Origin: Bacteroidota bacterium
Lineage (GTDB): Bacteria; Bacteroidota; Bacteroidia; Bacteroidales; JACABE01
Direction of reading: 5' to 3'
Length of the DNA stretch: 48,810 bases
NCBI GenBank assembly: GCA_013377005.1
Contig: JACABE010000002.1
Location: 75,349-124,158, forward strand
The position numbers and the translations under genes are program-made. Positions 1-48,810 of this stretch are shown here, piece after piece. Under the pieces are notes generated by a model. The model did not search any database. It was not told the DNA's origin and saw only the letters and a list, made by a program, of their open reading frames with translations. Each line of letters opens with the position of its first letter. Within the stretch, counting starts at the first letter, position 1.

Positions 1-155
1 GAAATAAACAGAATGTAAAGTAGTAATCCCCTATTTATTTTCAATTAATTTTAAATTATTAATCTATTTCAGACTCAACTAAATTATTGTGATTTAAAAT
101 CAATAATTATCTATTAATATTCGACTACTTACTTATCAAAAGCCAGATTAAAGAA
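1..155. other. AT-rich flank downstream of giant gene
   Basis: This stretch lies beyond the stop codon of the giant minus-strand gene. I see no open frame of note, no convincing hairpin with a T-run, and no RNA gene, so the terminator of the giant gene is not evident here. Confidence 0.5.
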
Positions 156-3100
156 CTATTCGTATTTATTATTAAAGAAAAGCTTTCGGCAAATATTGCC
201 TTGTTGATTTTTCAACTGTACTACAAGTATTTGAGATTTAGCTTTTAAAGTAAGTTTATGCTGAAATGCACCTTGCAATGTCGTTTGTAATAACAATCTA
301 CCCAAAGCATCATAAACATAAGCTTCAGTTTCTTTGCTTACCAGCGAAAGATCTATAAGTAAATGATCACCATCGGTATAAATTCTAGCAGGAAGTTCAC
401 TGTATAAAGCATTTTCTTCAGGTCCAAAATGTAACACAAAACGAAATACATCGTCTGTTCTTGAAGATTGGAAATTATAGGTGTTTTTAGCTTTCATATT
501 CTGGATAAAATGCGTTTTACGATCTTCAAGCATTACCGTTTCAAATCTATCAAAGCTAAAGTTGCATTTAATCGAATAATTTCCATCTATTTCGGTTTTA
601 AACATAACGGGAACCGATGGATTATCAATTGTATCAGTAAGATATCGAATAGAAAACAATTCCCCCATAGCTGGCAAATAAAGACTTGGAGCAATAACAA
701 CAGGACTAAATAATTTAGCAGCACCAGTTTCATTATTATCATATCCAAACTGTAATCTAACTTCATCGAAACCGCTACCTGTTAATGATTGAACAACTAC
801 ACTTAGTATTTTAGGATCAATTTCTGCATTATTTTTAAGCCATCCACCAGCACCATTATGAACCCTTACAGTGTTATCCATACTCAAATTGCCTGCTGTA
901 GCTGCTCTTACAAAAAAGCCCTGCATTGGAGCAATATACCTGCTTACACCATTTGTACCACTTCCTGTTACAGAATTACATACCCCATAATTGGAAGCTG
1001 CTTTATTGTATATCCACATATCAAATCCACTTCCACTGTTAAGTAAGTTAGAACGTGTCCAGCCAGAACTTGCTTGCCAGTCGATAGAAGATGGGTAAGG
1101 ATTACCTATCAAATTAAATCCTTTTACACTATCAACAGGACTTAATGCAGAAAGAGAATAGCTTATGTTTGCATTATTTAAATTTCCTAAAAATAGTTTG
1201 GTTGGATTACTTGCTTGTACAGAATATAAATAACCACGCCCCACTGCAAAAGTACTTCCTGGATGTATTGTATTCCAATTAATAGCTGAAGTAGTGTTAA
1301 GCTTATAAATCCAGCAATTAGTAGGCTCATTCCACGCATAGAGATCATAACCTGTCCCATTTCCATAAGTTCCCGAAGGTGTCCAACTACCAGAAATGCT
1401 TTGTGCTGTTACAGGTGAAGATAAAAAGTGCCAATCTTCAGCACTACCACTTATATAACGTTGCATAGTAGCAGCCACATTATTAGAAGAATGTATAAGT
1501 GAAGCTGTTCCTAATGCATCTGATTGTAACACGAAACCTGAAGTTCCTGCATTATTAGTAAAAGATCCAAGAACTGTTAATTGTTTAGTTGAAGGTATAG
1601 TGAAAAGTTTAGCTGAGTTAATTATTAATGTGTTATTTACAGTAAAATTAGTATTGAGTGTTACTCCACTTGCATTATCAATGGTTAAATTATATACTCT
1701 TTCGCTAAGATATCGGTTAATTTCAATAGTTTGCGAAGTTGCACCAGCATATATCACTGTAGGGGTATTAGTTAGTGCATCTAATCGTCCAGCATTAGCA
1801 GTAATTGTATTAAGTAAACGAAGCGTGCCGTTAAGTGCGATGTTATTTGAATTATTTATTAACAAATTATATATTTCATTATTAAAAAATGATCCAGTAG
1901 GTATACTTTGAGGAGCACCACCAGCAAACTCTAAAGTAGAGTTAGTATTTGAAGCATTTATTTGTGCTCCATTGGTAAAGATTAAATCCCCTTTTACAGT
2001 AAGTTTAAAACCATTAGTTACCATTCGATAAGTTGATTGATTGATAGTAATATTAGTTACTGAACGATCTTGATCCAATTGGCAATGATTAAGTGGAGCA
2101 TCATCAAAAACTATACTTGCATCCGCAGCAGGAACTATATTTAACAACCAATTGCCAGGTGTATTCCAATTATTACTTAAAGTGCCTTTCCATTTGTTGA
2201 TAGTTATATTTTCCCATGCCCCCATTGAAGGATTAATTCTTGTTATTCCACCATAATCAAGTGTAATTCCTGTTCCTGTAACACCAACAAGATTAGCAGT
2301 TATTTTATAATCAATAGCAAATGTAGAACCAGCATTTGCAAATTGAGGATTGATGGCAGAACTATTAGCATCTTGAGCTGTAACTATTGGCAAAACAGTT
2401 TTATTTGCACCATAATAGCCTAAAACACTTCCTATTCCAGTTACATAGTAATCATTATAATTAGCTGTTAATGTTCCTCCAGTAGTTACAATATACATTG
2501 CATAGTGCAAACTTGCCCCTCCAATTGTTGAACGAGCATTTACAAAGATATTATTTCTAAAATTACGTGTATTGGTAGTTACAGCACTATATAAAGCATA
2601 TGACTTATTTGTTGATCCTGAAACCAAACTTCCTCCAATATATATAGTATTAAAATATAGATTATTATTATTGCTTGCAGCACCAGTTTCATAAACACCA
2701 TAGATAGTTGTTTTTGTGTTTCCACCCAAATTAATGATATTATTTGAATATATTGTAGTACCAGAAGCAATTTTGATACCATATACTGATGCCGTTGTTG
2801 AAGAAACACCTGGTACTAATAAGTTGTAGATAAAATTACCTGAAGCAATATTTGAAGTTGTTCCACCTGAAAAATACATTCCGATAACAGTACCAGCAAA
2901 TGAAGCGTTAATATTTGATAAATTATATATTGAGTTTCCTGATACGGTTCTTAATGTAGAACCAGTTAAGGCAATACCACAAACAGAGGCAGTATTGGAA
3001 GTAGATGTGTTTCGATTAGCATTTGATAAATCGTGAATAATATTGTTAGTAATTATATTTGTTCCTGATGTAGATCTAATTCCATTGATTAACCCAGCTG

Positions 3101-6100
3101 TTCCAGTTGTAGTATTGGTTGTATTGTTTGTAATATTTGCTATCGTATTGCTATTTATATTAACATTTCCAGAACCTGTTGAGCTAATTCCGTAAACACT
3201 TTGTGCATTACTTGTACTTAATGAACTAGCTTGAATACTATTGGCAGTAGTGCTACTTCCAATTAAATTGTTACTAATAGTCGTTGTTCCTGTTGCAGCT
3301 ATATAATTTACACCATATATGTTAGCTGCAAATGTAGTATTAGCATTAGCAGCTATAATAGAACCTATTATGTTGTTTTGACAATCAATAATTCCTGTAC
3401 TTGATATATAAATTCCATAAACATTCACACCAGTTGCTCCACCAATAATTGAAATAGATCCTGTTCCAGTTGTAGCTCCAATTGTGTTACCCAAATTTGT
3501 ACCAATATTTACATTTCCTGAAGCAATATTAATTCCTGACCAAGCAGCAGACCCAGAATTACTCCAATTAAAATTCTGAATTAAATTGCTTTGAACATTG
3601 GTAACAGAAGAAGTCCCAACACTAATATTAATTGCATTAAAAGTATTATTGAAGGCATTCGTTTTAACCCATGCAGTTCCTGTACATGAATTTGCACTTC
3701 CGCCAATAAAATTATTTGAAATATTAAAATTAATTCCCAATGTATTGTTAATTAAAATTGCGTTATATGCAACGCTTGCAGTAGGTATAAAAGTAGTAGT
3801 TTCATAAAAACTATTTCCATTAATATTAATTGCAGTATTACCTCCTGCTATACTTATTCCATTTGATGTTGTTCCATTCTTTAGGAAATTGTAAATATTA
3901 TTATTGCTGATATTATTTCCACTATTTTCGTAACCTGTTGATCCAAGACAATAAATTGCATTGATAGGTCTACCAGCTACATCACTTGTAATATCGTTAT
4001 TTATAATATTATTTCCATCATTTCCATTACCAGTTGTGGCAGTTGAAAACAAGAAAATCCCATTTGAAGTACTTGTTTCAGAACCTTTAATAATACAATT
4101 TCTTATTGTATTGTTTTCAGCAGAATTGATAAATCGAATAGTTGATGCTGTCCCAACATTTGTATTTGTAATTATTAGGTCTTTTATAATACCAGATGCA
4201 TTCACACTACCATCAATAGTTACACTATCTGCTCCATTTAAGTCAATTAGAGGAGCAGCGAGATTTCCCGTCACTGTAATCCCCGTTACTGTAGGATAGA
4301 TTTTAATAGAACTATAATTTGAAGTACTACCAGCACCAGTATATCCACTCTGATAAAGCACGGCTGATGCAATTTCTGAAGTATTTGCTTTTATTCTAAT
4401 ATCAAGGATTCCTGTGTGTGTACCATTGTTAATTTTATCAAAAGCATCTTTCAATCGCAAATAAGTAGATTGATAAATCCCTGATTTATAAACATCAACA
4501 TTTAAACTTATTGTACCTTCTATTGCTCCAATTGTAGGTGTTGCTAATCGAGTGCTGCCTGAATAATCTGTTATGATTCCGGCAATTGAAGTTCCTGCTA
4601 ATATACTCGAAGATGGTTCATAATCCGTAGCATTTGTACCTCCAGCAGTTAAAAAGTTTGGATTGGTTATCAAACTATTAGCATCCATTCCAGTAATAAG
4701 TGGAAGTGAAACTAAATTTGTACTATTATAATTTCCTATTACTCCACCGATACCTGAAACAAAATAATCGTTATAATTTAAAGTTAAATTAGTACTAACG
4801 GCATAATTAAACCAAGCAGCATAATGCAAACTCAGACCTCCTGTGGTTGATCTCGTATTTACTAAAATATTATTACTAAAATTTCGTGTATTTGTAGTTG
4901 TTGCACTATATAAAGCATAGGACTTATTTGTAGATCCGGCAGTCAAATTACCACCAATATATATTGTGTTAAAATAAAGGTTATTATTATTGCTTGCAGC
5001 TCCTGTTTCATAAATACCATAAATAGTTGTTGCAATATTTCCACCTAAACTAATGATATTATTATAATAGGTAGTATTAGCAGCTGCTATTTTAATACCA
5101 TATATTGAAGAATTAAAAGAGCTAACACCAGAAACTGTTAAGCTATAAATAAAATTACCAGAAACTTTATTAGTACCCGTACTTCCAGTAAAAAATAATC
5201 CAATAACATTACCAGCAAAAGAAGTATAAGAATTTGATAAATTATAAATTATATTGCCACTAACAATTTTTGTTGTTGTCCCCGCAAGTGCTATTCCACA
5301 AATAGAAGCAGTATTAGTAGCTGATGTATTTGCATTTGCAATGCTTAAGTTGTGAATTAAATTATTGGATATGGTATCAGTACCTGTTATTGATGCAATG
5401 CCATTAATAAGTCCAACGGTAGCGATATTTGTATTAGTAGTGCTATTTGTTAAATTAGCTATTGTATTGTCATTTATAACTATTATTCCTGTTCCTGCAT
5501 TATTTATTCCATAAACACTTTGAGGATTACCTGTACTCTGTGAACTTGATTGTATGCTATTGGCAAACGTTTCGCTGCCAATAGTATTATTTACAATAGT
5601 TGTAGTTCCTATAACTGAAGTTTTGTTTATTCCATAAAAATTTGTTGCATAAGTAGTATTTACATTAGCTGCAGTAATAGAACCAATATTATTATTCTGG
5701 CAATTTACTGTTCCTGTACTTGCAATATTGATTCCATAAACATTTGCGGCTGTTGCCCCATCTATTATAGAAATAGAATTCTGACTAACTAAATCTCCTA
5801 TTGAATTACCTGTTATAGTTCCAATATTAACATCACCTGAATTAATATTAATAGCTGTCCAAGTGGCATTTCCTGAATTATTCCAACTAATATTTTGAAT
5901 AGTATTATTTTGAATATTACTTGCAGTTGCAAATCCAACACTAAAATTTATTGCATTAAAAACATTGTTAAAAGCATTTGTTTTCGTCCAAGGTAAATTA
6001 GCACAAAACAGAGAACTTCCTCCAATAAAATTATCTGAAATATCAAAATCAACTCCAGATGAGTTATTAATTTGAATAATATTATATGCTACATTTGCCG

Positions 6101-9100
6101 TAGGAATGAAAGGGTTTGTTTCATAAAAATTATTACCCGAAATAGACCATGCTGTGGTGTTTCCAGTAAGATTTATTCCATTTGAAGCAATTCCATTATT
6201 TAAAAAATCAAATATATTGTTATTATTTATATTATTTCCGCTATTTTCAAAGCCCAAAGAACCCAAAGAAAAAATTGTATTAACAGGTCTTCCTGCCAAA
6301 TCACTTGAAATATTATTATTTTCAATTGTATTACCGTCATTTCCATTACCAGTTGTGGCTGTTGAGAAAAAGATAATACCACTGGTTGTGCTGGTTTCAG
6401 AACCTTTTATATTACAATATTCAATTGCATTGTTTTCAGCAGAATTAATAAAAGAAATTGTTGATGTTGTTGAAAAACTTGATGTACTATTATTGGTTAT
6501 TGTTAAATCAATTGAACCTGATTGATCAACCCTACCATCAATAGTAACATTGTCTGCACCATTAAAATTAATTAAAGGACCAGCAACATTCCCGCTAATT
6601 ATTATACTTGTATCAATAGGATAAAGAGTTAATGTATTCCAAGTACCTGCATTTAAACTATAAGCACCTGTTTCTGCGGTAGAACTTCCAGAGATAGTAA
6701 TAGTAATTGCATTTCCTGTTTGAGTGGTTGCATTTATTGCAGCAAATGCTCCAGAAGCATTAGTTAATGATCCGTAATATCCATCAGCAGCAGTTGAACC
6801 TGAAACATTTATTCTATCTCCATATAGAATAGCTATATTTGCAGTTGATGTTACGATACCACAGCCTCCTGAAGGAGATATAGTATAAGTTACAATATAA
6901 TTTCCTACATTACTTGCACTAGGAATAATAGAACCAGTTGTAGTATCTATTAACAAACCAGATGGTAAAGCAGTATAAACTCCTCCTGTAGCTCCTATTA
7001 AGGTAACACTTTGTGCTGAAGAAAGTACAGTATAATAGGGATTAGCTGTGTAACTAATTGTTGCTGTAGGCAGTGAAGTAATCGTAATGTTAGTAGTTGC
7101 AGTCTGAATTGAACAACCACCTGTAGCAGGTATAGTATATGTTATAGTATAAATTCCTGCTGTACTTGTATTTGGAACTATGCCACCAGAAGACGCATTA
7201 ATTGTTAAGCCAGTAGGAGTAGCTGAAAAAGCACCACCTGTATATGCAGCTGTTCCATTAATTATTACTGTTTGTTCTGTAGCCAAAGTATTACAAAAAG
7301 GTGTTCCTATATAATTAATTATTGCTGTGGGAATTGCTGTAACTGTAACCGTGGTAGTTGCAATCTGTGCTGAGCAACCACCAATGGATGGCATAGTATA
7401 AGTTACTGTATAAACTCCTGATGAACTTGTATTTGGTGTAATAGCACCTGTAATTGCATCTATTGTTAAACCAGCAGGAAAAGCAGTATAAGTACCTCCT
7501 GATGTACCTATTCTTGTAACTGATTGTGATGTACTTATACTTTTACAGAATGGAGATCCTGTATAATTAATAGATGCTGACGAAACTGTTGTAATTGTTA
7601 CAGGAGTTGTTGTGGTAACTACAGCACAACCACTTGTTGCAGCAATCCTATATGTAACAGTATAATTTCCTCCTATACTAGTATTTGGGGTAATATTTCC
7701 GGAAACTGTGTCTATTGTTAATCCCACTGGCAAAGCAGAATAAATACCCCCACTTGTTCCTGTTAAATTTACACTTTGGGGTAATGAAAGTAAACTACAA
7801 TATGGTGTTCCTAAATAAGATATTGTAGCAAAAGGCGTTGGATATACGGGCCAATTAACTATAGTAGTTGGTCCTGTAGCCGTACATCCATAACTACCTG
7901 CCGAACGACTTACTCGGATTAATACATTGGTTGTAGCACCGGTGGTAGTTATGGCTGAACCTGAGGTATAAGCTGACCATGTTGTGCCGTTGTTGTTACT
8001 GTATTCATAAGTATCTATTGAGCCGGCTGATCCGCCAGAACCTGCTGTAATTGTCGCACTCGGGCTATAGCCTGCACAGATTGAAGTTCCACTTGATGGT
8101 GTGGCTGTATTTAATGTCGGATTCAATGTTGGTGCTGATATTGGCCAGGTACAAATGGTTGTCCATGCTGAATTTGTACATCCATAACTTCCAGAAGTTC
8201 TTCTCGATTGAACTATTACACTAGTTGTAGCTCCGGTTGTTGTTATGGCTGCTCCGTTTGTGTATGTATTATAGGTTGTACCACCATTTATACTATACTG
8301 ATATTCATTGGCTGCTCCTGTGGAGCCGCCTGATCCGCCTGTTCCTGTTACGGTTCCTGTATTAAATCCAGCGCAAATTGTTGTACCATTAGCAGGGGTA
8401 GCGGTGCTTAATGTTGGTGATATTGGTGTTGAGGATACGGGCCAGGTAACTATTGTGGTTGGTCCGGTTGCTGTACATCCATAACTGCCTGCCGAACGGC
8501 TTGCTCGTATTAATACATTGGTTGTTGCTCCAGTGGTAGTTATGGCTGAACCTGAGGTATAAACTGACCATATTGTGCCGTTGTTGATACTGTATTCATA
8601 AGTATCTGCTGAGCCGGTTGATCCGCCAAAACCTGCTGTAATTGTCGCACTCGGACTATAGCCTGCACAGATTGATGTGCCACTGGATGGTGTGGCGGTA
8701 TTTAACGTTGGATTTACTGTTGGTACAGAAATTGACCAGATGCAAATTGTTGTCCATGCCGAATTTGTACAGCCATAGCTTCCAGAAGTTCTTCTCGATT
8801 GAACTATTACACTGGTTGTTGCTCCTGTTGTTGTTATGGCTGATCCGGTGGTGTAGGTATTATAAGTTGTTCCACCATTTATGCTATACTGATATTCATT
8901 TGCTGCTCCTGTAGATCCACCCGATCCGCCTGTTCCTGTTACGGTTCCTGTATTAAATCCAGTACAAATTGTTGTACCATTAGCAGGAGTAGCTGTATTT
9001 AATGTTGGTGATACAGGTGTTGAAGATAAAGGCCAGGCAACAATTGTGGTTGGTCCGGTTGCTGTACATCCATAACTACCTGCCGAACGACTTACTCGGA

Positions 9101-12100
9101 TTAATACATTGGTTGTAGCTCCAGTGGTAGTTATTGCTGAACCTGAGGTATAAGCTGACCATGTTGTGCCGTTGTTGATACTGTATTCATAAGTATCAAC
9201 AGCTCCTGCTGAACCTCCAGAACCTGCTGTTATCGTCGCACTCGGACTATAACCTGCACATATTGAAGTTCCACTTGCTGGTGTGGCTGTATTTAATGTC
9301 GGATTCACTGTTGGTGCTGATATTGGCCAGGCACAAATTGTTGTCCATGCTGAATTTGTACATCCATAGCCTCCTGCTGTCCTCCTCGATTGAACAATCA
9401 CACTCGTTGTTGCTCCAGTTGTAGTTATCGCTGAACCATTCGTGTATGTTGAATAGGTATTTCCACCATTTATACTATACTGATATTCATTAGCTGCTCC
9501 GGTAGATCCGCCAGATCCACCTGTTCCTGTTACGGTTCCTGTATTATAACCTGCACATATTGTTGTACCATTTGCAGGGGTCGCTGTGCTTAATGTTGGT
9601 GATATTGGTGTTGTGGATACTGGCCAGATAAATATTGTGGTTGGTCCGGTTGCTGTACAACCATAACTGCCTGCCGAACGGCCTACTCTTATCATTACAT
9701 TGGTTGTAGCTCCAGTGGTAGTTATGGCTGAACCTGAGATATATGAAGACCAACTACTTCCATTATTTATACTGTATTCATAAGTATCTGTTGCTCCTGT
9801 CGAACCGCCAGAACCTGCTGTAATTGTTGCACTCGGTTCATAACCTGCACATATTGAAGTTCCACTTGCTGGTGTAGCTGTATTTAATGTCGGATTTACA
9901 GTTGGAGATGAAATTGACCAGATGCAAATGGTTGACCATGCTGAATTTGAGCAAATTGCACCACCAGTTCTTCTTGCCTGAACAATTATACTGGTCGTAG
10001 CTCCTGTAGTAGTTATGGCTGCGCCATTCGTATAAGCTGAATAGGTACTTCCGCCATTTATGCTATATTGATATTCATTGGCTGCTCCAGTGGATCCGCC
10101 AGATCCGCCTGTTCCTGTTACGGTTCCTGTATTATAACCTGCACATATTGTTGTACCATTTGCAGGGGTAGCTGTGCTTAATGTTGGTGCAATAGCTGTT
10201 GCATTAACTGTAATTGATGATGTTGTATTTGATGCTATTTTTCCTCGACTATCAGTAACAGTTAAAGTAAACGTATATGTCCCAGAATTCGAAAACAAAA
10301 CAGCAGGATTCTGATTACTACTATCAGGTAAAAAACTTATACCAGAAGAAGGACTCGCACTCCACGACCATGTATAAGGTGTTTTTCCTCCAGTTGCACC
10401 ACCTGTAAGTAAAACAGAATCACCCTGACAGACATTTACAGAACTAACAGAAGTTGTTGCTCTTAATTTTCCATTGGCTGAAAACTTACTAAAATTAGTC
10501 AGTCCATTCATGCTGAATATATTCGTAACAGAATTAATAGCATTAAAATTAGTCCAACTCACACCATTGTCTTCTGATTTTCCTCCAAAAAGTTCATTTT
10601 CGGTTCCTCCTGAATTAATATCGCTATCATCATAGATAAAACTCACATCATAATTCGAAATATTTGATCCTGTGATTACCCAGGCTCGTTTGAGAAAACA
10701 ATTATAATCAAGAGAAAGATCCTGATTATTAATAAGATTAAGATTAATAGCACCTGAAGTTCCTGAATTAACATTCAAACTTACAGGAGAATATACAGCT
10801 GGGTTTGAACTTCCAACAGGAAAAAAATAAGTACCTATACTGGAAAAATTACGTACAAGGTTACCTGTGCCTTCAGGAACAATCATATTTGCAACGCCTA
10901 AGCTTCCAGATACATTATTGTTTAAAATCAGATTGTACGATTCTATTTTAAAAACACCGCTTGTTAAACTTAAAATTCCGGTAACAGTTAGGTTTTGATT
11001 TAAAGTAACACCTGAAGATCTGTTTATAAATAAATTATTAACGGTGTTTACTAATGGGGTTGTTATAAATGTACCTGTTGCTGCCCCTTGAAATTCATAA
11101 TTAGCACCACTACTAAAAATATTGGTCATGTTAGCTGAAGAAACTGAACCAAATACACCTGCAACATTAGCAGTTATTAATTTAGCAGCTGAATTTATTG
11201 TAAATTTTGCAACGCCTGCAACGCCTCCAGCCTGAGATATTGTAAATGTACTAAAATCAATTGTACCATTTACTGTAAATTCGCCAATATAAGGTATCTG
11301 AGATGTTGCATTGGCTGATACCAATGTAATATTAGAAACTAATTGAACCGTACTACCTGAATTAACAACAAATTTAACCCATTCAGAACCTTGAGATACC
11401 GGAATATTTAAGAGTTGGATTCCTGTTCCACTAAAAGTAATAATACCATTTGGGGCATTACTACCATTAGTTGTTATAGAAGAAGCTCCTGCAAGGTTTG
11501 TAAAGTTACCAGCAACATAAACATTTCCTTGCCCAACATTATCACCACGATTTATATCAAATACACCACCTGTTTGATAATAATTACCATTAATAGTTAA
11601 TGAATATCCTGTTGTATTATTTAAAGCAAAAGTTCCTGCAATCATTGTAAAATTACCATTTACAACAATATTTCCAGTATTTGTGATATTATTTGCGGTT
11701 TGTCCTATACAATTCCAGGTAAAATTACCAAAAGTTTGACTTAAGCCTGTAAGTCCTGTCGTTGTGATACCTGTTATCAAACATGTTGAGCTAACATCCC
11801 AAGTAGCTGTCGGAATTATTCCGCCATTTACTGAATGGTTATAGGTACTGTTTGCGCCGAACGATAAAGTTCCGATTGTGGAAACTGTACCCGAATTAAT
11901 AAGATTTCCATTTACAACAAGATCAGTTCCCTGACCATCAGATATAGTAAGTGTCTGTCCACTATTAATATTCAATTGTCCTCCAGCAACAACTTTAGTT
12001 TGATCAATCGAAACAGAAGTAGTTAAAGTAACAATATGTGAATTTTGAATTGTAATAAAATTAGAAGTATTAGTTGGAGTTAAAGTTGAATTAATCCAAC

Positions 12101-15100
12101 TCACACTATCATGAGAACTTTCCCATGTAGATATAACATTCCAATCACCTGTAGCCCTTGAACGGAAATAATCATTAGGTTGTGAAACATCTATAGGGGT
12201 TACTGTTGTTTCTATACCTAAACTCCAAAGATTACCTTTTCTTGTGAAAAATTTTAAATAATAGAGTGTTCCATTAGTTAAATTAGTTACAGTTTGAGGA
12301 GACATTGATCCTTTGTAGATAACATAACCTCCACCTGAAAATAAAGTTCCTGATCCATAATTCAAGCTTGCTGTATATGAAGTACCATCACCGCTTGGAA
12401 TTCCACTTACCGATGAAGCAGCCTTAGCTACAATCATAATTTCATCATAACAATTTGGTGGATTTGTCCATGAAAGTATTGCAGAAACATTTGCAGATGT
12501 AGCTGAAACAAAGCTTGGATTTACAGGTGCAGAATTTACGGGCCATGTAGCAATAGTAATTGGTCCAATAGCACTACAACCGTAGCTCCCTGCTGAACGG
12601 CTAACACGTATCAAAATATTTGTGTTTGCCCCTACAGAATTAATTGTACTTCCAGATGAATATAAAGACCAACTGCTTCCGTTATTAATACTATACTCAT
12701 ATAAATCTGAAGCACCAGCTGATCCAGCTGATCCAGCTAATATGGTAGCACTCGGATTTTCGTAGCCTGCACATATTGTTGTGCCATTTGCAGGAGTAGC
12801 TGTATTTAATGTTGGTGATACAGGTGTTGAAGATAAAGGCCAGGCAACAATTGTGGTTGGTCCGGTTGCTGTACATCCATAACTACCTGCCGAACGACTT
12901 ACTCGGATTAATACATTGGTTGTAGCTCCAGTGGTAGTTATTGCTGAACCTGAGGTATAAGCTGACCATGTTGTGCCGTTGTTGATACTGTATTCATAAG
13001 TATCAACAGCTCCTGCTGAACCTCCAGAACCTGCTGTTATCGTCGCACTCGGACTATAACCTGCACAGATTGATGTGCCACTGGATGGTGTGGCTGTATT
13101 TAATGTCGGATTCACTGTTGGTGATGAGATTGGCCAAGTACAAATGGTTGTCCATGCTGAATTTGTACATCCATAACTTCCAGAAGTTCTTCTCGATTGA
13201 ACTATTACACTGGTTGTGGCACCAGTTGTTGTTATGGCTGCTCCGTTGGTGTATGTATTATAGGTTGTTCCACCATTTATGCTATACTGATATTCATTTG
13301 CTGCTCCCGTAGATCCGCCCGATCCGCCTGTTCCTGTTACAGTTCCTGTATTATAACCTGCACATATTGTCGTACCATTTGCAGGGGTGGAGGTGCTTAA
13401 TGTTGGTGATATTGGAGATGAAGATACGAGCCAGGTAACTATTATAGTTGGTCCGGTTGCTGTACAACCATAACTGCCTGCCGAACGACTTACTCGTATT
13501 AATACATTGGTTATAGTTCCGGTGGTTGTTATTGCTGAACCTGAGGTATATACTGACCATGTTGTGCCGTTGTTGATGCTATATTCGTAAGTATCGGTTG
13601 ATCCTGTTGAACCACCGGAGCCTGCTGTTATCGTTGCACTTGGACTATAACCTGCACAGATTGATGTGCCACTTGATGGTGTGGCTGTATTTAATGTCGG
13701 ATTCACTGTTGGTGCTGATATTGGCCAGGTACAAATGGTGGTCCATGCTGAACTTATACATCCATAGCTACCTGAAGTTCTTCTCGATTGAACTATTACA
13801 CTGGTTGTTGCTCCTGTTGTTGTTATGGCTGCTCCGTTTGTGTACGTATTATAGCTTGTTCCACCATTTATGCTATACTGATATTCATTCGCTGATCCTG
13901 TAGATCCGCCCGACCCTCCTGTTCCTGTTACGGTTCCTGTATTAAAGCCAGCACATATGGTCGTGCCATTTGCAGGGATAGCGGTGCTTAATGTTGGTGA
14001 TATTGGTGTTGAGGATATGGACCAGGTTACGATTGTAGTTGGTCCGGTTGCTGTACAACCATAGCTGCCTGCCGAACGACTTACGCGTATTAATACATTG
14101 GTTGTAGCTCCAGTGGTAGTTATTGCTGATCCTGAAGTATATGCTGACCATGTTGTGCCGTTGTTGATACTGTATTCATAAGTATCTGTTGATCCTGCGG
14201 AACCTCCTGTTCCTGCAGTTATTGTTGCACTTGGACTATAACCTACACAAATTGAAGTTCCACTTGCTGGAGTGGCGGTATTTAATGTCGGATTTACTGT
14301 TGGAGTTGATATTAGCCAGGTACAAATGGTGGTCCATGATGAATTTGAGCAAGCCGTACCACCTGTTCTTCTTGCCTGAACAATTATACTAGTCGTTGCT
14401 CCTGTAGTTGTTATGGTTGATCCATTTGTGTAAGTTGAATAGGTACTTCCGCCATTTATGCTATACTGATATTCATTGGATGCTCCAGTGGATCCGCCCG
14501 AACCGCCTGTGCCTGTTATGGTTCCTGTATTATAGCTTGCACATATTGTCGTGCCGCTTGCAGGATTCGCTGTACCTAAAGTTGGGGCAATTGGAATAGC
14601 AGCTATTGTAACTGATGATGTTGAAGCAACTAAAGGACAACCTCCTGAAGCTGCAATTGTATTAGTTACATTATATAATCCAGCAGTAGATGTTGCTAAA
14701 TTTATCTGACCTGTTGCTGTACTTACAAAATTTAAACCTGCTGTTGATGAAAACGTTCCTGCTATACCTCCACCACTAAAAGTTGGATTAGGATTAATTG
14801 CATTTGAACAATAAGGTGATGCAGTATAACTAAAAGTGGATACAGGCAATGCTGTGATAGTTACATTAGTTGTAACAGGAATTTCAGCACAACCTCCCGA
14901 AACAGGAATGGTATAAGTTACAATATATGTACCAGGAGTACTGGCACTTGGAGTAATAGCTCCCGTTGAAGAATTAATACTTAATCCAGCTGTACTACTA
15001 TAAACACCTCCTGTGTAAGTTCCAGTTCCGTTAATTGTAACTGATTGTGCTGAAGTAATCGAATTACAGTAAGGAGTTGCTGAATAACTGATAGTTGCTG

Positions 15101-18100
15101 AAGAAAGTGCTGTTATTGTAACTGATTGATTTAAGCTTTGTGTACAACCACCTAAAGTTGTATTCACAGACACATTTCCACTTCCAGCTGATAACCCCCA
15201 ATTAATTGTAATTAGTGAAGTTCCTTGACCAGAAGCAATTGTACCACCAGTTACATTCCAAGAATAGCTTGCACCTGACAATGACTGAACAGAATATGAT
15301 ACTCCTGTTTGACCCGTACATGCTTGATAAGGATGTAATAGCCAATTTGGGCTAACATTAGAAAGTATCGTTACTGAATAATTAACTATCTTTTGACATC
15401 CCCAAGTCACATCTGTAACAGTAAGTCTATAATCATACGTTCCAGCAACAAGGTTATATCCAGTTAACCAAATAAAATTATTAGTTGTAGATCCTGGTAC
15501 AAAAAGGTTTGAAGCTCCTGATGTTAAAACTTGCCATGAATAAGCATAGTTACCACTTCCGCCGCTAACAGTAGCTGTAACTGACTGTAAACTATACTGA
15601 CATAACTGAGAGGGATCATCATCAATTATTGTTAAGTCAGGACGAACATTTACAGTAGCTGATCCTGATTGCAATTGAGAACAACCAGTTGCTCCTGAAA
15701 CACTTACCAATGAATAAATAAATGAACCAGAAACTCCTGTAGGTGCTGTTAATGTGACGCTATTGCCAGAAGTAGTAGTTATAAACTGATTCGATCCTCC
15801 ATTTATAGTATAAGCAAATGTATAGGGAGCTATTGATCCTGAACCTGTAAAAGTAATACTTGGCGAGCTTGCATTCAGACATACAGTATTAGTACCACTT
15901 ATAGTTGCTGTGGGTAATAGATAAATAGTAATTGATGAAGTAGCAGAAACTAAAGAGCAACCACCAGATGCTGCAATTGTATTGGTTACATTGTAAACAC
16001 CTACTGTACTTGTAGTTAAATTTATCTGACCAGTAGCAGTATTTACAAAATTCAAACCAGCTGTTGAAGAAAATAATCCTGCTACACCTCCACCGCTAAA
16101 AGTTGGATTAGGATTAATTGAATTAGAGCAATAAGGTGATCCTGTATAACTAAAAGTAGCTATTGGCAATGCTGTGATAGTTACATTAGTTGTAACAGGA
16201 ACAGAAGAACAACCTCCTGAAGCAGGAATTGTATATGTTACAGTATATATTCCTGCTGTACTTGAACTTGGTGTAATTGCACCCGTTGAAGAATTAATAC
16301 TTAATCCTGCTATACTATTATAAACACCTCCTGTATATGCTCCACTTCCATTTAATGTTACAAATTGTGGAGTACTAACAGATGTACAAAAAGGAGTACC
16401 TGAATAACTTATCGTAGCAGTAGGAATTATAGTTACTGGCCAATTTACTATTGTGGTTGGTCCAGTTGCTGTACATCCATAACTGCCTGCCGAACGACTT
16501 ACTCGTATTAATACATTAGTTGTAGCACCGGTGGTCGTTATAGCTGAACCTGAGGTATATGCCGACCAACTACTTCCATTATTTATACTATATTCATAAG
16601 TATCTGCTGAGCCGGTTGATCCGCCAGAACCTGCTGTAATTGTCGCACTCGGGCTATAACCTGCACATATTGATGTGCCACTTGATGGTGTGGCTGTATT
16701 TAATGTCGGATTCACTGTTGGTGGTGATATTGGCCAGGTACAAATGGTAGTCCATGCTGAATTTGTACATCCATAACTTCCAGAAGTTCTTCTCGATTGA
16801 ACTATTACACTGGTTGTGGCACCAGTTGTTGTTATGGCTGCTCCGTTGGTGTATGTATTATAGGTTGTTCCACCATTTATGCTATACTGATATTCATTTG
16901 CTGCTCCCGTAGATCCGCCCGATCCGCCTGTTCCTGTTACAGTTCCTGTATTATAACCTGCACATATTGTCGGGCCATTTGTAGGGGTTGCTGTGCTTAA
17001 TGTTGGTGATACAGGTGCTGAGGATACGGGCCAGGTAACTATTATAGTTGGTCCGGTTGCTGTACAACCATAACTACCTGCTGAACGGCTTACACGTATC
17101 AAGACGTTCGTTGTTGCTCCTGTTGTGGTAATGGCTGCGCCTGAGGTATAAGCCAACCAAGTTGTTCCGTTGTTGATACTGTATTCATAGGTATCGACTG
17201 ATCCTGATGATCCGCCTAAACCGGCTGTTATCGTCGCACTCGGGCTATAGCCTGCACAAATAGATGTGCCACTCGCAGGTGTTGCTGTGTTTAAAGTCGG
17301 ATTGACAGTGGGTGATGATACAGGCCAGGTACAAATAGTGGTCCATGAAGAATTTGAACAACCATAGCTGCCTGAAGTTCTTCGTGACTGAACTATTATA
17401 CTTGTCATTGCACCTGTTGTTGTTATAGCAACTCCGTTTGAGTATGTATTATAGGTTGTTCCACCATTAATGCTAAACTGATATTCATTGACAGATCCTG
17501 TTGAACCACCGGAACCACCTGTGCCTGTTACAGTGCCGGTATTAAATCCTGCACAAATCGTTGTTCCGCTTGCTGGTGTTGCTGAACTTAGTGTTGGTGC
17601 AGTGGGTGTAGATCCTATTGGCCAAGTACAAATGGTAGTCCATGCTGAATTTGTACATCCATAACTTCCAGAAGTTCTTCTCGATTGAACTATTACACTG
17701 GTTGTTGCTCCAGTTGTTGTTATGGCTGCTCCGTTGGTGTATGTATTATAGGTTGTTCCACCATTGATACTGTATTGATATTCATTCGCTGCTCCGGTAG
17801 ATCCGCCAGATCCACCTGTTCCTGTTACGATTCCTGTATTAAAACCTGCACATATTGTGGTGCCATTTGCAGGGGTGGAGGTACTTAATGTTGGTGATAC
17901 AGGTGCTGAGGATACAGGCCAGTTAACTATTGTGGTTGATCCGGTTGCTGTACAACCATAGCTGCCTGCCGAACGACTTACGCGTATTAAAACATTGGTC
18001 GTAGCACCAATGGTCGTTATGACTGAACCTGAGGTATATGACAACCAGCTACTTCCATTATTTATACTATATTCGTAAGTATCTGCTGAGCCGGTTGATC

Positions 18101-21100
18101 CGCCAGAACCTGCTGTAATTGTCGCACTCGGGCTATAGCCTGCACATATTGAAGTTCCACTTGCTGGTGTGGCTGTATTTAATGTCGGATTCACTGTTGG
18201 TGCTGATATTGGCCATGTACAAATTGTTGTCCATGCTGAATTTGAACACACTACTCCATCTGTTCTTCTTGCCTGAACAATTATACTGTTTGTTGCTCCA
18301 TTCGTTATTATGGCTGAGCCATTGGTGTAAGTTGAGTATGTACTTCCGCCATTTATACTATATTGGTATTCATTTGCTGCTCCAATGGATCCACCCGACC
18401 CACCTGTTCCTGTAACAGTTCCTGTGTTAAATCCAGCGCAAATTGTTGTACCATTAGCAGGGGTAGCGGTGCTTAATGTTGGGGAGATGGGAGTAGATAT
18501 CACCGTAATAGTGCGATCAGATATTGCAGCACAACCTCCAACAACATTGGTTGTCAATCTTAAAACTACACTCCCACTATAATTTGCTACTGGTGTATAA
18601 GTAACAGATGCTGGAGTTGCAGTCTGAGCAGTTGAACTTAGCGTTCCACCTCCAGAAATAATTGACCAAGCTGCTGTTGAAGCTCCACCACCAAAACTTG
18701 CACCACTCAATGTTATTGCAGAAGGAGTTGCAGATTGACAAACAGTATTAGGGCCACCAGCTAATGCATAATGAGCTGAAACAGTAATTACAATTGGTGA
18801 AGTATAAAGCGAATAGCAAGTAATTCCAGAATTTACAGAAACTGTCCTTCTTTTATAACTTGTTGTGGATGTTAATGCTGGAGGAGAATAACTTGCTGCT
18901 GTTGCCCCGCTAATAGTTGCATAGCTTCCAGTTGCATTGGTTTGCCATTCATAAAAAATTGAACCAGAACCTGTTCCTGCAGTTGTAGAGGTAAGCGAAG
19001 CTGGAGTAGTTCCATTGCAAATAGTTTGTGCTGTACCAATACTACCTGCAGTTACAACTGAATTTACAGTTACATTTACTGTATCTGATGATGCACAAAC
19101 CTGTTCGAAGAAAATATCATCCAAAGCAAAATCATTACCTGAAGCAATAGTATTTTGATTTACCAATGACAACACAGCTGTTGTACTAGAACCTGAATTC
19201 CAGTTATAAATAAACTTTTGCCATAAGCAAGTTGTACTTGTAACAGTATAGGTCACTCCTACAGGACTTCCATTTGCATATAATTGTAACTTAGATGGAT
19301 TTTCCCCCACCACACTCTGTTCCCAATAAGTAAACTGATAATCATTACCAGGAACAACATTTACTGTTTGAGACCAAACAATACCTCCTGCAGTAATAGC
19401 ACCGTTAACAACCATTTGTAATCCACTTCCAGATGTATGATCAACGCAAGTTGCGAAATTTGAATGTCTTGACTGAGGATTTGAAATGATATCATAAGTT
19501 CCTTCAGGGTACAAACCATTAGAAGTTGGCTGGGCTAATGTGTAAGAACTGGTAAAAGCTGTATTCCCTGATTCAAAATTACCATTAGTAACTAAATTTA
19601 TTCCACTTAATGCACTTCCGGTAACTGTATATGTTCCACTCATAGCTAGTGTAATATTACCGAGAATTGGATTTTGTTCGATAGAATAATAGCTGTTGGG
19701 ACCTGCCCAGTAATAATCGTTCGTATTTATACCAGAACTTGTCAATGTTATATTAGAATCTCCGCAAAAAGTGCCGCCTCCAGCTGCAACAATTGAAGTA
19801 AGAGGAAGAATATATGCAATAACTGGAGATCTAGTTGATGAAATACAACCATTATTATTTACATCAACATAATAGGTTGTATTTGAAGATATACTTGGTG
19901 TAGTAAAAAGAGAACCCGTTCCTAATGAGCTACCACCAATGGATGCAGCATACCAGTTTATTGTACCTATAGAAGTTGAGGCACTTAAAGAAACAGTACC
20001 CGCTCCACATCGACTTCCGGGAGATGTTCCTGTAATAATAGCAGGATTAACAGTTAGTGTATTATCTGTATTATTTGGTGCTGCTTTTAAATTTGTATTA
20101 CCTGAATAAGTATATGTGATAATATACGGTGTAATAGAAGCCGGAATTGTAACTGTATTAAAATTGACCGAAAACCCTCCAACGCCATCGGAAATTGTAG
20201 TATTTTGAGTATTCCCGTTAACAGTTATTCCAATAGTTTCGCCAAATGATGGATACAAAGTACCAGCAAAACTAACACCTCCAGTTAATGTTACAAAGGA
20301 TGTACCATAACAGATGCTTTGACTAACAGTAAGGTTGGAAAAAGAGGGAGTTGGTCTTGTATCGGTTGTAACAGTAAGAATACCTGTTGTAGCAGCAAAA
20401 TAAATGTTATCTTTGTAAGTAGCAGAAGAAGTTGTTGAACCCCATGTGCCATTAATTTTACTTAAACCGTCCAATGTAAGACTGTTAGTTGTAATATTGA
20501 TTCCTGTATTAAGACTTGCAGTAGCTCCTGAAATACTCAGATTTCCAGCAACAGAAGTCCCAGTTATAATTGATTTCGCACCAGATCCGGAAAGTATAAG
20601 ATTATTATAGGTAACTGCAGCAATAGACTGACTTCCTGATGCATTCCATTCAACAGTTCCCGTACCTGCTGTAAATGTTCCACCAGTACCACTAACACTT
20701 CCACCAATTTTTAAAAGGCTCGATCCAGCATTCAATGTACCTAGAGTTCTTGTCCAAGTACCAGTGAAAATATGAGTTAATCCAGTACCAAGATTTAAGG
20801 TACCTCCAGAACCATTTATTGCTAATGAAGCTCCGTTGATATTACCCTGCAAAGTGGCTGTTCCTCCGGTTTTTGTCATAGAAACAATACCTGTTGTTGT
20901 AAAAGCACCTATACTTTGAGTGGCTGTTCCAGCAATAGTAACGCCACCTATTGTACCACTTGCAGTTCCACTATTGATAAAATTACCATTTATTGTTAAT
21001 AAAAAGCTTGACATTGAAAAGCTTGCACCATTAGTAATAGTAAGTGGTGCAGTAGAGTTAAATATTTTAGCTTCATTTAAAGTGATAGTTCCTGTATTAG

Positions 21101-21962
21101 TAATAATTACGCCACCTGTTGCATTAAAAGTGGTTAACCATTCTTCTGAAGTAACAGTTCTTGCCGATGCAGTATTATATTGAAGAGTTGCATTAGTACC
21201 GTATGTTATTAAACCTGTTGTAACAAAAACCGTAGCAGTCCCTTCCATAGAAAGAATACCATTTACAGTTGGTGTAGTTGCAAATGTCTTCACACCCGAT
21301 CCAGAAAGTGTAAGATTATTGAATGTATAAGGTGCAACAGACTGATCTCCTGAAAGATTACAATTTACGGTACCTGATGATGCAGTAAATGTTCCTCCTG
21401 ACCCCAGAGTACCCCCAACATTAAGCACTCCTGCTCCGGAAAAAATAAGTCTTGCTTGGGCAGCAGTTCCAGAAAAAGTAATGTTACCACTTATTGAAAT
21501 AGTACCGGTTGAAACAGACAAAGTACAAAATCGACTAGCTGTAGTACTACCAGGAATAGCAATACCGGCAGCACTTAATGTCCCTGCCCCTACATCAATT
21601 GTACTTGTAATAACACCTGTTGACGGTGTGTTCATAGTAATTGCACCAGTTACAGTAAGGGTATTTGTGCCACTGATAGTGATTCCATTATTTGCAGATG
21701 GTGCATTTATAGTGATACTAGCAACTGCTGCTGTGTTAACGTTTACAGTAACAATAACGCCAGAATTTATAACAATTACATCTCCAGCAATAGGAACTGC
21801 AGAACCGCCCCAAGTTGAAGTAGCACTCCAATTTCCTGAAACTGATGCTGTACGATTTGCAGCATTTACATTACTAATCCCCAATATAGAAAGAAGCAAC
21901 AGAGCAACGATGAAAAACATCGTCTTAATGTGTTTCTTGAAAATGGAGATTATAATTATCAT
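156..21962 (-). CDS. Giant secreted repeat protein with T9SS C-terminal sorting domain (putative adhesin)
   Basis: A single 7,268-residue frame without interruption. Residues 1-34 form a signal peptide (hydrophobic core FFIVALLLLSIL, cleavage near VNA/A). Residues ~35-510 are Thr/Ser/Gly-rich beta-strand repeats. Ig-like modules and a jelly-roll-like domain (starting LVTNGNFESG) follow. Then come repeat array 1 (~1154-1844), Ig-like modules, array 2 (~2454-3144), an FN3-like domain, more beta repeats, a PKD-like domain (~3840-3920), array 3 (~3921-4704), four Ig-like modules (~4705-5045) and two beta-helix units (~5045-6580). The tail contains a YDALGRLLLQ motif and a basic end, typical of the type A T9SS sorting domain. 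The inferred role is a cell-surface or released adhesin/matrix protein exported by Sec and then T9SS. No catalytic domain is visible. The start ATG sits just below a consensus promoter; Met15 is an alternative start. Confidence 0.93.
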   Translation of the reverse strand: MIIIISIFKKHIKTMFFIVALLLLSILGISNVNAANRTASVSGNWSATSTWGGSAVPIAGDVIVINSGVIVTVNVNTAAVASITINAPSANNGITISGTNTLTVTGAITMNTPSTGVITSTIDVGAGTLSAAGIAIPGSTTASRFCTLSVSTGTISISGNITFSGTAAQARLIFSGAGVLNVGGTLGSGGTFTASSGTVNCNLSGDQSVAPYTFNNLTLSGSGVKTFATTPTVNGILSMEGTATVFVTTGLITYGTNATLQYNTASARTVTSEEWLTTFNATGGVIITNTGTITLNEAKIFNSTAPLTITNGASFSMSSFLLTINGNFINSGTASGTIGGVTIAGTATQSIGAFTTTGIVSMTKTGGTATLQGNINGASLAINGSGGTLNLGTGLTHIFTGTWTRTLGTLNAGSSLLKIGGSVSGTGGTFTAGTGTVEWNASGSQSIAAVTYNNLILSGSGAKSIITGTSVAGNLSISGATASLNTGINITTNSLTLDGLSKINGTWGSTTSSATYKDNIYFAATTGILTVTTDTRPTPSFSNLTVSQSICYGTSFVTLTGGVSFAGTLYPSFGETIGITVNGNTQNTTISDGVGGFSVNFNTVTIPASITPYIITYTYSGNTNLKAAPNNTDNTLTVNPAIITGTSPGSRCGAGTVSLSASTSIGTINWYAASIGGSSLGTGSLFTTPSISSNTTYYVDVNNNGCISSTRSPVIAYILPLTSIVAAGGGTFCGDSNITLTSSGINTNDYYWAGPNSYYSIEQNPILGNITLAMSGTYTVTGSALSGINLVTNGNFESGNTAFTSSYTLAQPTSNGLYPEGTYDIISNPQSRHSNFATCVDHTSGSGLQMVVNGAITAGGIVWSQTVNVVPGNDYQFTYWEQSVVGENPSKLQLYANGSPVGVTYTVTSTTCLWQKFIYNWNSGSSTTAVLSLVNQNTIASGNDFALDDIFFEQVCASSDTVNVTVNSVVTAGSIGTAQTICNGTTPASLTSTTAGTGSGSIFYEWQTNATGSYATISGATAASYSPPALTSTTSYKRRTVSVNSGITCYSLYTSPIVITVSAHYALAGGPNTVCQSATPSAITLSGASFGGGASTAAWSIISGGGTLSSTAQTATPASVTYTPVANYSGSVVLRLTTNVVGGCAAISDRTITVISTPISPTLSTATPANGTTICAGFNTGTVTGTGGSGGSIGAANEYQYSINGGSTYSTYTNGSAIITNGATNSIIVQARRTDGVVCSNSAWTTICTWPISAPTVNPTLNTATPASGTSICAGYSPSATITAGSGGSTGSADTYEYSINNGSSWLSYTSGSVITTIGATTNVLIRVSRSAGSYGCTATGSTTIVNWPVSSAPVSPTLSTSTPANGTTICAGFNTGIVTGTGGSGGSTGAANEYQYSINGGTTYNTYTNGAAITTTGATTSVIVQSRRTSGSYGCTNSAWTTICTWPIGSTPTAPTLSSATPASGTTICAGFNTGTVTGTGGSGGSTGSVNEYQFSINGGTTYNTYSNGVAITTTGAMTSIIVQSRRTSGSYGCSNSSWTTICTWPVSSPTVNPTLNTATPASGTSICAGYSPSATITAGLGGSSGSVDTYEYSINNGTTWLAYTSGAAITTTGATTNVLIRVSRSAGSYGCTATGPTIIVTWPVSSAPVSPTLSTATPTNGPTICAGYNTGTVTGTGGSGGSTGAANEYQYSINGGTTYNTYTNGAAITTTGATTSVIVQSRRTSGSYGCTNSAWTTICTWPISPPTVNPTLNTATPSSGTSICAGYSPSATITAGSGGSTGSADTYEYSINNGSSWSAYTSGSAITTTGATTNVLIRVSRSAGSYGCTATGPTTIVNWPVTIIPTATISYSGTPFCTSVSTPQFVTLNGSGAYTGGVYNSIAGLSINSSTGAITPSSSTAGIYTVTYTIPASGGCSSVPVTTNVTITALPIATFSYTGSPYCSNSINPNPTFSGGGVAGLFSSTAGLNFVNTATGQINLTTSTVGVYNVTNTIAASGGCSLVSATSSITIYLLPTATISGTNTVCLNASSPSITFTGSGSIAPYTFAYTINGGSNQFITTTSGNSVTLTAPTGVSGSFIYSLVSVSGATGCSQLQSGSATVNVRPDLTIIDDDPSQLCQYSLQSVTATVSGGSGNYAYSWQVLTSGASNLFVPGSTTNNFIWLTGYNLVAGTYDYRLTVTDVTWGCQKIVNYSVTILSNVSPNWLLHPYQACTGQTGVSYSVQSLSGASYSWNVTGGTIASGQGTSLITINWGLSAGSGNVSVNTTLGGCTQSLNQSVTITALSSATISYSATPYCNSITSAQSVTINGTGTYTGGVYSSTAGLSINSSTGAITPSASTPGTYIVTYTIPVSGGCAEIPVTTNVTITALPVSTFSYTASPYCSNAINPNPTFSGGGIAGTFSSTAGLNFVSTATGQINLATSTAGLYNVTNTIAASGGCPLVASTSSVTIAAIPIAPTLGTANPASGTTICASYNTGTITGTGGSGGSTGASNEYQYSINGGSTYSTYTNGSTITTTGATTSIIVQARRTGGTACSNSSWTTICTWLISTPTVNPTLNTATPASGTSICVGYSPSATITAGTGGSAGSTDTYEYSINNGTTWSAYTSGSAITTTGATTNVLIRVSRSAGSYGCTATGPTTIVTWSISSTPISPTLSTAIPANGTTICAGFNTGTVTGTGGSGGSTGSANEYQYSINGGTSYNTYTNGAAITTTGATTSVIVQSRRTSGSYGCISSAWTTICTWPISAPTVNPTLNTATPSSGTSICAGYSPSATITAGSGGSTGSTDTYEYSINNGTTWSVYTSGSAITTTGTITNVLIRVSRSAGSYGCTATGPTIIVTWLVSSSPISPTLSTSTPANGTTICAGYNTGTVTGTGGSGGSTGAANEYQYSINGGTTYNTYTNGAAITTTGATTSVIVQSRRTSGSYGCTNSAWTTICTWPISSPTVNPTLNTATPSSGTSICAGYSPSATITAGSGGSAGAVDTYEYSINNGTTWSAYTSGSAITTTGATTNVLIRVSRSAGSYGCTATGPTTIVAWPLSSTPVSPTLNTATPANGTTICAGYENPSATILAGSAGSAGASDLYEYSINNGSSWSLYSSGSTINSVGANTNILIRVSRSAGSYGCSAIGPITIATWPVNSAPVNPSFVSATSANVSAILSWTNPPNCYDEIMIVAKAASSVSGIPSGDGTSYTASLNYGSGTLFSGGGYVIYKGSMSPQTVTNLTNGTLYYLKFFTRKGNLWSLGIETTVTPIDVSQPNDYFRSRATGDWNVISTWESSHDSVSWINSTLTPTNTSNFITIQNSHIVTLTTSVSIDQTKVVAGGQLNINSGQTLTISDGQGTDLVVNGNLINSGTVSTIGTLSFGANSTYNHSVNGGIIPTATWDVSSTCLITGITTTGLTGLSQTFGNFTWNCIGQTANNITNTGNIVVNGNFTMIAGTFALNNTTGYSLTINGNYYQTGGVFDINRGDNVGQGNVYVAGNFTNLAGASSITTNGSNAPNGIITFSGTGIQLLNIPVSQGSEWVKFVVNSGSTVQLVSNITLVSANATSQIPYIGEFTVNGTIDFSTFTISQAGGVAGVAKFTINSAAKLITANVAGVFGSVSSANMTNIFSSGANYEFQGAATGTFITTPLVNTVNNLFINRSSGVTLNQNLTVTGILSLTSGVFKIESYNLILNNNVSGSLGVANMIVPEGTGNLVRNFSSIGTYFFPVGSSNPAVYSPVSLNVNSGTSGAINLNLINNQDLSLDYNCFLKRAWVITGSNISNYDVSFIYDDSDINSGGTENELFGGKSEDNGVSWTNFNAINSVTNIFSMNGLTNFSKFSANGKLRATTSVSSVNVCQGDSVLLTGGATGGKTPYTWSWSASPSSGISFLPDSSNQNPAVLFSNSGTYTFTLTVTDSRGKIASNTTSSITVNATAIAPTLSTATPANGTTICAGYNTGTVTGTGGSGGSTGAANEYQYSINGGSTYSAYTNGAAITTTGATTSIIVQARRTGGAICSNSAWSTICIWSISSPTVNPTLNTATPASGTSICAGYEPSATITAGSGGSTGATDTYEYSINNGSSWSSYISGSAITTTGATTNVMIRVGRSAGSYGCTATGPTTIFIWPVSTTPISPTLSTATPANGTTICAGYNTGTVTGTGGSGGSTGAANEYQYSINGGNTYSTYTNGSAITTTGATTSVIVQSRRTAGGYGCTNSAWTTICAWPISAPTVNPTLNTATPASGTSICAGYSPSATITAGSGGSAGAVDTYEYSINNGTTWSAYTSGSAITTTGATTNVLIRVSRSAGSYGCTATGPTTIVAWPLSSTPVSPTLNTATPANGTTICTGFNTGTVTGTGGSGGSTGAANEYQYSINGGTTYNTYTTGSAITTTGATTSVIVQSRRTSGSYGCTNSAWTTICIWSISVPTVNPTLNTATPSSGTSICAGYSPSATITAGFGGSTGSADTYEYSINNGTIWSVYTSGSAITTTGATTNVLIRASRSAGSYGCTATGPTTIVTWPVSSTPISPTLSTATPANGTTICAGFNTGTVTGTGGSGGSTGAANEYQYSINGGTTYNTYTNGAAITTTGATTSVIVQSRRTSGSYGCTNSAWTTICTWPISAPTLNPTLNTATPSSGTSICAGYSPSATITAGSGGSAGSIDTYEYSNNNGTTWSAYTSGSAITTTGATTNVLIRVSRSAGSYGCTATGPTTIVNWPVYPTPFATISYLGTPYCSLLSLPQSVNLTGTSGGIYSALPVGLTIDTVSGNITPNTSIGGNYTVTYRIAATSGCAVVTTTTPVTITTVSSASINYTGSPFCKSISTSQSVTRIGTSGGTYTAFPAGLTIDAITGAITPNTSSSGVYTVTYTMPSIGGCSAQIATTTVTVTAIPTAIINYIGTPFCNTLATEQTVIINGTAAYTGGAFSATPTGLTINASSGGIVPNTSTAGIYTITYTIPATGGCSIQTATTNITITSLPTATISYTANPYYTVLSSAQSVTLIGATGGVYTALPSGLLIDTTTGSIIPSASNVGNYIVTYTISPSGGCGIVTSTANIAILYGDRINVSGSTAADGYYGSLTNASGAFAAINATTQTGNAITITISGSSTAETGAYSLNAGTWNTLTLYPIDTSIIISGNVAGPLINFNGADNVTIDGRVDQSGSIDLTITNNSTSSFSTTSTISFINSAENNAIEYCNIKGSETSTTSGIIFFSTATTGNGNDGNTIENNNISSDLAGRPVNTIFSLGSLGFENSGNNINNNNIFDFLNNGIASNGINLTGNTTAWSISGNNFYETNPFIPTANVAYNIIQINNSSGVDFDISDNFIGGSSLFCANLPWTKTNAFNNVFNAINFSVGFATASNIQNNTIQNISWNNSGNATWTAININSGDVNIGTITGNSIGDLVSQNSISIIDGATAANVYGINIASTGTVNCQNNNIGSITAANVNTTYATNFYGINKTSVIGTTTIVNNTIGSETFANSIQSSSQSTGNPQSVYGINNAGTGIIVINDNTIANLTNSTTNTNIATVGLINGIASITGTDTISNNLIHNLSIANANTSATNTASICGIALAGTTTKIVSGNIIYNLSNSYTSFAGNVIGLFFTGSTGTNKVSGNFIYSLTVSGVSSFNSSIYGIKIAAANTTYYNNIISLGGNIATTIYGIYETGAASNNNNLYFNTIYIGGNLTAGSTNKSYALYSATTTNTRNFSNNILVNTRSTTGGLSLHYAAWFNYAVSTNLTLNYNDYFVSGIGGVIGNYNSTNLVSLPLITGMDANSLITNPNFLTAGGTNATDYEPSSSILAGTSIAGIITDYSGSTRLATPTIGAIEGTISLNVDVYKSGIYQSTYLRLKDAFDKINNGTHTGILDIRIKANTSEIASAVLYQSGYTGAGSTSNYSSIKIYPTVTGITVTGNLAAPLIDLNGADSVTIDGSVNASGIIKDLIITNTNVGTASTIRFINSAENNTIRNCIIKGSETSTSNGIFLFSTATTGNGNDGNNIINNDITSDVAGRPINAIYCLGSTGYENSGNNISNNNIYNFLKNGTTSNGISIAGGNTAININGNSFYETTTFIPTASVAYNAILINNTLGINFNISNNFIGGSANSCTGTAWVKTNAFNNTFNAINISVGTSSVTNVQSNLIQNFNWSNSGSAAWSGINIASGNVNIGTNLGNTIGATTGTGSISIIGGATGVNVYGIYISSTGIIDCQNNIIGSIIAANANTTFAANIYGVNYIAATGTTTISNNLIGSSTTANSIQASSLSTSNAQSVYGISSTGSGNVNINSNTIANITNNTTNTTTGTAGLINGIRSTSGTNIITNNIIHDLSNANRNTSTSNTASVCGIALTGSTLRTVSGNSIYNLSNINASFAGTVIGMYFSGGTTSNIASGNFIYNLLVPGVSSTTASVYGIKIASGTTIYSNNIINLGGNTKTTIYGVYETGAASNNNNLYFNTIYIGGSLVSGSTNKSYALYSAVTTNTRNFRNNIFVNARSTIGGASLHYAMYIVTTGGTLTANYNDYYVTGIGSVLGYYGANKTVLPIVTAQDANSSAINPQFANAGSTFAIDYKITANLVGVTGTGITLDYGGITRINPSMGAWENITINKWKGTLSNNWNTPGNWLLNIVPAADASIVFDDAPLNHCQLDQDRSVTNITINQSTYRMVTNGFKLTVKGDLIFTNGAQINASNTNSTLEFAGGAPQSIPTGSFFNNEIYNLLINNSNNIALNGTLRLLNTITANAGRLDALTNTPTVIYAGATSQTIEINRYLSERVYNLTIDNASGVTLNTNFTVNNTLIINSAKLFTIPSTKQLTVLGSFTNNAGTSGFVLQSDALGTASLIHSSNNVAATMQRYISGSAEDWHFLSSPVTAQSISGSWTPSGTYGNGTGYDLYAWNEPTNCWIYKLNTTSAINWNTIHPGSTFAVGRGYLYSVQASNPTKLFLGNLNNANISYSLSALSPVDSVKGFNLIGNPYPSSIDWQASSGWTRSNLLNSGSGFDMWIYNKAASNYGVCNSVTGSGTNGVSRYIAPMQGFFVRAATAGNLSMDNTVRVHNGAGGWLKNNAEIDPKILSVVVQSLTGSGFDEVRLQFGYDNNETGAAKLFSPVVIAPSLYLPAMGELFSIRYLTDTIDNPSVPVMFKTEIDGNYSIKCNFSFDRFETVMLEDRKTHFIQNMKAKNTYNFQSSRTDDVFRFVLHFGPEENALYSELPARIYTDGDHLLIDLSLVSKETEAYVYDALGRLLLQTTLQGAFQHKLTLKAKSQILVVQLKNQQGNICRKLFFNNKYE
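2215..4510 (-). repeat. Beta-helix unit 2 (tandem copy)
   Basis: The second of two ~2.3-kb units inside the giant gene. It is rich in Asn-Asn-Ile rungs typical of right-handed parallel beta-helices. It shares long similar stretches with unit 1, for example the NGADSVTIDG, FINSAENNTI, NCIIKGSETS and TATTGNGNDG motifs, in the same order. The units have diverged at protein level, so the duplication is not recent. Confidence 0.75.
4520..6830 (-). repeat. Beta-helix unit 1 (tandem copy)
   Basis: The first of the two beta-helix units. It starts near the YGDRINVSG motif and carries NGADNVTIDG, FINSAENNAI, NIKGSETST and TATTGNGNDG in the same order as unit 2. The repeated short Asn-rich rungs fit a right-handed parallel beta-helix. 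Confidence 0.75.
7846..10196 (-). repeat. Repeat array 3: eight ~294-bp units
   Basis: Eight tandem units of about 97 residues alternate strictly between two types. Type B has TTICAGxNTGTVTGTGG and SAWTTICTWP. Type A has TSICAGYSPSATITAG and a GCTATGPTTI segment. The order in the protein is B-A-B-A-B-A-B-A. The cysteines in ICAG, GC and TIC are nearly invariant, suggesting disulphide-stabilised beta-sandwich modules. The array spans 2,350 bp, or 294 bp per unit. Confidence 0.9.
8983..9260 (-). repeat. Exact 278-bp repeat, copy 1
   Basis: By direct comparison these 278 bases are identical to 12790-13067, at an offset of 3,807 bases. The first mismatches flank both ends (8982 and 9261). It covers the end of one type A unit and the start of the next B unit. 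Confidence 0.9.
12790..13067 (-). repeat. Exact 278-bp repeat, copy 2
   Basis: Identical to 8983-9260 although it lies in a different array. This implies recent recombination or gene conversion between arrays rather than ancient duplication alone. Confidence 0.9.
13150..13372 (-). repeat. Exact 223-bp repeat, copy 1
   Basis: Identical base for base to 16750-16972 at an offset of exactly 3,600 bases. It lies within a type B unit of array 2. Confidence 0.9.
16437..18500 (-). repeat. Repeat array 1: seven ~295-bp units
   Basis: Seven tandem units of the A/B family in the order B-A-B-B-A-B-A. The two adjacent B units break the alternation and suggest unequal crossing-over. Same cysteine pattern as the other arrays, about 295 bp per unit. 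Confidence 0.9.
16750..16972 (-). repeat. Exact 223-bp repeat, copy 2
   Basis: Identical to 13150-13372 but located in array 1. The two copies differ immediately outside (16749 and 16973). Confidence 0.9.
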
Positions 21963-21983
21963 AATTTAATCATTTTTAGTATG

Positions 21984-22013
21984 CAAATATACAACTATTT
22001 TATTATACATCAA
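21984..22013 (-). promoter_or_regulatory. Bacteroidota sigma-A-type promoter of the giant gene
   Basis: On the minus strand TTG (22011-22013) is followed by exactly 19 bases and then TATATTTG (21984-21991). This matches the TTG-N19-TAnnTTTG consensus known for the Bacteroidota housekeeping sigma factor. The start codon is at 21962, giving a leader of roughly 15 bases. Confidence 0.8.
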
Positions 22014-22682
22014 GGCTTTTATTAACAAAACAAGGTATGATTTATTATAGTATTTTACTATTTTAACCTTTTTTATTTCAACTATTAATTACCTAAAATC
22101 TTTAAAAATCTATTGACTCAAATTTATTTGTAAAGTTTACTTACAAAAACATTAATTCCAATCACACAAAATCAGTAGTTGAAAGATTATTCTTAAAAAA
22201 TCAAATCTAAATCTATTCAAATACTGGCATAACAAAAAACATAAAAACAAGGATAATTCTATTAAAACTAATACATCAATTATTTGCTTCTGCTAAATAT
22301 GCATTAATTTTTGCTACAAACCTGTTAATATGATATTGTGATAAAAATATAATATAGAAATTACTTAACAATATTCGCGCCAAACTTTACAAGAATTTGT
22401 TTATCTGAAAATTATAAAATCGCTTATTTTGTCTTTATACATAAACTTACAAAAATGAATAATTAATATTTTTTTTCAAAGAATTTTTATAAAATATCAA
22501 TTAAGATAATTTTCAACAGACCTTTTTTAACTCATTTATATTTTCAAACTATCTGAATATAGATTTGCAAATTTTATATAATCTACCTTTTTTAACGAGC
22601 CAATTAAAAATCAATATCGTTTTTTTACAAAATTCTTGCAAATTTATTTTACATTTGTCATAATTTTTAAGCAAATAATAAT
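22014..22682. other. AT-rich divergent intergenic region
   Basis: About 670 bases between the giant gene and the aspartate kinase gene, very AT-rich. I see no significant open frame, tRNA or clear hairpin. A TAcaTTTG element at 22650-22657 is a possible -7 box for the kinase gene, but no TTG stands 19 bases upstream. No lysine-riboswitch-like structure was recognised. Confidence 0.45.
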
Positions 22683-23966
22683 ATGAAGGTTTTAAAATTT
22701 GGTGGAGCTTCTGTAAATAGTGCTGATGCAGTTAAAAATACAGCAGAAATAATAGATAAATATAGCACAGAAAAAATACTTGTTGTAGTTTCTGCTATGG
22801 GAAAAACTACCAATGCTTTAGAAAAATTAACTCAGGCATATTTTAATAAAAGCAACGAAAAAAATGCTTTGCTAAATGAAGTTAAAAATTTTCATTTCAA
22901 TATTATAGATAATCTTTTCAAAGATAAAAACCTCGAAGTTTATACAGATATTCAACACATTTTTGATGAATTATTACATAAACTTATTTCGCGAGCTTCT
23001 GAAAGCTACGATTTTGAATATGATCAGATTGTTTCAAACGGAGAATTGATTTCTACAAAGATTATTAGTCACTATTTGAATTATAAAGGCATCAAGAACC
23101 AATGGATCGACGCCCGTGAAATTATTAAAACTGACAATAATTACCGCGAAGGAAACGTAAACTGGCAAGAAACTATGCACAAAACCAATAACTTAATCAT
23201 ACCGTTTTTTGAAAACAATAGTTTACCACGACATCTGATGATTACACAAGGATTTATCGGCAGTACATCCGATGAACATTCAGTAACACTTGGCCGCGAA
23301 GGTTCTGACTATTCTGCAGCCATATTTGCTTATAATTTGAATGCATCGGAAATGGTTATTTGGAAAGATGTTCCCGGATTGCTAAATGCTGACCCTAAAT
23401 TTTTTAAAGACACACATAAATTAGATGCTATTTCCTATCGTGAAGCTATTGAATTGGCGTATTATGGTGCTACAATTATTCACCCAAAAACAATTAAACC
23501 ACTTCAAAACAAAAATATTCCTTTATTTGTAAAATCATTTATTCAACCTGAAAACGAAGGAAGTATTATTTCTAATCATGAAAATGCTGATGGATTGATT
23601 CCTTCTTTTATTTTCAAACAAGAACAAGCTTTAATTTCTATATCACCTAAAGATTTCTCATTTATTGCTGAAGAAAACTTATCAGATATTTTTGGTATTT
23701 TTTCAGACAATAAGATTAAAATTAACTTGATGCAAAATTCAGCAATTAGTTTTTCGGTATGTATTGATGGCAATCTAAAACGCTTTGATACTTTAATAAA
23801 AGTATTGCAAGAAAACTATAAAGTGAGATACAACCTTCAACTTGATTTGATAACTATTCGCCATTACAACCAAGCTACAATTGATAAAGTTGTATATAAT
23901 CGCAAAATATTATTAGAACAACGCAGCAGAACAACTGCACAATTGGTAGTTGAGAATCCTGCATAG
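22683..23966 (+). CDS. lysC: Aspartate kinase (monofunctional)
   Basis: Phosphorylates L-aspartate with ATP, the first step toward lysine/diaminopimelate, threonine and methionine, in the cytoplasm. The N-terminus has KFGGASV (residues 5-11; KFGGTSV in most relatives) with the nucleotide-binding Lys5. A GREGSDYSAA segment (TLGRGGSD-like) and WKDVPGLLNADP (substrate and ATP site) follow. IHPKTIKPL closes the kinase domain. The C-terminal ~130 residues fit the regulatory ACT-domain region. At 427 residues it is near the usual monofunctional size; no homoserine dehydrogenase is fused. It stands alone, so the exact branch and feedback inhibitor are not evident. Confidence 0.92.
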   Translation: MKVLKFGGASVNSADAVKNTAEIIDKYSTEKILVVVSAMGKTTNALEKLTQAYFNKSNEKNALLNEVKNFHFNIIDNLFKDKNLEVYTDIQHIFDELLHKLISRASESYDFEYDQIVSNGELISTKIISHYLNYKGIKNQWIDAREIIKTDNNYREGNVNWQETMHKTNNLIIPFFENNSLPRHLMITQGFIGSTSDEHSVTLGREGSDYSAAIFAYNLNASEMVIWKDVPGLLNADPKFFKDTHKLDAISYREAIELAYYGATIIHPKTIKPLQNKNIPLFVKSFIQPENEGSIISNHENADGLIPSFIFKQEQALISISPKDFSFIAEENLSDIFGIFSDNKIKINLMQNSAISFSVCIDGNLKRFDTLIKVLQENYKVRYNLQLDLITIRHYNQATIDKVVYNRKILLEQRSRTTAQLVVENPA

Positions 23967-24048
23967 CTTTAAATCAGAATTGAGGAATTTGGTTTTTGGC
24001 TCCATCGATTTTCTGTTTCAATCATCACATACTAAATCAAAAAATTAT

Positions 24049-25455
24049 CTATTCTTTAGCTTCAAAACTTAAAGTAAGATTACCTTTAAAATTAACCGCA
24101 ACTTTTATTGATTCCGGTGTTAGAAAAATATTTTCAATATTCAAGTCTTTCAGTTGACCATTGAGTAAGATATTTTTTGTAATATAATTATTGGTAAGTT
24201 CTTTTTGGATAAGAGCTTTCGATTGAGCAAGCTTATCGCCCAACGGGAATACCAAACTTGGCTCTATCATTTTAATAAATTTATTGTGCAATAACCAATT
24301 GGCAGTTTTGAGTAAAGCATTTCTGGTTTCCAACTCAAAATCAATATCAACGATTTTTACAGTAGAAGTAGCTGAGTCGTAAACAGGTTTCCCAGTAAAA
24401 TAAATAATACCATTCAAACTACCAGCCAAGGTAGCACCAATCACCATTTTGTTATTATTGCCATAAACTTTAATATCAACAACAGTTACCGATCTTTTAT
24501 CTTGCGTAAATGTTTTTCCTTTCAAAAATTGTTTAGCAAGTGTATCTGCTGATTTGTACGAAATATCGGCCAACAAATTAATGGTAAAATTATTGTCCAT
24601 TGTCTTTACCAGCTTAAAATCTGGTAAGCCAGCATTGGGTATTACTTTGGGTTCATCGCCCATATACGATTCAACCAATGATTTTACACCCAGCGAAATC
24701 TTCAGCTTCCCATTTTGATTAACAATAGGCATCGACGATATTTCCTGAGGATTAAGCTTTAGCCACAAATTATATTCATTATTAATTTTAATAGGCTTCT
24801 GCATCGTAGTCCAAATATCCTGAATATATTTACGCAACGAAAACTTTTGCTTGATGGCTTTATCAATTTCGCTGCTTAACAATGCTTGATTTTTCTTTAA
24901 AATAGAATTGGCAATAAATTTAATAGGAACATCAATAGGTCCTATTTTAATAGCAGGCGTACTCAACCATTCAAAACCATCAGAAGAAGTAAAGGTAGTA
25001 ATTGTCCAGTCGTTGTTTATATACATTGTGGTTTTAAACTTTAGCGCTATTTCGGCATTTATTTCGCGATAATCAGATATTTTAACACCCAGTATTTCTT
25101 TTTTAAACCCGGCTTTTATCCATAATTTCAGTGGAATGCGGTACGAAAGCTGATTGTTTTCATAGTTAATATAAAAATCCTCCTTTTTCCAGGCTTTCAC
25201 CATGATATTGTCATTATCGTTATCTTCCAAACTATTGTCTTCATATATCAAGCCACTAAACTTTTTATTGATGCTATTTTGAATATCCATCAAATTAATA
25301 TAAAAAGGCAAGTTTATCTCCGAAGGCTTGGGACTATAATTAGGAGCTGTATAAACTTCTTCCGGACGAGCAATCTTTAAAGATTTACAGCTCATTAAAG
25401 ACATTATTACCAAAGGAAGAAGAATAAAATACTGTATTTTAAATATTTTTTTCAT
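24049..25455 (-). CDS. DUF4403-like lipoprotein
   Basis: A 468-residue lipoprotein. A basic N-terminus and hydrophobic segment end in LMSC, with the lipidated cysteine at residue 23. The remainder is beta-rich and lipid-binding-like in pattern. It resembles the uncharacterised DUF4403 family common in Bacteroidota; this is recognised from overall pattern and not verified. Function is unknown; it is probably in the periplasm or anchored to the outer membrane. It is convergent with the aspartate kinase gene, with an 82-bp gap and no clear terminator. Confidence 0.75.
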   Translation of the reverse strand: MKKIFKIQYFILLPLVIMSLMSCKSLKIARPEEVYTAPNYSPKPSEINLPFYINLMDIQNSINKKFSGLIYEDNSLEDNDNDNIMVKAWKKEDFYINYENNQLSYRIPLKLWIKAGFKKEILGVKISDYREINAEIALKFKTTMYINNDWTITTFTSSDGFEWLSTPAIKIGPIDVPIKFIANSILKKNQALLSSEIDKAIKQKFSLRKYIQDIWTTMQKPIKINNEYNLWLKLNPQEISSMPIVNQNGKLKISLGVKSLVESYMGDEPKVIPNAGLPDFKLVKTMDNNFTINLLADISYKSADTLAKQFLKGKTFTQDKRSVTVVDIKVYGNNNKMVIGATLAGSLNGIIYFTGKPVYDSATSTVKIVDIDFELETRNALLKTANWLLHNKFIKMIEPSLVFPLGDKLAQSKALIQKELTNNYITKNILLNGQLKDLNIENIFLTPESIKVAVNFKGNLTLSFEAKE

Positions 25456-25908
25456 GTGTTATTATTTATTTTATTTATTTGTCACATGGAATACGCCATA
25501 TAATATCATTAATACTTGAAATAAAATATTATACTTATGGCTATTTCATAACTCATATTATTAAAGGGCAAAAGTAGAAAATTATATTATAAGTACTAAG
25601 AACCATTTATTGTCATATTTGAAATATAGCATTAATTTTTCTAATGTATTTTTCATGAACGCGGATGACGCAGATCCCTTAGGGAAACGCTGATAAAACG
25701 GATTATTAATATATGAAAATCAAAATATTCTGAATAATTCGTAAAAATATGCGTTTACGGAACGTATCCGTTTAATCAGCGTTCTAATGTTTTTATACAT
25801 TAATTAACGAAACTAAAAATATGCGTATTTGCTATTTACTACTTATGTTTGTTTTCAAAATCAACGATAAGATTTATTAAAAATAGCTTTTGGTTTGAAA
25901 TAATTTTA
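25456..25908. other. Intergenic region with inverted-repeat element
   Basis: A non-coding, AT-rich stretch upstream of the DUF4403-like gene and of tRNA-Ala. The only marked structure is the inverted repeat at 25661-25783, listed separately. It is more G+C-rich than its surroundings. Confidence 0.5.
25661..25783. repeat. Inverted-repeat element (possible miniature repeat)
   Basis: AACGCTGATAAAACGGAT (25686-25703) is the reverse complement of ATCCGTTTAATCAGCGTT (25766-25783) with one mismatch, separated by 62 bases. The left edge carries GCGGATGACGCAGAT and a small palindrome TCCCTTAGGGA (25675-25685). The words gcggat and cgctgat stand out from the AT-rich background and resemble dispersed intergenic repeats of Bacteroidota. 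No transposase is nearby. Confidence 0.6.
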
Positions 25909-25916
25909 TACATTTG
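25909..25916 (+). promoter_or_regulatory. Possible -7 element for tRNA-Ala
   Basis: TACATTTG fits TAnnTTTG and ends 12 bases before the tRNA. A TTG at 25890-25892 is 16 rather than 19 bases upstream, so the promoter is only partly consensus. Confidence 0.45.
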
Positions 25917-25928
25917 CATCCTATTATC

Positions 25929-26002
25929 GGGGCGTTAGCTCAGTTGGCTAGAGTGTCAGACTGGCAGTCTGAAGGTCATGGGTTCGACTCCCATACGCTC
26001 CA
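25929..26002 (+). tRNA. tRNA-Ala (anticodon GGC)
   Basis: Seventy-four bases fold as a full cloverleaf. The acceptor GGGGCGT pairs with ACGCTCC and includes the G3:U70 pair that marks alanine tRNAs. The D arm is GCTC/GAGT. The anticodon stem TCAGA/TCTGA encloses CTGGCAG, with GGC at 25963-25965. The T arm is ATGGG-TTCGACT-CCCAT and the discriminator base is A. CCA is not encoded. Confidence 0.96.
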
Positions 26003-26003
26003 C

Positions 26004-26043
26004 AAAAAAGTCCTGCACGTTTATTCATTGCAGGACTTTTTTT
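26004..26043 (+). terminator. Intrinsic terminator after tRNA-Ala
   Basis: The stem AAAAGTCCTGCA / TGCAGGACTTTT has an 11-base loop and is flanked by an A-run on the left and a T-run on the right. It can work in both directions, so it may also end the minus-strand lipoprotein gene starting at 26538. Confidence 0.85.
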
Positions 26044-26097
26044 ATCTCCATTTTTACACTCCAAAACGGATTTTAGCTAACCATTTTCTAACATTAA

Positions 26098-26538
26098 TTA
26101 GTTTTTGTAAAGTATTTCGTTTTCATTTTTTAAACCTGTAAGATTTAAATTTGAATCAAACATAAAATAAATATTCTTAGCAGTAAAACTTGTATCAATT
26201 GATTTTAGATAACTTAATTGCATCCAATAACCTTTTAAATATGGTTTAAAGTTTGCTTTATTTATTTCAACAATTTTACTTAAACTGTCATATTTTGCTT
26301 TATTTTCATCAGTTACAACTACAATATTATCCATTATCTTTTCAGCTTCTTTTGTTTTATCATAAGTTACTGAATCCGCTACTAAATTGCCAAACTTTTC
26401 AAATTTCAAATCCTTAAACATTTCATTATCTTTCATAAATTCTTTTGCAATTTTTTCAGCCTTTTGTTGTTTTGTTTGCTCTTTGCAAGAAAATAGAGAA
26501 ACAGTTAATAAAAGCAATATAATATTTTTCATCTTCAT
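26098..26538 (-). CDS. Small hypothetical lipoprotein
   Basis: 146 residues with a lipoprotein signal: a hydrophobic run ending in LFSC, cysteine at residue 18. After it comes a charged, Lys/Glu-rich region. I do not recognise the family and see no catalytic motif. Met3 is an equally good start. A TATCTTTG box on the minus strand (26563-26570) could be its -7 element. It stands as a single gene between tRNA-Ala and the rnc terminator. Confidence 0.7.
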   Translation of the reverse strand: MKMKNIILLLLTVSLFSCKEQTKQQKAEKIAKEFMKDNEMFKDLKFEKFGNLVADSVTYDKTKEAEKIMDNIVVVTDENKAKYDSLSKIVEINKANFKPYLKGYWMQLSYLKSIDTSFTAKNIYFMFDSNLNLTGLKNENEILYKN

Positions 26539-26748
26539 ATTTTTTATTGATTAATAATCACACAAAGATATATTAATAAAATGTTCGGATAAGTTTTAAT
26601 TGATATTAATTTTAGGTGTTCATGTCATCTTCATATAATTCAATAAAACTATCTTTGTTTCTGAATTTCCAGAATTAATATTTTGAAGTTTCGTTACTAC
26701 ATAATTAATTAACATTCTACTTTGATATATTCCATATACTCCAATAAT

Positions 26749-26779
26749 AAAAAAAGCCCCACAATATGCAGAGCTTTAA
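26749..26779 (-). terminator. Terminator of the acpP-fabF-rnc operon
   Basis: On the minus strand the stem AAAGCTC / GGGCTTT (one G-U pair), with a loop of about 10-11 bases, is followed by a run of eight T. It lies about 20 bases after the rnc stop. Confidence 0.8.
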
Positions 26780-26800
26780 AATATATTATTTAGCACAATC

Positions 26801-27544
26801 TCAAATAGCCATTTTATTTTCTTCTGTTGTAGAAAGTATCATATAAGCTTTTTCGGCCGCTAATTGTTCAGCCGCTTTAATTGAATAATCCTGCCCACAA
26901 GCAATAGGTTCGCCATCAATAGTGAGTTCAACCTTATATTGCTTCATATAGCCATTCCCAATCACATCTACTACGTTAAATCCGGCAGTTTTCTTTTCTC
27001 TTTGTGTCCAGTCAATCAGTTTGCTTTTAAAGTTCCATTGCTTATGCTCCATTTCGTCAATATCAAGATGCACCTGAATAATACGATTGACAATAACACG
27101 ATGTGTAAAATTAAAACCTTTATCTAAATAAATAGCGCCAATCAATGCTTCAAAAGTATCACCTTCGATAGAACGGTAAAGATTATTCGACTCATTATCA
27201 CGCTGAATTAAATGATTAAGTCCCATTTTTTTTGAAAGCTTATTTAAGTTGGCACGACTAACAATCTTCGAACGCAGTTCAGTTAAAAAACCTTCATCGT
27301 TGAAAGGATATTTTTTAAAAAGATAATCAGCAACCACAGTACTTAGTATAGTATCGCCCAAATATTCAAGCCTTTCATTGCTTATTTTAACCCCTTTTCG
27401 GGTTTCCTGAGAAGCAGATTTATGTAAAAAAGCTAGCTTATAAACAAAAATATTCCCGGGATAAAACCCGAGAATATTCTTTATTGATTGGTACAATTGC
27501 TTGTCCGCAGAAAAATATGCTTTAAATATCGGTAAAAATGTCAA
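26801..27544 (-). CDS. rnc: Ribonuclease III
   Basis: Cleaves double-stranded RNA in rRNA maturation and mRNA turnover. The signature NERLEYLGDTILS is at residues 56-68, with catalytic Asp64 by homology. GDTFEALIGAIYLDKG carries the second catalytic acid, Glu132. A C-terminal double-stranded RNA-binding domain follows (~175-240, ending with an AAEQLAAEKAY helix). 247 residues is normal for Bacteroidota. The only available start is TTG. Upstream in the same frame are just two codons and then the fabF stop codon, so initiation is probably coupled to fabF termination. Third gene of the acpP-fabF-rnc operon. Confidence 0.93.
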   Translation of the reverse strand: MTFLPIFKAYFSADKQLYQSIKNILGFYPGNIFVYKLAFLHKSASQETRKGVKISNERLEYLGDTILSTVVADYLFKKYPFNDEGFLTELRSKIVSRANLNKLSKKMGLNHLIQRDNESNNLYRSIEGDTFEALIGAIYLDKGFNFTHRVIVNRIIQVHLDIDEMEHKQWNFKSKLIDWTQREKKTAGFNVVDVIGNGYMKQYKVELTIDGEPIACGQDYSIKAAEQLAAEKAYMILSTTEENKMAI

Positions 27545-27550
27545 AACTTT

Positions 27551-28804
27551 TTAGCGATTGAATTTTTTAAAGATAAGAGATGCATTATGACCACCAAAAC
27601 CAAAAGCATTGCTTAAAGCAACATTTACCGTACGTTTAACAGCTTTGTTAAAAGTAAAGTTTAGTTTTGAATCAATTTCAGGATCATCAGTAAAATGGTT
27701 GATAGTTGGAGGAATAATATCATTTTTAACAGCCAAAACAGAAGCAATAGCTTCGGCAGCACCAGCAGCACCTAATAAGTGCCCGGTCATTGATTTGGTT
27801 GAATTAATATTAATCTTATAAGCATGTTCGCCGAAAAGTCTGGCAATAGCTAATGGTTCAACGATATCACCTAAAGGAGTAGATGTTCCGTGAGTATTAA
27901 TGTGATCAACATCTTCTGTTTTTAAACCAGCATCTTCCAATGCAGTTTTCATTGACATATAAGCTCCGCGACCTTCAGGATGAGGAGCCGTCATGTGATA
28001 AGCATCAGCAGAAAGACCTGCACCAGCTACTTCACAATAAATTTTTGCACCTCTTGCGATAGCATGTTCCATTTCTTCAAAAATGAGAGCAGCGCCACCT
28101 TCACCTAATACAAAACCATCACGATCCTTATCATAAGGACGTGAAGCTGTTTTAGGATCATCATTGCGGGTTGATAAAGCTTGCATAGCATTAAAGCCAC
28201 CAACACCAGCTTGTGAACAAGAAGCCTCTGAACCACCACAAACAAACAAATCAGCTTTACCCAAACGGATATAATTAAATGCATCTGCTAAAGCATTAGC
28301 AGAAGATGCACAAGCCGAAACGGTTGAAAAGTTTGGTCCTCTAAAACCATGAATAATAGAAATATGACCTCCGGCAATATCGGCAATCATTTTAGGAATG
28401 AAAAATGGATTGAACCTTGGGGTTCCGTCACCTTTTGCAAAGTCAGAAACTTCGTTATAAAAAGTGCTTAATCCACCTATTCCCGATGCCCAAATAACAC
28501 CAGCACGGTCAAGATCAATTTTCTCAATGTCTATTCCTGAATCTTTAATCGCTTCATTAGATGCAACGATTCCATATTGCGCATATAAATCAAACTTTCG
28601 AGCTTCTTTTCTGTCAAAAAAATTACTTGCATCAAAATTTTTAACTTCACAAGCAAATTGTGTCTTAAATTTTGAAGCATCGAAATGAGTGATAAAATTA
28701 GCACCACTTATTCCATTAAGCAATGCATCCCAATATTCTGGGACGGTATTACCTAATGGAGTAAGCGATCCAAGACCTGTTACAACAACTCTTTTTAACT
28801 CCAT
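27551..28804 (-). CDS. fabF: 3-oxoacyl-[acyl-carrier-protein] synthase II
   Basis: Elongates acyl-ACP with malonyl-ACP in type II fatty-acid synthesis. The catalytic triad is visible: Cys165 in TVSACASSAN, His305 in NTHGTSTPLGD and His342 in SMTGHLLGAAGAAEA. The length of 417 residues matches the family. It starts 13 bp after acpP and ends 6 bp before the rnc start, so the three genes form an operon. acpP supplies its carrier-protein partner. Confidence 0.96.
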   Translation of the reverse strand: MELKRVVVTGLGSLTPLGNTVPEYWDALLNGISGANFITHFDASKFKTQFACEVKNFDASNFFDRKEARKFDLYAQYGIVASNEAIKDSGIDIEKIDLDRAGVIWASGIGGLSTFYNEVSDFAKGDGTPRFNPFFIPKMIADIAGGHISIIHGFRGPNFSTVSACASSANALADAFNYIRLGKADLFVCGGSEASCSQAGVGGFNAMQALSTRNDDPKTASRPYDKDRDGFVLGEGGAALIFEEMEHAIARGAKIYCEVAGAGLSADAYHMTAPHPEGRGAYMSMKTALEDAGLKTEDVDHINTHGTSTPLGDIVEPLAIARLFGEHAYKININSTKSMTGHLLGAAGAAEAIASVLAVKNDIIPPTINHFTDDPEIDSKLNFTFNKAVKRTVNVALSNAFGFGGHNASLIFKKFNR

Positions 28805-28817
28805 CTAAAAATGAAAT

Positions 28818-29054
28818 TTATTTAGTATTGTTTTCTATGTATGCAATAGCATCACCAACAGTATTGATTTTTTCAGCTTGATCATCAGGAATTGCAATAT
28901 TAAATTCTTTTTCTAATTCCATGATTAGTTCAACTGTGTCAAGTGAATCAGCACCTAAATCATTTGTGAAACTTGCTTCAGGTGTAACTTCGTTTTCGTC
29001 AACGCCAAGCTTATCAATGATGATAGCTTTTACTTTTGTTGAAATTTCAGACAT
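28818..29054 (-). CDS. acpP: Acyl carrier protein
   Basis: A 78-residue acidic carrier protein. The phosphopantetheine site is Ser37 in [11 protein letters not shown]. It carries growing acyl chains for FabF and the other fatty-acid synthesis enzymes, and probably supplies acyl groups for lipid assembly. First gene of the operon with fabF and rnc. A weak promoter-like TACTTTG lies about 30 bases upstream on the minus strand (around 29084-29090). Confidence 0.96.
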
Positions 29055-29206
29055 TTTTTTCTATTTTAAATTAAACGTGAGTGCAAAGTAACGAATTTAT
29101 TGAACGACAACCAAAAAAAATGACGTTTTTTTACTAACAAATAATGTTAATTATTTATACAATAATTATTTATATAATCAATAGCTTGATTTTACTTATA
29201 AGTATT

Positions 29207-29236
29207 TTGCCGTTTTAATAAATAAAGCTATCTTTG
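29207..29236 (+). promoter_or_regulatory. Bacteroidota sigma-A-type promoter of the zinc-ribbon gene
   Basis: TTG (29207-29209), exactly 19 bases, then TATCTTTG (29229-29236). This is a full match to TTG-N19-TAnnTTTG, 29 bases before the start codon. Confidence 0.8.
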
Positions 29237-29265
29237 TAGTTTATTCATATTAGTTAAAAGTTGTC

Positions 29266-29526
29266 ATGGAAAAGAAAAACAAATTTTGTCAAAGTTGTGG
29301 GATGCCTATGAAAAAAGATCCAAAAGAAGGCGGAACGAACAAAGATGGAAGCATTAACTTAAAATATTGCAGCTATTGTTTTGAAAAAGGAAGTTTCACC
29401 CAACCTAACATAAAGGCACAAGAAATGCAGATATTTGTGAAAGAAAAAATGAAAGAAATGGGTTTTCCAGGCTTTTTAGCTGGATTCTTTGCCAAAGGAA
29501 TTCCTAAACTAGAACGATGGAGATAG
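29266..29526 (+). CDS. Small putative zinc-ribbon protein
   Basis: 86 residues. The pair CQSCGMP (Cys8, Cys11) with the later pair CSYC (near residues 45-48) forms a four-cysteine zinc-ribbon pattern. The C-terminal half is helical (KEKMKEMGFPGF). Similar small proteins are found widely and annotated only as putative zinc ribbon. Partners and function are unknown. It has its own consensus promoter and is followed 107 bp later by purN. Confidence 0.8.
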   Translation: MEKKNKFCQSCGMPMKKDPKEGGTNKDGSINLKYCSYCFEKGSFTQPNIKAQEMQIFVKEKMKEMGFPGFLAGFFAKGIPKLERWR

Positions 29527-29633
29527 TTATTAAACAGCTTTTAACATAATGCAAATTGAGACAATTAGTTAGCGAAAAAAAGAACACTTACAAATCTCTT
29601 TGGACTTTTATACTTTAAAACCATATAAACGTT

Positions 29634-30203
29634 ATGAGCATTAACATTGCGATACTGGCTTCAGGTAACGGAAGCAATGCACAACACATTATTGAATATT
29701 TTTCTAAAAATAAAAAAATTCAGTTTCCTCTTATTGTTACCAATAAAGAAGATGCTTACGTAAGAGAAAGAATAAAAAACCTAGGGCTAAATTCAATATA
29801 CTTATCTAAAAATGAAATTACAAAAACTAATACTTTACTAAACTTATTAAAAAAAAACAAAATTGATTGGATAGTTTTAGCAGGTTTCTTATTATTGATT
29901 CCTTCAAATATTATTCAAGCTTACACTAACAAAATTATAAATATACATCCTGCATTATTGCCTGATTATGGGGGAAAAGGTATGTATGGAATGCGGGTTC
30001 ATGAAGCAGTGATAGATAATAAAGATAAAGAAAGCGGTATTACCATTCATCATGTAAACGAAAAATACGACGAGGGTAATATTATTTTTCAATCAAAGTG
30101 TGAAATTAACAAAAATGAAACGCCAGAGACATTAGCAGTCAAAATCCACAGACTTGAATATGAATACTTCCCTAAAGTACTTGAAGAATTAATTTGCAAA
30201 TAA
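29634..30203 (+). CDS. purN: Phosphoribosylglycinamide formyltransferase
   Basis: Transfers a formyl group from 10-formyl-tetrahydrofolate to GAR, the third step of de novo purine synthesis. Visible features are LASGNGSNAQ (phosphate-binding loop, residues 9-17), INIHPALLP with catalytic Asn103 and His105, and YDEG with Asp146. The length of 189 residues is usual. The gene is convergent with the THUMP methyltransferase gene, with one base between the two stop codons. Confidence 0.94.
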   Translation: MSINIAILASGNGSNAQHIIEYFSKNKKIQFPLIVTNKEDAYVRERIKNLGLNSIYLSKNEITKTNTLLNLLKKNKIDWIVLAGFLLLIPSNIIQAYTNKIINIHPALLPDYGGKGMYGMRVHEAVIDNKDKESGITIHHVNEKYDEGNIIFQSKCEINKNETPETLAVKIHRLEYEYFPKVLEELICK

Positions 30204-30204
30204 A

Positions 30205-31365
30205 CTAATCTTCGTTCTTATGTGTTTTTTTGCTTCCTTCGTAAATTTCGAATTTAGCCAATCGACATTCTAATGGTCCATTAAAAAGTGCAATTTTTCG
30301 GGTTGGTCTTAAACCAATAAATTTCAAGGCATTCATATCAGAACTGATAATCCAAGCATTATAGCCTTTGTAATTCTTTTTCAATCCATCTCCAATTTCC
30401 TGATACAATTTAATGATATCTTCAGGTACAATTCTCTCACCATAAGGAGGATTCATCACCATAATACCACCACCTTCAGGAGGAATTTGTTCTTCAAAAG
30501 AACAAACTTGAAAAACAATATCCTTATGCAATTTTGCAGACTTTGCATTTTCCATAGCAATTTCAATACTTTCGCGAGAAATATCTGATCCGATAATTTC
30601 ATTTTCAAATTCATATTGCTGAGATAAAGCTTCTGTTTTAACTTTCCCCCAAAGTTCACTGTCAAAATCTTTCCATTTTTCAAATCCAAAAGATTTCCTG
30701 TAATAACCCGGAGGAATATTGTTAGCAATTAATGCTGCTTCACAAACTATAGTTCCAGAACCACACATAGGGTCTATAAAATTGGATTGTTTATCCCATC
30801 CGCTTAAAAGAATTATTCCCGCAGCTAATACTTCGCTAATAGGAGCCGCTCCTGTTTTAATTCGATATCCTCTCTTGTGTAAAGAATAGCCTGAACTATC
30901 AATAGATACATTACATAAGTTTTTAAAAAGATGTATATTAACTCTTACATCAGGATTTTCTGTATCAATACTAGGGCGACGTTCAGTTAAATCTCTAAAT
31001 CTATCTACAATAGCATCTTTTGTTTTTAATGCTGCATAGTGAGAATGATTCATTACTGATGCATTTACCACAGCATCAACTGCCAATGTACCACTTGTAT
31101 TCAAATATTCTTCCCACTTTATATCATAAATTTTCTTATACAAATCTTCTTCTCTTCTAATATAAAAATTTGCAATCGGCTTTAAAATATGTAATGCAGT
31201 CCGACTCCAATAGTTTGCTTTATACATAATAGAAATATCACCTCTAAAACTAACGGCTCTATTTGCAATTTCAATTTCAGTGGCACCAATATCAGACAAT
31301 TCATTTGCAAGAATCTCTTCTAAACCTGACATGGTTTTTGCAACCATTAAAAAACTTTCTCCCAT
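30205..31365 (-). CDS. THUMP-domain class I SAM-dependent RNA methyltransferase
   Basis: Predicted to methylate guanine in 23S rRNA, like the N-terminal half of E. coli RlmL (m2G2445) and B. subtilis YpsC; the target here is inferred. The N-terminal ~160 residues fit the THUMP RNA-binding region. HKRGYR (163-168) is the family motif before the catalytic domain. DPMCGSGT (198-205) is the SAM-binding loop and MNPPYGER (304-311) holds the NPPY catalytic motif. 386 residues. It starts 1 bp after the thioesterase stop, so the two are cotranscribed. Confidence 0.88.
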   Translation of the reverse strand: MGESFLMVAKTMSGLEEILANELSDIGATEIEIANRAVSFRGDISIMYKANYWSRTALHILKPIANFYIRREEDLYKKIYDIKWEEYLNTSGTLAVDAVVNASVMNHSHYAALKTKDAIVDRFRDLTERRPSIDTENPDVRVNIHLFKNLCNVSIDSSGYSLHKRGYRIKTGAAPISEVLAAGIILLSGWDKQSNFIDPMCGSGTIVCEAALIANNIPPGYYRKSFGFEKWKDFDSELWGKVKTEALSQQYEFENEIIGSDISRESIEIAMENAKSAKLHKDIVFQVCSFEEQIPPEGGGIMVMNPPYGERIVPEDIIKLYQEIGDGLKKNYKGYNAWIISSDMNALKFIGLRPTRKIALFNGPLECRLAKFEIYEGSKKTHKNED

Positions 31366-31366
31366 A

Positions 31367-31759
31367 TCAATTAGCTTTTTTTAGTTTTTCCATAAATTTA
31401 TGAACATCAACTATAAATCTTGTATGCAAACCACTTCCAATATGGCCTATTTCGTCCCAAACATTTACTTCAAATATAAGCTTTTTCCCTTCAACTGAAA
31501 TTAGCTTTGTTTCACATTTCACTTTCATACCAGGGAGAGTGGCTTTTAAATGCTTAATATTAACCTCTGTTCCTAAAGTAATAAATCCTTCAGGTAAAAA
31601 TGACTGAACACTTTGCTGGGCAGTGCTTTCCATCAAACCTATCATTGCTGGTGTAGCAAACACCTCTATCAAACCGAAGCCATATCGAGCTGCAGTATCT
31701 AAAGATTTCACAATAATTTCTTTACTTCCAATAATTCCAACTATAAGATTTATTTTCAT
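31367..31759 (-). CDS. Thioesterase family protein (hotdog fold)
   Basis: 130 residues. The pattern FATPAMIGLME, then GTEVNIKHLKAT and FEVNVWDEIGHIGSG, fits the small hotdog thioesterases related to fluoroacetyl-CoA thioesterase FlK. Those hydrolyse acyl-CoA thioesters; the substrate here is unknown. I chose the ATG at 31759 over an in-frame TTG at 31780, because a TAAATTTG -7 box at 31788-31795 would leave the TTG almost without a leader. It is upstream of, and probably cotranscribed with, the RNA methyltransferase gene. Confidence 0.8.
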   Translation of the reverse strand: MKINLIVGIIGSKEIIVKSLDTAARYGFGLIEVFATPAMIGLMESTAQQSVQSFLPEGFITLGTEVNIKHLKATLPGMKVKCETKLISVEGKKLIFEVNVWDEIGHIGSGLHTRFIVDVHKFMEKLKKAN

Positions 31760-31787
31760 CGTATTATATATATTTTGCAATTTTTCA

Positions 31788-31795
31788 CAAATTTA
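31788..31795 (-). promoter_or_regulatory. Possible -7 element of the thioesterase-methyltransferase pair
   Basis: The minus strand reads TAAATTTG, a TAnnTTTG match; no clear TTG lies 19 bases upstream. Its position supports the downstream ATG as the thioesterase start. Confidence 0.45.
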
Positions 31796-31870
31796 CATTT
31801 TTATCATAAGTAAATCTAAAAAGTAAAAGAAAAACTAATTCTTTGAAAAAATGTAAGAAAACTCCAAAAA

Positions 31871-31902
31871 TAAAAAAGCTCTTATAAATAAGAGCTTTTT
31901 AA
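31871..31902 (-). terminator. Bidirectional intrinsic terminator
   Basis: The perfect 12-bp stem AAAAAGCTCTTA / TAAGAGCTTTTT has a 4-base loop and A/T runs on both sides. It ends the cysteine-rich gene on the minus strand. Confidence 0.88.
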
Positions 31903-31935
31903 AATGAATTTTGAAAAATGAATATTTTTCAGTAT

Positions 31936-32259
31936 TTATTTTTTTGCACCAGTGCAAGATTTTTGACATCCAGCTTTACTTGCATCACATTTTGCATCTT
32001 TTTTTGCGTCACCTTTGCAAGACTTAGCATCACCTTTACAAGATTTTGCGTCACCTTTGCAAGATTTAGCATCACCTTTGCAACATTTAGCATCTGCTTT
32101 CTTATCACCTGCACAACATTTATGTGCTCCATCTTTTGTGGCTTTCTCAGTTACAGTAACTGCAGATTTAGTTTTGTCTTGCTTAACACTATTAGCATTC
32201 GTTGTAGATACAAATAGAACGAAAGTCATTAAAGAAATTACTACAATTAATTTTTTCAT
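31936..32259 (-). CDS. Exported cysteine-rich repeat protein (possible metal-binding)
   Basis: 107 residues. A hydrophobic signal peptide (residues 4-20) probably ends near NANS. The mature part is Lys-rich and has ten cysteines (48, 49, 59, 60, 67, 74, 81, 91, 98, 102). Residues 60-86 are four heptads of the type CKGDAKS/K. The pattern suggests metal or thiol chemistry outside the cytoplasm, like a metallothionein-style protein, but this is inference. It is transcribed divergently from a two-component system whose sensor has six cysteines. A TATATTTG box on the minus strand (32286-32293) is a likely -7 element. Confidence 0.8.
   Translation of the reverse strand: MKKLIVVISLMTFVLFVSTTNANSVKQDKTKSAVTVTEKATKDGAHKCCAGDKKADAKCCKGDAKSCKGDAKSCKGDAKSCKGDAKKDAKCDASKAGCQKSCTGAKK
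32009..32092 (-). repeat. 21-bp tandem repeat, four units, in the cysteine-rich gene
   Basis: Four consecutive 21-bp units (32009-32029, 32030-32050, 32051-32071, 32072-32092), each beginning tcacctttgcaa or tcacctttacaa on the plus strand, with 1-5 differences between units. They encode the CKGDAKS heptads, so unit gain or loss would keep the frame. Confidence 0.9.
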
Positions 32260-32285
32260 TTTTTACAATTTTAATTATTATTAGA

Positions 32286-32293
32286 CAAATATA
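32286..32293 (-). promoter_or_regulatory. Possible -7 element of the cysteine-rich gene
   Basis: The minus strand reads TATATTTG, 27 bases upstream of the start codon. The -33 region is not a good match. Confidence 0.5.
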
Positions 32294-32470
32294 CTTATTT
32301 TTCGAGTATTATAATTGTTATTTACAAGTTAATGATGTTAGATTATGGTTAAAATTTTAATTTATTAACAAAATATCCTTATTTTTGAAAGAAAATTTTT
32401 ACTACAATCTAAAACTTTGCAAAGTTACTATTTTTTTTGATTAATACTGAATATCTAATTAAAAAAATAA

Positions 32471-33778
32471 ATGAATAAAAAAATTATTTCAATAATAACT
32501 ATTGTTTCAAGTCTATCGCTTATTGGTGTGGTTGTAATTCAACTATTATGGGCAAATTATGCGTTAGAATTAAGAGGAGAGATATTTAATAACAGGGTTC
32601 AGGTTTTTTTAGAAGAAGTGGTTTCAAAGATAACTGATGTCAATAGTTTTAAAGAAACGTGTAAATCGTGTTTACTTAGCAATAAAGAAAATCAAAATTC
32701 TTGTACAAAAAATTTTGTTAAAGTTCACAACATTAATATGCCTAAGCTTGATTCAATTATGAAAAATGAGTTTTGTAATAAGATGAAGCTAAATAAAGAT
32801 TATGTTTATGGAATAATTGATTATGAAAATAATAAACTTTTAACCTGTTCTAACAATTTATACAATAAAGAATTACTAAAATCTTATCATACCTACCCTT
32901 TCCCTTGTTTTAAGGATAACGAAAATAAATATTTAGCTATTTATTTCCCAAATCAACAAACCTACATTTTAAATAGGATGATCCTCCTATTGATTTTATC
33001 AACTCTATTTTTGGTAGTGGTTATCGTTAGTTTTATACTTACAATTCTTACCTTATTAAGACAGAAAAAGCTTTCGGAAATGAAATCAGATTTTGTAAAC
33101 AATATGACTCATGAGTTTAAAACGCCTATTTCTACAATATCTCTTGCTAGCGAAATGCTAACAAAATCTAATGTTTTGGAGTCAAAAGAAAAAATATTGC
33201 AATATGCAAATATAATATTCGACGAAAACGCTCGTTTAAAATCTCAAGTTGAACAAGTTCTACAAATTTCTGTTTTAGATAAAAGAGATTTTAAATTACT
33301 TAAAAAAGATATTGACATACATGAGATAATAGAAACTGTTGTTGAAAATTTCCAATTAGTTGTTCAACAAAGAGATGGTATAATCAATTTAAAATTAGAT
33401 GCTAAACCTTTTCATATTTTTGCAGATCCTACTCATTTTTATCATATAATATCAAATCTAATTGATAATGCTATTAAATACTCTTCTGGTGCACCAACTG
33501 TTGCTATTTCAACAAAAAGTAACAACATTGGAATAATAATTACAATTGAAGATGAAGGAATAGGAATTAGTGCAGAGAATTTTAAATATATTTATAAAAA
33601 ATTATATCGCGTCCCAACAGGCAATCTTCATAATGTGAAAGGATTTGGATTAGGTCTTTATTATGTAAAAACAATGACTGAAGCGCATGGAGGTAACATT
33701 AAATTAAGAAGCGAACTAAATAAAGGTAGTGCATTTGAAATATTTTTCCCATTTAATCACAATATAAATACACAGTAA
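32471..33778 (+). CDS. Sensor histidine kinase with cysteine-containing periplasmic domain
   Basis: 435 residues. Membrane segments lie at ~6-27 and ~170-196, enclosing a ~140-residue periplasmic domain with six cysteines (64, 67, 78, 102, 126, 146), including CKSC. No HAMP domain is obvious. HisKA: NNMTHEFKTPIS with phospho-acceptor His214. The ATPase domain has HIISNLIDNAIKY (N box), EDEGIGIS (G1) and GFGLGLYYV (G2). It pairs with the response regulator that starts 4 bp downstream. The overall pattern recalls the RprX/RprY pair of Bacteroides, but orthology is not shown. The signal is unknown. Confidence 0.93.
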   Translation: MNKKIISIITIVSSLSLIGVVVIQLLWANYALELRGEIFNNRVQVFLEEVVSKITDVNSFKETCKSCLLSNKENQNSCTKNFVKVHNINMPKLDSIMKNEFCNKMKLNKDYVYGIIDYENNKLLTCSNNLYNKELLKSYHTYPFPCFKDNENKYLAIYFPNQQTYILNRMILLLILSTLFLVVVIVSFILTILTLLRQKKLSEMKSDFVNNMTHEFKTPISTISLASEMLTKSNVLESKEKILQYANIIFDENARLKSQVEQVLQISVLDKRDFKLLKKDIDIHEIIETVVENFQLVVQQRDGIINLKLDAKPFHIFADPTHFYHIISNLIDNAIKYSSGAPTVAISTKSNNIGIIITIEDEGIGISAENFKYIYKKLYRVPTGNLHNVKGFGLGLYYVKTMTEAHGGNIKLRSELNKGSAFEIFFPFNHNINTQ

Positions 33779-33782
33779 AATC

Positions 33783-34505
33783 ATGAAAAAGTACAAAGCT
33801 AAAATATTGCTTGTAGAAGATGATCCTAATCTAAGTTTAATCTTAGTTGATTATCTTGAATTACTTACATACGAAACTATTCTATGTAAAGATGGTGTTC
33901 ACGGACTTAGTACATTTAAATCAACTCATTTTGATTTATGTCTATTGGATGTGATGATGCCTAAAAAAGATGGATTTACATTAGCTGAGGATATCCGAAA
34001 GCTTAATCAAGAAGTCCCTATTGTTTTTCTAACCGCAAAATCTTTGAAAGAAGACCGTATCAGAGGTTTTAAAATCGGATGTGATGATTATATCACAAAA
34101 CCTTTTAGTACTGAAGAGCTAAGTCTTCGAATTGACGCTATCCTCAAAAGATGTATGATTAAAAGCAATCTTTCTCTTATTGAAAAGCAAATATCTTACA
34201 ATATTGGTAGTTTTGTTTTTGATTATACTAATATGACGTTAGTTTCTCCCTCAACTAAATATAATTTAACTCGCAAGGAAGTGGATTTATTAAAACTACT
34301 TTGTGACAATAAAAATTTGCTATTGAAACGAGAAACAGCTTTAAAAACTATTTGGGGTGATGATAATTATTTTATTGGACGAAGTATGGATGTTTTCATC
34401 ACAAAATTAAGAAAATACTTAAAAGAAGATCCAAATATTTCTATAACAAATGTTCATGGAGCAGGGTTTAAACTAGAAATTGATGAAAATAATCCTCTCA
34501 TTTAA
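33783..34505 (+). CDS. OmpR-family response regulator
   Basis: 240 residues. The receiver domain has the acidic pair in LLVEDD, phosphorylated Asp56 in LLDVMMP, Thr in FLTAKS and Lys in DDYITKPFS. The C-terminal winged-helix DNA-binding domain includes YNLTRKEVDLLKLL and ends with the VHGAGFKLE wing. It is encoded 4 bp after the kinase and is probably translated with it. Likely targets from context are its own operon, the divergent cysteine-rich gene and the lipoprotein gene 55 bp downstream; none is proven. Confidence 0.94.
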   Translation: MKKYKAKILLVEDDPNLSLILVDYLELLTYETILCKDGVHGLSTFKSTHFDLCLLDVMMPKKDGFTLAEDIRKLNQEVPIVFLTAKSLKEDRIRGFKIGCDDYITKPFSTEELSLRIDAILKRCMIKSNLSLIEKQISYNIGSFVFDYTNMTLVSPSTKYNLTRKEVDLLKLLCDNKNLLLKRETALKTIWGDDNYFIGRSMDVFITKLRKYLKEDPNISITNVHGAGFKLEIDENNPLI

Positions 34506-34560
34506 ACCTTTTCTCTTTTCATCTATCTAACTTTCATTATTAACTTAAAAAAGTAAAACA

Positions 34561-35499
34561 ATGAAATTAACAAAGATTACTTCCCTGCTATGTGCCTTCG
34601 CTATGGTAGGCTTGTTTACTACTTCTTGTAGTAAAGATGAAAAAGATGAAAAGACGCCTGATTCATCATCTGTTCAACAACTTGTAAAAGATGACGTTGT
34701 TATTGAATCAAGTTTTGAAGATGCTATGAATGATGCCAATGATGTGCTATCAAAATCTAATTCTAAAGAAATGCAGTCAATGCCTTGTAATGCAACTGTT
34801 GATTCTCTTATTGTATCAGATACTGTCACTTACACCATAACTTTTAATGGATTGAATTGTGCTGGTACAAAAACCAAAGTAGGAAAATTAATTATTAAAA
34901 AAAATATAACAACACCTTGGTCGCAGGCATTAACAACCGTTAATATCAGATTTGATAGTTTAAAAGTTACTAAAGTTTCTAATGGAAATTGGGTTATTTT
35001 AAACGGAACAAAATCATGGCAAAATGTTAGTGGTGGTTTAGTTAAAAACTTAATTCCAAGCAGCAATCCTGTTATATACAAAATTAACGGTTCTATTCAA
35101 GCTACTTTTAATGATAATACAACTAGAACATGGAATATTGCCCGTCAGTTAACTTATACCGGTAATTACTCAACTCATGAATTATTATTATCAGTTGAAG
35201 GTTTTGGTAGCGCTGATGGTTATTCAAACTTAGTTGTATGGGGTACTAATCGTCACAACGAAAGCTTTTACACACAAATTACGCATGCACAAACCGTAGT
35301 TCACAAACAAAGTTGTGGATGGAATCCTATTTCTGGCGTTAAAACCCATAAAATTCCTTCTGACAATAAATCTGCTACTATTACATTCGGTTTTGATAAT
35401 AACAATCAGCCTATAAGTGGAACTGCTTGCCCAGACCGTCTTAAAATTGATTGGATTAAAGGTAGTTATTCAGGAACCATGTTTCTTGATCTTCCTTAA
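34561..35499 (+). CDS. Hypothetical lipoprotein downstream of the two-component system
   Basis: 312 residues. The signal ends in TTSC with the lipidated cysteine at residue 23. The next residues, SKDEKDE, resemble the acidic export signal that sends some Bacteroidota lipoproteins to the cell surface. The remainder is beta-rich, with four further cysteines (in MPCN, LNCAG, KQSCGW and TACPD). No family recognised. It lies 55 bp after the response regulator with no terminator between, and is followed by a strong terminator, so it is probably the last gene of that operon. Confidence 0.75.
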   Translation: MKLTKITSLLCAFAMVGLFTTSCSKDEKDEKTPDSSSVQQLVKDDVVIESSFEDAMNDANDVLSKSNSKEMQSMPCNATVDSLIVSDTVTYTITFNGLNCAGTKTKVGKLIIKKNITTPWSQALTTVNIRFDSLKVTKVSNGNWVILNGTKSWQNVSGGLVKNLIPSSNPVIYKINGSIQATFNDNTTRTWNIARQLTYTGNYSTHELLLSVEGFGSADGYSNLVVWGTNRHNESFYTQITHAQTVVHKQSCGWNPISGVKTHKIPSDNKSATITFGFDNNNQPISGTACPDRLKIDWIKGSYSGTMFLDLP

Positions 35500-35514
35500 T
35501 CTTTATAAATAAAT

Positions 35515-35553
35515 GAAAAAAGGCTCGTTTCAGTTGAAACGAGCCTTTTTTAT
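35515..35553 (+). terminator. Strong intrinsic terminator
   Basis: AAAAAGGCTCGTTTCA / TGAAACGAGCCTTTTT is a 16-bp perfect stem with a 2-base loop, followed by T-rich sequence. It ends the two-component system/lipoprotein operon. Confidence 0.92.
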
Positions 35554-35819
35554 TATCAGATATAAATTATAATATGAATAAAAAAAAGTTGAAAAGAAGT
35601 CTGCTAGTAAAGAAAGTTCAATAAAATAATTACCTTAAATTAAAAACACACTTATTTAATTATTCTAATAAAAATCATATAGACTTTAATACATTTGCAT
35701 TTAAGGAATTAGATTTGAAGCCATTTCCCCCAAGATTTTAGACAATGGTAAATTATTAAGCTTTAATTGATTTTATATACACAAACAACTCTTAACGATA
35801 CGATAACAAAAAAAAATAA
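35554..35819. other. AT-rich intergenic region before tetR
   Basis: No gene or RNA recognised. An isolated TACATTTG at 35690-35697 matches a -7 box but lacks a -33 partner and has no open frame behind it. Confidence 0.4.
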
Positions 35820-35841
35820 ATTGATTAAACGTTTGTTTGAT
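35820..35841 (+). promoter_or_regulatory. Putative TetR operator upstream of tetR (site 1)
   Basis: ATTGATTAAAC|GTTTGTTTGAT has one good half-site (GTTTGTTTGAT); the other half matches its mirror at 7 of 11 positions. It lies just upstream of a -7 box TAGTTTTG (35851-35858), so binding would block transcription of tetR. It shares the GTTTGT half with sites 2 and 3. Confidence 0.55.
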
Positions 35842-35874
35842 TTTTATTTATAGTTTTGCAAAATCAAAAATACA

Positions 35875-36501
35875 ATGGAAGTTTCAAAAAAAATACAAGG
35901 AGATGCTTTTGAGCGAATAGTTGATGCTAGTGCTGAACTTTTTGCAGAAAACGCATTCCATTCAGTTGGAGTAAGAGAAATTGCTAACAAAGCAAATGTA
36001 AATATCTCAATGATTTCTTATTATTTTGGTGGTAAGGCTGGAATTTTAATTGAAATATTAAACCGTTTTTTTGATTTACAACTTGGTACATTAAAGGCAT
36101 CAATTATTGAAACCGATACAAAAGAACAGAGTATTAAAAGAATGTTCCATAATATTGTAAGTATGATAAGAAATCACACCAATATTTGCTTAATAGGCTT
36201 TAGTGATTTGCCAAATAATGTACCGGAAGTATATGATTTGAAAATAAACAAAACCAATCAGATGATGGAAATAGGCAATCAGATTTCTACAAAATTTGGT
36301 ATAGATTTTTGCAGACAAGAACAAAACCATATTATAGGTCCAGCAATGATGAGTATGTTGATTTCGCATTTTACACATAAAAATTTTATATCACAAATAT
36401 ATAAAGTAGAGTTTAATGATGAATATTACGACTCATATTGTAATACTTTAGCTGATTTATTTTTATTTGGTATAACAGGTTTTTTAAAAAAGAATGAATA
36501 A
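35875..36501 (+). CDS. TetR/AcrR-family transcriptional regulator
   Basis: 208 residues. The N-terminal helix-turn-helix is clear: RIVDASAELFAENAFHSVG, VREIANKANVNISMISYYF, GGKAGILIEIL. The C-terminal ~150 residues form the variable ligand-binding and dimer domain; the ligand is unknown. It precedes the inositol-lipid operon on the same strand by 132 bp. Similar palindromic sites lie before and after it, which suggests autoregulation and repression of the operon. A lipid or acyl ligand is plausible from context but not visible. Confidence 0.9.
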   Translation: MEVSKKIQGDAFERIVDASAELFAENAFHSVGVREIANKANVNISMISYYFGGKAGILIEILNRFFDLQLGTLKASIIETDTKEQSIKRMFHNIVSMIRNHTNICLIGFSDLPNNVPEVYDLKINKTNQMMEIGNQISTKFGIDFCRQEQNHIIGPAMMSMLISHFTHKNFISQIYKVEFNDEYYDSYCNTLADLFLFGITGFLKKNE

Positions 36502-36522
36502 TTCTTTTTTTTAATACACATA

Positions 36523-36544
36523 ATTAAACAAATGTTTGTTCTTT
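36523..36544 (+). promoter_or_regulatory. Putative TetR operator (site 2)
   Basis: ATTAAACAAAT|GTTTGTTCTTT contains the core AAACAAATGTTTGT (36526-36539). The identical 14-base core recurs 35 bases downstream in site 3. Confidence 0.65.
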
Positions 36545-36557
36545 TTTTCATAAATTT

Positions 36558-36579
36558 ATCAAACAAATGTTTGTGTGAT
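36558..36579 (+). promoter_or_regulatory. Putative TetR operator (site 3)
   Basis: ATCAAACAAAT|GTTTGTGTGAT: the two 11-base halves mirror each other at 9 of 11 positions. The core AAACAAATGTTTGT equals that of site 2. It overlaps the -33 TTTG of the operon promoter. Confidence 0.7.
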
Positions 36580-36602
36580 AAATACAAATTAAACTATTAT
36601 TG
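36570..36602 (+). promoter_or_regulatory. Probable promoter of the inositol-lipid operon
   Basis: TTTG (36570-36573), 21 bases, then TATTATTG (36595-36602), one mismatch from TAnnTTTG. The start codon is at 36634. The -33 element lies inside operator site 3. Confidence 0.55.
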
Positions 36603-36633
36603 ACTTTAATTATCTAAAGAGAATAAATAAAAT

Positions 36634-37323
36634 ATGAATTACGCCATAATAGCTGCAGGAGAAGGCTCAAGACTAGTTAAGGAAGGCATCAATTGCCCCA
36701 AACCAATTATTGAAGTGAATGGAGAACCAATGATTAAGAGATTGTTGGATATTTTTTCCTTAAACAATGCTAAAGAAATAAGCATAATCATAAACGAAGA
36801 AATTATTGCTGTTAAACAATATGTTGAATCATTAAACTATTCATTTCAAATAAAATTTAAAATAAAAACAACCTTAAGTTCGATGCACAGCCTATTCGAA
36901 ATGAGAGAGTTAATTAGTAATGAAGTATTTTGTTTAACCACAGTTGATACTATCTTTAAGCCTAAAGAATTTGAAGCATTTATAAATTTTGCTAAAAATC
37001 AAACCGATAAAGATGCTGTAATGGCAGTAACTACTTTTAAGGATGATGAAAGTCCATTATTTATTAAGACAAAAGAAGACAAAATAATTGAATTCTCAGA
37101 TAAAAAATCAGATTGCAAATATGTATCAGGGGGGATTTATTACTTGCAACCAAGAATATGGAGTGTACTTGAAAAATCAATTACATCAGGAAATCAACGA
37201 ATGCGGAATTTTCAACGGGATTTGCTTAAAGCAGATTTAAAAATTGGCTTTTATGAATTTTCGAAAATTATTGATGTTGATCATGCTAAAGATATTGAAG
37301 AAGCAGAAAAATTATTAAAATAA
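36634..37323 (+). CDS. Sugar-phosphate-type nucleotidyltransferase (predicted inositol-phosphate or phospho-alcohol cytidylyltransferase)
   Basis: 229 residues of the NTP-transferase (Rossmann-like) fold. IIAAGEGSRL (residues 5-14) is the nucleotide-binding loop, CPKPIIEVNGEPMI holds the conserved Lys-Pro, and TTVDTIF probably carries the metal-binding Asp. Such enzymes make CDP- or UDP-activated alcohols or sugars. With inositol-phosphate synthase and a CDP-alcohol phosphotransferase in the same operon, the likely product is CDP-inositol or a related activated headgroup; this is inference. First gene of the operon; the next gene starts 12 bp later. Confidence 0.82.
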   Translation: MNYAIIAAGEGSRLVKEGINCPKPIIEVNGEPMIKRLLDIFSLNNAKEISIIINEEIIAVKQYVESLNYSFQIKFKIKTTLSSMHSLFEMRELISNEVFCLTTVDTIFKPKEFEAFINFAKNQTDKDAVMAVTTFKDDESPLFIKTKEDKIIEFSDKKSDCKYVSGGIYYLQPRIWSVLEKSITSGNQRMRNFQRDLLKADLKIGFYEFSKIIDVDHAKDIEEAEKLLK

Positions 37324-37335
37324 ACAATTCAATTT

Positions 37336-38244
37336 ATGGGAAATATAATAAAAATTATAGGTATATCCAGAGGAGAAATTTTCTCTCCAAACCACACAAA
37401 TAATGATGGTATGATTTTCCAGCAAACTGTCAATGAGTTAAGTGCCTTAGGTGCTACAGTTGAAATAATGGATGAAAAGGCTTTTCAAAAAACTGAAGTA
37501 AAAACTAATATTCTATTTTCGATGGCAAGAGATCCCAAATCCATAAATAAACTAATTGAATTGGAAAAGAACGGAGCTTTGGTAATCAATTCAGGAAATG
37601 CAATTAATAACTGTTATAGAGCAAATCTTACTAAAATACTGCTTGATAATTATATTTCCTATCCAAAATCAATCATTGTAAAAACAAATGACGTGGTTTG
37701 GGAAGAATTGAATGTTTTCGAAAATTATCCTGTCTGGATAAAACGTGGTGATGTGCATGCTATCCATAAAGAAGATGTTGTATTGGTTTACAGTCTTGGT
37801 GAAGCCAATAATGTTTTATCTGAATTTCATAAAAGAGGCATTGTGGAAGCAGTAATTATGGAGCACGTTTATGGAGATATTATTAAATTTTATGGAGTCA
37901 GAGAATCCGGATATTTTCATTGGTTCAACTTATTAGATACAAATCACTCTAAGTTTAACATTGAAAAAGATGTGAATAGCAATAATCATACATTTTTTAA
38001 TATAAACGATTTACGAGAGTTAGCTGAATCAGCTGCTCGTTTGGCAGGAGTTTATATTTATGGTGGTGATGTAATTGTGCAGAAAGATGGTAGTTTGTGT
38101 TTGATTGATTTAAACGATTGGCCAAGCTTTGCACCAATAAGAGATATTGCTTCAAATAATATTGCAAGAATGATATATAATCAGGCGGTTAAGTTTGTAA
38201 AAGAAGGTACAAAACCTTTTGTTTTTCAAAATCAATTGGTATAA
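37336..38244 (+). CDS. ATP-grasp-like enzyme within the inositol-lipid operon
   Basis: 302 residues. VWIKRGD (133-139) fits the ATP-binding lysine strand. VIMEHVYGDIIKFYGV (173-188) fits the hinge and following strand of RimK/ITPK-like ATP-grasp proteins. GGDVIV and LIDLNDWPSF supply metal ligands (Asp245, Asp258, Asn260). ATP-grasp enzymes phosphorylate a carboxylate and ligate an amine or, in the inositol-polyphosphate kinase branch, phosphorylate a hydroxyl. The N-terminal ~90 residues would be the pre-ATP-grasp domain. Its position between nucleotidyltransferase and phosphotransferase genes suggests a headgroup modification. No named family is recognised with certainty. Confidence 0.72.
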   Translation: MGNIIKIIGISRGEIFSPNHTNNDGMIFQQTVNELSALGATVEIMDEKAFQKTEVKTNILFSMARDPKSINKLIELEKNGALVINSGNAINNCYRANLTKILLDNYISYPKSIIVKTNDVVWEELNVFENYPVWIKRGDVHAIHKEDVVLVYSLGEANNVLSEFHKRGIVEAVIMEHVYGDIIKFYGVRESGYFHWFNLLDTNHSKFNIEKDVNSNNHTFFNINDLRELAESAARLAGVYIYGGDVIVQKDGSLCLIDLNDWPSFAPIRDIASNNIARMIYNQAVKFVKEGTKPFVFQNQLV

Positions 38245-38250
38245 TTATAA

Positions 38251-38258
38251 AAAGGAGG
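38251..38258 (+). promoter_or_regulatory. Strong Shine-Dalgarno deciding the CDP-alcohol phosphotransferase start
   Basis: AAAGGAGG lies 8 bases before the ATG at 38267. Strong Shine-Dalgarno sequences are uncommon in Bacteroidota, so this one supports the ATG over an upstream in-frame TTG at 38219. Confidence 0.75.
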
Positions 38259-38266
38259 ATTTGAAA

Positions 38267-39178
38267 ATGGGAAATATTAAAACAGATTATGAATCAACAT
38301 TAAAATCGAGAGATACAGAAGAAACCTTGGATATCTGGTTTTATCGTCCGATAGGTTATCGCTGGGCTTTATTATGCAAGCGCCTGGGCATTAAACCCAA
38401 TCCCGTAACTATTACAAGTATTATTTTAGGTATGGCTTCGGGCTATTTTTTCTATTTTTCAGATATCAGGATGAATATTGTTGGGATGATTTTGCTGATT
38501 ATTGCTAATTCATTTGACAGTGCTGATGGACAACTTGCCAGAATGACAAACCAACAAAGCCGTTTAGGAAGAGTGTTGGATGGATTGGCAGGTAATCTGT
38601 GGTTTATAAGCATTTATTTCTTTATTTCATTGCGGTTAATGAACGAAGGTTATTCAGTAGCTATCTTCATATTAGCTGCTATTACTGGGTTTTTTCACTC
38701 TTTTCAGGCTGCAATGGCTGATTATTATCGCAATGCACATTTATTCTTTATCAAAGGGAAAGATGGAAGTGAGTTTGATAATTCTATTAAAGTTAGAAAT
38801 GATTACAATCAATATAGTTGGACTAAAAATTTCTGGAATAAATTATGGTTGCGGATTTATCTGAATTACACATCACAACAGGAAATTTTATCTAAAAATC
38901 TACAAAAACTAATGAAACTTATTCACAAAAAAAATGACGGGATAGTTCCTGAATGGTTGGCTGTAGAATTTCGCCAGTTAAACAAACCTTTAATGAAATA
39001 TACTAATATGCTTACTTTCAATACAAGAGCCATTGCACTTTTTATTGCAATGTTTCTTAATCACGTGATCTTATATTGGATTTTTGAATTAACTATTCTT
39101 AATATCATGCTGATTTATATGGTTGTCCGTCAAGAAAACATTAGTAAAAAAATGCATTATAAAGCAATTTTTGAATAA
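38267..39178 (+). CDS. CDP-alcohol phosphotransferase (putative phosphatidylinositol-phosphate synthase)
   Basis: 303 residues with hydrophobic membrane segments. The family motif is at residues 84-109: D84xxD87G88xxA91R92, eight residues, G101xxxD105. The fourth Asp expected at 109 is Gly, followed by Asn110. The enzyme joins a phospho-alcohol to a CDP-activated partner in the inner membrane. With inositol-phosphate synthase in the operon the best guess is phosphatidylinositol-phosphate synthase, or an equivalent acting on a dihydroceramide or on CDP-inositol. The start is fixed by a strong Shine-Dalgarno 22 bp after the ATP-grasp stop. Confidence 0.85.
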   Translation: MGNIKTDYESTLKSRDTEETLDIWFYRPIGYRWALLCKRLGIKPNPVTITSIILGMASGYFFYFSDIRMNIVGMILLIIANSFDSADGQLARMTNQQSRLGRVLDGLAGNLWFISIYFFISLRLMNEGYSVAIFILAAITGFFHSFQAAMADYYRNAHLFFIKGKDGSEFDNSIKVRNDYNQYSWTKNFWNKLWLRIYLNYTSQQEILSKNLQKLMKLIHKKNDGIVPEWLAVEFRQLNKPLMKYTNMLTFNTRAIALFIAMFLNHVILYWIFELTILNIMLIYMVVRQENISKKMHYKAIFE

Positions 39179-40186
39179 ATGAAGCTTAAAATTCTAAATT
39201 ATCGAACGCTGTTTTTTCTTATTGGTTTTGGGATGCTTGCATATTTGGTTTATAAGTTGGGTTTTCAAACGATAATTAATAATATTTTCAAAACTGGTTG
39301 GTGGTTTTTGGGAGTAATTGGTATCTGGCTGATAATATATATATTAAATGCTTTAGCATGGTTTAATATCATAGGAGAAGAAAAAAAAGAGATAGGGTTT
39401 GGGAAAGTTTTAAAATTTACTATCAGTGGGTTTGCAATTAATTATATAACACCTTTTGTAAGTTTGGGTGGAGAACCTTATAAAGTACTGGAATTAAACA
39501 AACATCTTAATAAAAATCATTCAACAGCCACCGTAATTTCTTATAATATGATGCATATTTTTTCACACTTTTTCTTTTGGTTAACTGCAATCATTGCATT
39601 GTTTTTAACTATAGAAATTGAAATAAGAAGTATGCTTTTATTAATTCTTGGAATGATAATTTGTATTAGTGTTATTTATCTGTTTTTCAAAGCTTACAAA
39701 AGAGGCATAGTTGAATTGGCAATTAAAACTTTTTCAAAGATTTATTTTGCCAGACTATTTGTAAAGAAAATAAAGGATAAGCAAGAATTGTTGCAGAATG
39801 TTGACAAGTATATTATTGATTTGTATCATGATAGAAGAAATAGTTTTTATTATATTTTATCTTTGGAATATTTTGCACGAATTATAGGGTGTTTAGAGTT
39901 TTTCTTTATTCTGAAAGCTATTTCATTTGATATTAGCTTGTTTGATGCTTTTTTAATAAGTGCAGGTTCATCACTTTTTGCCAATTTATTTTTCTTTATA
40001 CCACTTCAAATGGGTTCACGTGAAAGTGGATTTTATCTTGTTTTTCAGAGTTTGAAATTAACACCTGCAATTGGTGTTTATGTTAGTATAATTACAAGAA
40101 TCAGAGAGTTTTTCTGGATATTAATAGGGCTTATTTTAATAAATATTAAGCCTAAAACTAATATAATCAATGTTGAATATGAATAA
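39179..40186 (+). CDS. Flippase-like membrane protein (LPG synthase transmembrane/UPF0104 type)
   Basis: 335 residues with about eight hydrophobic segments and short basic loops. FISGFAINYITPFVSLGGEPYK-type sequence (around residues 80-102) and PLQMGSRESGF (around 275-285) are patterns of the lysylphosphatidylglycerol synthase transmembrane region, found alone in many lipid-export loci. It probably moves or positions the inositol lipid or its precursor across the inner membrane. Its ATG directly abuts the preceding stop codon. The catalytic aminoacyltransferase domain of true LPG synthases is absent. Confidence 0.8.
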   Translation: MKLKILNYRTLFFLIGFGMLAYLVYKLGFQTIINNIFKTGWWFLGVIGIWLIIYILNALAWFNIIGEEKKEIGFGKVLKFTISGFAINYITPFVSLGGEPYKVLELNKHLNKNHSTATVISYNMMHIFSHFFFWLTAIIALFLTIEIEIRSMLLLILGMIICISVIYLFFKAYKRGIVELAIKTFSKIYFARLFVKKIKDKQELLQNVDKYIIDLYHDRRNSFYYILSLEYFARIIGCLEFFFILKAISFDISLFDAFLISAGSSLFANLFFFIPLQMGSRESGFYLVFQSLKLTPAIGVYVSIITRIREFFWILIGLILINIKPKTNIINVEYE

Positions 40187-40187
40187 A

Positions 40188-40895
40188 ATGGAAAACATTA
40201 AAGGAGTTTTGTTTGATTTTGGTGGAACCATTGATACCAATGGTATCCACTGGAGTGAAATGATTTGGATGGCTTATGAAACGAATAAAATTGCCGTTAA
40301 AAAAGCTAATTATTTAAAATCATATATTTATGCTGAAAGAAATTTAAGTACAAGAAACATCTCAGAAACAACAACATTTTATGAAACGCTGTCGTGTAAA
40401 CTCAATTTACAATTACAGTTTTTGCATAGAGAAAAGTATTCGGGAAATATTAATATTGAAACTGAAGCGAAACTATTGCTAGATACTTGCTATGAACAAG
40501 TAAAAAGTAATATTAACAGTAAAAAGGATGTGCTTCTTTATTTAAAAAACAAATATGTATTGGGTTTGGTTTCAAATTTTTATGGTAATCTTAATACTGT
40601 GGTCAATGAATTTGGATTGCAAGGTATTTTTACAGAAATTATAGATTCTCAAATTCATGGGTTAAGAAAGCCAGATCCTATGCTTTGGCAGGTAGCTTTA
40701 AAGCTTCTTGATTTACAAGCTGAAGAAACTGTTATCGTTGGCGATTCATATATAAATGACATTGCCCCTGCCAAATATCTTGATTGCAAAGCTATATGGC
40801 TAAAAGGGAAAAGCTGGAATGATCAACACCAATTCGAGCATTTTTCCGCAGATCGCATAATATATACATTAAATGAATTACAAGAAATTTTATAA
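40188..40895 (+). CDS. HAD-superfamily hydrolase (predicted phosphatidylinositol-phosphate phosphatase)
   Basis: 235 residues. Motif I is LFDFGGT with nucleophile Asp10. Motif II is in LVSNF, motif III in GLRKPDP, and motif IV in VIVGDSYINDI. The usual Asp two residues after the nucleophile is Gly, as in a subset of HAD proteins. In this operon it would remove the phosphate from phosphatidylinositol phosphate. I took the ATG at 40188, the first after the preceding stop. In-frame ATGs at 40170 and 40179 would give a short overlap. Confidence 0.82.
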   Translation: MENIKGVLFDFGGTIDTNGIHWSEMIWMAYETNKIAVKKANYLKSYIYAERNLSTRNISETTTFYETLSCKLNLQLQFLHREKYSGNINIETEAKLLLDTCYEQVKSNINSKKDVLLYLKNKYVLGLVSNFYGNLNTVVNEFGLQGIFTEIIDSQIHGLRKPDPMLWQVALKLLDLQAEETVIVGDSYINDIAPAKYLDCKAIWLKGKSWNDQHQFEHFSADRIIYTLNELQEIL

Positions 40896-40920
40896 TACTA
40901 ACCTTTTAATAAGTAAGAAA

Positions 40921-42249
40921 ATGAATACAGATAAAAAAATGAATGTTGAACAGCCTAAAGGTAAAATGGGTGTTTTAGTAGTAGGTATGAATGGGGCTGT
41001 TTCTACAACCTTTATTGCCGGAACATTAGCAGTGAGAAAAGGATTAAATACCCCGGTGGGTTCACTTACACAAATGGGAACCATCAGAATTGGAAATCGT
41101 AGCGAAAATAATTTTCCTAAGATTAAAGATTTTGTGCCTTTAACTCAATTAAATGATATCGTGTTTGGTGGCTGGGATATCAGAGATGAAAATACTTATG
41201 AATCAATTTTGTATGCAAAAGTTTTAGATACCCGCGATTTGGAAGGTGTTGAAGACGAATTGAAACAAATTAAACCAATGAAAGCTGTTTTTGACAGCTA
41301 TTATGTAAAACGTTTACATAGTGATTGGAAAAAAGAAGGCAATACCAAATACGATTTAATGATGCAATTGCGTGAAGATATCCGCAAATTTAAAGCTGAA
41401 AATCAGTTGGATAGATTGGTAACAGTTTGGTGTGGTAGTACTGAAATTTTTATTCCGGAAGCTGAAGTGCATCAATCATTGGCTGCTTTTGAAAAAGGCA
41501 TGAAAGAAAACCATAAAGACATTGCTCCAAGTATGTTGTATGCTTATGCTTCTGTAGCCGAAGGCGTTCCTTATATCAATGGTGCTCCTAATTTATCGGT
41601 TGATATGCCTGCAATATGGGAATTAGCAGCTACTAATAATGTTCCTTTATGTGGTAAAGATTTCAAAACAGGTCAAACTATGATTAAAACCGTTCTTTCT
41701 CCAATGATTAAAACCAGAATGTTGGGTTTGGATGGCTGGTATTCTACCAATATCCTTGGAAACAGAGATGGAGAAGTATTGGATGATCCTGAATCATTTA
41801 AAACTAAAGAAGAAAGTAAGCTTTCTGTGATAGATTCTATTCTTCAGCCTGAGTTATATCCTGAATTATATGGAGATTACGACCATAAAGTAAGAATTAA
41901 TTATTACAAACCCCGTGGTGACAACAAAGAAGGCTGGGATAATATTGATATTTTTGGTTGGATGGGTTACAAGATGCAATTGAAAGTGAATTTCTTATGC
42001 CGTGATTCTATTTTGGCTGCTCCGCTGGTACTTGATTTGGTTTTGTTTATGGATTTGGCAAAACGTGCAGGTTTCAAGGGAATTCAATCATGGTTGTCTT
42101 TCTACTTTAAGAGTCCGATGCATGCAAAAAATGTAGTTCCCGAACATGATTTATTCATTCAATCAATTAAGTTGAAAAATACGTTGAGAGAAATTATGAG
42201 TGAAAAACCTATTGATTTCTTGGACGAAAAAATTGAATTATTTAGATAA
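40921..42249 (+). CDS. ino1: myo-Inositol-1-phosphate synthase
   Basis: Converts D-glucose 6-phosphate to 1D-myo-inositol 3-phosphate with NAD, the committed step of inositol synthesis. The N-terminal Rossmann loop is VLVVGMNGAVSTTF. Core motifs are GAPNLSVDMPAIWELA, PLCGKDFKTGQTMIKT, GWYSTNILGNRDG and YKPRGDNKEGWDNID, all typical of the family. About 442 residues from the ATG at 40921; an in-frame ATG at 40873 would overlap the HAD gene, and 40939 is also possible. Last gene of the operon, followed by a terminator. It supplies the inositol phosphate used by the genes upstream. Confidence 0.94.
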   Translation: MNTDKKMNVEQPKGKMGVLVVGMNGAVSTTFIAGTLAVRKGLNTPVGSLTQMGTIRIGNRSENNFPKIKDFVPLTQLNDIVFGGWDIRDENTYESILYAKVLDTRDLEGVEDELKQIKPMKAVFDSYYVKRLHSDWKKEGNTKYDLMMQLREDIRKFKAENQLDRLVTVWCGSTEIFIPEAEVHQSLAAFEKGMKENHKDIAPSMLYAYASVAEGVPYINGAPNLSVDMPAIWELAATNNVPLCGKDFKTGQTMIKTVLSPMIKTRMLGLDGWYSTNILGNRDGEVLDDPESFKTKEESKLSVIDSILQPELYPELYGDYDHKVRINYYKPRGDNKEGWDNIDIFGWMGYKMQLKVNFLCRDSILAAPLVLDLVLFMDLAKRAGFKGIQSWLSFYFKSPMHAKNVVPEHDLFIQSIKLKNTLREIMSEKPIDFLDEKIELFR

Positions 42250-42271
42250 GTTGATGTATTTTTAATTATTG

Positions 42272-42300
42272 ACAGGGAAGTATTGTGCTTCCCTGTTTTA
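42272..42300 (+). terminator. Intrinsic terminator of the inositol-lipid operon
   Basis: ACAGGGAAG / CTTCCCTGT is a 9-bp perfect stem with a 7-base loop, followed by TTTATT. It begins 22 bases after the ino1 stop. Some read-through into the next genes is possible. Confidence 0.82.
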
Positions 42301-42316
42301 TTCAAAATTTTATTTA

Positions 42317-42874
42317 ATGAAGTCCGTTTTTTTTACTTTGTTTATTATACCTCTGTTTGTAGGAAATTTCTTTATACCTTTTGAGTTGGGGACTAATACA
42401 AACACAAAAGATATACCATCTGGTATGAAGAAAAATAATCAAGCTTTATTTTATATTGAAAGAAGTAAAAATAAAAATCGAGTGTATTATGATGCCAATT
42501 TTGATATTAATGGAATAATAAATGCCGAAAAACCTATTGATGTATATTGGCTTAATCTTGAAGAAAATTACGGCAAAAGAGGTGAATTATCGTTTATTCA
42601 GGAGAAGATGGCTTATGGATATAGGTCGGGAAAAATTAGCGAAAGAACTTTTGAAATTAAACTTAAAGCTTTTAGTAAACGTCCGCTTATTGTTTTGGTT
42701 GATATAACAGGGAAAGCAAAAGCTCAAATTAAAATTCAGGGAAAGCAAGCGATATTGCATCACCTCTTTATAAAAGCTACTGATAAAGGAATTGTTACTA
42801 CTGTTCAATATATCGAATTGTTCGGAATCGACATTTACACAAAAACCGAACTTTACGAAAAAATCATTATTTAA
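42317..42874 (+). CDS. Exported DUF4833-like protein
   Basis: 185 residues from the ATG at 42317; an upstream TTG start would run into the terminator hairpin and was rejected. Signal peptide MKSVFFTLFIIPLFVG. Mature-part patterns such as LFYIERSKNKNRVYYDA and IDVYWLNLEENYG resemble the uncharacterised DUF4833 family. The enzymatic role is unknown. It lies between ino1 and the DUF5686-type outer-membrane gene, with 32 bp to the latter, so those two are probably cotranscribed. Confidence 0.7.
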   Translation: MKSVFFTLFIIPLFVGNFFIPFELGTNTNTKDIPSGMKKNNQALFYIERSKNKNRVYYDANFDINGIINAEKPIDVYWLNLEENYGKRGELSFIQEKMAYGYRSGKISERTFEIKLKAFSKRPLIVLVDITGKAKAQIKIQGKQAILHHLFIKATDKGIVTTVQYIELFGIDIYTKTELYEKIII

Positions 42875-42906
42875 CAACCATTCAATTAAAAACAAAAAAA
42901 ACTTAG

Positions 42907-45474
42907 ATGTCAATGCGAAGTCTAAATATCATTTCACTATTTTCTATTTTACTATTTATTTATCCTTTTAACTCCGTTAAATCACAAGAACTAACAACGG
43001 TTAGAGGTATTATAACCGATTCGGTTACCAACGACCCATTACCCTTTGTAAATATTATATTTCAAGGAAAAAACATTGGTACTACAACTGATTTTGATGG
43101 TAAATTTTCGTTGAGCACTAAATGGGCTTCTTCTACTATTAAAGTTTCATTTGTAGGATATGATCCTATTGTGAAGAAAATCACTATTGGAAAGTCGCAA
43201 TATCTTGAAATAAAGCTAAGACCTCATAACATTGATTTAAAAGAGGTGGTGATTAAAACAGAAAGCAAAAGATATAGAAATAAAGATAATCCTGCTGTGG
43301 AGTTAATCAGGAAAGTAATTGATAATAAAAAAAGAAACAGAGGCGAAGCTGCCAAATATTACGAATATAAGAGGTATGAAAAGCTGGAGATGTCGCTGAA
43401 TAATTTTGGCAATAAGTTTTTTGACAAGCCTATCTTGCGAAAATTAAAATTTGTTTTGGAATATGTAGATACTTCAAAAGTGAATGGAAAACCTTATCTG
43501 CCCTTTTATCTTAAAGAATCATTATCGAGGGTGTATTACAAACAAGATGGTGATATAAAACGTGAGTTTGTTGATGGACAAAGAGTAGTAGGATTGGAGA
43601 AATATATTGATCAGGATGGAGCAAATTCAATTAATAAAAGCATGTACACTGATATTGATATTTATGATAATGATATCTTTTTTATGACCAATCAGTTTGT
43701 AAGTCCTACCAGTGTGATTGCACCAACTTTTTATAAATTCTTCATTATTGATACCGTAATGGTTGATAACAGAAAATGTATCAATCTGGGATTTATTCCC
43801 CGCAATAAAATAAGCATGGGATTTACCGGAAACCTTTACATAACCGACGATACACTTTATGTTATTAAAAGAGTTGACATGGGTGTTTGCAAAGATATTA
43901 GTCTGAATTTTGTGAATGATGTTAAAATTGAACAGGATTTTTCGCTGACAAAAGAGGGTTTTTGGGCTTTAAACAAAGATGAAATGACCATTGATTATAG
44001 CTTATCGAAGAAAGGTTTAGGTATGTTTGCCCATAAAACGGTAACTTACAACGATAGAATGTATAATTTAGAGCGCCCCGATTCTAATTACAGAGGTGTG
44101 CAAAAATCCATTGTTGCCGAAAATGCTTCGCAACAACCCATGACTTATTGGAATTCAAACCGACCTATTCCATTGTCGCATTCAGAAAAAGGTGTGGAAG
44201 AAATGATGATTCGGGTGCAGAATGTTCCTGCATTTAAAAGGTTTATGAATATAGTAATGTTGATTTTTGCCGGATACGAAGAGGTTGGACCCATTGATAT
44301 TGGTCCAGTAAATACATTTTATAGTTTCAACGAAGTGGAAGGTTTGCGTTTAAGAGTGGGAGGAAAAACCAACCTTAAATTTAGCGACAGGGTGATGCTG
44401 GAGGGCTTTTATGCTTATGGTACTAAGGATGAAAAAAGCAAATATTTGGGAGCTATAACCTATTCTTTTAGAAATATTAAAACAATGTTTAACGAATTTC
44501 CTTCAAACAATATTAAGTTTACCTATCAGCATGATACTAAAATACCCGGACAGGAATTGAAGTTTTTTGCCGAAGATAACTTTTTACTTTCTTTTAAACG
44601 GGGTATATCCGATAAGATGACCTATAACGATTTATACAAATTAGAATACAATCAGGAGTTAACCAAAGGGATTTCGTATGGAATGTCATTCAAATATCTG
44701 GAACAATCACCAGGAGGTAACTGGAAATGGAATTATCGCGATAACGAAAGTAATAAAGTTTATAAAGATAAAATTACTACCAACGAAATTGGTATAAATT
44801 TCAGATTTGCACCTAACGAACAGTTTTATCAGGGTAAAACATACAGAATACCGATTTACAATCAATATCCGATTATTCAGTTGAGAGGTAATTTTGGTCT
44901 TAAAAACTTAATGAACGGCGAATATAATTATCAATGTTTAAATGTAAATATCTTCAAACGCTTTTATATGTCGATATTAGGTTATTCTGATTTAGAACTT
45001 GATGGCGGACGTATTTGGGGCAATGTACCTTATCCTTTACTATTTGTGCACAACGCCAATCAAACGTATGCATACCAGATTCAGGCATATAATATGATGA
45101 ATTTTTTGGAATTTGTGAGCGATAAATACGCAAGCATGAATTATACTCATTATTTTAATGGTTTGTTTTTGAACAGAATTCCTTTGTTCAAACGTTTAAA
45201 GTTTAGAGAATTGGTTTCGGTAAAAGCTTTGTTTGGCGAAGTAGGCGATAATAATAATCCTTACAAAAATCATGATTTATTGGCTTACCCAACCGATGCC
45301 AATGGTAATCCGCTTACTTTTACACTGGATGGAAAACCTTACGTAGAAGCCAGTGTGGGTGTGAGCAATATATTAAAGTTTTTGAGGGTAGATTTAGTAA
45401 AACGTATGACTTATATGGAAAACCCCAATGTTCCTTCATGGGGAATAAGAGCCAGATTTAAGTTCGATTTTTAA
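42907..45474 (+). CDS. DUF5686-like outer-membrane protein with carboxypeptidase-regulatory-like domain
   Basis: 855 residues. The signal peptide ends near VKSQ (residue 27). Residues ~30-110 form the beta-sandwich domain often found at the start of Bacteroidota outer-membrane proteins (VRGIITDSVTNDPLPFVN, TDFDGKFSL, VSFVGYDP). The remainder fits the DUF5686 family. The C-terminus has alternating beta strands and ends in ARFKFDF, a terminal aromatic typical of outer-membrane barrels. Function is unknown; no plug domain or TonB box is obvious. Confidence 0.8.
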   Translation: MSMRSLNIISLFSILLFIYPFNSVKSQELTTVRGIITDSVTNDPLPFVNIIFQGKNIGTTTDFDGKFSLSTKWASSTIKVSFVGYDPIVKKITIGKSQYLEIKLRPHNIDLKEVVIKTESKRYRNKDNPAVELIRKVIDNKKRNRGEAAKYYEYKRYEKLEMSLNNFGNKFFDKPILRKLKFVLEYVDTSKVNGKPYLPFYLKESLSRVYYKQDGDIKREFVDGQRVVGLEKYIDQDGANSINKSMYTDIDIYDNDIFFMTNQFVSPTSVIAPTFYKFFIIDTVMVDNRKCINLGFIPRNKISMGFTGNLYITDDTLYVIKRVDMGVCKDISLNFVNDVKIEQDFSLTKEGFWALNKDEMTIDYSLSKKGLGMFAHKTVTYNDRMYNLERPDSNYRGVQKSIVAENASQQPMTYWNSNRPIPLSHSEKGVEEMMIRVQNVPAFKRFMNIVMLIFAGYEEVGPIDIGPVNTFYSFNEVEGLRLRVGGKTNLKFSDRVMLEGFYAYGTKDEKSKYLGAITYSFRNIKTMFNEFPSNNIKFTYQHDTKIPGQELKFFAEDNFLLSFKRGISDKMTYNDLYKLEYNQELTKGISYGMSFKYLEQSPGGNWKWNYRDNESNKVYKDKITTNEIGINFRFAPNEQFYQGKTYRIPIYNQYPIIQLRGNFGLKNLMNGEYNYQCLNVNIFKRFYMSILGYSDLELDGGRIWGNVPYPLLFVHNANQTYAYQIQAYNMMNFLEFVSDKYASMNYTHYFNGLFLNRIPLFKRLKFRELVSVKALFGEVGDNNNPYKNHDLLAYPTDANGNPLTFTLDGKPYVEASVGVSNILKFLRVDLVKRMTYMENPNVPSWGIRARFKFDF

Positions 45475-45713
45475 ATGAGTAAATGAGTAACGGATTAATT
45501 GAGTAATTGAGTAATTGATTAATTGAAGGTTGAAGGTTCGTTTGAAAAGGGTGTAAGGTTAAAGTAATTTGCTTGTAAGGGTTCAATATCAATAGAAAAA
45601 CTTTGCTGGAATTAAGGTAGTGTGCTAAGGAATCTGTAATGGCAATGATTTTAGTCTTATCAATTCAATTTTAACTTATCCGCTAATCACCAGATTTGAT
45701 AAGCTAGAACAAA
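45475..45713. other. Intergenic region with short direct repeats
   Basis: The first ~55 bases after the stop hold tandem gagtaa/gagtaattg-type words (atgagtaaatgagtaacgg, then gagtaattgagtaattgattaattga), a low-complexity tract. The remainder shows no gene. Confidence 0.5.
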
Positions 45714-45739
45714 AAAGCCATTCTTTTCAGGATGGCTTA
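45714..45739 (-). terminator. Minus-strand terminator behind a gene remnant
   Basis: On the minus strand the stem AAGCCAT / ATGGCTT is followed by a T-run (the plus strand reads aaaaaagccatt...atggctt). It lies about 50 bases downstream of the remnant at 45788-45925 and would terminate that former gene. Confidence 0.65.
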
Positions 45740-45787
45740 CCAATCTTATCTAAAACTATAAAAACAATTTATTTACACCCAACTAAT

Positions 45788-45925
45788 TTAATCTAATATT
45801 ACATATTCTTTATCAATTATTTTAAACAATGAGTAATTTGCAAGTATATCTTTAACAGCCTGTTCAATATCGATGTGATATTTCTGAGTAAACTCCTTAT
45901 AACCTGAAGTTAAATCTATAGAAAT
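45788..45925 (-). pseudogene. C-terminal remnant of an unidentified gene
   Basis: A 45-codon open stretch on the minus strand, without a Met. It reads like a genuine protein end: ISIDLTSGYKEFTQ, then KYHIDIEQAVKDIL, ending KEYVILD and TAA. A stop codon immediately precedes it, and the 21-bp-period repeat ORF begins 13 bases away. A terminator follows at the expected place. I infer that the 5' part of the gene was lost or replaced. The parent family is not recognised. Confidence 0.5.
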
Positions 45926-45937
45926 CTAACCTTAACA

Positions 45938-46191
45938 ATGAAAATACCCAGAGTAAGCGCAAGAATACTCAGAGCAGGTGCTAACTTTCACTGTGCAGCA
46001 ATAAAAACACTTAGTGCAATTAAAAACTTTCTTGATGCAGGAGCAAGAATATCAGGTGCAGACAAAAAAATACCAGAAGCAATCACAGAATTTCTTTTTG
46101 CAATTGGAAAATTTCTTAGTGCTGAAGCAAGAATACTTGAAGCTATAGAAAAAATACCCGAAGCAATTGAAAGATTTCCCAAAGAGGAAGG
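45938..46191. repeat. Degenerate 21-bp tandem repeat, ~12 units
   Basis: The repeating core is roughly agaatacttgaagctatagaa / aaaatacccgaagcaattgaa, kept in register over about 250 bases. It is inserted between the gene remnant at 45788-45925 and the winged-helix gene at 46317-46523. Confidence 0.75.
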
Positions 46192-46207
46192 GAAAAGACT
46201 AAAATAA
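45938..46207 (+). CDS. Heptad-repeat ORF of uncertain status
   Basis: 89 codons that divide into twelve consecutive seven-residue units with the loose consensus xKIPEAI (units such as KKIPEAI, EKIPEAI, ARILEAI, GKFLSAE, TEFLFAI). The DNA therefore has a 21-bp period, so the frame stays open on both strands; a minus-strand frame is open too. If translated, it would be an amphipathic helical repeat. No promoter or good ribosome site is visible. It could equally be a non-coding minisatellite. Confidence 0.4.
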   Translation: MKIPRVSARILRAGANFHCAAIKTLSAIKNFLDAGARISGADKKIPEAITEFLFAIGKFLSAEARILEAIEKIPEAIERFPKEEGKRLK

Positions 46208-46316
46208 CTATGAAACTCCTTACTTGCTAAAGGCAGTTTATAAAGGTCAGTATTGATTTAACTAATTGTGGATTATGGTATAATAACCACCCATTACGTC
46301 TAAACTTAACTTCATT

Positions 46317-46523
46317 TTAATTCTCTATTAAACATATTTTTTGTTCGTCACCATCTTCATAAAATAATACTTTGTTTTCTTTTGATAACCAGCCTAATGA
46401 AAGGAGTAAATCATTACTGTCAAGTTTTGTTATTTCCTTAAGTTCATTAATGCTTAATCCTGAGTTTTCATCAAGAGCTTTCCAAACTTTTCCGGCATTT
46501 TCGCCAATTGAATTTTTAATCAT
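46317..46523 (-). CDS. Small winged-helix protein (DUF2582-like)
   Basis: 68 residues. The pattern IGENAGKVWKALDENSGLSINELKEITKL, then LSLGWLSKENKV, matches small winged helix-turn-helix proteins (DUF2582) common in Bacteroidota and archaea. It may bind DNA; the target is unknown. It lies 67 bp downstream of the TetR gene on the same strand, so cotranscription is possible. Confidence 0.8.
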   Translation of the reverse strand: MIKNSIGENAGKVWKALDENSGLSINELKEITKLDSNDLLLSLGWLSKENKVLFYEDGDEQKICLIEN

Positions 46524-46590
46524 TGTTTTAATTTTTAAAATGTTATTGATACTGTTTGTTAATTTATAATGTGTGCATGATGCTATTTTG

Positions 46591-47211
46591 TCATTTTATG
46601 AATTTGATTTTATCTTGTAAATATTTTATTCCTATATCAGTGGCGATACCACGGATATAATATATTAAAAGGGTATCAGATATCTCGTCGAAGTTTTCTT
46701 TAAATTCATTAAAATATAATTCAAAAACTTTGGCTTCGAGTCCCATCATATACAATGAAGAAATAATGTCAGGATTAATGCTTTTAAGATATAATCCTTG
46801 CTCAACTCCTGTGTGTAAATTCTGTTTTATGATCAGAATTATTTGCGATTTTCGTTGAATGCTCAATTCATTCCATAGATTTGGATAGTATTTATTTAAA
46901 TCATAGTTTAACGAAGGATTGAAATTGCGTAAATTATCTGTTAAGTACCTATTTATTGTCAGAAATTGTTCAATAGGATTTGATTGTGATTGATATATAT
47001 TTTTGAGTTGATCTAACTCAGATTTTAATTCAAAACGGGCAAATTTTTCTATGACATCGCTTTTATTATTGAAATATTGATATAATGTTTTTTTCGAAAT
47101 GCATAATTCGTGGGCAATATCATCCATTGTTAGACTTTTTATTCCATATTTTTTGAATAGAACAGATATTTTGCCCAATACTTCATTTATGATTCGTAAT
47201 AGATTTTGCAT
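46591..47211 (-). CDS. TetR/AcrR-family transcriptional regulator
   Basis: 206 residues. N-terminal helix-turn-helix: LFKKYGIKSLTMDDIAHELCISKKTLYQYFNNKSDVIEKFA. The C-terminal ligand domain is not recognised. It is different in sequence from the TetR at 35875. It has no obvious partner such as an efflux operon next to it, and no clear palindrome was found upstream. Neighbours are a winged-helix gene and a cysteine-rich gene. Confidence 0.88.
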   Translation of the reverse strand: MQNLLRIINEVLGKISVLFKKYGIKSLTMDDIAHELCISKKTLYQYFNNKSDVIEKFARFELKSELDQLKNIYQSQSNPIEQFLTINRYLTDNLRNFNPSLNYDLNKYYPNLWNELSIQRKSQIILIIKQNLHTGVEQGLYLKSINPDIISSLYMMGLEAKVFELYFNEFKENFDEISDTLLIYYIRGIATDIGIKYLQDKIKFIK

Positions 47212-47294
47212 GTTAGTATATATATTTAAAATTTAGATGAATAGTAAGATTTTTATTTGCTACTGTAATTTTTGTAACGGAAAATCTTTTTTTA

Positions 47295-47519
47295 CTACTT
47301 CTTATATTTATCGAATATTTCTTTTCTTATGGGACAATTACAGATTGAAGCGTTTCCAAAACTCATTTTATATTTGCAACTTTCAGGACAATCTATAATA
47401 ATAATTTTCTTATTTATACAATTCTCAACTTTTCCCATACAAAAAAAGTTGTTTTTTAAACATTCAAAGTTCTTGTTACATTGAGTAGTTTCTTTTATTA
47501 TTTTTTTGTCGATTCCCAT
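47295..47519 (-). CDS. Small cysteine-rich protein
   Basis: 74 residues with eight cysteines (14, 20, 27, 34, 44, 48, 60, 62), including CPESC and CNC. There is no signal peptide, so it is probably cytoplasmic and binds metal or an iron-sulphur cluster. The ending CNCPIRKEIFDKYKK recalls other small uncharacterised cysteine proteins. Function unknown. It stands alone on the minus strand upstream of the TetR gene. Confidence 0.65.
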   Translation of the reverse strand: MGIDKKIIKETTQCNKNFECLKNNFFCMGKVENCINKKIIIIDCPESCKYKMSFGNASICNCPIRKEIFDKYKK

Positions 47520-47633
47520 TTTAATTGAGTTTTGGACTTTCTGTTCTTTTAATTACTAATTTTTACATATTCATATTTAATTCAATTATTTTTTAGTTTT
47601 TAAAACGATGTGTTGTATGAATGGAAAGTTTAG

Positions 47634-47975
47634 TTAAACGCTTTCAATAATAAGAATTAAGTATTTACCATTTGCATTTGAAAATTCTTCAAATAAATTG
47701 TATCCGGCAATTATCAATTCTTCGTTATATTCCATTATGGTATATTCAGAATAAGCATATAGGATAAAATCAAGTTCATCGATATCGCCGCCAATGGTTT
47801 TTACAATTAGAGCCTGTTTAGCTTCTTTTAGAGATACTACTTTATTAGTCAGATAATATCTAATAAAAACTTTTTCGCCAATTTTAAAATCATTTTCGAT
47901 TGCAGAAATCAAATATTTTTCCCCACATCTTAAACAACCATACTTATCAATGTTTAATAAGCCTTCGTAAATCAT
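47634..47975 (-). CDS. Hypothetical protein downstream of the 250-residue gene
   Basis: 113 residues, family not recognised. The N-terminus has CLRCGEKY, a single CxxC pair. The remainder is a mix of beta strands and acidic residues with no signal peptide. It starts one base after the stop of the upstream gene at 47977-48729, which implies translational coupling and a shared role. Confidence 0.6.
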   Translation of the reverse strand: MIYEGLLNIDKYGCLRCGEKYLISAIENDFKIGEKVFIRYYLTNKVVSLKEAKQALIVKTIGGDIDELDFILYAYSEYTIMEYNEELIIAGYNLFEEFSNANGKYLILIIESV

Positions 47976-47976
47976 A

Positions 47977-48729
47977 CTATATTTTGGTTTTCTTAAATTT
48001 TATTCCACTGATTTGTTTGTACTGTGAGTTTGAGGCGCCAAAAACAGATTTTACATATTTTTTTACACTTAATGCAATGTCGACCAGTCCTAAAGCGGGT
48101 TTATACAGAAGAGTGTTTCTTGCTATTAATGCATTGCTATAAGCGGTTGTACGGTCAATTGCTACTGTATTAAGGGTTTCGAGATTTGTAAATCTGGCAT
48201 TAAGTGCTGCTACGTTTAAATCGGATTCGTTGGGGATGTAGAGAGGTTCGCCTGATACAAGTACTATTAATTTTGAGAAATTGTCGATTAAACTGTCGTA
48301 ACCTTGTTGTGAAACAGATATTTTATTGCCTTCGGGTGTTGTGTCTTCGGTTGGAGGAACTTCTGTGTCAGTGTCTTTTTTGCTATTGTTGCTACGTTTA
48401 CCCTGAATTTTATGGTTGATGGTTATTGCATCGTCAATTGTTTGCTGAGTTGCATTGATGGATTCTAATGCATTGACTATTCGTGTGCATAGTTTTTTGA
48501 GGGGCGCAAATGCTATTTCGCGTGCATTGCAAGCATTATCGAAAGCGGTTTTGTTGGTTTTGACGGTTTGCAACATGATTTTTGCGTCGTGATGCAAGGT
48601 TTGAAGTTGTGGAATAAGCAGGTGATCGTTTGATGGATTGTAGGCGGTTCCATAAGCCGTGCAAAAGGAGACTAAATCTTCAAAATTTGCAACATTTTTT
48701 GCATGTCCCGTTTCGGATGTTGATGTCAT
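47977..48729 (-). CDS. Conserved-looking hypothetical helical protein
   Basis: 250 residues, no signal peptide or membrane segment. It is largely helical, with NAREIAFAPLKKLCTRIVNAL as an amphipathic core. An acidic, proline-rich linker (~113-133) sits in the middle, and a related second helical half includes ALIARNTLLYKPALGLVDIALSVKKYV. NAREIAF and IARNTLLY look like two copies of one half-motif. I have an impression of similar uncharacterised Bacteroidota proteins but cannot verify it. Function unknown. Confidence 0.65.
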   Translation of the reverse strand: MTSTSETGHAKNVANFEDLVSFCTAYGTAYNPSNDHLLIPQLQTLHHDAKIMLQTVKTNKTAFDNACNAREIAFAPLKKLCTRIVNALESINATQQTIDDAITINHKIQGKRSNNSKKDTDTEVPPTEDTTPEGNKISVSQQGYDSLIDNFSKLIVLVSGEPLYIPNESDLNVAALNARFTNLETLNTVAIDRTTAYSNALIARNTLLYKPALGLVDIALSVKKYVKSVFGASNSQYKQISGIKFKKTKI

Positions 48730-48810
48730 AATGTTTGTTTTTTTTGATGAATATTAAGTTATTTGTTATGTTTATTTTAAATATTGATTACTTATAATAC
48801 AAAGATTTTG
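48730..48810. other. AT-rich end of window
   Basis: Upstream region of the 250-residue gene. No TAnnTTTG element or other feature is evident. Confidence 0.4.

Follow-up and report, generated by a model that had tools for sequence, protein, structure and literature searches.

Six closely packed genes in a Bacteroidota genome carry the marks of inositol-lipid synthesis, raising the question of which lipid they make, by which route and within how large a unit. In the window, by which we mean the whole 48,810-nucleotide stretch of DNA analysed, all six are intact open reading frames on the plus strand, tightly packed in the order described by a sequence-only reading, and Pfam confirmed five of the families named there (NTP transferase, CDP-OH_P_transf, LPG_synthase_TM, HAD, and MIPS). 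That reading bounded the unit at 36634-42249; the six genes do belong to it, but the unit continues through DUF4833 and DUF5686 genes, giving an extended unit of eight genes (36634-45474) downstream of a TetR gene. We suggest that this operon probably follows a CDP-inositol route to a phosphoinositol lipid, with ceramide most likely bearing the head group, while the kinase, phosphatase, and export steps proposed below are each less certain than this core.

Our survey of relatives covered 80 loci, counting as in the stretch those genes found near the cluster in each locus. NTP transferase was present in 75/80, MIPS in 50/80, and an ATP-grasp gene in 77/80, making the last, previously taken for an extra gene, a core gene of such clusters. 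Of the 75 loci holding NTP transferase, ATP-grasp, and phosphotransferase genes together, 65 had them contiguous on the same strand, and because this order is conserved across genera, the arrangement does not appear to be chance. Among 395 genomes of the phylum, the ATP-grasp gene was found only in genomes with the phosphotransferase clade (co-occurrence 15/19 vs 0/376; Fisher p 7e-24). The window operon matches, as a further member, a kind of cluster already predicted: Heaver et al. (2022, PMC9246714) described an "alternative" inositol-lipid cluster of B. vulgatus and Prevotella around MIPS, and predicted the same gene set to be a CDP-inositol pathway that would account for the PI-DHC of B. 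vulgatus and P. veroralis, two species without the BT genes. As in that cluster, NTP transferase, CDP-alcohol phosphotransferase, and HAD genes are encoded together near MIPS in the window, with LPG-synthase-like and CarboxypepD-regulatory genes in the vicinity. The spacing of the locus tags BVU_RS13095, RS13105, and RS13115 appears to fit an order of NTP-x-CDP-x-HAD. In contrast, "ATP-grasp" has 0 occurrences in the main text of that paper, and DUF4833, TetR, and the candidate operators are additions of the window.

The TetR-family regulator (35875..36501, plus strand; PF00440, E 2.1e-12) has a counterpart, 84% identical, at the same position in a near relative, L010. Before tetR lies a candidate operator (35812..35849, unstranded; core 35824-35837, minus strand), an imperfect palindrome that is 71% complementary and one of 11 inverted repeats in this AT-rich stretch; its core letters recur upstream of tetR in L010. 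A second candidate (36527..36540, plus strand) has identical letters in L010, and a third (36558..36579, plus strand) is an inverted repeat with arms 93% complementary, whose L010 counterpart shows one mismatch to the core; a 22-mer built from this third site had it as sole match in the window, with 0.05 expected. These conserved candidate operators support TetR control of the operon, with TetR presumably repressing both its own gene and the operon. A TetR-like gene, however, lay in the stretch of only 7/80 relatives.

The predicted pathway would begin with MIPS (40873..42249, plus strand; PF07994 4.5e-109, PF01658 8e-34), the single PF01658 match in the whole genome at E up to 0.001, which would convert glucose 6-phosphate to inositol 3-phosphate. 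The NTP transferase (36634..37323, plus strand; PF12804 2.8e-10, PF00483 6.8e-10), a candidate CTP:inositol-phosphate cytidylyltransferase with R13, K23, D105, and D216 invariant in 25/25 members, would make CDP-inositol. Its top NCBIfam match was a sugar-1-phosphate nucleotidylyltransferase (TIGR03992, 8e-17) and the runner-up was NF041135 (5e-14), a model of bifunctional IPCT/DIPPS; neither reached its cut-off. In the PDB, glucose-1-phosphate cytidylyltransferase 1tzf (1.6e-8) preceded 4jd0, the Thermotoga inositol-1-phosphate cytidylyltransferase (2e-4). The best family and PDB matches of this protein are sugar-phosphate enzymes, an observation that speaks against an inositol substrate.

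The CDP-alcohol phosphotransferase (38267..39178, plus strand; PF01066 6e-13), a candidate inositolphosphotransferase, would then pass phosphoinositol from CDP-inositol to a lipid hydroxyl. Relatives point to ATG 38267 as its most likely start, and a TTG at 38219 was judged spurious. Its profile matches included AF2299 (4o6m, 1.5e-11) and IPCT/DIPPS (4mnd, 1e-4). All 33 phosphotransferases carry the superfamily pattern D-x2-D-G-x2-A-R...G-x3-D. They fail at the last D of the longer pattern DX2DGX2AR...GX3DX3D, by which the protein of the alternative cluster had been identified (PMC9246714): the fourth motif aspartate (G-x3-D-x3-D) is missing, with Gly109 in 33/33 and a next residue of D in 25, N in 7, and E in 1, a departure that counts against the proposed pathway. 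The HAD-family hydrolase (40170..40895, plus strand; PF13419 1.3e-13), a candidate phosphatase despite Gly at D+2 of motif I in 29/29, may strip surplus phosphate afterwards, the ATP-grasp protein having phosphorylated inositol phosphate ahead of activation. Such kinase and phosphatase steps would explain the retention of both genes as well as the pairing seen in fusions, which join NTP transferase to ATP-grasp in L008, L026, and L088 and phosphotransferase to HAD in L043. An AUR1-like role was proposed for HAD in the alternative cluster (PMC9246714), whereas the window HAD has zero hydrophobic segments by a simple count.

The ATP-grasp protein (37336..38244, plus strand), a candidate inositol-phosphate kinase, matched no Pfam family at E of 0.01 or below, and its NCBIfam matches to MptN/RimK (2e-9) fell below their cut-offs. 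The AF2 model has a confident ATP-grasp fold (pLDDT 90.4). ITPKs led the profile search against the PDB, the best being 1z2n at 4.6e-5, a sum of weak stretches of which the best single one had an i-Evalue of 0.44. The family metal motif D-x-N, aligned to ITPKs, retains D245 and D258 in 66/66 and N260 in 65/66 members, whereas ArgX and DdlB, the two ligases compared, have E-x-N. Fold comparison instead gave RimK, LysX, and ArgX as top matches (Z 21-22 over 247-255 residues, rmsd 2.8-3.2), with ITPKs absent from the best 50 matches listed, and the Pfam ITPK family yielded no match for eight members at E up to 10, a search in which HMMER filters discard the majority of matches weaker than about 0.1. 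The protein thus weakly resembles inositol-phosphate kinases in sequence, while its modelled fold ranks nearer RimK-type ligases. It shares the ATP-grasp fold, metal motif, and leading profile matches with ITPKs, whose occurrence is named for eukaryotes and archaea (PMC8024741), but is very remote from them, and bacterial.

Gene neighbourhoods bear on the lipid carrying the head group. Serine palmitoyltransferase (SPT) was in the same stretch as the cluster in 11/80 loci, and the Runella zeae row reads TetR-SPT-GNAT-SDR-DUF5686-NTP-grasp-CDP-flip-HAD-PfkB-DUF4833-FA_hydroxylase. The window genome encodes two SPTs above the curated NF047600 cut-off (683.8 and 710.1 vs 640 bits), neither in the operon. 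These two findings make a sphingolipid product more likely than a glycerophospholipid. An operon for inositol lipid is still the preferred interpretation, but its description as complete is not borne out, with the ceramide genes elsewhere in the genome and the ATP-grasp and HAD roles putative. Nearby MIPS was absent from 10/11 SPT-bearing loci, so the ceramide and inositol links rarely coincide in one stretch; SPT, cluster, and MIPS occur together in L077 and in L143, the latter in a genome of the same order as the window. A Sphingobacterium species has been reported to make ceramide phosphoryl-myo-inositol, and MIPS, NTP transferase, ATP-grasp, phosphotransferase, and flippase-like genes were found in 11/11 Sphingobacterium loci, where a contig end cuts the L027 flippase-like copy and the L056 copy lies in two frames.

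Other routes and products have to be weighed against this reading. The B. thetaiotaomicron genes BT_1522-1526, to which the operon had been likened, likewise combine MIPS with a CDP-alcohol phosphotransferase and a phosphatase and yield inositol lipids, the product predicted here. Their phosphotransferase, however, is of another family, their phosphatase is PgpA-like where the window has HAD, and they are without its NTP transferase and ATP-grasp genes. Were the phosphotransferase to work like BT_1523 or mycobacterial PIP synthase, on CDP-diacylglycerol and inositol phosphate, HAD would be the PIP phosphatase and the other two proteins would serve elsewhere. That two-step logic was shown in B. 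thetaiotaomicron (PMC9246714), the phosphotransferase has archaetidylinositol phosphate synthase as its best NCBIfam match, below cut-off, and the L043 fusion fits. We nevertheless find it very unlikely, as the BT_1523-type model (NF052561) reached 25.2 and 20.6 bits in the window genome against a cut-off of 350, and NTP transferase and ATP-grasp are near-universal partners, fused to each other in three loci; the likeness to B. thetaiotaomicron is therefore partial, and the route looks CDP-inositol. The archaeal and Thermotoga IPCT-DIPPS pathway likewise combines a cytidylyltransferase, a CDP-alcohol phosphotransferase, and inositol phosphate, the two enzymes being encoded by separate genes in the window, and a soluble solute of the di-myo-inositol-phosphate (DIP) type made by hyperthermophiles would suit the MIPS and phosphatase-like genes, the 4mnd match, and the matches of both enzymes to the IPCT/DIPPS model below cut-off. 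Such a product seems extremely improbable given the SPT linkage, the flippase-like gene, the Omp85-like barrel, and the MlaEFD-like genes linked to the cluster in other lineages. DIP, moreover, is not known from organisms other than hyperthermophiles.

The RimK-like fold raises the alternative that the ATP-grasp protein, as a carboxylate-amine ligase, couples the head group to an amino acid, yielding a decorated inositol or aminoinositol lipid instead of plain phosphoinositol. In eight loci of another class (L148-L155) the cluster also includes genes for a class III aminotransferase and for an oxidoreductase of the Gfo/Idh/MocA type, which together might produce an inosamine, and four of them (L148-L151) have two ATP-grasp genes; the window cluster, however, has neither aminotransferase nor dehydrogenase, its D258-x-N260 departs from the ligase motif, and plain PI-DHC is reported in species with the published cluster (PMC9246714), leaving this quite unlikely. 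The alcohol itself may vary, and inositol may not apply throughout the family. Among 30 genomes with the cluster but no nearby MIPS, 17 showed no MIPS, so either inositol is salvaged there or the alcohol differs. A PfkB gene follows HAD in 9/80 loci, all Runella, Dyadobacter, or Rhabdobacter and none with nearby MIPS; among Runella and Dyadobacter, this kinase might supply a different phospho-alcohol. A remoter PfkB-like frame, 30% identical, also follows HAD in L012, a locus from a genome that showed no MIPS. Phosphoglycerate is the substrate of the cytidylyltransferase CpgD, an enzyme resembling inositol-1-phosphate cytidylyltransferase (PMC12275187). Against this, MIPS lies elsewhere in the genome for 4/9 PfkB loci, the window has MIPS in its operon, and MIPS-lacking rows fall at several points among MIPS-bearing kin, Dyadobacter and Parabacteroides included, with 9 changes of which at least 7 are forced, though still more clustered than in shuffles. 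We consider it unlikely that part or all of the family uses an alcohol other than inositol.

Under the preferred CDP-inositol reading, the remaining genes may export the lipid. The LPG_synthase_TM/HpnL-like integral membrane protein (39179..40186, plus strand; PF03706 2.9e-30), a candidate flippase in which a simple count gives seven hydrophobic segments, would flip it, and the DUF4833 and DUF5686 proteins would take over at the outer membrane. The DUF4833 gene (42269..42874, plus strand; PF16117 1.6e-36), with a likelier start at 42317 and a hydrophobic leader, was in 11/80 relatives' stretches, and the CarbopepD_reg and DUF5686 gene (42907..45474, plus strand; PF18939 7.9e-51) in 14/80. Residues 460-854 of the DUF5686 model (pLDDT mean 75.7) match SAM/TamA/BamA folds at Z 17.3-19.9, and the best 50 fold matches listed were SAM, TamA, BamA/BAM, or TOC by title, one being only "membrane complex". 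These matches indicate an Omp85-type C-terminal barrel; a Pfam search of the whole protein gave a CarbopepD_reg domain rather than POTRA domains. The model suggests that this barrel is a candidate outer-membrane exporter of the lipid. A fuller scheme makes the ATP-grasp protein a bacterial ITPK-like kinase in a masked route, where Ins3P from MIPS would gain a second phosphate, the NTP transferase would activate one of the two to give CDP-inositol phosphate, the phosphotransferase would transfer this to ceramide, HAD would remove the masking phosphate, and the lipid would exit via the barrel. Sister lineages would have rebuilt the module around inosamine as head group and given it a dedicated MlaEFD-like transporter; taken whole, it is rather doubtful.

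The same head-group logic is found in another phylum, where the Caulobacter CpgD cytidylyltransferase, CC_1159 (CDP-alcohol phosphotransferase domain), and CC_1158 phosphoesterase put the head group of ceramide diphosphoglycerate on ceramide, with phosphoglycerate and a ceramide kinase marking the difference (PMC12275187, PMC11324152). In the text of these papers, "inositol" is absent from PMC11324152 and "ATP-grasp" from both. Loss of inositol lipids lowered B. thetaiotaomicron fitness in mice (PMC9246714). A second, widespread inositol-lipid route had been predicted only, and our analysis adds to it a near-universal, overlooked ATP-grasp step and a module physically tied to ceramide synthesis in some lineages. 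The many cluster bearers without detectable MIPS predict that these bacteria would salvage inositol or build another head group.

The source genome is a 3.69 Mb draft of 92 contigs (window at G000:C12:75349-124158), and the relatives of its organism are Bacteroidota. We confirmed the six operon genes in the window in the order and on the strand that the sequence-only reading had given; its gene identities were upheld by Pfam for all but the ATP-grasp protein, which was recognized through weak NCBIfam matches and a structure model. The start of the CDP-alcohol phosphotransferase (CDP-AP) gene at TTG 38219 is doubtful; comparison with relatives places the conserved N-terminus from about ATG 38267. 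Two further genes follow that for inositol-phosphate synthase (MIPS), namely DUF4833 (gap of 19 bp, or 67 bp from the likelier start) and, 32 bp beyond it, CarbopepD_reg/DUF5686, so the unit likely spans 36634-45474, preceded by a TetR gene at 35875-36501. Downstream of the gene at 34561-35499, a perfect inverted repeat of 17 nt that closes with a T run (35516-35551) is probably a terminator isolating the TetR operon. A second TetR-family gene (PF00440; 46591-47211, minus strand) lies shortly 3' of the operon, and nearly half of the window is one 7268-codon open reading frame (156-21962, minus strand).

The operon belongs to an already known, untested kind of cluster. Heaver et al. 2022 described such clusters as a putative alternative inositol-lipid cluster, unconfirmed according to its authors, in which the nucleotidyltransferase (NTP transferase) would make CDP-inositol, CDP-AP would make PI-DAG and the HAD protein was suggested as PI-DHC synthase, and noted that a CarboxypepD-regulatory protein (BT_1527) is found close to each of the two kinds of cluster (PMC9246714); the term ATP-grasp is absent from the main text. 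The BT-type route is unsupported here, as the match to the BT_1523 model reaches 25 bits, the cut-off being 350. In the open-licence PMC literature, the matches listed held no later work on the alternative route beyond that paper and a review (PMC10191378), no title on bacterial inositol-phosphate kinases (ITPKs) and nothing usable by title on Parabacteroides distasonis lipids or inosamine lipids, and DUF5686 had no mention. Ceramide diphosphoglycerate in Caulobacter is served by a cytidylyltransferase, a CDP-alcohol-domain protein and a phosphoesterase (PMC12275187, PMC11324152), and therefore the same logic recurs in another phylum.

Relatives were collected by scanning with a CDP-AP alignment, and genes were counted in the stretch around each of the best 80 of 565 confirmed loci, some shortened by contig ends. 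Most carried NTP transferase (75/80), ATP-grasp (77/80) and HAD (73/80) genes; MIPS lay within 50 of the stretches, and the flippase-like gene, DUF5686 and DUF4833 within 30, 14 and 11, respectively. Of the 75 loci with NTP transferase, ATP-grasp and CDP-AP all present, 65 had the three side by side on the same strand, two of these loci through NTP-grasp fusion (L026, L088). A third such fusion occurs in L008, and CDP-AP is fused to HAD in L043. One genome (G452) carries CDP-AP-HAD-MIPS-DUF5686 at one site and an NTP-ATP-grasp pair about 1.1 Mb off on the same contig (L126, L157), a natural split in which the partners stay paired as in the gene fusions.

The ATP-grasp gene also tracks CDP-AP across 395 genomes sampled from the window's phylum, the two scans covering equal numbers and an identical set. 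CDP-AP was present in 19/395 at E < 1e-80, a cut set after viewing the list (next match 4.9e-47), and ATP-grasp (E < 1e-15) in 15 of these 19 and 0/376 others (Fisher p 7e-24, only a guide because related genomes are not independent). The four exceptions are G443, whose CDP-AP match is at the edge of a contig (L155), G405, with no NTP-grasp set adjoining the match (L156), and G088 and G193, with no such set near the match, where long spurious frames may mask genes.

NCBIfam ranked sugar-1-phosphate nucleotidylyltransferase first and bifunctional inositol-1-phosphate cytidylyltransferase second for the NTP transferase, all far below cut-off, and in the PDB glucose-1-phosphate cytidylyltransferase ranked ahead of 4jd0; with sugar-phosphate models as best matches, all below cut-off, we infer its substrate from context only. 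By fold, the ATP-grasp model (pLDDT 90.4, pTM 0.88) is closest to RimK/LysX/ArgX (Z 21-22); the 50 VIA matches listed comprised amino-acid ligases (RimK, LysX/ArgX, Ddl and their kin), carbamoyl-phosphate synthetases, synapsins and PurT, with no ITPK, and Foldseek placed ITPKs from rank 15. The profile search against solved structures ranked the ITPK 1z2n first (4.6e-5), followed by ArgX (7e-4) and 7pup (2e-3), the ITPK matches being made up of short stretches, with no single 1z2n stretch significant. PDB searches with single sequences yielded no significant match: the best, to four ITPK1 entries, had E 0.061, and for the relative L006 it was DdlB at E 1.8. Fold and profile rank RimK-type ligases and ITPKs differently, and fold alone did not decide the function. 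Among 66 sequences, D245 and D258 are invariant and N260 is present in 65; in the alignments, the metal motif of ITPKs reads D-x-N, that of ArgX and DdlB E-x-N. Lys184 (66/66) falls opposite Lys in 1z2n (IVKVF) and Arg in ArgX (RDIRC), as placed by eye from alignment fragments. Because of the ITPK-led profile, the D-x-N motif and the Lys184 position, we lean on sequence grounds toward a kinase, without classing it as an ITPK.

In the CDP-AP motif, the first three Asp are invariant, and the fourth is replaced by Gly109 in 33/33 sequences, with D, N or E as the next residue. In solved enzymes the fourth Asp is the presumed base, so acceptor activation may differ here; a CDP-AP paralogue in the same genome (L120, 1269-2165) retains it, judging from its sequence. 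HAD motif I has the consensus D-x-G-G-T, with D16 and G18 in 29/29, and Gly at D+2 is tolerated by some HAD phosphatases. The published suggestion of HAD as an AUR1-like lipid-transferring enzyme is unlikely, the protein having no hydrophobic segment. We hypothesize a masked route in which the ATP-grasp protein would convert Ins3P to a bisphosphate that would be activated, transferred and then dephosphorylated by HAD, which would account for a kinase and a phosphatase together, and for the gene fusions.

The window's MIPS, within the operon, is the sole MIPS of its genome. Among the 30 loci without nearby MIPS, 17 had none found anywhere in the genome (genomes of unstated completeness, some of them MAGs), including those of Runella zeae, R. 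defluvii, Rhabdobacter roseus, Dyadobacter psychrophilus, Massilibacteroides vaginae and P. distasonis. On a tree of 79 CDP-APs, the 17 were scattered among MIPS-bearing kin (nine changes, at least seven forced), although shuffling the labels gave less clustering. This pattern suggests that MIPS was lost repeatedly while the module stayed. A PfkB kinase gene directly follows HAD in 9/80 loci (L016:12707-13636 and equivalents in eight more Runella/Dyadobacter/Rhabdobacter loci), none with nearby MIPS. That PfkB replaces MIPS is not a clean rule, as four of the nine have MIPS elsewhere in the genome. A PfkB-like frame, 30% identical, also follows HAD at L012:2757-3776, in a genome that showed no MIPS. 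In plants, inositol kinase belongs to the PfkB proteins, so inositol salvage is plausible and this PfkB is a candidate inositol kinase for it.

Serine palmitoyltransferase (SPT) lay within the stretch in 11 of the best 80 loci, 10 of them from the Runella/Dyadobacter/Rhabdobacter group and without nearby MIPS. In R. zeae (L016) the genes in order are TetR, SPT (NF047600, 735 bits, cut-off 640), GNAT, SDR, DUF5686, NTP transferase, ATP-grasp, CDP-AP, flippase-like, HAD, PfkB, DUF4833 and fatty-acid hydroxylase. SPT, cluster and MIPS shared a stretch only in L077 among the 80, and also in L143, outside the 80, from a genome of the window's order. Two SPT genes of the source genome exceed that cut-off, one some 9 kb past the window end (L141, 683.8 bits) and one adjoining a GNAT gene (L142, 710.1 bits). 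All 11 Sphingobacterium loci among the 80 carry MIPS, NTP transferase, ATP-grasp, CDP-AP and the flippase-like gene (cut in L027, in two frames in L056), and ceramide phosphoryl-myo-inositol has been reported from S. spiritivorum (PMC9246714), a species absent from the loci compared. Given the SPT linkage, the two SPT genes and the Sphingobacterium loci with the S. spiritivorum lipid, ceramide appears the likelier lipid acceptor. At L120:212-2165 (G000:C2) and L143:6333-9008, a HisC-like aminotransferase adjoins a paralogous CDP-AP; in L143 this pair and an NTP paralogue sit between the SPT/GNAT genes and the inositol cluster. The pair may be a second, ethanolamine-like ceramide head-group module.

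Three candidate operators share the core ACAAA-YG-TTTRW: an imperfect palindrome 5' of tetR (35824, minus strand) and two sites 5' of the operon (36527, 36562). The stretch is AT-rich, with 11 inverted repeats in total, and conservation of all three at the same positions in L010 (nearest titled relative, a Bacteroidales MAG, CDP-AP 86% identical) is a stronger argument than the palindromes; L003 has two of them but apparently represents the L010 contig and so gives no independent evidence. The core was defined only after the sites had been seen. Its sole mismatch-free occurrences in the window are at 36527 and 35824; one mismatch adds 38981 (within the CDP-AP gene) and 19407, and 1697 and 4473 in L010. 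Genome-wide, 6 forward and 6 reverse matches against 4 and 4 for the control gave no clear excess. The sites fit TetR autoregulation and operon control, presumably by repression. A regulon extending to the SPT genes was rejected, since L120, L141 and L142 held no site even when one mismatch was allowed. A TetR-like gene occurs in 7 of the best 80 relatives' stretches; in R. zeae it precedes SPT instead.

In another class of the phylum, genes for a class III aminotransferase and a Gfo/Idh/MocA oxidoreductase border CDP-AP in eight loci (L148-L155). The seven uncut loci also have MlaE, ABC ATPase and MlaD-like genes; a contig end cuts L155, aminotransferase included, and L148-L151 have two tandem ATP-grasp genes. 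The genes were identified by Pfam in L149 and by position and N-terminal likeness in the other seven loci. An aminotransferase and an oxidoreductase of these kinds could together yield an inosamine head group, possibly giving an inosamine lipid with its own transporter. The layout is not universal there, as L125 (same genome as L150) keeps the plain NTP-grasp-CDP-flip-HAD-MIPS order.

The modelled DUF5686 barrel (residues 460-854, pLDDT 75.7) matches Omp85-type proteins in the 50 matches listed (Z 17.3-19.9, rmsd 3.9-6.4, 278-317 residues aligned), which suggests that the finished lipid may be exported through it. We suggest that three parts merit specialist attention, namely the ATP-grasp step that had been overlooked, the link to sphingolipids and this barrel; if the bisphosphate route is true, the head group could be attached via a hydroxyl other than the one phosphorylated by MIPS.
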